Of a stretch of DNA of 35,785 bases, positions 1 to 35,785 are shown piece by piece. The first letter of the stretch is position 1. Each line of letters opens with the position of its first letter. Made by a program: the position numbers and the translations under genes. This stretch comes from an uncultured Oscillospiraceae bacterium (lineage in GTDB: Bacteria; Bacillota; Clostridia; Oscillospirales; Oscillospiraceae), in contig CATONV010000022.1 in the NCBI GenBank assembly GCA_951801655.1, positions 1 through 35,785 on the forward strand, given 5' to 3'. The notes under the pieces were generated by a model, which was not told the origin of the DNA, made no database searches, and saw only the letters and a program-made list of their open reading frames with translations.

Positions 1-172
1 CCTCGCCGCCGCCGGGGCCGGCATAGACAATAAAGTCCTTCTGGCCCTGGCGCAGGATCTCGTTCACTGTCGCGTAGGGTTTGCGGTTGGTGGTGAAGCC
101 GCCGATGGCAAGAACGTCTCCGTCCTCGACAAACTTCGCCACGGCGTCGTGCATGGAATATACCTTGTTCAT
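1..172 (-). CDS. Glutaconate CoA-transferase subunit A-like protein, 5' part only
   Basis: The first 57 codons of a leftward gene; the rest lies outside the window. The start is the ATG at 172-170, preceded by a G-rich ribosome site (CCCCC on the + strand at 180-184). Residues 22-40 read AIGGFTTNRKPYATVNEIL, followed by RQG, which matches from memory the N-terminus of the glutaconate CoA-transferase A subunit (GctA). Residues 51-56 are a glycine-rich AGPGGG. The family moves CoA between acyl-CoAs and carboxylates in two-subunit complexes; a B subunit would be expected next, outside the window. The gene is divergent from an AraC regulator, which may control it. Family assignment is fairly safe; the substrate cannot be told from this fragment. 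Confidence 0.75.
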   Translation of the reverse strand, partial: MNKVYSMHDAVAKFVEDGDVLAIGGFTTNRKPYATVNEILRQGQKDFIVYAGPGGGE

Positions 173-305
173 AGTAATACCCCCATTACAATTTTTTGGT
201 TCTCTCTTTCTTTGCTGATTGTCAAGGTGCCGTAACGCGCTTTTCTACAGTGGCCATTTTACCACAAATCCTACAATTGGTCTAGCCTGTAATTTAGCAT
301 AAAGT

Positions 306-334
306 TTGCATATCTTGATCTGGCGTGGTATAAT
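306..334 (+). promoter_or_regulatory. Sigma-A promoter for the AraC gene
   Basis: -35 TTGCAT (306-311), 17-nt spacer, -10 TATAAT (329-334) with the TG extension (TGGTATAAT). The predicted start near 341 leaves a leader of about 140 nt before the AraC start. Confidence 0.65.
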
Positions 335-408
335 GGGAAACAGGTCCAAAACGCACCGGGAACACAGTGCGCAAAAAGCCTTCTTTAATTTAAAAGGAGA
401 TGGCATCC

Positions 409-462
409 GTGAAGCGGGTGACAGAGGATTGTATTTTGCCTGCGGCAAAATACATGCAATAA
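409..462 (+). CDS. Possible 17-residue leader peptide before the AraC gene
   Basis: GTG at 409 sits 9 nt after AAGGAG (394-399) and opens an 18-codon frame, MKRVTEDCILPAAKYMQ, ending with TAA at 460-462. The stop lies 2 nt before the AraC ribosome site (465-471), so its translation could be coupled to AraC. The perfect inverted repeat 431-453 falls inside this frame, so a ribosome on it would open the hairpin. This is based only on ribosome-site spacing and position; chance is a real alternative for a frame this short. Confidence 0.3.
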   Translation: MKRVTEDCILPAAKYMQ

Positions 463-480
463 ACAAGGAGGCGATTTCCA

Positions 481-1317
481 TTGACAAACGTGGAATTTCA
501 CCTGCAATTAAACCACAACGAGACCTGGAACATGAGTCGGCTGCACTTTCACGATCACTGCGAGCTGCTGCTCCCCCTGGTCAGCCCGGGCAACATTTTT
601 GTCAGCGACCAGGTCTACCCTCTGCGCCGTGGAACGCTGTACCTCATCGGGGAAAACACCCTCCACCGCACCATGGCGGAGGGCTTTCACGCCCGATACG
701 TCCTCCACATCAGCAAAAAGGCCCTGGCCCAGCTGTCCTCCCCCCAGACCGACCTGACCCGGTTCTGCAACACCTCTTTCCGTCGGGCGGAGCTGTCCGG
801 AGGGGAAATGACCGAGATTATCGAGCTGTTTCAGGCCCTGGAGCGCAACAAAAACGACGGCTCCTTCGGCAGCGACACCAGGCAGCTGGTGGCTCTTCTC
901 AATCTGCTCATTCGGGTGGCCCCCACCCTGAATGTGGCCACCGCCGGAGAATCCATTCAAAACAAAGATTTTCTCCGGGTGGCGCCCATTCTGGACTACA
1001 TTCGGGACAATCTGGACCAGCCCCTCGCCCTGGACCAGATCGCCGGGCAGTTTTACATCAGCAAGCACTACCTGTGCCGCATCTTCAAGGCGGCCACCGG
1101 CTTCTCCGTTATGGAGTATATCATCTACAGCCGGGTGCTCCGGGCCCGGCAGCTGCTTCAGGAGGGGGTCAGCGTCCAGCGGGCGGGAGAGCTGTCCGGC
1201 TTCTCTGACAACTCCCATTTTATCCGCACCTTCGGCCACCTCACCGGCGTTACCCCTGGACGATACGCCAAGGAGTACCAGTCGGGCGACCAGGTTCTTC
1301 TCTCCGGAGAGCCCTGA
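481..1317 (+). CDS. AraC-family transcriptional regulator
   Basis: A 278-residue DNA-binding regulator. The TTG start at 481 is supported by AAGGAGG at 465-471, 9 nt upstream; no ATG has a comparable site. Residues 22-28 (HFHDHCE) are the His-rich start of a cupin-type ligand-binding domain. From about residue 163 to 275 lies the double helix-turn-helix: the first helix pair around ALDQIAGQFYISKHYLCRIFK and the second ending in the family signature GFSDNSHFIRTF...GVTPGRY. It is divergent from the GctA-like gene, the usual arrangement for an AraC activator and its target, and precedes the surface-protein gene by 81 nt. The effector is unknown. The family call is safe; the target is inference. 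Confidence 0.9.
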   Translation: MTNVEFHLQLNHNETWNMSRLHFHDHCELLLPLVSPGNIFVSDQVYPLRRGTLYLIGENTLHRTMAEGFHARYVLHISKKALAQLSSPQTDLTRFCNTSFRRAELSGGEMTEIIELFQALERNKNDGSFGSDTRQLVALLNLLIRVAPTLNVATAGESIQNKDFLRVAPILDYIRDNLDQPLALDQIAGQFYISKHYLCRIFKAATGFSVMEYIIYSRVLRARQLLQEGVSVQRAGELSGFSDNSHFIRTFGHLTGVTPGRYAKEYQSGDQVLLSGEP

Positions 1318-1398
1318 CAGGCCTTTTATGTCAACATCCGCAGATTCCCCCTTCCGCACGGACTGGCGGATATTCTCACACCGTAAGGAGGAAACACC

Positions 1399-3204
1399 AT
1401 GCGACACCGCACGCTTCTCACCCTGGGCCTCAGTCTGGCCCTCACCCTCTCCCTTGCCCTTCCCGCAACCGCCTACGACTCCGCCCGGCCCGACACCCCC
1501 CAGCTCATGAGCGGCGGCGCAGCGGAGAGCTTTTTCGTCGACGGCGGCGGCACCCTGTGGGCCTGGGGCGCCAACGAGTTCGGCCAGCTGGGCGACGGCA
1601 CCACCCAGGACCGCTCCACCCCCGTCAGAGTGCTGGAGGGGGTTCTCTCTGTGAGCGCCGGGGAGTCCCACACCTACGCCGTCTTGCAGGATAACACCCT
1701 CTGGGCCTGGGGGAGAAATGTCAGCGACGCGTTCCCCAATTCCCCAGACCTGGTAAACAGCACCAGACCTGTAAAAATCATGGACGATGTGGCCTCAGCC
1801 AGCACTGGAGTGTGTACCCACCTGGCCGTCAAAACGGACGGCACCCTGTGGGCCTGGGGCAAATACGTGGGCGACCGGACCAACCGGCAGCGGTCTGAAC
1901 CCGTCAAGATCATGGACAACGTGACCGCCGCCTGCACCGGCTTCGGCCACAGCCTGGCTCTGAAGGGGGACGGCTCCCTCTGGGCCTGGGGGCAGAATCA
2001 CGACGGCGAGGTGGGCGACGGCTCCGGGCGGGAGCGGCCCACCCCGGTCAAGGTGCTGGACAAGGTGGTCTGCATGAGCGCCGGCTACGGCTTCAGCGCC
2101 GCCGTGCGCTCAGACCACACCCTCTGGACCTGGGGCCGCAACTGGCAGGGAGAGCTGGCAGACGGCACCATCTGGATCTGGGGGCCCAGCTGGAAATGGG
2201 AATCCGATGACCCGGAGGAGAACGCCATACTCCAAGAAACCCTGAGCGCCTGGATTGAAAAATGGGGGCCAGATGTCAGCCGGGATCACTCCATCCCCAC
2301 CAAGGTGCTGGACCACGTGGTCTCCGTCCACCTGTCCAACAACAACGGTTACGCCCTGCGTGAGGACCAGACTCTCTGGGCCTGGGGGAACAACCACTCG
2401 GGCGACGTGGGAGACGGCACCACAGAGGATCGCTTGTCTCCTGTTCTGGTACTCACCGGCGTGGAGGATGTCAGCGTGGGCTGGGACCACGTCCTGGCGC
2501 GCAGAACCTTCGGCGCACTTTGGACCTGGGGGTCCAACGTCAGCGGCCAGCTGGGCAATGGAGAGAGTCTATTCTACGGAAACTATGTGCCCCGATTCTC
2601 CGCTTTTCCCATTCAGGTAATGGCGGATATCGACACCGGAACCCCCTCTCACGTCTCTCCCGCTGACGGCAGCCGTCCCGCCGCCTGGGCCGCCGCCGCC
2701 GTGGACGAGGCCATCGCCTGGGACTTCCTCCCCGTCAGCCTGCGCATCCACTACGATCAGACCATCACCCGGGCCGAATTCTGCTCTCTGGCTGTCCGCC
2801 TTTACGAGAGCTGCACCGGCCAGGAGATCGAACAGTCCCAACGGGTCAGCTTCTCTGATACCCAGGATGTCAATGTGGAAAAGGCTGCCGGACTGGGCAT
2901 CGTCTCCGGCGTGGACGGCGGCGCCTTCAGTCCCGACACCCCCCTGAACCGGGAGCAGGCCGCGGTCATCCTCGCCGGCCTGGCCCGTGTGCTGGACGTC
3001 CCCCTCCCCCAGGCCGTCCCCGCCTTTGACGACGCCGACGATATCAGTCCCTGGGCCCGAAGCGCGGTGGGGCAGGTTCAGGCGGCCGGCATTATGAACG
3101 GCACGGGAGGCGGCTTCTCCCCCCGGAACACCTACACCAGAGAGCAGAGTGTGGTTACCCTTGTCAACCTGTTCCACCTGCTGACCGGGGAACAAACTGG
3201 CTAA
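1399..3204 (+). CDS. Secreted RCC1-repeat protein with SLH anchor domains
   Basis: A 601-residue exported protein. Residues 1-25 form a signal peptide ending ATA, with likely cleavage before YDS. Residues ~30-410 are RCC1-type beta-propeller blades, each marked by (T/S)LW(A/T)WG and GDGT; about seven complete blades are visible. One blade near residue 255 carries an extra ~40-residue Trp- and acid-rich stretch beginning GTIWIWG. After a linker, residues ~430-600 hold three SLH modules, the first degenerate, the next two with FSDT/FDDA...GGFSP...REQ patterns. SLH modules bind secondary cell-wall polymers, so the propeller should be displayed on the surface as a binding scaffold. The ribosome site is TAAGGAGG at 1384-1391. 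The ligand is unknown. Confidence 0.9.
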   Translation: MRHRTLLTLGLSLALTLSLALPATAYDSARPDTPQLMSGGAAESFFVDGGGTLWAWGANEFGQLGDGTTQDRSTPVRVLEGVLSVSAGESHTYAVLQDNTLWAWGRNVSDAFPNSPDLVNSTRPVKIMDDVASASTGVCTHLAVKTDGTLWAWGKYVGDRTNRQRSEPVKIMDNVTAACTGFGHSLALKGDGSLWAWGQNHDGEVGDGSGRERPTPVKVLDKVVCMSAGYGFSAAVRSDHTLWTWGRNWQGELADGTIWIWGPSWKWESDDPEENAILQETLSAWIEKWGPDVSRDHSIPTKVLDHVVSVHLSNNNGYALREDQTLWAWGNNHSGDVGDGTTEDRLSPVLVLTGVEDVSVGWDHVLARRTFGALWTWGSNVSGQLGNGESLFYGNYVPRFSAFPIQVMADIDTGTPSHVSPADGSRPAAWAAAAVDEAIAWDFLPVSLRIHYDQTITRAEFCSLAVRLYESCTGQEIEQSQRVSFSDTQDVNVEKAAGLGIVSGVDGGAFSPDTPLNREQAAVILAGLARVLDVPLPQAVPAFDDADDISPWARSAVGQVQAAGIMNGTGGGFSPRNTYTREQSVVTLVNLFHLLTGEQTG

Positions 3205-3253
3205 GAACACAAATTTTCCCGCCCACGGCCGCGCCGCCTATGACGTTTATCCC

Positions 3254-3282
3254 TTTACGCCCGGCCCTCCCTGTGATATAAT
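3254..3282 (+). promoter_or_regulatory. Promoter for dapL
   Basis: -35 TTTACG (3254-3259), 17 nt, extended -10 TGATATAAT with TATAAT at 3277-3282. The ribosome site AAAGGAGAGG follows at 3300-3309. Confidence 0.65.
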
Positions 3283-3316
3283 GCCAAAAGTTTAACTGTA
3301 AAGGAGAGGATCCTCC

Positions 3317-4537
3317 ATGGTAAAAGTGAATGAAAACTTCCTCAAGCTGCCCGGCAGCTACCTCTTCTCCGAGGTAGCCCGGCGCATCAACGTCTACACC
3401 GCCGCCCATCCCGAGGCGGAAATTATCAAGCTGTCCATCGGCGATGTGACCCGACCCCTGGTCCCCGAGGTGATCCGCGCCATGCACAGCGCAGTGGACG
3501 AGATGGGCAGCGTTCAGGGCTTCCATGGCTACGGCCCGGAACAGGGCTACGCCTTCCTTCGGGAGGCCATCGCCCAGGGGGACTACGCCGCCCGGGGGGT
3601 GGATATTCGGCCCGATGAAATCTTTGTCTCCGACGGAGCCAAAAGCGACTGCGGCAACATCGGCGACATTTTCGGTACAGACAACGTGGTGGCAGTGTGC
3701 GACCCGGTGTACCCCGTCTATGTAGACACCAACGCCATGGCGGGCCGGGCCGGTGAGTATCAGGAGGAGCTGGGCCGCTGGAACCGCCTGGTCTATATGC
3801 CCTGCGTGGAGGAAAACGGCTTCTCCCCCGAACCGCCAAAGGAAATTCCGGATATCATCTACCTCTGCTCCCCCAACAACCCCACCGGGGCGGTGATCAG
3901 CCGGGAGAGTCTGAAGGAATGGGTGGACTACGCCAACGCCAACGGGGCGGTAATCCTCTTCGACTCCGCCTATGAGGCCTTCATCACCAGCGGGGACGTT
4001 CCCCACACCATCTTTGAGATCGAGGGGGCCCGCACCTGCGCCATCGAGTTCCGCTCCTTCTCCAAAACTGCCGGCTTCACCGGAAACCGCTGCGCCTACA
4101 CCGTAGTGCCCATGGAACTGGAGAGAGACGGCGCCAAACTGAACAGCCTGTGGAACCGTCGGCAGTGTACCAAGTTCAACGGCGTGCCCTATGTGGTTCA
4201 GCGGGGAGCCGCCGCCGTCTACACCCCGGAGGGCCGGGCCCAGATTATGGCCAACATCGATTACTACCGGGAGAACGCCCGGGTCATCCGCGAGGGCCTG
4301 ACCGCCGCCGGTCTGACCTGCTTCGGCGGGGTGGACGCCCCCTACATCTGGCTCAAAACGCCCGGCGGCGCGGGCTCCTGGGACTTCTTCGACCGGGTGC
4401 TGGCCGAGGCCAATGTGGCCACCACTCCCGGCGCCGGCTTTGGCCCCAGCGGCGAGGGATACATCCGCCTTACCGCCTTCGGCGACGCGCAGGCCACAAA
4501 AACCGCCGTGGAGCGTGTGCGGAACATGCTGCGGTAA
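3317..4537 (+). CDS. dapL: LL-diaminopimelate aminotransferase
   Basis: A 406-residue fold-type I PLP aminotransferase. It should convert tetrahydrodipicolinate and glutamate to LL-2,6-diaminopimelate in one step of lysine and peptidoglycan synthesis, the DapL shortcut common in Clostridia. The start [17 protein letters not shown], the [19 protein letters not shown] block, SPNNPTG and the PLP lysine K250 in [13 protein letters not shown] all fit DapL rather than general aspartate aminotransferases. The length is typical (about 400-410). It has its own promoter and ATG 3317 follows AAAGGAGAGG. The downstream membrane gene begins 39 nt later on the same strand and may be co-transcribed, linking two cell-envelope functions. 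Confidence 0.93.
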
Positions 4538-4576
4538 TTCAAAAGGACGGAGGCTGAAGACCGCCCCCTGAGAGAG

Positions 4577-6640
4577 GTGTTTTTCCTGGAGAGCAAAACA
4601 GATTTTCTCACCCTGTGGGACAAGTGGCGGCGGCTGAGTGTGCCCTCCCTCTTTCTGCTGGGAGTCATCTACTGCGAGGAGCTGTTTCTGAAGCTCTACT
4701 GCTTCCGTGCGCTGACGGCAGAGGGCACCTTCTTCACCCTGCTGTTTACCCTGCCGGCAGCCCTGCTGCTGGGGCTGCTGTGCGGCGGTGTGTCTCCCCG
4801 GCGGGGGCGTCTCCTGCTGCCGCTGATCACCACCCTGGTCTCCCTGTGGATTGGAACTCAGCTGGTGTACTACCACATGTTTAAAACCTTTCTCACCATC
4901 TTCTCCCTGACCAAGATGGTCATGGTAGCCAAATCCTTTGGGGAGATGGCGGTGGGCAACGTGCTGGCCAGCTGGTTCCCCATCCTGATGCTCACCGCCC
5001 CCGTGGTGCTGGCCCTGGTTTTCCGAAAGCGGCTGGTATCCGAGTCGCCTGACGCCGGCAGAGGCCGGTGTCTGCGCTGGGCGGTCATGGCCGCCGCAGT
5101 ACAGCTGGTGTCCATGGGCCTGGTGCTGCTGTGCGGCAGCGGCGTTCTCTCTCTGCGGTATATCTACTACCGCACCGCCACCCCCGAGCTGGAGGTGCAG
5201 AATTTCGGCGTGCTGACCCAGACTCAGCTAGAAATCTCACGGGTACTCTTCGGCATCCGGCCGGACGACCCGGACATCTCCGCCGAGCCCGCCCCGGACC
5301 GGGCCCCGCCCGATCTGGAGCCCACTCTGCCGCCGGAGGATGATCCGCCTGTATTCCGTCCGGAGACCATCCCCGGCTACCACACCCTGCCCATCGACTT
5401 TGAAACCCTGATCGAAAACGAGGAGGATGAGGGGCTGAAAAGCGCCCACATGTGGTTTTCTCAGCGTAAGCCCACCCCAGAAAACCTGTGGACAGGGTAT
5501 TTCGAGGGGAAAAATCTCATCTGGATTGTGGCGGAGGGCTTCTCTACCCTGGCCATGGACCCGGAACGGACCCCCACCCTCTGGAAGCTATCCCACCAGG
5601 GCTTCGTTTTTGACCATTTCTATACCCCCTTGTGGGGGGTGTCCACCTCTGACGGGGAGTATGTCACCACCACCGGCCTGATCCCCAAATCCGGGGTATG
5701 GAGCTACTCCATGTCCTCTGACAACTACATGCCCTTTGCCCTGGGCAATCAGTTTTGCAAGGAGGGCTACCGTACCTTCGCCTTCCACAACTACCTGTAT
5801 GACTACTACGACCGGGATAAGTCCCACCCCAACATGGGGTATGAGTACTACGCCATGGGACAGGGACTGGAGCTGGAACAGGTCTGGCCCCCTTCCGACC
5901 TGGAGATGATGGATAAGATCATCCCCATGTTCCTCCACGAGGACAAATTCATGGTCTACTGCCTCACGGTCAGCGGCCATTTGAACTACACCCTGGACTC
6001 CAACGCCATGTCCAAGCGCCACTGGGACGCGGTGGCCGACCTGCCCTACAGCGAGGAGGTGCGGTGCTATCTGGCCTGTCAGATGGAACTGGAGCTGGCC
6101 CTGGAGACGCTGGTGGATCAGCTGAAGGCGGCCGGAAAGCTGGACGACACGGTGATCGTTCTGTCCGCCGACCACTACCCCTACGGACTCAGCGACGAGC
6201 AGTACAGCGAGCTGCTGGGCCACGAGGTGGACCCGGTGTTTGAGATTTTTCAAAATACCTTGATCCTCTGGAGCGGCGATATGGAGGGGGCGTGCGTCCA
6301 TGTGGACAAGTACTGCTCCAGTCTGGACGTGATGCCCACTTTGTCCAACCTCTTTGGCCTGGACTACGACTCCCGGCTGATCATCGGTTCGGATATCCTC
6401 TCCAACGAGGACCCGCTGGTCATCTTTTCCAACTACAGCTTTGTCAGTAGCACAGGTTATTACAACTCCGTTCTGGACCAGTTCACCCGCTGGGACGGGG
6501 AGGAACCCGACCTGGACGAGGTGGCGGAGCTGGTGGCGGAGGTGCAGAACCGGGTGGCCTACTCTGCCGCCATTCTGGATACCGACTACTATCGCCTGGC
6601 GCTGGAACACGCGGGCATGATCACCGACGGGAAAACTTAA
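4577..6640 (+). CDS. LTA synthase-family membrane phosphoglycerol transferase (alkaline phosphatase superfamily)
   Basis: A 687-residue protein with about five membrane segments in residues ~20-180, a Pro/Asp-rich linker (~225-265) and an extracellular sulfatase-type domain from about 305 on. LtaS-type enzymes move glycerol phosphate from phosphatidylglycerol onto teichoic acid chains or other surface sugars. Catalytic-type motifs are present: NLIWIVAEGFS (metal-binding acid residue) and T357 in the S-T-S-D-G-E motif, at the place of the LtaS nucleophile threonine; LSADHYPYG near 530 carries the later metal ligands. The GTG at 4577 has GAGAG directly adjacent, a poor ribosome site, so the exact start is uncertain; translational coupling to dapL is possible. 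The true acceptor is unknown. Confidence 0.82.
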   Translation: MFFLESKTDFLTLWDKWRRLSVPSLFLLGVIYCEELFLKLYCFRALTAEGTFFTLLFTLPAALLLGLLCGGVSPRRGRLLLPLITTLVSLWIGTQLVYYHMFKTFLTIFSLTKMVMVAKSFGEMAVGNVLASWFPILMLTAPVVLALVFRKRLVSESPDAGRGRCLRWAVMAAAVQLVSMGLVLLCGSGVLSLRYIYYRTATPELEVQNFGVLTQTQLEISRVLFGIRPDDPDISAEPAPDRAPPDLEPTLPPEDDPPVFRPETIPGYHTLPIDFETLIENEEDEGLKSAHMWFSQRKPTPENLWTGYFEGKNLIWIVAEGFSTLAMDPERTPTLWKLSHQGFVFDHFYTPLWGVSTSDGEYVTTTGLIPKSGVWSYSMSSDNYMPFALGNQFCKEGYRTFAFHNYLYDYYDRDKSHPNMGYEYYAMGQGLELEQVWPPSDLEMMDKIIPMFLHEDKFMVYCLTVSGHLNYTLDSNAMSKRHWDAVADLPYSEEVRCYLACQMELELALETLVDQLKAAGKLDDTVIVLSADHYPYGLSDEQYSELLGHEVDPVFEIFQNTLILWSGDMEGACVHVDKYCSSLDVMPTLSNLFGLDYDSRLIIGSDILSNEDPLVIFSNYSFVSSTGYYNSVLDQFTRWDGEEPDLDEVAELVAEVQNRVAYSAAILDTDYYRLALEHAGMITDGKT

Positions 6641-7029
6641 AACCCCTTCTGCCGCAAGACGCCCGCCGGAATAACCGGCAGGCGTCTTGCGGACAAAGAA
6701 AGGGAGATAAATGGCAATATGATAAACCGTCAGCAGACGGGGATCTTTGGTCTGCCGCGCCGGGGCCGACGCCTGCGGGGCGGCAGTGGGGCGCGTACCT
6801 CGCGCCGTGAGGCTTTGGCATCTTGGGTTGGATTACCAAATATGTCCGGTATTCTGCGCAGTCCGCCGGACCGTGGGGCTGCTTTTGCCGCCCCGGGAGG
6901 AAATCAGATCAGTTCCTTGATCTGCCTATAGAATACCACAGCGCCTTCCGCTAATCTTCACCAGACTTGGAACTTTTTGTGAAAAAAATATGAAGATGGC
7001 CGGGACGGTTTCTGCCGCCCCGGTCATTT
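6641..7029. other. Hairpin-rich gap without a convincing gene; possible structured RNA
   Basis: Neither strand has a frame with a ribosome site. Stems by eye: 6652-6669/6675-6692 (18 bp, one mismatch); 6727-6731/6736-6740; 6753-6757/6781-6785; 6790-6795/6801-6806 (GGCGCG/CGCGCC); an 8-bp closing stem 6848-6855/6930-6937 (GGTATTCT/AGAATACC) enclosing three hairpins at 6861-6871, 6875-6894 and 6905-6924; then the terminator at 6998-7031. I do not recognise RNase P, tmRNA, SRP or a riboswitch core. The strand is undecided. Confidence 0.4.
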
Positions 7030-7031
7030 TT
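6998..7031. terminator. Terminator, probably usable in both directions
   Basis: Stem 6998-7008/7015-7025 (11 pairs with one G-U and one mismatch, 6-nt loop). On the + strand ATTTTTA follows; on the minus strand, after the small gene at 7030-7197, ATCTTCATATTTTTTT follows. The minus-strand gene stops at the stem edge. Confidence 0.65.
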
Positions 7032-7197
7032 ACATATCATGTCCTTCCCGCTTCATCCGCATCTCCAGAGGATCAGACATGGGATCCTGAGCATTGGTGG
7101 CGGTGTCGGTTCGGTTCTGGCCGGCCAGAGGAGAGGAGCCCTCCAGATTTCTTCCGGTGCGGGGATCGCGGGCCTGCTGCTTTTTGGGCTTGCTCAT
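7030..7197 (-). CDS. Small basic hydrophilic protein of unknown function (55 aa)
   Basis: The start ATG at 7197 (MSKPKKQQARD) is chosen over an upstream in-frame ATG because AAGGAGG lies just before it. The 55 residues are basic, Gln/Arg/Asp-rich and contain no hydrophobic segment; the C-terminus is MRMKREGHDM. It is probably disordered. It lies 59 nt downstream of the FAD oxidoreductase on the same strand and directly before a terminator, so it is likely the last gene of that unit. I do not recognise a family. Confidence 0.6.
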   Translation of the reverse strand: MSKPKKQQARDPRTGRNLEGSSPLAGQNRTDTATNAQDPMSDPLEMRMKREGHDM

Positions 7198-7256
7198 GGG
7201 TAAGACCTCCTTGTATTGGATGGCCTTAGTGTATCCCATTTGGCGAAAAAAATTCC

Positions 7257-8837
7257 TTACCTGCAGGCTACCGCTTCAGCCACTCGAATCCCGTCCACAG
7301 CAGCGGACACGATGCCCCCGGCATACCCTGCCCCCTCGCCGCAGGGATAGAGCCCCCGGAGGGAGGACTGGAGTCTCTCGTCCCGGAGAATCCTCACCGG
7401 TGAGGAGGACCGGGTCTCCACCCCAGTAAGGACTCCGTCCGGGGCGGCAAAGCCACGGAGTCTGCGGTCCAGCAGCGGAAGGGCCTGACGCAAAGCGCCA
7501 GTTACATAGTCGGGCAGACAGGGCCGCAGATCGGTCCAGGTCACCCCCGGGCGGTAGCTGGGCGCCACCGCCCCTGGGCCCTCCGAAGGCCGACTCCGGA
7601 GAAAGTCCGCAACCCGCTGGGCCGGGGCCCAAAAATCTCCGCCCCCAAGCCGATACGCCGCCCTCTCCCACATCTCCTGGAAGCGGACTCCGGAGAGAAC
7701 ATCCTCCCCGGGAAAGTCCTCCGGACCTACCCCCACCAGAAGTCCGCCGTTGATATTCTCTCCGTCCCGGGCCCGATAGCTCATGCCGTTGGTAACCACA
7801 CTCCCCTTCTTCGAGGTCGCCGCCACCACCTGTCCTCCGGGACAGACACAAAAGGTAAAGACGGAACGGCCATCTGGCAGATGACAGGCCAGCTTGTAAT
7901 CGGCCGGAGGCAGTCTCTCCCAGGCGGGGCCGTACTGCTGTAAACTGATGTCCCGCTGGCTATGTTCGATCCGCAGGCCGATGGCAAACTTTTTCTTCTC
8001 CATGGGCACCCCCGCCTCCCGGAGCATGGCGAAGGTGTCCCGGGCGGAGTGGCCGGGGGCCAGGATCAGGGCGTCCGCGTCCAGAAGGTACTTCCCCTGG
8101 GGGCCCTCCACCTCCACGCCCGTCAGGGCTCCCCCACTTACGGTCAGGCCGGTGAGTCTGTGGCCGAAGCGGATGTCGCAGCCCAGAGAGATGAGTCTCT
8201 TCCGAATGGTCCTGACCACCTCCCGGAGAACATCAGTGCCGATGTGAGGTCTGTGGGAATATTTCACGTCGGCGGGGGCCCCGGCCTCCACCAAGGTGTC
8301 CAGCACGGCGGAGATGCGCCTGTCGTGGGTACCGGTGGTCAGCTTTCCGTCAGAAAAGGCGCCCGCGCCCCCCTCTCCGAACTGGACGTTGGACTCCTCG
8401 TTCAGCACCCCGGCAGCCCAGAAATTGTCTACATCCAGGGTGCGGCGGTCGATATCCTGCCCTCTCTCCAGAACGACACACGGAAACCCGTTTTCGGCCA
8501 AAAATAGGGCCGCGAACAGCCCCGCCGGCCCCATCCCCACCACCACCGGCGGCAGGGCGGAACGCCTTCCCGCCGCCGGGAAGGCGTAGGGGATCCTCTC
8601 CACCAGGGTAATGTTTCGCCCGGAGGCGGCCCGCAGTATTGATTCTTCGTCAGGCAGGCTGACCTCTACGGTGTACACATAGTGTACGTCATCCTTTCTC
8701 CGGGCATCGATGGACTGTCGAGCAATCTCTATCTCCCCCAGCGCCCCAGGGCGCACCCCCAGGGCCCGGGCCGCCCGCCTGCGCAGCTGCTCCAGATCTC
8801 CCCCGATGGGCAGCGGTATATTTCCGATTCGCAGCAT
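7257..8837 (-). CDS. Uncharacterised FAD-dependent dehydrogenase (COG2509-type)
   Basis: A 526-residue flavoprotein. Residues 1-90 form the small N-terminal domain typical of this group (IDARRKDDVHYVYTV). The dinucleotide fold follows with VVVGMGPAGLFAALFLAENG at 98-117 (GxGxxG 101-106). QFGEGGAGAFSDGKL, residues 150-170, is the characteristic signature of this family. The C-terminal GEGAGYAGGIVSAAVDGIRVAEA closes the FAD site. The protein is predicted cytoplasmic. The family is very widespread in Firmicutes and its substrate is, to my knowledge, not established. The ribosome site GGGAGG lies 8 nt before ATG 8837. A possible promoter lies upstream on the minus strand (TTTCCG-17 nt-TAAGAT). 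Confidence 0.88.
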   Translation of the reverse strand: MLRIGNIPLPIGGDLEQLRRRAARALGVRPGALGEIEIARQSIDARRKDDVHYVYTVEVSLPDEESILRAASGRNITLVERIPYAFPAAGRRSALPPVVVGMGPAGLFAALFLAENGFPCVVLERGQDIDRRTLDVDNFWAAGVLNEESNVQFGEGGAGAFSDGKLTTGTHDRRISAVLDTLVEAGAPADVKYSHRPHIGTDVLREVVRTIRKRLISLGCDIRFGHRLTGLTVSGGALTGVEVEGPQGKYLLDADALILAPGHSARDTFAMLREAGVPMEKKKFAIGLRIEHSQRDISLQQYGPAWERLPPADYKLACHLPDGRSVFTFCVCPGGQVVAATSKKGSVVTNGMSYRARDGENINGGLLVGVGPEDFPGEDVLSGVRFQEMWERAAYRLGGGDFWAPAQRVADFLRSRPSEGPGAVAPSYRPGVTWTDLRPCLPDYVTGALRQALPLLDRRLRGFAAPDGVLTGVETRSSSPVRILRDERLQSSLRGLYPCGEGAGYAGGIVSAAVDGIRVAEAVACR

Positions 8838-9058
8838 AGCTATCCCTCCCGCTGATTTTTCAATATCTTACCATAGAAACCGAAAATCGGAAAGACTAAA
8901 ATCTTCTTTTCCCATATAATCGACAATTTTCGATGTTTTTACCCATATTTCGCTTGTGCATGGAAGTCGGATAGTCCATATTTCTTATCAGGGAGAATTT
9001 TCCACCATTTCCGTGGAAAAACTACCCAGAGAAAAATAGACGTATGGAGGTATTCACT

Positions 9059-10189
9059 ATGGCAAGAAAGAAAGTAGAGCGCAACATTTCCTATGACGAC
9101 CAGCGGAAAATCTACTATGTAAGCATGGATCTGGGCAAGGATTCGTCCGGCAAGCGGATCAAGCGTTATCAGACCTTCCGCACCCTGTACGCCGCCCGGA
9201 TGGGTCTGCGCAACTTCCTCACTCACCGGGAGGAGGAGCTGCGCACGCCCCGTCACGACCTCACCCTGGGAGACTGGCTGGATAGCTGGATGGAAACCAT
9301 CGTCCGGCCCACCCGGGCTGAAACCACCGTATACGGCTACCAGAAGATCATCGACAACCACCTTCTCCCCTCTCTGGGAGATATTCCCCTTCTCAAACTC
9401 ACCCCCATGGATATTCAGCAGTACTACATCCAGGTCCAGCAGAACGCCAACCTGTCCAACAACACCCTGCGCAGGCATCACGACCTCCTCTCCTCCTCCC
9501 TGCGCTCGGCGGTGCGGCAGGACAAGCTGCTGGTCTCCCCCATGGACAAGGTGGAGCCGCCCCGGGCCAAGCAGAAGGAGGCCTCCTACTATCGCCCCGA
9601 GGAGCTGAAGCGGCTGTACACCCTGGTGGAGGGTCACTCCCTGGAGCTGTGCGTCAAGCTGGCGGGCAGCTTGGGCATGCGCCGGGAGGAAATCTGCGGC
9701 TTGAAGTGGGAGTGCATCGATTATCAACGCCAGCTGCTCTTTATCCGTGAGGCCCGCACCGCCTTCGGCGCCACCATTGTCCAGAAGGAGACCAAGACCC
9801 GCTCCTCAGTGCGCACTCTGTTCCTGTCCGACGACATGGCCCGGCTGCTCCAGACGGAACAGGAGCGGCAGAAGGAGCTGTACCTCTCCGGGCAGCTGCA
9901 AACGCCCAGCGAGTTTGTAGTGCTGGACCACAAGGGCCTGCCCTACTCCCCCAACGCCCTGTCCCTGGCCTTTACCCGGTTCGTCAAGAAAAACGGGCTG
10001 CCTCGGGTCACCCTCCACGGCCTGCGCCACTCCTTCGCCACCGTGGCCTCCTTCCAGGGGGTGCCTCTGTTCGACATCGGCAAGGCCCTGGGCCACGCCA
10101 CTCCCGCCACCACCGGCAAAATCTACACCCACCTGGTGGACCACACCCATGAGGAGACCCTCATGAAGGTGTCCGACGCGCTGAAGTAA
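9059..10189 (+). CDS. Solitary tyrosine recombinase (phage-type integrase family)
   Basis: A 376-residue site-specific recombinase. The start at 9059 is used because GGAGG (9046-9050) sits 8 nt before it and an ATG at 9044 overlaps that ribosome site. An N-terminal AP2-like arm domain (MARKKVERNISYDDQRKIYY) precedes the SAM-like core-binding domain (~65-150, LTLGDWLDSWMETIVRPTRA) and the catalytic domain (~175-370). Visible catalytic residues: R208 (GMRREEICGLKW), a lysine in QKETKTRSS, H320 and R323 (HGLRHSF), H346 (GHATPATTGKIYTH) and the nucleophile Y356. All are intact, so it should be active. No excisionase, tRNA or mobile genes flank it and its GC-rich codons match the chromosome. Its DNA target is unknown. 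Confidence 0.9.
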   Translation: MARKKVERNISYDDQRKIYYVSMDLGKDSSGKRIKRYQTFRTLYAARMGLRNFLTHREEELRTPRHDLTLGDWLDSWMETIVRPTRAETTVYGYQKIIDNHLLPSLGDIPLLKLTPMDIQQYYIQVQQNANLSNNTLRRHHDLLSSSLRSAVRQDKLLVSPMDKVEPPRAKQKEASYYRPEELKRLYTLVEGHSLELCVKLAGSLGMRREEICGLKWECIDYQRQLLFIREARTAFGATIVQKETKTRSSVRTLFLSDDMARLLQTEQERQKELYLSGQLQTPSEFVVLDHKGLPYSPNALSLAFTRFVKKNGLPRVTLHGLRHSFATVASFQGVPLFDIGKALGHATPATTGKIYTHLVDHTHEETLMKVSDALK

Positions 10190-10198
10190 AGCAGTAGA

Positions 10199-10224
10199 GG
10201 GTGGCCTCCGTGTCGCCCCTTTTT
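10199..10224 (+). terminator. Weak terminator after the recombinase gene
   Basis: Six-pair stem with two G-U pairs, GGGTGG (10199-10204) with TCGCCC (10213-10218), followed by CTTTTT. Confidence 0.4.
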
Positions 10225-10270
10225 CTGCGTTACCCATGTCGCTTTTCCAACACTTGAAGCCAGTTACCTA

Positions 10271-10299
10271 TTGCGGAACCCGGGCAAACGTAGTATGAT
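10271..10299 (+). promoter_or_regulatory. Promoter for the GH13 gene
   Basis: -35 TTGCGG (10271-10276), 17 nt, -10 TATGAT (10294-10299). A small hairpin, TCGCCC-CTTC-GGGCGA (10315-10330), follows in the leader directly before the ribosome site AAGGAG and could slow initiation. Confidence 0.6.
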
Positions 10300-10344
10300 G
10301 TACCAGACAACAACTCGCCCCTTCGGGCGAAAGGAGAGATCGTT

Positions 10345-11658
10345 ATGTGGTTTGATCAAGCAGTCATCTATCAAATCTACCCCTTGGGTCTGTGCGGCGC
10401 ACCGGCGGAGAACGACGGGGCAGTAACTCCGCGCATCCTGCGTCTGTTGGACTGGGTGGAGCATATCAAGAAGACGGGGGCGGACACCGTCCTTCTCAAT
10501 CCGGTGCTGGACAGCGACCGCCACGGCTACGACACCCGGGACTACTTCCGCACCGACCCCCGCCTGGGGACGGACGACGACCTGGCCAAGGTGTGCCAGG
10601 CCTTCCACGACGCCGGGCTGCGGGTCATGTTCGACGGAGTATTCAACCACGTGGGCCGGGGCTTCTGGGCCTTCAAGGATGTGCAGGAGAAAAAGTGGGA
10701 CAGCCCCTACAAGGACTGGTTCCACATCAGTTTCGACGGCAACACCAACTACAACGACGGCTTCTGGTACGAGGGCTGGGAGGGCCACAACGAACTGGTC
10801 AAGCTGAATCTGTTCCATCCGGCGGTGGTGGAACACCAGTTCGAGGCCATCCGCTCCTGGGTGGAGCGGTTCAGCATCGACGGTCTGCGGCTGGATGTAG
10901 CCTACTGCCTGCCCCCGGAGTACCTCAAGCAGCTGCGGGGATTTGCCAACAGTGTCAAACCGGAGTTCGTCCTCATGGGCGAAACCCTCCACGGGGACTA
11001 CAACCGCTGGATGGGGGACGAGTTGTGCCACTCGGTCACCAACTACGAGTGCTACAAGGGGCTGTGGTCCGCCTTCAACTCCATGAACATGTTTGAAATC
11101 GGACACTCCCTGGCCCGGCAGTTCGGCCCGGAACAGTGGACGCTGTACAAGGGAAAGCATCTTCTCAGCTTCCTGGACAACCACGACGTCAACCGCATTG
11201 CCTCCCAGCTCACCAACCCCGACCAGCTTCGCCCCGCCTGGGCCATGGCCTTCGGCATGCCCGGGGTGCCCGCCATTTACTACGGCAGCGAGTGGGGCCT
11301 GAAGGGCACCAAAGGCCACGGCAGCGACGCGGAGCTACGGCCCGCCACCGAAAAGCCGGAGTGGAACGACCTCACCGACTGGATTTCCCGGCTGGCCGAG
11401 GCCAAGAAGGGAAGCCCTGCCCTGTGCTATGGGGCCTATCGCAACGTGGTACTCACCAACAAGCAGATCATCTTTGAGCGCAAATGCGACGAGGAGAGGG
11501 TGCTGGTAGCCATCAACGCCGAGGGCACCCCCTACACCGCCCACTTTGACGCCGGCTGCGGCCGGGCCGTGGACCTGACTTCCGGGGAAATCCACGACTT
11601 CGGCGGCGGGAGTGAGCTGCCCCCCTACAGCGCGTTTTTCTGGAAATGCGAGAGGTAG
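10345..11658 (+). CDS. GH13-family alpha-glycosidase (alpha-amylase superfamily), cytoplasmic
   Basis: A 437-residue (beta/alpha)8 glycoside hydrolase acting on alpha-glucosidic bonds. Conserved blocks are in order: MFDGVFNHVG (region I), GLRLDVA with the nucleophile D184, LMGETL with the acid/base E213, and FLDNHDVNR with the transition-state Asp D281. No signal peptide is present, so it should act inside the cell on imported malto-oligosaccharides or glycogen-type sugars. The size and the lack of an N-terminal domain fit small neopullulanase/maltogenic-amylase-like members; exact specificity cannot be read. A C-terminal beta domain (~350-437) ends PPYSAFFWKCER. The gene stands alone with its own promoter and terminator. 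Confidence 0.88.
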   Translation: MWFDQAVIYQIYPLGLCGAPAENDGAVTPRILRLLDWVEHIKKTGADTVLLNPVLDSDRHGYDTRDYFRTDPRLGTDDDLAKVCQAFHDAGLRVMFDGVFNHVGRGFWAFKDVQEKKWDSPYKDWFHISFDGNTNYNDGFWYEGWEGHNELVKLNLFHPAVVEHQFEAIRSWVERFSIDGLRLDVAYCLPPEYLKQLRGFANSVKPEFVLMGETLHGDYNRWMGDELCHSVTNYECYKGLWSAFNSMNMFEIGHSLARQFGPEQWTLYKGKHLLSFLDNHDVNRIASQLTNPDQLRPAWAMAFGMPGVPAIYYGSEWGLKGTKGHGSDAELRPATEKPEWNDLTDWISRLAEAKKGSPALCYGAYRNVVLTNKQIIFERKCDEERVLVAINAEGTPYTAHFDAGCGRAVDLTSGEIHDFGGGSELPPYSAFFWKCER

Positions 11659-11670
11659 GTCAATCTCAAA

Positions 11671-11705
11671 ACAGCCCCCGCCTTACGGCGAGGGCTGTCG
11701 TTTTA
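11671..11705. terminator. Bidirectional terminator between convergent genes
   Basis: ACAGCCCCCGCC (11671-11682) pairs with GGCGAGGGCTGT (11687-11698), one mismatch, 4-nt loop. CGTTTT follows on + and TTTTGAG on minus. It serves the GH13 gene and the leftward ABM gene. Confidence 0.8.
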
Positions 11706-11712
11706 CACAGGA

Positions 11713-12003
11713 TCAAAATTCATAGCAGACGAGAATGGTTTCATCCACCAGACGTTCCTTGATCTCCCGAATCTGATGGACCACATGGGGCTGCTTTACG
11801 TGGCGCTGCTGGTCCTCCTGCTTCTCCCAGCACTCCACCAGCAGCACCTCGTCCCGCTTTTCCACTGGGAGGTAGAAGTCATACCGAATACACCCCTCCT
11901 CTTTCAGCACGATGTCCCGAATCCCGGCGGCGGACAGCTCGTCCAGGAACTCCTGCCCGCGGCCCGGCTTTACCCGATAGGTCACATTGACTCCAAAGCT
12001 CAT
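11713..12003 (-). CDS. ABM-domain (antibiotic biosynthesis monooxygenase-type) protein
   Basis: A 96-residue dimeric alpha+beta barrel protein. The start ATG at 12003 (MSFGVNVTYRVKPG) follows GGAGAAAGAGGT; an upstream in-frame start would overlap this ribosome site. Typical family features are visible: VKPGRGQEFLDEL, GCIRYDFYLPVEKRDEVLLVECWE, and H79 within a HVKQPHV stretch. The family includes quinol/heme monooxygenases and many small oxidoreductases without known substrate; YgiN-like quinol oxidation is one possibility. It is the last gene of the ruvX-barnase unit (25-nt gap to the previous gene) and ends at a strong terminator. Fold family is safe; function is unknown. Confidence 0.8.
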   Translation of the reverse strand: MSFGVNVTYRVKPGRGQEFLDELSAAGIRDIVLKEEGCIRYDFYLPVEKRDEVLLVECWEKQEDQQRHVKQPHVVHQIREIKERLVDETILVCYEF

Positions 12004-12028
12004 ACCTCTTTCTCCTTTTCTTATTTTT

Positions 12029-12688
12029 TTATGGCTCCCCGTACAGAAGCTCAAAACTCTCGTAGTGGTCGTCGGTGTAGTAGACCAAACCGTCGTTGGA
12101 GAAGACGATACGCTTGGCCCCCCGGGAATTCTCGCCCGGGGTATCGATGTCGCACTCGGTGTAGGTCCGGCCCTTCTCCTTGGGCAGCAGACCCTCCCGG
12201 TTGCCGAAGCGGGACCCGCCGATGGCGGTGCCCTCGCCGGTGTACCTCTCCACGTTGCCGCCGCTCCAGCCGGCGTCCTCGGCCTCGGCCTTGGTGACGT
12301 AGTTGTCCGGCAGCTCGCCGTAGAGATGGATGTACAGGGCTACCTCCTCCTTGGAGGTATACCAGCCGTCCTCATCGACGGAGGCATTGCCCTCATCAGA
12401 CTTGCCGTCGGGACGGTTGCCCTCAGCCTCGTTGCCGTTGGGGTCTTCGTTGGAGGGGGTCTGATCGTTGTCAGGGACACTGCTCTGGCCATCGTCGGGG
12501 AGGTTCCCGTCCTGACTGCCGCCCTCCGGTTCCTGGACGGGCAGGTCAACCAGCTGGCTGGACGATCCATAAACACCATGTATGACGGCGCTGCGGCTGC
12601 CCTGGTTCATCACAACATCCCCACCGCAACCGGTGAGACTCAAAAGCAGCAGTAGGGACAGCAGCAGACTAGGGATACGTCGTTTCAT
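12029..12688 (-). CDS. Barnase-family ribonuclease lipoprotein
   Basis: A 219-residue lipoprotein with a barnase-type RNase domain. Residues 1-21 are a lipoprotein signal (LTGC, lipid on C21), then a disordered Gly/Asp/Asn-rich linker (~22-105). Residues ~107-216 align with barnase throughout: LPDNYVTKAEAEDAGW, IGGSRFGNREGLLP, RTYTECDI, KRIVFSNDG, YYTDDHYESF. All catalytic residues are present: E178, R189, R193 and H208, matching barnase E73, R83, R87 and H102. It should cut RNA 3' of guanosine on the outer face of the membrane, perhaps as a toxin or for nutrient RNA. No barstar-like gene is nearby. It starts 6 nt after ruvX in the same operon. The identification is strong; the role is inference. 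Confidence 0.88.
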   Translation of the reverse strand: MKRRIPSLLLSLLLLLSLTGCGGDVVMNQGSRSAVIHGVYGSSSQLVDLPVQEPEGGSQDGNLPDDGQSSVPDNDQTPSNEDPNGNEAEGNRPDGKSDEGNASVDEDGWYTSKEEVALYIHLYGELPDNYVTKAEAEDAGWSGGNVERYTGEGTAIGGSRFGNREGLLPKEKGRTYTECDIDTPGENSRGAKRIVFSNDGLVYYTDDHYESFELLYGEP

Positions 12689-12694
12689 GTCAAA

Positions 12695-13117
12695 TCACTC
12701 CCGTTTCATTCGCTTAAAGTCCAGATAGTTCTCCAAAATCAGGGACGCCGCTACGGCGTCCACAATTTTTTTCCGCTTGCGGCCGTCCTTGCCCTGATTG
12801 AACAAAATCCGGTGGGCATCGATGGTGGTGCGCCGCTCGTCCCACAAAATCACCTTCATCCCGGCGGCCTCCTCCAACGCCGCAGCCAGTTCCCGATACA
12901 GGTCCGCCTTTCTCCCGTCGGTGCCGTCCATATTTTTGGGAAAACCCAGCACCACCTCGTCGGGACGGTACTCCTCGATGAATTCGAGCAGCCTGTCCAG
13001 CACCACCTCCTGCCGCCAGCTGTTGATGGTGGCGGTGGTGCCCACCAGAAAGCCGGTGGGGTCAGACAGGGCCACCCCGGTATGGGCGTCGCCGTAGTCA
13101 ATGGCCATAACGCGCAT
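12695..13117 (-). CDS. ruvX: YqgF/RuvX-family putative Holliday junction resolvase / pre-16S rRNA nuclease
   Basis: A 140-residue RNase H-fold nuclease, normal for the family. The start ATG 13117 (MRVMAIDYGD) follows AGAGGAGAG; longer in-frame starts lack a site. Motifs: AIDYGDAHTGVALSD at 4-18 with the metal Asp D7, GFPKNMDGTDGRK, ILWDERRTT and VDAVAASLILENYL with the last Asp. Known work on the family points to 16S rRNA 5' end processing and Holliday junction cleavage. It heads a three-gene unit with the barnase lipoprotein and the ABM protein, read from the promoter at 13142-13170. Confidence 0.9.
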   Translation of the reverse strand: MRVMAIDYGDAHTGVALSDPTGFLVGTTATINSWRQEVVLDRLLEFIEEYRPDEVVLGFPKNMDGTDGRKADLYRELAAALEEAAGMKVILWDERRTTIDAHRILFNQGKDGRKRKKIVDAVAASLILENYLDFKRMKRE

Positions 13118-13141
13118 CCTATCTCTCCTCTCTTTGGGCCT

Positions 13142-13170
13142 ATTATACCGGGAAACAGGCAAAAGCGCAA
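13142..13170 (-). promoter_or_regulatory. Promoter for ruvX-barnase-ABM
   Basis: On the minus strand -35 TTGCGC (13170-13165), 17 nt, -10 TATAAT (13147-13142). It places the start about 17 nt before the ruvX start codon. Confidence 0.75.
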
Positions 13171-13211
13171 GTGGGAGTAGGCCCAGAACAGAAAATTATT
13201 GAAAATCAGCT

Positions 13212-13340
13212 CTGTCAAGGCGCCAAAAGCCTCCTTTCGAAAGGAGGCGCCCCAGCGCGCACATCGGACAGCCGCTGGCGGCTTTGCGCCTTACGGATGT
13301 CACATACCCGGAGGGGTACTGGACGGAGGTCATTTGACAG
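13212..13340. mobile_element. Possible MITE-like element with inverted ends
   Basis: CTGTCAA (13212-13218) and TTGACAG (13334-13340) form a perfect 7-bp terminal inverted repeat around 129 bp with no gene. Inside are a perfect 18-bp palindrome, CCTCCTTTCGAAAGGAGG (13230-13247), and a GCCGC/GCGGC hairpin in an outer ACATC/GATGT stem. No clear target-site duplication is seen. It could be a non-autonomous transposable element or a folded RNA. Confidence 0.4.
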
Positions 13341-13344
13341 TCTA

Positions 13345-13372
13345 CGCGGCCCCTTCCGAGGAAGGGGCCGCG
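13345..13372 (-). terminator. Strong GC hairpin after larA
   Basis: CGCGGCCCCTTCC (13345-13357) and GGAAGGGGCCGCG (13360-13372) are perfect complements, giving a stem of at least 12 pairs with a CGAG loop, 7 nt beyond the larA stop. No T-run follows, so it may act as a 3' stabilising hairpin or a weak terminator. Confidence 0.5.
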
Positions 13373-13379
13373 TTCGGCT

Positions 13380-14684
13380 TTACAGATTTGACGGCGGGAC
13401 CGCCGGCTCCAAAATGGGAACCGCCTCTCCCCCCTCTGAAATGATCAAAAGGAACGGATCGCTTCGCCGGGCCAGCGCCTCCTCCAGCGCCTGCTGCAGC
13501 CGGGCCTGTGCATAGTGTCCCATCCCCGCCCGGGCACACTGGGCCGGCGTCATACCGTCGCTGATGAGGGTCATGCGGCACTGCCGGGCAATCCGGCCCA
13601 TACTCACGCCAACCGCCATGGTCAGCAGGTCTTCCCCGGTCTGTCCGGCCTGGACCCGCATTTCCAGCTCCTTTTGTCCCTGATCCATCCCCATATAATC
13701 CAAAATTTTTGGGTGGGGTCCCACTCCCTCGGAACAGGCGGCCAGCAAAAGCAGCTCTCCTCCCTCCGGAAGCACGCTGGCCGGGCCGTAGGCCGCCTTG
13801 CCGCACTGCCAAAAGTCCATATAAATGGGGTAGGCCGAGCTCAGCACAACGTCGGGCCGCCGGCTGAGTGCAATGCCATAAATTTCCCGGGCAAAGGAGA
13901 CCGCCTTGCGCTGGGCCTGGATGTAGTGGCCGGCAGTTACTGCGTACAGCTCCATGTTCTCGTCCAGGACCGTGTTGACAATGTAGTGCAGACCGATCTG
14001 TGCGGTCCATTTCTCCACAGCCAGCCGGGTGGGCGCCTCCACCATGCCCAGGAGAATTTCCTCCCGCAGGCCCTGCATCACATGAAACTGCGAGACAATG
14101 TCCGCCGCAGTAATGCCCGGATACAGTATTTTCGCGCCGCCGCTCCACCCCATGCAGCCATGGGGCGCCACGCTGCCGATTCCGATTCGCACATCCGCCT
14201 CCATGGCGGGGGCGAACACGCGAATGGGTGTGCCCAGCTCGCTGCAGCCAACCTGGACAAGCCGGTCCGGATTTTCAAACTCGCTGTTGTACACCCGGTA
14301 GCGGTCGAAAATGTCCTGGCCCAGCTTGGAAATCATTTCCTCCCGCGTCATGTACCGGTGGCTGCCCAGGGCCATTACAATGAAGATATCCTCCCGACGA
14401 ACCCCGGCGCCTTCCATGCGGGGCAGCAGTTCCTTCAAAATCAGGGAAACCGGGGTCATTCGGGTGTTGTCGTCACTGATGATACACACCTTCTGCCCCG
14501 GACGGACCACCTGCTCAATGGGCGGCGCGCCCACCGGCCGGTCCAGCGCGGCGCGCACCGCGGCGGCCGGATCCGCCGTACGCCGGCCCGGGCTCAGACG
14601 GGCACATTGAAAACGCACTCCCGCCGGCACGAAAACCGAATAGCTCTCGGCCCCGCAGCGCAGAAAAGTTGTTCTGTCTTCCAT
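13380..14684 (-). CDS. larA: LarA-family nickel-pincer 2-hydroxyacid racemase
   Basis: A 434-residue member of the lactate racemase family. The start ATG 14684 (MEDRTTFLRC) avoids overlap with dctM, which ends 13 nt upstream. Key residues fall almost exactly at LarA positions: D72 and R75 (SDDNTR), H109, H175 (VAPHGCMGWSGG), K185 (GGAKILYPG, the lysine that carries the nickel pincer cofactor) and H201. The enzyme should interconvert stereoisomers of a 2-hydroxyacid by hydride abstraction. The family also handles acids other than lactate, and placement behind a TRAP transporter suggests the substrate is what the transporter imports. The cofactor genes larB, larC and larE are not in this window. 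Family sure, substrate open. Confidence 0.85.
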   Translation of the reverse strand: MEDRTTFLRCGAESYSVFVPAGVRFQCARLSPGRRTADPAAAVRAALDRPVGAPPIEQVVRPGQKVCIISDDNTRMTPVSLILKELLPRMEGAGVRREDIFIVMALGSHRYMTREEMISKLGQDIFDRYRVYNSEFENPDRLVQVGCSELGTPIRVFAPAMEADVRIGIGSVAPHGCMGWSGGAKILYPGITAADIVSQFHVMQGLREEILLGMVEAPTRLAVEKWTAQIGLHYIVNTVLDENMELYAVTAGHYIQAQRKAVSFAREIYGIALSRRPDVVLSSAYPIYMDFWQCGKAAYGPASVLPEGGELLLLAACSEGVGPHPKILDYMGMDQGQKELEMRVQAGQTGEDLLTMAVGVSMGRIARQCRMTLISDGMTPAQCARAGMGHYAQARLQQALEEALARRSDPFLLIISEGGEAVPILEPAVPPSNL

Positions 14685-14697
14685 GCAAAAATCAACC

Positions 14698-15993
14698 TCA
14701 GCCCATAGCCTCGAAGATTCTGCCCAGCCCCATGGAGATCGGCTCCACATAGGTGATCAACAGCAGACAGATCAGCATGGCGCCAATAAAGGGGATTGCC
14801 GCCTTGGATATTTTTTCGATCTTCATATCGGCTACCGACGCGGCGACAAACAGATTGACGCCGTAAGGAGGGGTGACAAAGCCGATGGCCAAGGCAACCG
14901 TCATAACGATGCCGAAATGGACCGAGCTCATACCCATACCGGTGACCACGGGCAGGAACACAGGTGTCAGAATCAGGCAGGAGGAGATATTGTCCACAAA
15001 CAGACCGAAAATCAGCAGCACAATAATCATGACCAGCAGGAGCATCCAGTCCGCTGAGATAGCGGACATCATGGCGGCGGCGATCTTGTTGGGGATCTGC
15101 TCGATCGTCAGATAGGAGGCGAAGGCCATGGAGAAGCCCAGCGCCAGGCCGGTCAGACCGTTCAGGTCGGCAGTAGCCTTCAGGGCGTCAACCCAGATCT
15201 TCCACGTCAGCTCCTTGTACACGAACACGCCTATCACCAGGGAGTAGACAGTGGCCACTACGGCGGCCTCGGTGGGCGTGAAGAAGCTGCCGTAGATGCC
15301 GCCCAAAATAATCACAGGGGCCATCAGTGCCCAGAAGGAATCCTTAAAGGTGGTCCACAGACCGGGATGCTCCTTGGCCTCTGCGATAGTCATGCCCTTG
15401 TAGCCGCGCTTTTTGGAAATGATGTAGCATACAAGCATCAGGGCAACGCCGATCAGAATGCCGGGAATCAGGCCGGCGGTAAACATATCGCCCACCGACG
15501 CGCCGGCGGCCACGGCGTAGATGACAAAGGGAATGCTGGGCGGGATGATAACGCCGATGGTGCCGGCCGTAGCGGTCAGACCGGTGGCAAAACCCTTATC
15601 ATAGCCCCGTTTCTCCATTTCAGGAATCATGATGGAGCCCATGGCGGTGACGGTGGCGGGACCGGAACCGGAGATGGCCGCGAAGAACATGCAGCCGATG
15701 ATGGTCGCCATGCCCAGTCCGCCGGTGAGTCTGGCCACCAGGGCGTCCGCCATATTGACAATGCGCCGGGCAATGCCGCCCAGAGCCATCAGGTTGCCGG
15801 CCAGCATGAAAAAGGGGATGGCCAGCAGCGTGAAGGAATCCAGGCCGGTAAACGCCTTTTGGGCGATCATGGTCAGAGAGATGTTGCTGAAAAACACCAT
15901 AGTCACCGAGGTGGCCACGCCCAGAGAGACTCCAATGGGAACACTGAGCATCACCAGGACAAAAAAGATGCCGAATAGTACCGCAATGTTCAT
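14698..15993 (-). CDS. dctM: TRAP transporter large membrane subunit DctM
   Basis: A 431-residue integral membrane protein with about 11-12 membrane segments. It forms the ion-coupled translocation channel of a tripartite TRAP importer for carboxylates. Family landmarks: LGVATSVTMVFFSNISL, LLAIPFFMLAGNLMALGGIARRI, AAISGSGPATVTAMGSIMIPEM, the VIIPPSIPFVIYAVAAGASVG re-entrant loop, and the C-terminal VTPPYGVNLFVAASVA. Its ATG overlaps the dctQ stop in ATGA, indicating translational coupling. It works with DctQ and DctP directly upstream. Confidence 0.93.
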   Translation of the reverse strand: MNIAVLFGIFFVLVMLSVPIGVSLGVATSVTMVFFSNISLTMIAQKAFTGLDSFTLLAIPFFMLAGNLMALGGIARRIVNMADALVARLTGGLGMATIIGCMFFAAISGSGPATVTAMGSIMIPEMEKRGYDKGFATGLTATAGTIGVIIPPSIPFVIYAVAAGASVGDMFTAGLIPGILIGVALMLVCYIISKKRGYKGMTIAEAKEHPGLWTTFKDSFWALMAPVIILGGIYGSFFTPTEAAVVATVYSLVIGVFVYKELTWKIWVDALKATADLNGLTGLALGFSMAFASYLTIEQIPNKIAAAMMSAISADWMLLLVMIIVLLIFGLFVDNISSCLILTPVFLPVVTGMGMSSVHFGIVMTVALAIGFVTPPYGVNLFVAASVADMKIEKISKAAIPFIGAMLICLLLITYVEPISMGLGRIFEAMG

Positions 15994-16481
15994 TCTGCCG
16001 CCTCCTTCTTCCGCCCGAACTGATCCTTGATGGTACGCTCAACGATCCGAATGCACATCACAAACATGCCCACGGGAATGGACGCGTAGCAGAACTGCAT
16101 GGGGATCTTCAGGGCGGAGGATTTCTGGCCGAAGCCCGCGATCGTACCGACCACGCCCATACCCTGATAGATGACAAATATGCCAAAGCCAAGCCACACC
16201 AATGTTACAAACAGCTCCAGAATCTTCTGCATTCCGGCAGGAAGCCGGTCCTTCAGCATGGTAATGCGCAAATGGGTCCCATTGCGGGCGGCGTAGCTGA
16301 CGCCCAGCCAGGTCTGCCAAACATAGAGATACCGGGCCAGCTCCTCCGACCAGTACAGCGAATTGTTGAACACGCGGCGCATGACCACCTGAAGAAAGAC
16401 CAGGGCCACACTCACCATAAGGGAATAGATCAGAAGGAACTCCTCAAAATGGTCCCAGATTTTGTATATGGTCTGTTTCAT
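15990..16481 (-). CDS. dctQ: TRAP transporter small membrane subunit DctQ
   Basis: A 163-residue protein with four predicted membrane helices (about 15-37, 50-68, 88-112, 130-150). Signature residues are present: FLQVVMRRVFNNSLYWSEELARYLYVWQ and the following GVSYAARNGTHLRI. It docks DctP onto DctM. It overlaps dctM by 4 nt. It is separated from dctP by 131 nt that contain a large hairpin, so it may be made at a lower level than the binding protein. Confidence 0.93.
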   Translation of the reverse strand: MKQTIYKIWDHFEEFLLIYSLMVSVALVFLQVVMRRVFNNSLYWSEELARYLYVWQTWLGVSYAARNGTHLRITMLKDRLPAGMQKILELFVTLVWLGFGIFVIYQGMGVVGTIAGFGQKSSALKIPMQFCYASIPVGMFVMCIRIVERTIKDQFGRKKEAAE

Positions 16482-16525
16482 TTCTTAACTCCCATCCTGC
16501 ATATCGGTTATATGGTATAAAATTT

Positions 16526-16579
16526 CCGGGGGACAGGCCGGAGCGGCGGAACTTCGCCGCCCAGAACGCCGTCCCCCGG
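16526..16579 (-). terminator. Intercistronic hairpin between dctP and dctQ (attenuator)
   Basis: CCGGGGGAC (16526-16534) pairs with GTCCCCCGG (16571-16579), enclosing an inner GGCGG/CCGCC hairpin. On the minus strand AAATTTTAT follows. It is probably a partial terminator or processing site that keeps the binding protein in excess over the membrane subunits. Confidence 0.55.
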
Positions 16580-16612
16580 CAGGGTCAATCGTATGAAATT
16601 ATGTGCGCGGCA

Positions 16613-17677
16613 TCAGTTGTCACGAATGGCCACGGCCATCTCGTAGATCTCGGGATCAATATCGCTCTTAAACTGCTCCCACACGCTGCCGGTGGCCTCG
16701 CGCATGCGCTCCACCTCAGCAGGATCCATGCTGTTGAAGGAGACGCCCTCGGCCTCCATGGTCTCCTGGAGGGAGGCCTCCATCTCAGTGTTCAGCCGGC
16801 GCTGATTCTCCATGGCGTACTCAGAGCCCTCCTGAACCACCTTCTGCAGGTCCTCCGGCAGAGACTGCCAGAAGGCTTCGGACACCACGATGGCATTGGG
16901 GGCGTAGATCTGGCCGGTGAAGGTGTAGTAGGGCTGAACCTCATACAGCTTGGCGGTATAGGTCAGCACCACGCCGTTGTCCTGGCCGTCCACAGTCTTC
17001 TGCTGCAGGCCGGTGTACAGCTCGCCGAACGCCATGGGGGTGGGGTTGCAGCCCAGGGCGGTGTAGGTGGCGATGTTCACGGGAGACTCCATGACCCGAA
17101 TCTTCAGGCCCTTCAGGTCCTCTATGGTGTTGATGGGCTTGACAGCATTGGAGATATTGCGGAAGGCGTTCTCGCCGTATGCCAGCAGCCGCATGCCCAT
17201 CTGGGGCAGATCCTCGGCCAGCTTGGCGCCAAACTCGCCGTCCAGCTCGGCGTAGGCCTCGTCCTTGTCCTCAAACAGGAACGGGAAGTCACACACAGCG
17301 TAGTCGGGCTCGAAGTTGGCCAAGGTGGACATGGGGCCGAAGGAGGCCTGCACGGTGTTCAGCTGGAGACCCTCATACAGGTCGCGGTCGCCGCCCAGCA
17401 CGGAGTTGTTCTGCACATCCACCTGAATGCGGCCGTCGGAGTGATCCTCGATGTAGGGCTTGAAGTAATCCAGCAGAGCGATGCCGGAAGCGGAGTCATC
17501 CTGAATGGTGGAACCGATGACGAGTTTGAACTCAGCGTCGCCCGAGGGGGCGACAGGGGTACTCGTGTTGGGTGTGGAGGTACTGGAGGGCGTGCTGTTA
17601 GGCTTTGTGCCTCCTCCGCAGGCGGCCAGACTCAGGGCCATTCCCAGGACGAGGATCACAGCAAGGGTCTTTTTCAT
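16613..17677 (-). CDS. dctP: TRAP transporter substrate-binding lipoprotein DctP
   Basis: A 354-residue lipoprotein: signal with LAAC and lipidated C20, a Ser/Thr/Pro linker to about 45, then the DctP fold. The conserved carboxylate-binding arginine is in LKGLKIRVME, and NPTPMAFGELYTGLQQKTVDGQDN is the family hallmark. It binds the substrate outside the membrane and delivers it to DctQM. The ribosome site GAGGAGG precedes ATG 17677; the gene follows the Nim-like gene by only 19 nt. Ligands of close relatives are mostly C4-dicarboxylates, sugar acids, keto acids or hydroxyacids; the exact ligand cannot be read, though larA downstream favours a hydroxyacid. Confidence 0.92.
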   Translation of the reverse strand: MKKTLAVILVLGMALSLAACGGGTKPNSTPSSTSTPNTSTPVAPSGDAEFKLVIGSTIQDDSASGIALLDYFKPYIEDHSDGRIQVDVQNNSVLGGDRDLYEGLQLNTVQASFGPMSTLANFEPDYAVCDFPFLFEDKDEAYAELDGEFGAKLAEDLPQMGMRLLAYGENAFRNISNAVKPINTIEDLKGLKIRVMESPVNIATYTALGCNPTPMAFGELYTGLQQKTVDGQDNGVVLTYTAKLYEVQPYYTFTGQIYAPNAIVVSEAFWQSLPEDLQKVVQEGSEYAMENQRRLNTEMEASLQETMEAEGVSFNSMDPAEVERMREATGSVWEQFKSDIDPEIYEMAVAIRDN

Positions 17678-17696
17678 GTTTTTTCCTCCTCAATTT

Positions 17697-18167
17697 TTAC
17701 AGTTTAGATTTCGCAGACCATTCGTCTACGGTCAGCGCGAATACGGCAGTGGAGTTTACCTTGTCCTCCGGGAACTCCCACTCCTTCCCGGTCAGCTGCC
17801 GCATGATGGCGTTTAAGCCGCGGACCTTCTGCGCCGGGTCTGTCAAGGTACGCACCGTTCCGGTGCCCATAATGCTGCGAAAGAAAAAGCTGTGGGTGCA
17901 GGCGGTATCGCTGGTCTTGGGCCGACGGTCGCCATCCATGGCGAAGGCAGCCGGACACGCCTGGGTAAAAGCCGCGCCCTTCCTTCCGTGCGGAGTGGAG
18001 TGGAAATAAAGGGTCAGCCTCTCTCCCTCCAACTCATAGCCGAAGTTTACCGGGAATACGAACAGCCCCTGGCTGTCCTGGGCCGAGAGATACAAAACCT
18101 GGCAGGACGCTAAAATGTCACGCTTGTCCTCCAGCCTGGTAACCTCCCGATCTGCTCTGCGCATCAT
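17697..18167 (-). CDS. Pyridoxamine 5'-phosphate oxidase-like (NimA-type) flavoprotein
   Basis: A 156-residue FMN-binding split-barrel protein of the kind annotated as nitroimidazole resistance (NimA-like). The start is the ATG at 18167 (MMRRADREVTRLEDKRDIL), with AGGAAAGG about 12 nt upstream. Typical blocks: LYLSAQDSQGLFVFPVNFGYELEGERLTLYFHS, GRKGAAF, and FFRSIMGTGTVRTLTDPAQKVRGLNAIMRQLTG. Members reduce small aromatic or other substrates using bound flavin. As first gene of the TRAP/larA unit it may reduce the imported compound or protect against a side product. Family safe; reaction unknown. Confidence 0.82.
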   Translation of the reverse strand: MMRRADREVTRLEDKRDILASCQVLYLSAQDSQGLFVFPVNFGYELEGERLTLYFHSTPHGRKGAAFTQACPAAFAMDGDRRPKTSDTACTHSFFFRSIMGTGTVRTLTDPAQKVRGLNAIMRQLTGKEWEFPEDKVNSTAVFALTVDEWSAKSKL

Positions 18168-18269
18168 TATGATTCCCAACCTTTCCTGTTGCATCCTGTC
18201 TTCAGAGCAGCATTCGCAAAAAGTATGATACGGATGCCGTTTTCGTACATATACATTCAGAATACTGTG

Positions 18270-18281
18270 CTCTGTATACAA
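18270..18281 (+). promoter_or_regulatory. CTGTATAC-type operator, site 1
   Basis: CTCTGTATACAA, about 36-47 nt inside the predicted leftward transcript of the Nim-dctPQM-larA unit. It is an exact reverse complement of site 2, with similarity extending outward on both sides. Confidence 0.5.
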
Positions 18282-18324
18282 TAGATTGCAAGACGTTTCC
18301 TCTGCAGATGGAAATGATGTGGTT

Positions 18325-18354
18325 ATACTACCACAAAGACACCAGAGGTGTCAA
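18325..18354 (-). promoter_or_regulatory. Leftward promoter for the Nim-dctPQM-larA unit
   Basis: On the minus strand -35 TTGACA (18354-18349), 18-nt spacer, -10 TAGTAT (18330-18325). The -35 is perfect; the spacer is slightly long. Confidence 0.5.
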
Positions 18355-18413
18355 CTCCTTTTTTGCATATTAGACACATTTTGTCAGAACTTTAATTTCT
18401 TTTTCCTACAAGG

Positions 18414-18442
18414 TTGACAAAAGCAATTTCGAACAGTATAAT
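18414..18442 (+). promoter_or_regulatory. Perfect consensus sigma-A promoter for the M20 hydrolase gene
   Basis: TTGACA (18414-18419), exactly 17 nt, TATAAT (18437-18442). Such a strong promoter normally needs a repressor; operator site 2 begins about 7 nt past the expected start. Confidence 0.85.
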
Positions 18443-18455
18443 AACCTTGCCGTTT

Positions 18456-18467
18456 TTGTATACAGAG
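18456..18467 (-). promoter_or_regulatory. CTGTATAC-type operator, site 2
   Basis: TTGTATACAGAG just downstream of the expected transcription start, a roadblock position for a repressor. The adjacent GntR/FadR-type regulator is the best candidate binder. Confidence 0.5.
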
Positions 18468-18512
18468 TACAATCATTCGCCTCCAATTTAAAAATAAGGA
18501 GATTGACGCGAC

Positions 18513-20168
18513 ATGCCTACCCACGATTTTTATGAGGAAACTCTGGCATTGACCAAGGAACTGGTCGCTATCCCCAGTCTGAACAACTCCGATGGTGAGC
18601 GCACCATCGCCCTGCATATGGCCGAGTGGCTGCGGAAGCTGCCCTACTTTGCACAGTATCCCGACCAAGTGATTGTGGCCCCCCTGAAAAATGACCCCTG
18701 GAACCGGGTCAACACCATTGCTATCGCCTTCGGCGCCAAAAGTGACAGCAAACGCACGATCATTCTTCACGGCCACTGCGATACCGTGTGGGTCGATGAC
18801 TACGGCTCCATCAAAGAGTATGCCTTCGACTGCGACGCGCTGCCGGAGAAAATCAAGGCCATCACCGACAGCCCCGATGTTCTGGCGGACATCGAGTCCG
18901 GCGAGTGGCTCTTCGGCCGGGGCGCCTCCGACATGAAGTGCGGCGACGCAGTGAATCTGTCTTTGATGAAGTATTTCACTGAACACCTGGACAGCTTCGA
19001 CGGAAACCTGATCTTCATGACCAATCCTGTGGAGGAGAACCAGCACACCGGCATCATCGACTCGCTGGATATCCTGGAACAGCTGCGGGATCAATACGGG
19101 CTGGAGTATAAAATGGCCATGAACACCGACTTTATCTCCCCCGCCTTCCCCGGCGATACCGCCCACTACTTCCACGCCGGCGCGGTAGGCAAAATTCTTC
19201 CCTGTTTTTACATCATCGGAAAGCCTACCCACGCCGGACAGAGCTACGAGGGCTTCAGCGCCTCTATGGCCGCGTCGGAGATTGTGCGGAATATCGACCT
19301 GCGGGCGGAGTTCTGCGACGTGTACAACAATGAGTACACCATGCCCCCCACAGTGCTGAAACTTAAAGACCTGAAACCCGCCTACGATGTGCAGACCGCC
19401 TTCGCCGCTTTTGTCTACTTCAACTATTTCATTCACAATATGGAGATGGACGACATCTTCAAGCGTCTGAAAGGCGTCGCGCAGGATGCCATGGACTATG
19501 TGAACCGCTACACTGATGCGCAGTATAAGCTTTATTGTGAAAAAACCGGAGACAAGTACCAGCCTGTCCACTACGATACCCAGGTTTTGGATTACAGCCA
19601 GCTCTATCAGCAGGCCAAAACCGTCCGCCCCGGCATTGACCAGGAAATTGACGCCATTACCGGCAAGGCTATGGCCGCCAACCTGGACCGCAGGGAGATT
19701 ACCCTCCAGATCGTACAGCACCTGACTACCGTGTGCAGCATCAACAAGCCCACTGTGATTGTATTCCTTGCTCCTCCCTACTGTCCCCGCAACACCCTGA
19801 AGCGGGAAAATCCCCAGGAGAGAGAAATCCTGGATGAAGTGACCCAGCTGCTGGGCGAGCTGGGCAAGGAGCTGGGCGAGGAGCTGAAGATGATGCAGTT
19901 CTTCCCGGTACTCACCGACAGCAGCTACCTGAAGCTGGACGACACTGACGCCTCTGTCGACACCCTGGTCAACAACCTCCCCAACATGAAGGGCTTCTAC
20001 AATGTGCCTGTTGACCAGATTAAGCGGCTGAATATCCCCGCCTTCAACTTCGGATGCCATGGCAAGGATGCCCACAAATGGACAGAACGGGTTCATAAGG
20101 AGTATACGTTCCGAAAACTGCCCTACATTATGCTGAAAACCCTTGAAAAATATCTGATCGAGTGTTAG
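18513..20168 (+). CDS. M20-family metallohydrolase, RocB-like
   Basis: A 551-residue two-zinc hydrolase. The length (RocB of Bacillus is of similar size, much longer than ordinary M20 peptidases at ~400-450) and overall layout resemble RocB. Metal and catalytic residues are visible: H88 and D90 in LHGHCDTV, D140 in GRGASDMKCG, E174 and E175 in NPVEEN, and C-terminal histidines H516 and H521 in GCHGKDAHKWTE. M20 enzymes cleave peptide, N-acyl or N-carbamoyl bonds. Here the product may feed the GabT-like aminotransferase downstream, which would suit an omega-amino acid in amide linkage. It is driven by a consensus promoter and followed by a strong terminator. The substrate is unknown. Confidence 0.82.
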   Translation: MPTHDFYEETLALTKELVAIPSLNNSDGERTIALHMAEWLRKLPYFAQYPDQVIVAPLKNDPWNRVNTIAIAFGAKSDSKRTIILHGHCDTVWVDDYGSIKEYAFDCDALPEKIKAITDSPDVLADIESGEWLFGRGASDMKCGDAVNLSLMKYFTEHLDSFDGNLIFMTNPVEENQHTGIIDSLDILEQLRDQYGLEYKMAMNTDFISPAFPGDTAHYFHAGAVGKILPCFYIIGKPTHAGQSYEGFSASMAASEIVRNIDLRAEFCDVYNNEYTMPPTVLKLKDLKPAYDVQTAFAAFVYFNYFIHNMEMDDIFKRLKGVAQDAMDYVNRYTDAQYKLYCEKTGDKYQPVHYDTQVLDYSQLYQQAKTVRPGIDQEIDAITGKAMAANLDRREITLQIVQHLTTVCSINKPTVIVFLAPPYCPRNTLKRENPQEREILDEVTQLLGELGKELGEELKMMQFFPVLTDSSYLKLDDTDASVDTLVNNLPNMKGFYNVPVDQIKRLNIPAFNFGCHGKDAHKWTERVHKEYTFRKLPYIMLKTLEKYLIEC

Positions 20169-20236
20169 AATAAAGGGTACAGAGTCCATCTGTCTCCTGG
20201 AAATGCGGCCAGGCCTCATAAATCGGGCCTTGACAC

Positions 20237-20278
20237 GGATACCCGACAGGCCTCCGCCTGCCGGGTATCCCTGCTTTT
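20237..20278 (+). terminator. Terminator after the M20 hydrolase
   Basis: GGATACCCG (20237-20245) pairs with CGGGTATCC (20262-20270), with an inner CAGG/CCTG stem, followed by CTGCTTTT. It separates the hydrolase from the regulators. Confidence 0.75.
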
Positions 20279-20310
20279 CGGCAGGAAATATAGTCAATGA
20301 GGTGGTCGCT

Positions 20311-20973
20311 TTGTCCCTGGCACCTGTAAAAAAGAACGCGACATTGTCAGATCAAGCTTATCAAATCATTCGCAACGCCATTGTCATCAATGAATTAAAG
20401 CCTCAGGAGCCCCTGATCGAGGAGAGACTGTCGGAGACTCTCTCCATCAGCCGCACCCCCCTTCGCACCGCCCTGCATCGGCTGGTGGACGAGGGTCTGG
20501 TAGAGGTCAGCGGCAAAAATCTGGTGGTAAGCCGCATGACCCATGCCGACGTAGCCGCCGTACAGTCTGTGCGCATGCGGCTGGAACTGCTTGTGATGGA
20601 AGAGCTGCGGGGCCACGTTTCCCCCACCCTTCTCTCCCAGCTGCGCACCTCGATCCAAGATCAGGCCCAGCTGTCTATGGATACTGCGGAGGACTTTGTG
20701 CAGTATATTCATCTGGACTGTCTGTTCCACACCACACTGGCCAAGGCCACCGGAAATAAATATCTCTACGACCTGGTTGGACGGATTAACACCCACTCCA
20801 ACCGTTGTCTTATGCTCTCCACCACCCTGCACGCCTCCCGCTCTCCGGCCATTCAGGAGCACACCGCCATTCTCACCTCGCTGGAACGGGAAGATTACGC
20901 CCAGGCGGCTCAGGCCATGCAGGACCATATTACCGCTGTGGGCCGGCGCTTTATCTCCATCTCAATTCCCTGA
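20311..20973 (+). CDS. GntR-family regulator, FadR/FCD subfamily
   Basis: A 220-residue regulator. I place the start at TTG 20311 (MSLAPVKKNATLSDQAYQII) because GAGGTGG lies 5 nt upstream; an earlier ATG has no ribosome site. Residues ~12-72 form the winged helix (LIEERLSETLSISRTPLRTALHRL, GLVEV). Residues ~85-215 form the all-helical FCD ligand domain with acid/His metal ligands in YIHLDCLFHTTLAKATGN, EHTAIL and DHI. FCD members usually sense small carboxylates. Its place inside the cluster makes it the leading candidate for binding the CTGTATAC sites. The AraC gene follows after 43 nt. Confidence 0.9.
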   Translation: MSLAPVKKNATLSDQAYQIIRNAIVINELKPQEPLIEERLSETLSISRTPLRTALHRLVDEGLVEVSGKNLVVSRMTHADVAAVQSVRMRLELLVMEELRGHVSPTLLSQLRTSIQDQAQLSMDTAEDFVQYIHLDCLFHTTLAKATGNKYLYDLVGRINTHSNRCLMLSTTLHASRSPAIQEHTAILTSLEREDYAQAAQAMQDHITAVGRRFISISIP

Positions 20974-21016
20974 CGGCAGTACATCCCTTCCCATACCCAG
21001 CTTCGGAGGTGGTCGC

Positions 21017-21784
21017 TTGAATCTTAAAACATTTTATATCAACAACAGCCGCATCCGATATCAGGAGGCCGTGCCGGACGACGGCCCCTTCGAAAAGTGT
21101 TACCTGATTGAAAACCCCCTGTGCGAAGATATTGTCGCCATTCCAGACGGATGTATTGATTTGCAGTTTACTTGGACCGACCACGTCTGCCGGGGCTATG
21201 TATGCGGCAGCTTCCTGCAGGGCCGCCTCTCCTTGACCAGCACCTACTCCCGCTGCTTCGGCCTGAAGCTGCATCCGGGGGTGCTTTTTACATTTTTGCA
21301 GTGCAACCGGGTGGATTCCTTGATGGACAGCCGGATTCCTCTGGAACACTTTCTGGACATCCGCCGCCTGGAGGAAGAACTCACCCCCCAGTCTCGGCTC
21401 TCCGACCTCATTGAAACTGCACTGCGGTTTTTCCAAGACCAGCGCATCTTCCCCGCCCACATCATCGCCGACCACGCCAACCACTTTATCCGCCAGAATA
21501 TGGGGGCGGTTCGGGTGTCGGAGCTGATTCAGTCCCTGGGCTACAGTCACCGCTACGTCAACAATGTATTCAAAAATCATTTTGGCGTCTCCGTGAAAAA
21601 ATACGCGGATATTATCCGGGCCCAGGCCGCAATCGACTATCTCGGCTCCTCCGACATTATGGATGTGATCGCGGATCTGGGCTATTACGACCAGGCCCAT
21701 TTCATCCGGGATTTTAAGCAGTATACCTCCATGACCCCAAACACCTTCCTTGTGCAGAAAAACACCGGACTTATCATCGTATAA
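21017..21784 (+). CDS. AraC-family regulator with DUF6597-like N-terminus
   Basis: A 255-residue regulator starting at TTG 21017 (MNLKTFYINNSRIRYQEAV) behind GGAGGTGG; no ATG with a site is available. The N-terminal half has the PDGCIDLQFTW...GYVCGSFLQG pattern seen in regulators with a DUF6597-type sensor. The C-terminal helix-turn-helix pair spans ~160-250, with VSELIQSLGYSHRYVNNVFKNHFGVS and IADLGYYDQAHFIRDF. The 13 nt before and across the start (GAGGTGGTCGCTT) are identical to those of the gntR gene just upstream, so the two are likely translated at similar low rates. It may activate the aminotransferase or CoA-transferase genes downstream; that is inference. Confidence 0.88.
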   Translation: MNLKTFYINNSRIRYQEAVPDDGPFEKCYLIENPLCEDIVAIPDGCIDLQFTWTDHVCRGYVCGSFLQGRLSLTSTYSRCFGLKLHPGVLFTFLQCNRVDSLMDSRIPLEHFLDIRRLEEELTPQSRLSDLIETALRFFQDQRIFPAHIIADHANHFIRQNMGAVRVSELIQSLGYSHRYVNNVFKNHFGVSVKKYADIIRAQAAIDYLGSSDIMDVIADLGYYDQAHFIRDFKQYTSMTPNTFLVQKNTGLIIV

Positions 21785-21825
21785 CACGGCTCCGCCCGAC
21801 TCAGAGGCGCTGCTTTCCAAAACCC

Positions 21826-21854
21826 TGTAGGGGCGGCTATCAGCCGCCCCTACA
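21826..21854. repeat. Perfect GC-rich inverted repeat (REP-like)
   Basis: TGTAGGGGCGGCT (21826-21838) and AGCCGCCCCTACA (21842-21854), 13-bp arms with a 3-nt centre. The form is that of a dispersed REP-type palindrome; copy number in the genome cannot be judged here. Confidence 0.55.
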
Positions 21855-21870
21855 AATGTTTTCTTACGTC

Positions 21871-21896
21871 ACCGCCCCATCCCGGGCGGTTTTTTT
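21871..21896 (+). terminator. Terminator after the AraC gene
   Basis: ACCGCCC (21871-21877), 6-nt loop, GGGCGGT (21884-21890), followed by seven T. Confidence 0.88.
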
Positions 21897-22149
21897 CTTA
21901 TCCGCGTCCCGCCGCCGCAGACAAGCACAGAAGTCTCTCGGCCAACGCCTGTTCTTCAGGTACGTGTCCGCTCTGCACGTCCGCAGATCGGAGACCGCAT
22001 TTTTTAATGTGCTGCCTCTATGAAAAATAGACCACTTTTTACAATCCATCGACGGTCTTTTTAGATACAATGTATTTAAACTGCTCCAGTATACAGGATA
22101 CATATGGCGGGCGGCCGCCAAATATTGAATTGGAAAGGAAGATCTCACC
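21897..22149. promoter_or_regulatory. Upstream region of the aminotransferase gene, with operator site 4
   Basis: No gene is seen. A short palindrome ATACA-A-TGTAT lies at 22065-22075, and GTATACAG (22089-22096), the reverse complement of the CTGTATAC core, lies 54 nt before the start codon. No good -35/-10 pair is visible, so an activator may be needed. The ribosome site is GGAAAGGAAG. Confidence 0.4.
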
Positions 22150-23436
22150 ATGACACAAAACGAGAGACTGCAAAATCTGATGCCCCCCATGGCGCTGCAC
22201 GCGGACACAACACCCTGCGTGGTGAGAGGGGAAGGAAGCTATCTTTACACCGAGGACGGGCGGAAGATTCTGGACTTTGCGTCCGGCATCGCCTGTAACG
22301 CCCTGGGCCACTGCCATCCCAAGGTCATCGAGGCGGCGGAGAAGCAGCTGCACACCCTGATTCACGCAGGCCATAACATTCTGTACTACGAGCCCTACAC
22401 CACCCTGGTGGAGAAGCTGGTGGAAAAGACCGGCGGCAAGTACAAGCTGTACTTCTCCAACGCGGGCGCCGAGGCCAACGAGGGCGCCATGAAGCTGGCC
22501 AAGTACGCCACCAAGCGCCCCGTTATCATCTCCATGAAGAACGCCTTCCACGGCCGCACCATGGCCACCGCCACCATCACCACCTCCAACGCGGCCTACC
22601 GCAAGAACTACGAGCCCATGATGCCCAGCGTGTACTTTGCCGAGTACCCCTACCTGTTCCGCACTCCCTACAAGATGGAGGACGGCAAGTGCCCCAAGGA
22701 GTACATGACTCAGTTTGATGACATGTTCAAGAAGATTGTGGACCCGTCCATGGTGGCCGGTATCATCATGGAGCCCGTCCAGGGCGAGGGCGGCTACGTG
22801 GTTCCCCCTGTGGAGTGGCTGAAGTACGTCCGCGAGCTGTGCGACAAGCACGGCATCCTGCTGATCTTTGACGAGGTTCAGTCCGGCTTCGGCCGCACCG
22901 GCGACCTGTTTGCCTGGCAGACCCTGGGCGTGGAGCCCGACATCTTCACCTCCGCCAAGGCCATCGCCGGCGGCCTGCCCCTGAGCGCGGTGTTTGGCAA
23001 AAATGAGATCATGGACAAGTGGATGAAGGGCGCCCACGGCGGCACCTTCGGCGGCAACCCGGTGTCCTGCGCGGCCTCCCTGGCCGTTCTGGAGGAGCTG
23101 TATGAGGGCGGCGTTCTGGAAAACTGCAAGAAGATGGGCGAGATCGTCCGGGCCAAGCTACACGAGCTGCAGAAGAAGTATCCTGTCATCGGCGACGTGC
23201 GCGGCATCGGCCTGATGAACGCCGTGGAGTTTGTCAAGCCCAAGGACAACGCCCCCGACGGCGCCTTGTGCGCCGCCGTTCAGGCCGAGGCCCTGAAGCG
23301 GGACCTGCTGCTGCTCAACTGCGGCGCCGACCACAACAATGTGCGCCTGATCCCGCCGCTGAACGTGGACGAGGCCACCCTTGACATCGCTTTCAAGATC
23401 ATCGACGAGTCCATCGCCGCCGCCCTGAAGGCGTAA
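22150..23436 (+). CDS. gabT: Class III omega-aminotransferase, 4-aminobutyrate aminotransferase-like
   Basis: A 428-residue PLP enzyme of the usual length. It should transfer the terminal amino group of GABA or a similar omega-amino acid to 2-oxoglutarate, giving a semialdehyde. Motifs: FASGIACNALGHCHP near 43-57, FSNAGAEANEGAMKLA (PLP phosphate site), NAFHGRT, D241 in FDEVQSGFGRTG (pyridine nitrogen) and K270 in SAKAIAGGLP (Schiff base); GGTFGGNPV follows. The next gene is a CoA-acylating semialdehyde dehydrogenase, which fits succinate semialdehyde as product. beta-Alanine or 5-aminovalerate cannot be excluded from sequence alone. Confidence 0.88.
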   Translation: MTQNERLQNLMPPMALHADTTPCVVRGEGSYLYTEDGRKILDFASGIACNALGHCHPKVIEAAEKQLHTLIHAGHNILYYEPYTTLVEKLVEKTGGKYKLYFSNAGAEANEGAMKLAKYATKRPVIISMKNAFHGRTMATATITTSNAAYRKNYEPMMPSVYFAEYPYLFRTPYKMEDGKCPKEYMTQFDDMFKKIVDPSMVAGIIMEPVQGEGGYVVPPVEWLKYVRELCDKHGILLIFDEVQSGFGRTGDLFAWQTLGVEPDIFTSAKAIAGGLPLSAVFGKNEIMDKWMKGAHGGTFGGNPVSCAASLAVLEELYEGGVLENCKKMGEIVRAKLHELQKKYPVIGDVRGIGLMNAVEFVKPKDNAPDGALCAAVQAEALKRDLLLLNCGADHNNVRLIPPLNVDEATLDIAFKIIDESIAAALKA

Positions 23437-23452
23437 CGCAGTCACCTGATTT

Positions 23453-23478
23453 GCCTCCCCTCTCAAGGGGCGGGAGGC
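23453..23478 (+). other. Hairpin between aminotransferase and dehydrogenase genes
   Basis: GCCTCCC (23453-23459) with GGGAGGC (23472-23478); an alternative inner CCCCT/AGGGG pairing exists. No T-run follows, so read-through into the dehydrogenase gene is expected; it may stabilise or space the mRNA. Confidence 0.4.
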
Positions 23479-23507
23479 GGGAAAACGATATATTGGAGGT
23501 AATCGTC

Positions 23508-24878
23508 ATGGAGACCAAGGAATATTTGCAGGAACTGGTGGCCAACGCCCGCGCCGCCCAGCAGGCCTTTGCCCGGCTGTCCCAGGAGGACGTGGACAAG
23601 GCAGTTAAGGCCATCGGCAAGGCCGTGTACGACAACGCGGAGGAGCTGGCGAATCTGGCGGTGGAAGAGACCCGGATGGGTCGGATTGACAGCAAGATCG
23701 CCAAGTGCCGCAACAAGTCCAAGAGCGTCTGGTGGCGGATGAAGGACAAGAAGAGCCGCGGCATTATTGACAGAGACGAGGAGACGGGAATCGTCAAGGT
23801 GGCCAAGCCCATCGGCGTGGTGGGCTGCGTCACCGCCACCACCAACCCGGTCATCAACCCCATGCACAACTCCATGTGCGCCCTGAAATGCGGCAACGCC
23901 GTTATCATCTGCCCCCATCCCCGGGCCAAGAACGTGGGCATCCGCACTGTGGAGCTGATGAACAAAGCCCTGGATGAGCTGGGCATGCCCAAGCATCTGA
24001 TTCAGATCATCTCCGAGCCCACCATGGAGCTGTCCGCCGGCCTGATGAGTGCGGTAGACCTGTGCGTCTGCACCGGCGGCCCCGCCCTGGTGAAGACGGC
24101 CTACTCCTCCGGCAAGCCGGTCTACGGCGTGGGACAGGGCAACGTCCAGGTGCTGGTGGACCGGGACGTGGACTACAACGAGGTTGCCAAAATGGTCATT
24201 GCCGGCCGCACCTTTGACAATGGCGTGCTGTGTACCTGCGAGCAGAATGTCATCTGCCCCCGGGACAAGGCCGACGAGATGATCGCCGCCCTGAAGGCCA
24301 ACGGCGCCTACTACGTGGGCAGCCAGGAGGACGCGGAGAAGGTGCGCAGCAGCGCCTTCCCGGACGGCGTGTTCAATAAGGAATGGACGGGCACCACCGT
24401 GCAGCAGATGGCCGATCTGGCCGGGCTGAAGGGCGTGCCCGAGGACACCAAGGTCATCGTATGCTGCACCAAGGGCTACGCCCGGGACGAGGTGCTGGCC
24501 AAGGAGAAGCTCTTCCCCATGCTGGCCCTGTTCCTGTACGACAGCTGGGATGAATGCATGGAGATCGCCCGGGCCAATCTGGCCATGGAGGGCATGGGCC
24601 ACAGCGTGGTCATCCACTCCAACACCACCGAGCATGTGGAGGCCGTTCCCGGCGTGGTCAACGTCTCCCGCTACGCGGTCAACCAGGTGGGCGGCACCGC
24701 CCTGGGCGGCGCCATGGACAACGGCCTGAATCCCACCACCACCCTGGGCTGCGGCACCTGGGGCAACAACATCATCAGTGAGAATCTGTGGTACACCCAC
24801 CTGATGAACGTCAGCCGCATTTCTTACAAGGTACCCGGCATGTATGTTCCCTCTGACGAGGAAATCTGGGCGGAGTAA
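23508..24878 (+). CDS. sucD: CoA-acylating aldehyde dehydrogenase (succinate-semialdehyde dehydrogenase type)
   Basis: A 456-residue enzyme. The start ATG 23508 (METKEYLQEL) follows TTGGAGG. It belongs to the AdhE/EutE/SucD acylating group: GVVGCVTATTNPVINPMHN, CGNAVIICPHPRAK, and the catalytic cysteine C242 in VLCTCEQNVI (the equivalent site is CASEQ in AdhE). The reaction is semialdehyde + CoA + NAD(P)+ to acyl-CoA. With the GabT-like enzyme 71 nt upstream, succinate semialdehyde to succinyl-CoA is the best reading; malonate or glutarate semialdehyde are alternatives. A strong terminator follows. The symbol is by analogy. Confidence 0.82.
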   Translation: METKEYLQELVANARAAQQAFARLSQEDVDKAVKAIGKAVYDNAEELANLAVEETRMGRIDSKIAKCRNKSKSVWWRMKDKKSRGIIDRDEETGIVKVAKPIGVVGCVTATTNPVINPMHNSMCALKCGNAVIICPHPRAKNVGIRTVELMNKALDELGMPKHLIQIISEPTMELSAGLMSAVDLCVCTGGPALVKTAYSSGKPVYGVGQGNVQVLVDRDVDYNEVAKMVIAGRTFDNGVLCTCEQNVICPRDKADEMIAALKANGAYYVGSQEDAEKVRSSAFPDGVFNKEWTGTTVQQMADLAGLKGVPEDTKVIVCCTKGYARDEVLAKEKLFPMLALFLYDSWDECMEIARANLAMEGMGHSVVIHSNTTEHVEAVPGVVNVSRYAVNQVGGTALGGAMDNGLNPTTTLGCGTWGNNIISENLWYTHLMNVSRISYKVPGMYVPSDEEIWAE

Positions 24879-24927
24879 CCTCTTCCCCGACAAGCGGATA
24901 CAGAATCCCTCACTCTTTGATTTACCC

Positions 24928-24959
24928 GAAAAGTCCGGCTTGCAAAAGCCGGACTTTTC
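24928..24959 (+). terminator. Terminator after the acylating dehydrogenase
   Basis: Perfect 14-bp stem, GAAAAGTCCGGCTT (24928-24941) with AAGCCGGACTTTTC (24946-24959), GCAA loop. The U-rich part lies inside the 3' arm. Confidence 0.75.
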
Positions 24960-24967
24960 CGATAAAG

Positions 24968-24976
24968 TGTATACAG
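24968..24976 (-). promoter_or_regulatory. CTGTATAC-type operator, site 3
   Basis: TGTATACAG 29 nt before the CoA-transferase start, just after the preceding terminator. No convincing -35/-10 pair is seen next to it. Confidence 0.45.
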
Positions 24977-25004
24977 CGGCCACGGGCCGCAAGGAGGAAT
25001 TGTT

Positions 25005-26324
25005 ATGCTGACTGAGTACAGAAGTAAATTTGTAACACCGGAGCAGGCCGCCAGGGCGGTGCGCTCCGGAGACTGGGTGGACTACGGCTTTGGGGCCGGC
25101 TTTCCCGAGCTGATGGACCGGGCATTGGCCGGGCGCAAGGGCGAGCTGAAGGATGTGAAAATTCGAGGTGGTCTGGTGATACGCCCTCGGATTGAGGTAG
25201 TGGAGAAAGACCCGGAACAGACTACCTTTACCTATTACAGCTGGCACATCGGCGACTACGAACGGAAACTGCAAAGCCGGGGACTGGTGAAATTCCTGCC
25301 GGTGATGCTGCGTTCCCTGCCGGAGCTGTACCGCAGCCACATCCGGGTGGACGTGGCCTTTGTACCGGTGTCCGCCCCCGATGAAAAGGACTATTGTGGG
25401 CTGGGCATCTCCAACTACGCCTGGCGCACCATTTTCGAAAAGGCCCGCACAGTGGTCTTTGAGATCAACGAGCGCCTGCCCCGGCTTCAGGGGGTGGACG
25501 GCTCCCACCGGGTCCACCTGTCCGAGGCGGACTACATCGTGGAGGGGGAGCATGAACCCCTGCCGGTGCGCAGCTACAAGGAAGCATCCGAGATCGACAA
25601 GAAGATCGCCCAGCTGGTGGTGGCTGAGATTCCCGACGGCGCGGTCCTCTCCCTTGGGGTGGGCGGCGTGCCCTTCACGGTGGCCAACATGATCGCCCAG
25701 TCCGATCTGAAGGACATCGGCTGCCACACCGGCACCATCAGCGACGCATTTATGGCCCTCCATCAGGCGGGCAAGCTGACCAACGCCCGCAAGCAGATCG
25801 ACACGGGGCTGTCCACCTGGAATCTGGCCATGGGCTCCCAGGAGCTGTACAACTGGCTGGATGCCGAACCCCATCTCTTCCGCCCCGGCGACCTGGACTA
25901 TGTCCACAACCCCTACCGGATGGCGGAGATGAAGAACTTCATCAGCATCAACGGCGGCGTACAGCTAGACCTGATGGGCCAGGAGAACGGCGAGTCTGCC
26001 GGCACCCGCCAGCTGTCCGGCATCGGCGGCCAGATGGACTTTCTGGAGGGCGCCTTCCTCTCCCAGGGCGGCAAGGGCTTCATCTGCATGAACTCTTCCC
26101 GGGTGACCAGGGACGCAGTGCGTAAGTCTAATATCCTGCCCTTCATTCCCGGCGGCAGCACGGTCTCCGCACCACGGACCATGATCCAGTACGTGGCCAC
26201 CGAGTACGGCGTGGTCAAGCTGTCCGGCCTGTCCCTGATGGAGAGGGCCCAGGCGATGATCTCTGTGGCGCACCCCGATTTTCGGGAGGAGCTGACTAAA
26301 TACGCCATGGAAAACTTCCACTGA
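25005..26324 (+). CDS. Acetyl-CoA hydrolase/transferase-family CoA-transferase, catalytic Glu position altered
   Basis: A 439-residue protein of the 4-hydroxybutyrate / butyryl-CoA:acetate CoA-transferase type. The family exchanges CoA through a glutamyl-CoA thioester. Typical elements: the N-terminal GDWVDYGFGAGFPELMDRAL, LSLGVGGVPFTVANMI around 217-233, DAFMALHQAGKLTN, and the C-terminal VTEYGVVKLSGLSLMERAQAMISVAHPDFREEL-type block, here beginning VATEYG. In characterised relatives the catalytic Glu lies in an H-T/S-E-M motif after this; here the motif is H-T-G-T with G243. Either another residue serves, the protein has a changed activity, or my motif alignment is wrong. The ribosome site AAGGAGG precedes ATG 25005. 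It would exchange CoA from the succinyl-CoA made upstream. Confidence 0.82.
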   Translation: MLTEYRSKFVTPEQAARAVRSGDWVDYGFGAGFPELMDRALAGRKGELKDVKIRGGLVIRPRIEVVEKDPEQTTFTYYSWHIGDYERKLQSRGLVKFLPVMLRSLPELYRSHIRVDVAFVPVSAPDEKDYCGLGISNYAWRTIFEKARTVVFEINERLPRLQGVDGSHRVHLSEADYIVEGEHEPLPVRSYKEASEIDKKIAQLVVAEIPDGAVLSLGVGGVPFTVANMIAQSDLKDIGCHTGTISDAFMALHQAGKLTNARKQIDTGLSTWNLAMGSQELYNWLDAEPHLFRPGDLDYVHNPYRMAEMKNFISINGGVQLDLMGQENGESAGTRQLSGIGGQMDFLEGAFLSQGGKGFICMNSSRVTRDAVRKSNILPFIPGGSTVSAPRTMIQYVATEYGVVKLSGLSLMERAQAMISVAHPDFREELTKYAMENFH

Positions 26325-26384
26325 TTTTTTAAACCTGTCCGTCCCAATCTCCGCAGCAAAAATCGCCGCCGGCTGCGTTAAAAA

Positions 26385-27098
26385 TCAGGACATCTCATTT
26401 CTCAGTCTTTCCAGCGCCCGCCGCTCCAGCCGGGACACCTGCACCTGAGACACCCCCAGAACCCGGGCTGTGTTCATCTGGGTTAACCCCTTGTAATACC
26501 GCAGGAGGAGTACCTGCCGTTCCCTCTCCGGCAGATCCGCAATTGCCGCACGGAGCGTCAGCCGTTCCACCATACCCTCCTCCTCATTGCCGGTGGTCAA
26601 CATTCCCTCCAGGGTGAGGCCTTCCGCCCCCGTCTCCGCCTGGAGGGAGACCACCGGCTCGATGGCTGTCTCTGCGGCGGCAATCTCCTCTGGAGACAAG
26701 TCCATCGCCTCCCCCAGCTCAGACACGGTCGGCTCCCGACCCAGCTGAGAGGACAGTCTTGCCCGCGCCGCCCGAATGGCCGTTCCCCTCTCCTTCAGTC
26801 CCCTGCTCACCTTTACCGGTCCGTCGTCCCGGAGAAAGCGGCGGATTTCTCCGGCAATCTTGGGTACGGCGTAGGTGGAAAACTGGGTGCCGAACTCGGG
26901 ATCGAAGCCCTGGATGGCCTTGAGAAAGCCCAGACAGCCCAGCTGGTACAGGTCGTCCGGCTCCACTCCCCGGCCGTAGTACCGGCGCACAACACTCCAG
27001 ATCAGGCCGTTGTTTTCCAGCAGCACCTGCTCACAGGCGGCGCTGTCCCCTCCCCGAGCGGCCTCCAGAAGAGCGGAGCCGGTGAGAGAGCCGCTCAA
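26385..27098 (-). CDS. sigF: RNA polymerase sigma-F factor (SpoIIAC)
   Basis: A 237-residue sporulation sigma factor, the forespore-specific regulator. Region 2 spans ~25-95 (DDLYQLGCLGFLKAIQGFDPEFGTQFSTYA...PKIAGEIRRFLRDDG), region 3 ~100-150 with VKVSRGLKE, and region 4 ~185-235 with LPERERQVLLLRYYKGLTQMNTARVLGVSQVQVSRLERRALERLR. It overlaps spoIIAB by ATGA, the usual coupled arrangement. The gene order spoIIAA-spoIIAB-sigF shows the organism belongs to the endospore-forming lineage. It converges with the CoA-transferase gene, 60 nt away. Confidence 0.95.
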   Translation of the reverse strand: MSGSLTGSALLEAARGGDSAACEQVLLENNGLIWSVVRRYYGRGVEPDDLYQLGCLGFLKAIQGFDPEFGTQFSTYAVPKIAGEIRRFLRDDGPVKVSRGLKERGTAIRAARARLSSQLGREPTVSELGEAMDLSPEEIAAAETAIEPVVSLQAETGAEGLTLEGMLTTGNEEEGMVERLTLRAAIADLPERERQVLLLRYYKGLTQMNTARVLGVSQVQVSRLERRALERLRNEMS

Positions 27099-27532
27099 CG
27101 TCCGGCCCGGCGGGATATCCGCCGAACCATTGTGACGGTGGTGCCCTTTCCGGGAACGGAGCGAACCTTCAGCGTATCCATAAAGCTCTCCATAATGGTG
27201 AACCCCATCCCGGAGCGTTCCTCGTTTCCGGTGGTAAACAGAGGCGTCCTGGCCTGCTCCACGTCGGCAATGCCCACTCCCCAGTCCTTTACCACGATCT
27301 CCAGCACGTTTCCCTCTCTGATCCGCAGCTTGAGCGACACCTTTCCCAAGGTCTCCGGGTAAGCGTGGACAATCGCGTTGGTCACCGCTTCGCTGACGGC
27401 AGTCTTAATATCGTTGACCTCCTCCAGAGTGGGGTCCAGCTGTGCGGCAAAGCAGGCCGCCGTTGTTCGGGCAAAGCCCTCGTTGGCTGACCGGCTGGGG
27501 AATTCCAGAGTAACCTGATTTTCAATTTTCAT
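27095..27532 (-). CDS. spoIIAB: Anti-sigma-F factor and serine kinase SpoIIAB
   Basis: A 145-residue GHKL ATPase. The start ATG 27532 (MKIENQVTLEF) follows AAAGGACC. The N box EAVTNAIVHAYPE (near 48-60), the G1 box KDWGVGIADVEQA and the G2 region ERSGMGFTIMESFMDTL are intact, so it should bind ATP, hold sigma-F inactive and phosphorylate SpoIIAA. It overlaps sigF by 4 nt. Unusually, 167 nt of hairpin-rich DNA separate it from spoIIAA, where the two are normally tightly spaced. Confidence 0.95.
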   Translation of the reverse strand: MKIENQVTLEFPSRSANEGFARTTAACFAAQLDPTLEEVNDIKTAVSEAVTNAIVHAYPETLGKVSLKLRIREGNVLEIVVKDWGVGIADVEQARTPLFTTGNEERSGMGFTIMESFMDTLKVRSVPGKGTTVTMVRRISRRAGR

Positions 27533-27699
27533 ATGTATCGGTCCTTTCTTGGCGGAATATGTAGTTTCTTTCCCAAAGAGAGCCGGCATCACCGCAGGCG
27601 TTGACCGGGGGATTCCGGCGTACTGGAAAAATTCTGCGGACAGAATCCCCCGCCGCCGTGACCTGCACGGCGGTCCTTCCCCTCTTCGCCAGGGGACTT
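27533..27699 (-). repeat. Structured 167-nt insertion-like gap inside the spoIIA operon
   Basis: Contains GGGGGATTC (27607-27615) with GAATCCCCC (27643-27651), a 9-bp inverted repeat over 27 nt, directly followed by CCGCCGTG-ACCTG-CACGGCGG (27653-27673). No gene is seen. It may be a small mobile repeat or an RNA element that sets the SpoIIAA:SpoIIAB ratio. Confidence 0.5.
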
Positions 27700-28005
27700 T
27701 TACTCAAACCGGATCATCCTTTCCAGGCCGGCCGCCCGGAACACCTTTCCCGCCTGCTCCGGGGTATTTACTACCCGCATGGCTCCTCGTACCTGCCCCA
27801 TCCTCCGGTGGGCCCGGAGAAGCACCGCAATCCCTGAGCTGTCGGTAAAGGTCAGGCCGCTCAAATCCAGGGTTAGCTCCCGAGGCTGGGCCAGGTCAAT
27901 GCGGCGGTCCAGTTCCTCCATCACCGACCGGGCCCCATGGTGGTCCAGCTCCCCCTCCACCAGAGCAGTGAGTCGGCGTTTTTCTTCCCTACAGATCACC
28001 GGCAT
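27700..28005 (-). CDS. spoIIAA: Anti-anti-sigma factor SpoIIAA
   Basis: A 101-residue STAS-domain protein of normal size. It binds SpoIIAB to free sigma-F and is inactivated by phosphorylation of a Ser in the FTDSSGIAVLL motif (Ser pair 56-57). LTLDLSGLTFTDSSG and the C-terminal VVNTPEQAGKVFRAAGLERM fit the family. The start ATG 28005 follows AAAGGAGAGG. The unit should be read from a sigma-H-type promoter; a clear one is not visible, though AGGGAGT and GGAAAAT upstream (minus strand) are loosely similar. Confidence 0.93.
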   Translation of the reverse strand: MPVICREEKRRLTALVEGELDHHGARSVMEELDRRIDLAQPRELTLDLSGLTFTDSSGIAVLLRAHRRMGQVRGAMRVVNTPEQAGKVFRAAGLERMIRFE

Positions 28006-28339
28006 GCCAAAACCTCTCCTTTCCTTTGGTGTAACCCATTATTTTCCAGATCATTATAGGACAGACTCCCTGTCAGATTTGGACGCTTTTGGCCTGAAAC
28101 AACAAAAAAGCCCCTTCTTAGTTTAAAGGACGCCGAAAATGGCCAGTCAGGGTCTCTGCACTCCCGTTCCAACGGCCCCGCCAGAATCTCTCCCATCCTT
28201 TTGCCTTTTTCTTTCCCTGTCGTTCATTATGTACTGTACCCCGCACAAAATTGTAACACCTACAAGTAAATTCCCTCTTGACAGATCCCGTTATTTGTGA
28301 TATTCTATCTGAGAACTTAAAAGACCGGAAGCCACCCAT
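28006..28339. other. Gap between spoIIAA and the tRNAs
   Basis: A 334-bp non-coding stretch. It holds the leader of spoIIAA with a short GACAG/CTGTC inverted repeat (minus strand, about 28056-28071) and the rightward tRNA promoter (28278-28306). Nothing else is recognisable. Confidence 0.5.
28278..28306 (+). promoter_or_regulatory. Promoter for the tRNA pair
   Basis: TTGACA (28278-28283), 17 nt, TATTCT (28301-28306). Confidence 0.8.
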
Positions 28340-28426
28340 GCCGGAGTGGCGGAATTGGCAGACGCCCGGGACTTAAAATCCCGTGGGAGTGATCCCGTGC
28401 CGGTTCGACCCCGGTCTCCGGCACCA
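28340..28426 (+). tRNA. tRNA-Leu (anticodon TAA)
   Basis: 87 nt including an encoded CCA. Acceptor GCCGGAG (28340-28346) pairs with CTCCGGC (28416-28422). The anticodon loop is CTTAAAA in a CGGGA/TCCCG stem, giving TAA. The long variable arm (GGGAGTGATCCC) is the type II form expected for leucine. It reads UUA and UUG codons. Confidence 0.95.
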
Positions 28427-28429
28427 TAT

Positions 28430-28505
<76 letters not shown>

Positions 28506-28511
28506 GAAAAA

Positions 28512-28547
28512 GGAAGTAGAGATATCTAATCTCTACTTCCTTTTTTT
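28512..28547 (+). terminator. Terminator after the tRNA pair
   Basis: Perfect 12-bp stem, GGAAGTAGAGAT (28512-28523) with ATCTCTACTTCC (28529-28540), then TTTTTTT. It also marks the edge between GC-rich and AT-rich DNA. Confidence 0.95.
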
Positions 28548-28755
28548 GTTGTTTTATGCTATATATTGTGTAATATCTTAGTTTTATTACAATATACAGT
28601 GTTTCTGTGATGACTGGAGCGATTAAGAATAGTTGAAACTAATTGGAATTATTTGTAATTACTATTGGTAAATGTTGAGTACTGTTGGTAAGTGTGGGGG
28701 AAAAGTTTCACTTTTTTCGCACCTGTGTGAAAATTGGAATAAAGAAATTAGTACT

Positions 28756-28784
28756 TGACAAAAATGCTCATATAAGTTATTCTG
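28756..28784 (+). promoter_or_regulatory. Promoter for the methyltransferase operon
   Basis: TTGACA (28756-28761), 17 nt, TATTCT (28779-28784). The expected start near 28791 leaves a 190-nt leader that carries the tandem repeat. Confidence 0.7.
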
Positions 28785-28811
28785 TTAACAGAAGTTGACT
28801 TGTTTAGGAAA

Positions 28812-28847
28812 TGTAACCAGTGTAACCGCAATAACCACTGTAACCGA
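28812..28847 (+). repeat. Four tandem 9-bp repeats, TGTAACCNN
   Basis: Units start at 28812, 28821, 28830 and 28839: TGTAACCAG, TGTAACCGC, AATAACCAC, TGTAACCGA. The period is exactly 9. Iteron-like or cooperative operator array; one unit is degenerate. Confidence 0.65.
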
Positions 28848-28980
28848 TATATATTTTTGATTGTTAGGATACTTGCTTAATTTAGGGCAGGTATCTCTTT
28901 TGTTTATATAGACAAACTTCGCCATATATGATACAGTTAAAATAGTTAACCCTTATATAAAGATTTAGGAGGGCTATGTT

Positions 28981-29655
28981 ATGGCGGAAAATTCTAAAAA
29001 GGTTTTTTGGGTATTAGATAAGGAAAGCAGTACTTTCAGTGTGGACATGAAAAATAGTGTTAAGGCTGAATTAGAAAGTAGGTTTCAGTTTAAGCTGGTC
29101 ATTTATAAAGATGCTCAGACGCACATAGAAAGCATGAAAATTACGAATTTTAAGGATGGAAACGAGAACGGTTCTATAATTACTTCCATAGTAGATTTGG
29201 GCCGTGATATGAAGGACTTCAAGAAATTCGGTGTAGTTATGGGGGATACCTATTTTAGAGATCTGGCCCGTGAGATTGAAAAGGAATATGCAAATATTGA
29301 AGTTGGGGAAGTCATTTTCTCCAAGGATGATACACGGTACAGTAATTTGATTACAGAAGTGAAGGAATTTTTTGCAGAAGGCACAGAATACATATCTGAG
29401 GAGTTTTGTTATATTCCGGTTAATATGTTTAATGAACTCTCGCATGACTGTGGTTATGGTGACTATGAGTTGAAGAATCTGCGAAAGCAGCTTGACCAAG
29501 ATGAATATATTCGTGTGGTGTCTGGAAGGTATGCAATATTAAAACGATTAGGAACTAAGCCAGAAAGAGTTATTGCATTTCATAGACAGAAATTAGGCAT
29601 TACTATGCCAGAAAAACAGGAGAAGCGGAAAAAAAGGGATGATGGGGATGAATAA
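28981..29655 (+). CDS. Unknown protein paired with the DNA methyltransferase (224 aa)
   Basis: I do not recognise a family. The 224 residues are soluble and acidic in the middle, with a strongly basic tail (EKQEKRKKRDDGDE). Residues ~142-205, beginning CYIPVNMFNELSHDCG and ending in a RVVSGRYAILKRLG strand-like stretch, have the helix-helix-wing look of a winged helix, similar in pattern to C-terminal domains of some mobile-element primases; this is a weak resemblance. Its end overlaps the methyltransferase start by 8-17 nt, so the two are translationally coupled and probably act together. It could be a partner, a regulator or the restriction half of an unusual system. Low GC, island-type codons. 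Confidence 0.75.
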   Translation: MAENSKKVFWVLDKESSTFSVDMKNSVKAELESRFQFKLVIYKDAQTHIESMKITNFKDGNENGSIITSIVDLGRDMKDFKKFGVVMGDTYFRDLAREIEKEYANIEVGEVIFSKDDTRYSNLITEVKEFFAEGTEYISEEFCYIPVNMFNELSHDCGYGDYELKNLRKQLDQDEYIRVVSGRYAILKRLGTKPERVIAFHRQKLGITMPEKQEKRKKRDDGDE

Positions 29656-30976
29656 AAGGGATACTCTTTCGATTGCTCCATACTATGGCGGCAAGGGCCG
29701 CATGGCCCACTTTATCGCTGACCGGCTTAATTATGATGATACGGACATCTTTGTCACTCCATTTGGTGGTATGTGCCGGGTGTTGTTAAACAAACCTCGT
29801 CATAAAGTCGAGTGTTATAATGATTACAGTGAAGGCTTGACCGCTCTAATGCGTATACTGTCCGACCCCATTAAATCAGTGGAATTTATACATAGGTTGG
29901 AAGATGAAACGGTTTATAGTCAGGCGGAATTTGATAAACAAAAGACCGTTTTTGATAGTGCTGAAAAAGATTTAGAAGAACAATCAAAAAGTCGGTTACG
30001 TCGGTTATTGATTGATAAAAAGATTGTTAGTTCCCATACCGCAAATGACTTACTTGATGAAATATTATGGCAGTCTTTTGAAATGGCAGAAAAGGCAGTT
30101 AACCCAAAACGAAAAACACCACCACATAAAATAATACCAACAGTACAAGCTGGTTTAAATAAGTTGCAACAGGTATTGCAAGCGGAAGAACACAACGCAA
30201 AAGGTAAGACTGCTAAAGAGCGTAGGAAATTCCAAGAAACATTGAGAAATTATCTTGCTGACTGGATTGAATCATATCAGTTAAAAGAAACACAAGGTTT
30301 TCTTGAGCGGTCAAGAGATTATAGTATAGACATTTCTGACATGGATTTAGCAATAGCAACTTATGTAGTATTTCAGCAGTCACGGGATGGAATGGGGCAA
30401 ACATGGAGCGCCGAGAAGTTTAAAACAGATGAGCAGTACAGACGGCAGATCGTTAAACTGTTTGACTGTGCTGAAAGATTAGAGGGCGTAGAAGTTTTTC
30501 AAATTGACGCTATGGCCTTTTTTAGAAATATGATGTTTATAGACCCGGACACCCCATTAAATGAAGTACCATCTGCGTTTCAAGTGTTGAATGAGTGGAT
30601 AAACAATCCCCGTGTTATGATGTACTGTGACCCTTCATATATCAGCGTGGATAGCGAAAAAGAGCTGTTAAAGGATATTGATGTTGACAGTACACCTCGT
30701 TTATCAGACGCAATTAAAAAGAATTATGGGGATAGAATGCCTAAGAATTTAGGTAAAATATACTCTATGTCATTTGGATATGACGACCAAGAAAAGTTTT
30801 TACGTTGTATTCAAAAAGCGAAATGCAGAATTCTGGTATCAAACTATGATTTGCAGTTGTACAACAAATATTTGAATGAGGGCACAGGATGGCACCGGGA
30901 AGAATTTCATACAACAACAGGCGTTGGAAGTAAGAAAGATAATAAGCGTGTAGAGGTCATTTGGTACAATTATTAA
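29639..30976 (+). CDS. D12-class (Dam-like) N6-adenine DNA methyltransferase
   Basis: A 445-residue enzyme; the start may be any of the ATGs at 29639, 29642 or 29648. Motif X appears as SIAPYYGGKGRMA (11-23), motif I as VTPFGGMCRVLLNK (39-52) with YNDYSEG following, and motif IV as MMYCDPSYIS with D331. The usual DPPY is DPSY here. A long charged insertion (~75-300) between motifs I and IV replaces the short target-recognition region of Dam. SAM-dependent methylation of adenine in DNA is the expected reaction. No restriction endonuclease gene is recognisable next to it, so it is an orphan or partner of the unknown upstream protein. A terminator follows. Confidence 0.85.
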   Translation: MMGMNKRDTLSIAPYYGGKGRMAHFIADRLNYDDTDIFVTPFGGMCRVLLNKPRHKVECYNDYSEGLTALMRILSDPIKSVEFIHRLEDETVYSQAEFDKQKTVFDSAEKDLEEQSKSRLRRLLIDKKIVSSHTANDLLDEILWQSFEMAEKAVNPKRKTPPHKIIPTVQAGLNKLQQVLQAEEHNAKGKTAKERRKFQETLRNYLADWIESYQLKETQGFLERSRDYSIDISDMDLAIATYVVFQQSRDGMGQTWSAEKFKTDEQYRRQIVKLFDCAERLEGVEVFQIDAMAFFRNMMFIDPDTPLNEVPSAFQVLNEWINNPRVMMYCDPSYISVDSEKELLKDIDVDSTPRLSDAIKKNYGDRMPKNLGKIYSMSFGYDDQEKFLRCIQKAKCRILVSNYDLQLYNKYLNEGTGWHREEFHTTTGVGSKKDNKRVEVIWYNY

Positions 30977-30994
30977 AAGAGCATAGATAAAATA

Positions 30995-31028
30995 AAAAGT
31001 ACTCACTTTTGGAAGTGGGTACTTTTTT
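30995..31028 (+). terminator. Terminator after the methyltransferase
   Basis: AAAAGTACTCACTT pairs with AAGTGGGTACTTTT around a TTGG loop, with the T-run continuing to 31028. One G-U pair on the + strand. Confidence 0.88.
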
Positions 31029-31485
31029 TGCGGCTTGTTGGTATTAGTAAGTAGATTTAATAAGGGGGGTGTATAGCTGAAGCGTACAGCGTTCCAGAGG
31101 GTTCTGGGAAGGTTGGAAAGGGCTGGAGGGGTTAGGGGTATGCTGAAGGAATGGAAAGGGCCAGAGGGGACCAAAATGGGGCCTAGGGGGTGTTAGGAAA
31201 TTGGTGATAGTGGGCCTTGCAATACAGGCGGTTCAATAAGCAGGATGGTGAAAACGGAAGGCAGTAGGATAGTGTTCAGCATTCAACCAAATTTCTGTTT
31301 TGAAATGGATAATTGAAAAATCAAAAAACTATCCGCTCTTCTTTTAAAAAATTGGGAATACATCGGTACATACATAGAAGAAAAATTTTGTATGCAGTAG
31401 GTGGTGAAAAATAAGATTTTGAAAAGTTGATTTTATAGGAAGTACATTAGAGCATAAGAAAGGATAAATACATAGGAGAAGTAAA
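31029..31485. other. Gene-free stretch with G-rich repeats
   Basis: 31098-31192 is strikingly G-rich on the + strand, with many runs of 3-5 G. It holds an 18-bp imperfect direct repeat TGGAAAGGGCYRGAGGGG at 31114-31131 and 31152-31169. The rest is AT-rich. No frame with a ribosome site is found until AGGAG at 31474-31478. Confidence 0.5.
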
Positions 31486-32004
31486 ATGAGTGATATAATA
31501 AATCATGGTTACAGTAGGAATATTGAAGGACAGAATAACGACTTGCAGAAAAAACCAGAGCAATTAAAGCAGTCTGATAAATGTGGAAGTCAAGCGCAGG
31601 CATTTCGACAGGATTTATCGACATCAGATATGGTGTATCTATACTACATAGAAGGTTATTCATATAGAAAAATCGCAAAGAAAATGGGGTGTTCCCCTAG
31701 TACAGTTGTGAACCGTCTAAAAACCGACAACGCACAATTTGAGCTATTTATGCTTAAGTATGCTTGTGGTTACGGTCAAATTATAAAAGAAAGGCATATT
31801 AAGAAAAAAATACAACCATCAAAACAATCTATAAAACGTGGATTTAAAGCGCACGCATTTCGCAGGGATTTATCAACAGATAAGATGTTGTATCTTCGTC
31901 AGGAAAAGCAATATTCATATAAAGACATCGCAGAAGAAATGGGGTGTTCTCCTAGTACGGTTAGAAACCGTCTAAATAATGAGAACCTTTGGGATGAATT
32001 ATAA
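31486..32004 (+). CDS. Protein of two tandem helix-turn-helix units (172 aa)
   Basis: A DNA-binding protein built from an internal duplication. Residues 32-87 and 117-172 align without gaps at an offset of 85 residues; both contain AFR(Q/R)DLST, then YSY(R/K)(K/D)IA(K/E)(K/E)MGCSPSTV and NRL. This is a helix-turn-helix of the sigma region 4 / resolvase C-terminal type: a YSYKDIAEEMG helix, the GCSPSTV turn and recognition helix. The linker ~88-116 is basic. The duplication is obvious at DNA level too (31579-31746 and 31834-32001), so it looks recent. No catalytic domain is present. It may bind one of the repeat families in this island. Ribosome site AGGAG. Confidence 0.8.
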   Translation: MSDIINHGYSRNIEGQNNDLQKKPEQLKQSDKCGSQAQAFRQDLSTSDMVYLYYIEGYSYRKIAKKMGCSPSTVVNRLKTDNAQFELFMLKYACGYGQIIKERHIKKKIQPSKQSIKRGFKAHAFRRDLSTDKMLYLRQEKQYSYKDIAEEMGCSPSTVRNRLNNENLWDEL

Positions 32005-32331
32005 TCCTTAATTGCACGATTTTGTTTGTTAATTGCACAGATAACTTATGATTTTGGTGGGGCAGTTATATATTGAGGTATGACTGTTTTCAATCAATTT
32101 AAGTTTTGGAAGAATCAATTAGATTGATATAATAAACAAAGTCATTCAATAGAAATCAGTTGGCAGGTTGTTCGTGTACTGTGGGGAAGAAAAGTTTAAA
32201 GAGATAGGGGGCTTGCCCCCATACCTAGGAAATATAGTAAATAGAGCATAACCCACCATACAAAAATTAAATAGCCTTTACCTTCATACATACCACATGT
32301 GACTACTGATAAATGGAGTATAAAAAACAGA
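32005..32331. other. AT-rich gap before the folded RNA region
   Basis: No gene. Contains a G5-CTTG-C5 hairpin (32207-32220) without a T-run. TATAAA (32319-32324) could be a -10 for the RNA that begins near 32331; its -35 is poor. Confidence 0.4.
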
Positions 32332-32705
32332 AAGGGCACCGACTATTTTAGTTGGTGCCCTTGAAATATTCTATTGACGGAGATGGTATCATGCGGTAGA
32401 ATAAAGATACGAGGTAACGAGTAGTGCGGGCAGGCCTAGAGGGCGGCAACCCCCTAGGCCCTGTGCAGGATGAGTGAGCATCCATACACAACTGCGTTAG
32501 CAGTACCACATACTTAGTATAAATCATTAAGGCTGTATTTTCAAGATGTTTATACTGGTTGTGTAAGCACATGGCAAAGATTGATTGTGCGTGTATGGGT
32601 AAGTTAAAATACCTGTATGCGCATTTATTTGTTATCTCGGCAGTAGAAGCCATGCGGGGAGCATACCAGCCGGGTATGTGTCCCCCATGGTGGAGCTGTT
32701 GAGAT
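32331..32705 (+). ncRNA. Elaborately folded RNA candidate (~375 nt) upstream of the SH3 lipoprotein gene
   Basis: Almost the whole stretch can be assigned to helices: (a) 32332-32344/32350-32362; (b) 32367-32376/32394-32403; (c) 32433-32439/32454-32460 with inner GGG/CCC; (d) 32468-32472/32479-32483; (e) 32486-32492/32558-32564 enclosing CTGC-GTTA-GCAG and 32516-32523/32549-32556; (f) 32589-32601/32610-32622; (g) 32634-32638/32701-32705 and 32641-32643/32696-32698 enclosing 32650-32690. In a, b and f there are one, two and four G-U pairs when read on +, which become A-C mismatches on minus, so + is favoured. Against this, the minus strand has a T-rich run after helix a and a weak promoter (TTGCGC-17 nt-TATCGC). 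It is either a long leader of the next gene or a separate RNA. I recognise no known class. Confidence 0.5.
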
Positions 32706-32771
32706 TAAAGCGATACATTTGATTCAGCCACCGCGCAAATCAGAATGTATTGCAACAAGGGAGGAAAAGAA

Positions 32772-33500
32772 ATGAAGCAAAAGGTTTTAATTAGCGGCTT
32801 ATCTCTGTTACTGACCTTTTCATTGGCAGGCTGTGGGGGTCAGCAAACCCAACAGGAGCCGCAGGAGCCAAAGCAGGAGGTTCAGCAGAGCGGAGCAATT
32901 AGCACAGAACCACCAGCAGAGCCGTTAGAGGTAAAGCAGGAGGTTGTACCAACAGCCACAGCTGTACCGAGTGAAGCTGACCCAGCGGAAGAAGTAGCAG
33001 ACCAAGAGGAAGATTTGACAGAAGAGGTACAGTTATTCACTGATTGTAATGAGACGGTGTATGCAACGGGGACAGTGAATCTCCGCAATGGAGCAGGAAC
33101 ATCCTTTGAAAAAGTGGGTTCACTCAACACGGGAGACAGTGTAACCCGTACAGGCATCGCAATAGCAGGCACTGAAGCAGAAGGCTGGAGCAGAATCCAA
33201 TTAAGTGACGGAAGTATAGTTTATGTGTCGAACAAATACTTAAGCACCTCAAAACCCTCAACTGGTGGAGGTAATACTCAAAATAGACCCAGTGGAGGTC
33301 AGCAGCAGACTCAGCCATCTGGTGGAGGTCAGCAAGACACCCAAGGTCCCACCCCTGGCTACAATCCATGGGAAGACGATTATTCAAATATATTCGTAGA
33401 TACTCGCACCGAAGAACAAAAACAAGCAGACCTTAAAAAGACTCAAGAAGCATCCGAAGGACTCACCGGAACCATCCAAGCAGGAGGCCTCGGCAACTAA
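32772..33500 (+). CDS. Lipoprotein with bacterial SH3 (SH3b) domain
   Basis: A 242-residue exported lipoprotein. The start ATG 32772 (MKQKVLISGL) follows GGGAGG. The signal ends LAGC with lipidated C21. Residues ~22-95 are a low-complexity Gln/Glu/Pro/Val linker; residues ~97-158 form one SH3b domain (VNLRNGAGTSFEKVGSLNTGD, GWSRIQLSDGSIVYVSNKYL), usually a peptidoglycan-binding module. The tail (~160-242) is rich in Gly, Gln, Thr and Pro. It probably sits on the outer membrane face and contacts the wall; in mobile elements such proteins can serve surface exclusion or conjugation. The gene lies 67 nt after the folded RNA region and ends before a strong terminator. Confidence 0.85.
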   Translation: MKQKVLISGLSLLLTFSLAGCGGQQTQQEPQEPKQEVQQSGAISTEPPAEPLEVKQEVVPTATAVPSEADPAEEVADQEEDLTEEVQLFTDCNETVYATGTVNLRNGAGTSFEKVGSLNTGDSVTRTGIAIAGTEAEGWSRIQLSDGSIVYVSNKYLSTSKPSTGGGNTQNRPSGGQQQTQPSGGGQQDTQGPTPGYNPWEDDYSNIFVDTRTEEQKQADLKKTQEASEGLTGTIQAGGLGN

Positions 33501-33526
33501 ACAAAATAACAACGTCTACAACCAGT

Positions 33527-33560
33527 AAAGCCAGTCAGGTTTATCTGACTGGCTTTGCTT
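33527..33560 (+). terminator. Terminator after the SH3 lipoprotein
   Basis: Perfect 12-bp stem, AAAGCCAGTCAG (33527-33538) with CTGACTGGCTTT (33545-33556). Confidence 0.88.
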
Positions 33561-33622
33561 ATATCCATTTATACAGCGTATCTTTCAGTTGAATTTTAAT
33601 TTACTTGAAAGGGGCGACAGTT

Positions 33623-33850
33623 ATGGCTAACATGGAAAAATACGGTATCGTGGTTGTTCAAAATCTATATCAAGATAGAAGTGGAGAAATACATAATGAA
33701 TATCACATTTACACTGAATCTGGCTTCCACTTAGGGGTATTGAGACTTCCGAGTGATGGACAGTATGTATTTGATTCCAACTTTCTTATTGCCTTGATGA
33801 AAGGATTGGCAATCAGGTATGGATTTATTAAACCTAAAAAACGCAGTTAA
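33623..33850 (+). CDS. Unknown small protein (75 aa)
   Basis: The start ATG 33623 (MANMEKYGIVVVQNLYQD) follows AAAGGGGC at about 8-9 nt; an upstream TTG frame start is less likely. The protein is soluble with alternating beta-type segments (GIVVVQNL, EYHIYTESGFHLGVLRL, QYVFDSNFLIALMKGLAIRYGF) and a basic tail KPKKRS. It has its own terminator. I do not recognise a family; low-GC island codons. Confidence 0.6.
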   Translation: MANMEKYGIVVVQNLYQDRSGEIHNEYHIYTESGFHLGVLRLPSDGQYVFDSNFLIALMKGLAIRYGFIKPKKRS

Positions 33851-33870
33851 TAAAGTAAATAAGCAGATGG

Positions 33871-33900
33871 GCCAGATGTGAAAACATCTGGCTTATTTTT
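33871..33900 (+). terminator. Terminator after the 75-aa gene
   Basis: GCCAGATGT-GAAA-ACATCTGGC (33871-33892) followed by TTATTTTT. Confidence 0.92.
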
Positions 33901-33941
33901 ATGTTTATTTTGAAAAAGTGAATTTTCTAATACTGTTGAAA

Positions 33942-33959
33942 GGCTAGTTAAAAAATTAG
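33942..33959 (+). repeat. Dispersed CTAGTT repeat, copy 1
   Basis: GGCTAGTT followed by AAAAAATTAG. The other copies are at 34153, 35078, 35637 and 35668; rough consensus RRCTAGTTRAAAAATTA. Confidence 0.55.
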
Positions 33960-34152
33960 AAAAATGACAACGGAAAACTTTCGGTTAATGCAATCAAGGG
34001 TAATTAACCAAAATTTCGGTTAATTTATTTTTTAATTTTACTGATGGATGATTTTTAAATTGAGGGGGTTTGAAGATGTGAAAATAGGGGTTTCCAGAAA
34101 AAAGAATGGGGGTGAAAGGGAAGTTGAAAAATCTGTGCTGATACAGAAAACA

Positions 34153-34168
34153 GGCTAGTTGAAATTGT
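34153..34168 (+). repeat. Dispersed CTAGTT repeat, copy 2
   Basis: GGCTAGTTGAAATTGT, preceded by AGAAAACA as in copy 4 (AGAAAATG). Confidence 0.5.
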
Positions 34169-34302
34169 GTTTCAGATGTTTTCAATAGCCTTTATGACAA
34201 TGATAGGAAACAGTACCGGGGTTAGAAGTTTACCAGTATAGAGCAGTCGGAGAAAACAGGCTCTTTAACTGCTACAAACTCACTAAAATCAAGGTTACAT
34301 CC

Positions 34303-34348
34303 CCTTGCACTGTCACGTCTTGCCCATCAATGACCACAGCGTTATAGT
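34303..34348 (+). promoter_or_regulatory. Conserved box plus promoter for the 161-aa and 44-aa genes
   Basis: CCTTGCACTGTCACG (34303-34317), then -35 TTGCCC (34320-34325), 17 nt, -10 TATAGT (34343-34348). The box spans about -52 to -38 from the expected start, an activator position. The same layout recurs at 35572-35617. Confidence 0.65.
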
Positions 34349-34400
34349 TTAGTTGTGGTTAGGAAAAAGGCCACAATTAAAATTATAGGAGGGCTTTAAA

Positions 34401-34886
34401 ATGTGTATGCGCTACATGATTAACCGTGAGGACTTGGGTAAGAGAGTGACAGGCTATATGTTCTATGACGCAGATAGCAAGGGGTTTACAGGGCTGACTG
34501 AAAAGCAGATTAAGGACACCTTGAATAAGGGTGAGCGGCTGTATGGTCTGGTTCTGGATGGTGAGGGCAACATCACCATGGATACCGAAGGATTTAAGAC
34601 CAACAATTATATGGTGAGGTCTGGTATTAACAGCTTGGTTCCGGCAGTTGATTCGGATATGCCAGCTAACATGATGTATGTGGTGGTCGGGATGAAAAAG
34701 GTGCAGGGCGGTGAGAATGTTTACGAGGTTATCAGTAGTCGATATGCAAGGCTGGAAATGCCTGAAAGCAAAATCAAAATGCTGTTGGAGTTCGGCTGTG
34801 TTCAGGGCGGCGTGTATCTGGACGGCAAGGGCAAGCTGACGATCTGCGAGGGGGTCAGGGTGGATGATGGAAAGGAGGTGGGCTAA
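34401..34886 (+). CDS. Unknown protein with a repeated LDGxGxxT segment (161 aa)
   Basis: The start ATG 34401 (MCMRYMINREDLGKRVTGY) follows AGGAGGG. Two similar segments stand out: GLVLDGEGNITM near 49-60 and GGVYLDGKGKLTI near 136-148, each a Gly-rich hairpin after a helix; the protein may be two related halves. The middle has an exposed MMYVVVGMKKVQGGENVYEV beta stretch. No signal peptide or membrane segment. The gene is coupled to the 44-residue membrane protein gene that begins 2 nt after its stop. I do not recognise a family. Confidence 0.72.
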   Translation: MCMRYMINREDLGKRVTGYMFYDADSKGFTGLTEKQIKDTLNKGERLYGLVLDGEGNITMDTEGFKTNNYMVRSGINSLVPAVDSDMPANMMYVVVGMKKVQGGENVYEVISSRYARLEMPESKIKMLLEFGCVQGGVYLDGKGKLTICEGVRVDDGKEVG

Positions 34887-34887
34887 A

Positions 34888-35022
34888 ATGCCCACCTCTT
34901 TTGAATGGCTCATAGGGTTTAGCTGTTTCGGGCTGTTGGCTCTGTTGTACCTTCTGTACCAGTTAATTGAAATATTCCGTGATTTTGTGTCAGTGCTGAA
35001 GGAGTTTATAGAGGACGATTAA
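34888..35022 (+). CDS. Small single-span membrane protein (44 aa)
   Basis: ATG 34888 (MPTSFEWLIGFSCFG) lies 10 nt after AAAGGAGG (34871-34878), itself inside the end of the previous gene, and 1 nt beyond that gene's TAA. Residues ~7-29 (WLIGFSCFGLLALLYLLYQLI) form one membrane helix; the C-terminal half FRDFVSVLKEFIEDD is amphipathic and acidic. The strong ribosome site and tight coupling support a real gene. Size and shape resemble small membrane toxins, holin-like or regulatory peptides, but no family can be named. Confidence 0.65.
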   Translation: MPTSFEWLIGFSCFGLLALLYLLYQLIEIFRDFVSVLKEFIEDD

Positions 35023-35025
35023 AAG

Positions 35026-35064
35026 AAAGTAGCCAGCCTGTAAAAAGGTTGGCTACTTTTGTTT
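35026..35064 (+). terminator. Terminator after the 44-aa gene
   Basis: AAAGTAGCCAGCC (35026-35038) with GGTTGGCTACTTT (35047-35059), one G-U pair, then TGTTTT. Confidence 0.88.
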
Positions 35065-35077
35065 TATGCAAAAGTTA

Positions 35078-35094
35078 GGCTAGTTAAAAAATTA
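35078..35094 (+). repeat. Dispersed CTAGTT repeat, copy 3
   Basis: GGCTAGTTAAAAAATTA, preceded by GCAAAAGTTA as in copy 5 (GCAAAAGTA). Confidence 0.55.
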
Positions 35095-35191
35095 TGTACA
35101 TTGCAATAAGCATTTAGATATGTAAGGTGTAAATTAAAAGATAGAATTTTTTTGATTTACAGAATACATAACATTTAGGAGGAACAGTAAA

Positions 35192-35488
35192 ATGAAATTC
35201 GATTTTATCATTAGTCATCCCAAAGAAATAAAAAAATACGCTCTTCTTACTACGGAAGATGGGACACCCCTCATTGAAGGGAATAAAAACATCGAGGTAG
35301 TATCAGAGACAGGTGAACACAGAAAAATATATCCAACAAATGAGCCTGACATATTTTCATATGAAATTCATGTCGGGGATTATATTCGGCTTTATGGTAA
35401 GTCAGATGTAGACTATGCTTCATATAAAACTGAAGTATACAAGGTTACTGATATAACAGCTAGTGAAGTTATAGCTAAATCTTGTTAA
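35192..35488 (+). CDS. Unknown small protein (98 aa)
   Basis: The start ATG 35192 (MKFDFIISHPKEIKKYALL) follows TAGGAGGA at a good distance. The sequence alternates beta-type strands (IEVVSETG, DIFSYEIHVGDYIRLYG, TEVYKVTDITASEVIA) with turns, suggesting a small all-beta barrel. No signal or membrane segment; ends in KSC. It has its own terminator. I do not recognise a family; it has island-type low GC. Confidence 0.65.
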   Translation: MKFDFIISHPKEIKKYALLTTEDGTPLIEGNKNIEVVSETGEHRKIYPTNEPDIFSYEIHVGDYIRLYGKSDVDYASYKTEVYKVTDITASEVIAKSC

Positions 35489-35498
35489 TTGCTCCTGC

Positions 35499-35537
35499 AA
35501 AGCCCAGCCCAATGAAAAGGGCTGGGCTTTTTGTTTA
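35499..35537 (+). terminator. Terminator after the 98-aa gene
   Basis: Perfect 12-bp stem AAAGCCCAGCCC (35499-35510) with GGGCTGGGCTTT (35519-35530), then TTGTTT. Confidence 0.92.
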
Positions 35538-35571
35538 TTCCAGCAATCTACCTAATTTATATAGGACAATT

Positions 35572-35617
35572 CCTTGCACTGTCACGGCTAGGCAAAAGAT
35601 TAAAACAGCGTGATAAT
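35572..35617 (+). promoter_or_regulatory. Conserved box plus promoter before the excisionase-like gene
   Basis: CCTTGCACTGTCACG (35572-35586), -35 TAGGCA (35589-35594), 17 nt, -10 GATAAT (35612-35617). The box-to-promoter spacing is identical to 34303-34348, and ACAGCGTNATA recurs exactly 18 nt after the box in both. Confidence 0.6.
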
Positions 35618-35636
35618 ATGAGCAGTCATAGAAAAT

Positions 35637-35653
35637 GACTAGTTGAAAAATTA
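35637..35653 (+). repeat. Dispersed CTAGTT repeat, copy 4
   Basis: GACTAGTTGAAAAATTA, in the leader of the excisionase-like gene. Confidence 0.5.
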
Positions 35654-35667
35654 AAGGCGCAAAAGTA

Positions 35668-35683
35668 GGCTAGTTGATATTAG
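35668..35683 (+). repeat. Dispersed CTAGTT repeat, copy 5
   Basis: GGCTAGTTGATATTAG, 31 bp after copy 4 and ending 14 nt before the ribosome site. Confidence 0.5.
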
Positions 35684-35712
35684 TGGTATCCAGAATAAGG
35701 AGGATACCGCTA

Positions 35713-35785
35713 ATGGATGTAAAAGAAACCGGACTGACCCCAACAGAAGCTAGTGCCTTGATTGGTTGTAAAGAATACACCATTA
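35713..35785 (+). CDS. Excisionase-like helix-turn-helix protein, 5' end only
   Basis: The first 24 codons at the window edge. ATG 35713 follows AAGGAGG (35697-35703) by 9 nt. The readable start, MDVKETGLTPTEASALIGCK then EYTI, has the (L/T)-x-E-A-x-x-L-(I/L)-G pattern of MerR-like excisionase or Xis proteins of Tn916-type elements. If so, an integrase gene should follow outside the window, which would mark the right part of a mobile island. The call rests on a very short fragment. Confidence 0.5.
   Translation, partial: MDVKETGLTPTEASALIGCKEYTI

Follow-up and report, generated by a model that had tools for sequence, protein, structure and literature searches.

The gap upstream of an SH3-domain lipoprotein gene in an uncultured Oscillospiraceae bacterium contains a strongly structured RNA that is probably a cis-acting transcription attenuator, with a core that would serve as the sensor, most likely as a riboswitch-like aptamer and less likely as a protein-binding site. 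The RNA looks like a large and poorly known control system positioned before genes for surface and secreted proteins. All positions refer to the window, by which we mean the whole 35,785-nt stretch of DNA that was analysed (contig CATONV010000022.1). Homology, covariation, promoter, terminator, competing pairing and gene position were each computed, and the features of the locus are as follows.

32374-32402, plus strand: promoter, with -35 element TTGACG (32374-32379), a 17-nt spacer and -10 element TAGAAT (32397-32402); 10/12 in a consensus scan
~32408-32639, plus strand: the RNA proper, a block conserved in homologues; its predicted start follows from the promoter, and it ends with the closing helix past the terminator
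32410-32418 with 32631-32639, plus strand: helix P1, CGAGGTAAC with GTTATCTCG, from covarying complementarity and duplex energy
32430-32466, plus strand: hairpin A, with a terminal loop that varies among copies; from covariation
32468-32483, plus strand: hairpin B, with a hypervariable loop (AGTGAG in the window); from covariation
32482-32489, plus strand: antiterminator strand CCATACAC, overlapping hairpin B and helix J; its partner is GTGTATGG at 32591-32598
32486-32491 with 32559-32564, plus strand: helix J, ACACAA with TTGTGT, spanning 32486-32564; from complementarity compared with permutations
32492-32503, plus strand: hairpin C, enclosed by helix J
32516-32522 and 32542-32545, plus strand: AGTATAA and CAAG of an arm also enclosed by helix J
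32589-32632, plus strand: intrinsic terminator, a 13-bp hairpin at 32589-32622 with a U-rich tract (32623-32632) directly behind it; from a terminator scan
32634-32705, plus strand: 3' hairpin of the read-through leader, recurring in homologues
32772-33500, plus strand: lipoprotein gene with a bacterial SH3 domain (SH3_3, E 4.6e-10) and a ribosome site, GGGAGG, at 32759-32764

The plus strand of 32331-32705 folds at -159.4 kcal/mol, compared with a mean of -109.4 (sd 5.9) for shuffled sequences (z -8.5), a value equalled by none of 100 shuffles; the minus strand gives a z of -6.6. The RNA in this gap is real and strongly structured, but the bounds assigned to it in an earlier, sequence-only reading are wrong. 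That reading described a plus-strand RNA of about 375 nt, of which selection on the plus strand, the folding and a length of a few hundred nucleotides stand, but not the 5' boundary at 32331. The helix it placed at 32332-32362 sits 5' of the promoter, and none of the other aligned sequences has an equivalent (a similar hairpin is found at locus L009 of another genome), and the helix it placed at 32367-32403 overlaps the promoter itself. The TATAAA at 32319-32324, proposed as the -10 element, is not the promoter of the RNA, since homologues share the promoter at 32374-32402, which puts the start at ~32408. The hairpin at 32589-32622, the branched arm 5' of it and the closed 3' domain at 32634-32705 are all present and recur in homologues. 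The reading had also found no frame with a ribosome site. By a check of frame lengths only, no coding frame is obvious: the longest stop-free frames between core and terminator in 11 copies spanned 35-75 codons on the plus strand and 56-77 on the minus strand. A protein-coding interpretation of the region was rejected on these lengths, and the minus-strand ORF had no Pfam match.

Searching 400 genomes of the family by blastn with the window RNA gave matches in nine, including the window's own genome; two loci matched by blastn, L008 and L009, proved on reading to be other sequence and were rejected as homologues. We give the distribution from R1, a covariance model built on the 100-nt core from a hand-made structure, which has at least 302 matches in 128 of the 400 family genomes, and which is found in 53 of 394 genomes drawn from the order and 8 of 391 drawn from the class, the window's genome being included in each count. 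A second model, R2, is matched in six of 259 genomes drawn from the phylum, that is, in five besides the window's own at E values up to 1e-4; the copies in G1338, G1314, G1189 and G1350 share the layout of the RNA as judged by eye, and the match in G1261 is weak (29.3 bits).

With these relatives in hand, the three hairpins of the core covary, and the pairing on the plus strand appears to have been kept by selection, as the sequence-only reading had supposed. That reading had argued from G-U pairs, an argument that the covariation now supersedes. In an alignment of 101 rows, 98 of them distinct, hairpins A, B and C together have a covariation score of 0.548, compared with 0.177 (sd 0.006) for column shuffles and at most 0.088 for slid versions of the structure; this result is favoured to some extent because the alignment was fitted to the model. 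Both sides have changed in 21 of 23 pairs, with 487 cells of compensatory change in the 98 distinct rows. By hairpin, both-side changes are seen in 12/14 pairs of A, 5/5 of B and 4/4 of C, and 89.7%, 82.0% and 96.9% of cells, respectively, are paired. One of the five covariation measures, the number of pair types, did not stand out: 68 of 500 shuffles scored as high. The copies are related, and the permutation tests reported here and below ignore kinship.

The core is flanked by recurrent signals for starting and stopping transcription. The promoter occupies the same position in homologues, just 5' of the core: in 79 of 123 copies, the 72 nt before the core contain a promoter matching at 9/12 or better, and 65 of these 79 end 16-21 nt before it. 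Promoters of that quality turn up in 20 of 123 base-shuffled stretches and, further upstream, in 3 of 64 stretches. A terminator hairpin with a U tract scores above threshold in 91 of the 116 copies with enough sequence and in none of 116 base-shuffled controls. Its U-rich tract runs into the 3' strand of P1, the helix that joins the two ends of the RNA. For P1, the complementarity of each copy's own strands (7.84/9; 98 copies) exceeds the maximum of 200 permutations (5.98), and the duplex energy is -24.5, compared with a permuted best of -16.9 (99 copies). Complementarity in helix J is 5.41/7 compared with a permuted mean of 4.94 and maximum of 5.16 (84 copies, 200 permutations), with 36 of the 84 copies reaching at least 6/7. 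Support for the 3' hairpin is less clear than for P1, at 7.08/8 compared with a permuted mean of 6.35 and maximum of 6.56 (98 copies, 30 permutations); this hairpin competes with P1, since its 5' arm, at 32634-32643, shares nucleotides with the P1 3' strand. We rejected a further helix, P2 (AUGCGG/CCGCAU), which would close hairpins A-C and seemed persuasive on inspection, as a family-wide element: its score of 3.31 lies between the permuted mean (3.20) and maximum (3.39) in 138 copies, with 23 near-identical copies from genome G122 left out. P2 may hold in a subset of copies.

The pairing that suggests a switch lies between the antiterminator strand CCATACAC and the 5' arm of the terminator, GTGTATGG, to which it is complementary. 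Both sides change together across copies, for example CCATGCAC/GTGCATGG, CTCAGCAC/GTGTTGAG and CCCGCGCA/TGCGCGGG. Mean complementarity within copies is 6.58/8, above the maximum of 300 permutations (5.86); 50 of 99 copies have at least 7/8, as do 17% of random cross-pairs, and the duplex energy is -15.1 compared with a permuted best of -13.9 (99 copies). The covariation of this pairing is shared with that of the terminator, because the antiterminator strand resembles the terminator 3' arm. From the 123 distinct copies, 99 entered the antiterminator test, 98 the complementarity tests of P1 and the 3' hairpin, 99 the duplex energies and 84 the test of helix J; copies were dropped when the terminator was missing (contig ends), low-scoring or distant, when the motif was absent, or when the finder chose another hairpin. 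Since hairpin B and helix J occupy the same strand, CCATACAC, the terminator and antiterminator states are mutually exclusive. The two states are close in energy in the window, at -78.1 for the terminator state and -76.6 for the antiterminator state (a gap of 1.5 kcal/mol); before the terminator 3' arm has been made, the values are -66.7 for the free fold and -66.6 with the antiterminator forced (a gap of 0.1 kcal/mol). Family-wide, the terminator is favoured by a median of 4.2 kcal/mol (83 of 92 copies; helix of at least six pairs).

We propose the following sequence of events. RNA polymerase would start at the promoter at 32374-32402, and the leader core, consisting of hairpins A, B and C and helix J, would fold first. 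While CCATACAC is tied up within the core by hairpin B and helix J, the terminator at 32589-32632 would form and transcription would stop before the lipoprotein gene; when CCATACAC is free, it would capture the emerging 5' arm of the terminator, and polymerase would read through. P1 and the 3' hairpin could then form in the read-through mRNA. What we infer here is that termination is under control, in which direction it is controlled, and that a sensor responds to a signal. The layout found computationally is that of a transcription attenuator, and it is riboswitch-like in having a conserved, covarying, aptamer-like core followed in cis by an expression platform with a terminator and an antiterminator. 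A riboswitch-like aptamer is the likelier form of the putative sensor, ahead of a protein-binding site.

The regulated gene in the window would be the lipoprotein gene at 32772-33500, named as an SH3 lipoprotein gene in the sequence-only reading too, with a product that has a signal peptide and lipobox by a heuristic. By a rule that looked only on the strand of the RNA, a first downstream gene is present in 104 of 123 copies; seven of the other 19 had less than 30 nt of sequence remaining. No gene lies behind the copies at L200 and L204, the latter in the window's own genome. Signal peptides, again called by a simple heuristic, were found in 60 of 85 first genes (those of at least 100 aa or running off the stretch), compared with 30 of 262 control genes (the other genes of the window and of 20 long stretches). 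Pfam domains among 94 of the 104 first genes include SLH (20, a lower bound, as proteins were cut at 450 aa or at the stretch end), LRR_5 (8), SH3_3 (5), the copper amine oxidase N-terminal domain (5), RCC1 (3) and HATPase_c (2), with single occurrences that include recombinase, TraX and TnpB-type domains. Because these functions are mixed (regulators, recombinase, TnpB, TraX), they indicate no clear ligand. In G1119, four of the seven copies read (L333-L336) precede closely related XRE-type regulators and one precedes a REC-GGDEF gene, as judged by eye.

Genome G122 departs from this pattern. Most of its near-identical copies are at contig ends. Eight are followed by 271 nt or more of sequence past the core, and in seven of these a 60-aa ORF begins there, not a surface gene. 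This small ORF family (MVDYxKMYLTxFNATEDAI...) follows the RNA at L308, L311, L312, L314, L319, L323 and L329, and appears broken at L319 and L329; L327 has kept the RNA without the ORF. Similar ORFs occur at L212, L213, L013, L214 and L012, and the two members of the family that were scanned had no PHROG or NCBIfam match.

The position of these genes bears on two other functional readings. The RNA could stand alone, as a non-coding RNA about 230 nt long that acts in trans, with the terminator as its 3' end, P1 joining its ends, and the downstream genes reached by read-through or present by chance. It does have its own conserved promoter and terminator, P1 links its 5' end to the terminator tail, and some copies have no gene behind them. 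Nonetheless, we consider this unlikely, given that the next gene is strongly biased towards exported proteins, that the 3' hairpin recurs past the terminator, and that a competing antiterminator pairing would have no purpose in such an RNA. The free-standing ornate RNA imagined in the sequence-only reading is likewise less likely than an attenuator.

The put and EAR elements are families of processive antitermination RNA, and a cis-acting RNA of this kind, binding RNA polymerase so that long operons are completed, would fit a large conserved core directly before surface-protein genes that are often long. Such elements, however, do not require their own terminator and a strand that competes with it, both of which recur here, and the RNA matches no Rfam family; we regard this reading as very improbable.

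Returning to the proposed attenuator, its copies are numerous within some genomes: four in the window's genome, 29 in G122, 13 in G029, and 11 (R1) or 13 (R2) in G327. Copy numbers from the multi-genome searches are lower bounds, because 2, 10 or 15 candidates were scored per genome, and true numbers may be higher still, since assemblies seem to break at repeats of the RNA; in G122, G014, G424 and G474, many contigs end ~30-270 nt past the core. Named carriers, found by pattern scan and confirmed by profile, include Flavonifractor sp. AGMB03687 and Ruminiclostridium sufflavum; Colidextribacter sp. OB.20 carries a copy cut by the stretch end, Flintibacter muris has a partial match, and metagenome-assembled Sporobacter, Oscillibacter and Dysosmobacter carry the RNA by pattern scan and profile. 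Copies are chromosomal in the single-contig genomes G098, G355, G370 and G1119. Many genomes of the family carry the RNA, and it is not characteristic of phages: blastn with the window RNA found nothing in phage and plasmid records, and of three pattern scans of viral_contigs, the first yielded 36 stretches, none above 13 bits, the second none at all and the third a single contig. The one confirmed copy, on that contig (L224, 1268-1367, minus strand, 70.4 bits) precedes a gene that reads as exported. A phage or plasmid origin was rejected on the lack of blastn matches in those records and the single viral contig with a copy. The sequence-only reading had likened the RNA to the large ornate RNAs of phages and islands; the surrounding DNA does look mobile, but the RNA looks like a leader with a terminator, and it is chromosomal and common across the family. 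That it is only a mobile or repeated DNA element, with folding that reflects inverted DNA repeats without RNA function, is scarcely credible despite the many near-identical copies in some genomes, the contigs that break there and the hairpin A loop found in both orientations, because the promoter position is fixed, the terminator is directional, the long-range helices P1 and J covary, and the RNA is present in many families of the phylum.

Several observations concern the arrangement of copies and the surrounding island. The terminal loop of hairpin A reads CGGCAA in the window and L010 and TTGCCG in L102 and L078; similarly, it is CGCCAA in L163 and TTGGCG in L219, as if the hairpin had been inverted. 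L220 has two copies, at 8927-9024 (minus strand) and 14398-14495 (plus strand), 5.4 kb apart and pointing outward, with the same downstream hairpin. In the window, 1399-3204 encodes an RCC1 and SLH protein of a type found behind the RNA elsewhere, with no model match nearby. The gene at 31486-32004, upstream of the RNA, encodes an HTH protein and contains an internal repeat at 255-nt spacing, its two units resembling sigma region 4, and a short repeat (~CTAGTTRA, often GGCTAGTTRA followed by an A-rich stretch) recurs between the island's small genes at 33942, 34153, 35078, 35639 and 35668.

The RNA matches no family in Rfam 15. At the gathering score, the window and 20 homologous loci give tRNAs only, two of them in the window, consistent with the failure of the sequence-only reading to recognise a known family. 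Around the gap, at E values up to 10, there are three sub-threshold matches, the best being to the trpB motif (21.4 bits compared with a gathering score of 59; E 2.3). At E values up to 1, 16 loci give five matches, none of which recurs at the RNA. One of the five is an OLE RNA (RF01071, 122.8 bits, cut by the stretch end) that occupies 1-159 on the minus strand of L242, from genome G424, and adjoins a copy of the present RNA on the opposite strand.

GOLLD, ROOL and OLE are large structured bacterial RNAs; the RNA described here differs from them in having no Rfam match at its position, in its terminator with a competing strand, and in its position before genes. The c-di-GMP riboswitches are present in many copies per genome and control surface proteins and regulators, often through transcription termination. 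The present RNA would resemble them in all three respects, but has no Rfam match to c-di-GMP or any other riboswitch family. The trpB motif (RF04312; PMC11109978), as far as its description was available to us, is likewise a leader with hairpins, a terminator and a proposed antiterminator, and overlaps the window weakly, but the window's score is far below the gathering score. In the parts consulted of PMC8040213, PMC8632094, PMC11109978 and PMC10043782, no matching RNA is named.

The closest published candidate is the SLH motif, a proposed but unvalidated riboswitch with 80 examples in Synergistaceae, Clostridia and Negativicutes, ~60% of them before SLH genes, according to the portion of the report available to us (Stav et al., 2019; PMC6429828). 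Like the SLH motif so described, the window RNA has copies in Clostridia, and SLH is the commonest domain behind them (20/94, compared with ~60%). Copies were seen here in the window's order, in other families of the class and in families elsewhere in the phylum, and that description, so far as we could consult it (PMC6429828), does not include the copy number, attenuator pairing or hypervariable loop found here. Compared by description, the two RNAs may be the same. Our search for follow-up work on the SLH motif in the open-licence literature found none.

The hypervariable loop of hairpin B is the most divergent part of otherwise near-identical copies. Among 24 of the 29 copies in G122 (five divergent ones were left out), loop B is distinct in 22. 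Its mean pairwise difference is 0.65, compared with 0.28 for loop A, 0.20 for the linker, 0.09 for the promoter, 0.000 for the 5' side of stem A, and 0.007 and 0.000 for the terminator and its loop, the last two figures resting on 120 and 153 of 276 pairs owing to contig ends. Similarly, of the 13 copies in G327, seven were compared, and no two of them share a loop sequence, although their flanks scarcely vary; in G176, loop B differs too among seven aligned copies, but with more divergence elsewhere. The loop is T-poor (10% over 157 copies, with some loops misassigned). We looked for partners of the loop, with a finder that misassigned some copies and 126 copies with enough downstream sequence. 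Loop B was no more complementary to sequence at its own locus than permuted loops were (29 of 200 as high downstream, 74 upstream, 29 in the leader and 29 in the next stretch). The case for a direct downstream copy of the loop was borderline (10 of 200 as high), and pairing between loops A and B was absent (255 of 300 as high). Loop B may simply be free to vary in old copies that strong selection keeps constant elsewhere, or it may be a mutational hotspot or a product of diversifying selection; simple neutrality is made less likely by the linker value of 0.20. That the loop is a copy-specific address, read by another RNA or a protein, seems to us quite unlikely. If it were, members of the large gene set could be switched one by one, and genes for surface and small proteins would be under RNA-addressed control.

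The RNA described here is an unannotated leader, probably of the attenuator type, and may be identical to the SLH motif. The RNA is absent from Rfam 15 and, in the literature as we could search it, is represented at best by that 80-member candidate. About one in three of the family genomes sampled carries it (128/400), with 29 copies in one of them, mostly before genes for exported proteins. If the proposed mode of action is correct, these genes would rank among the larger RNA regulons in Clostridia of this kind, which would open up the question of how the cell surface is set.
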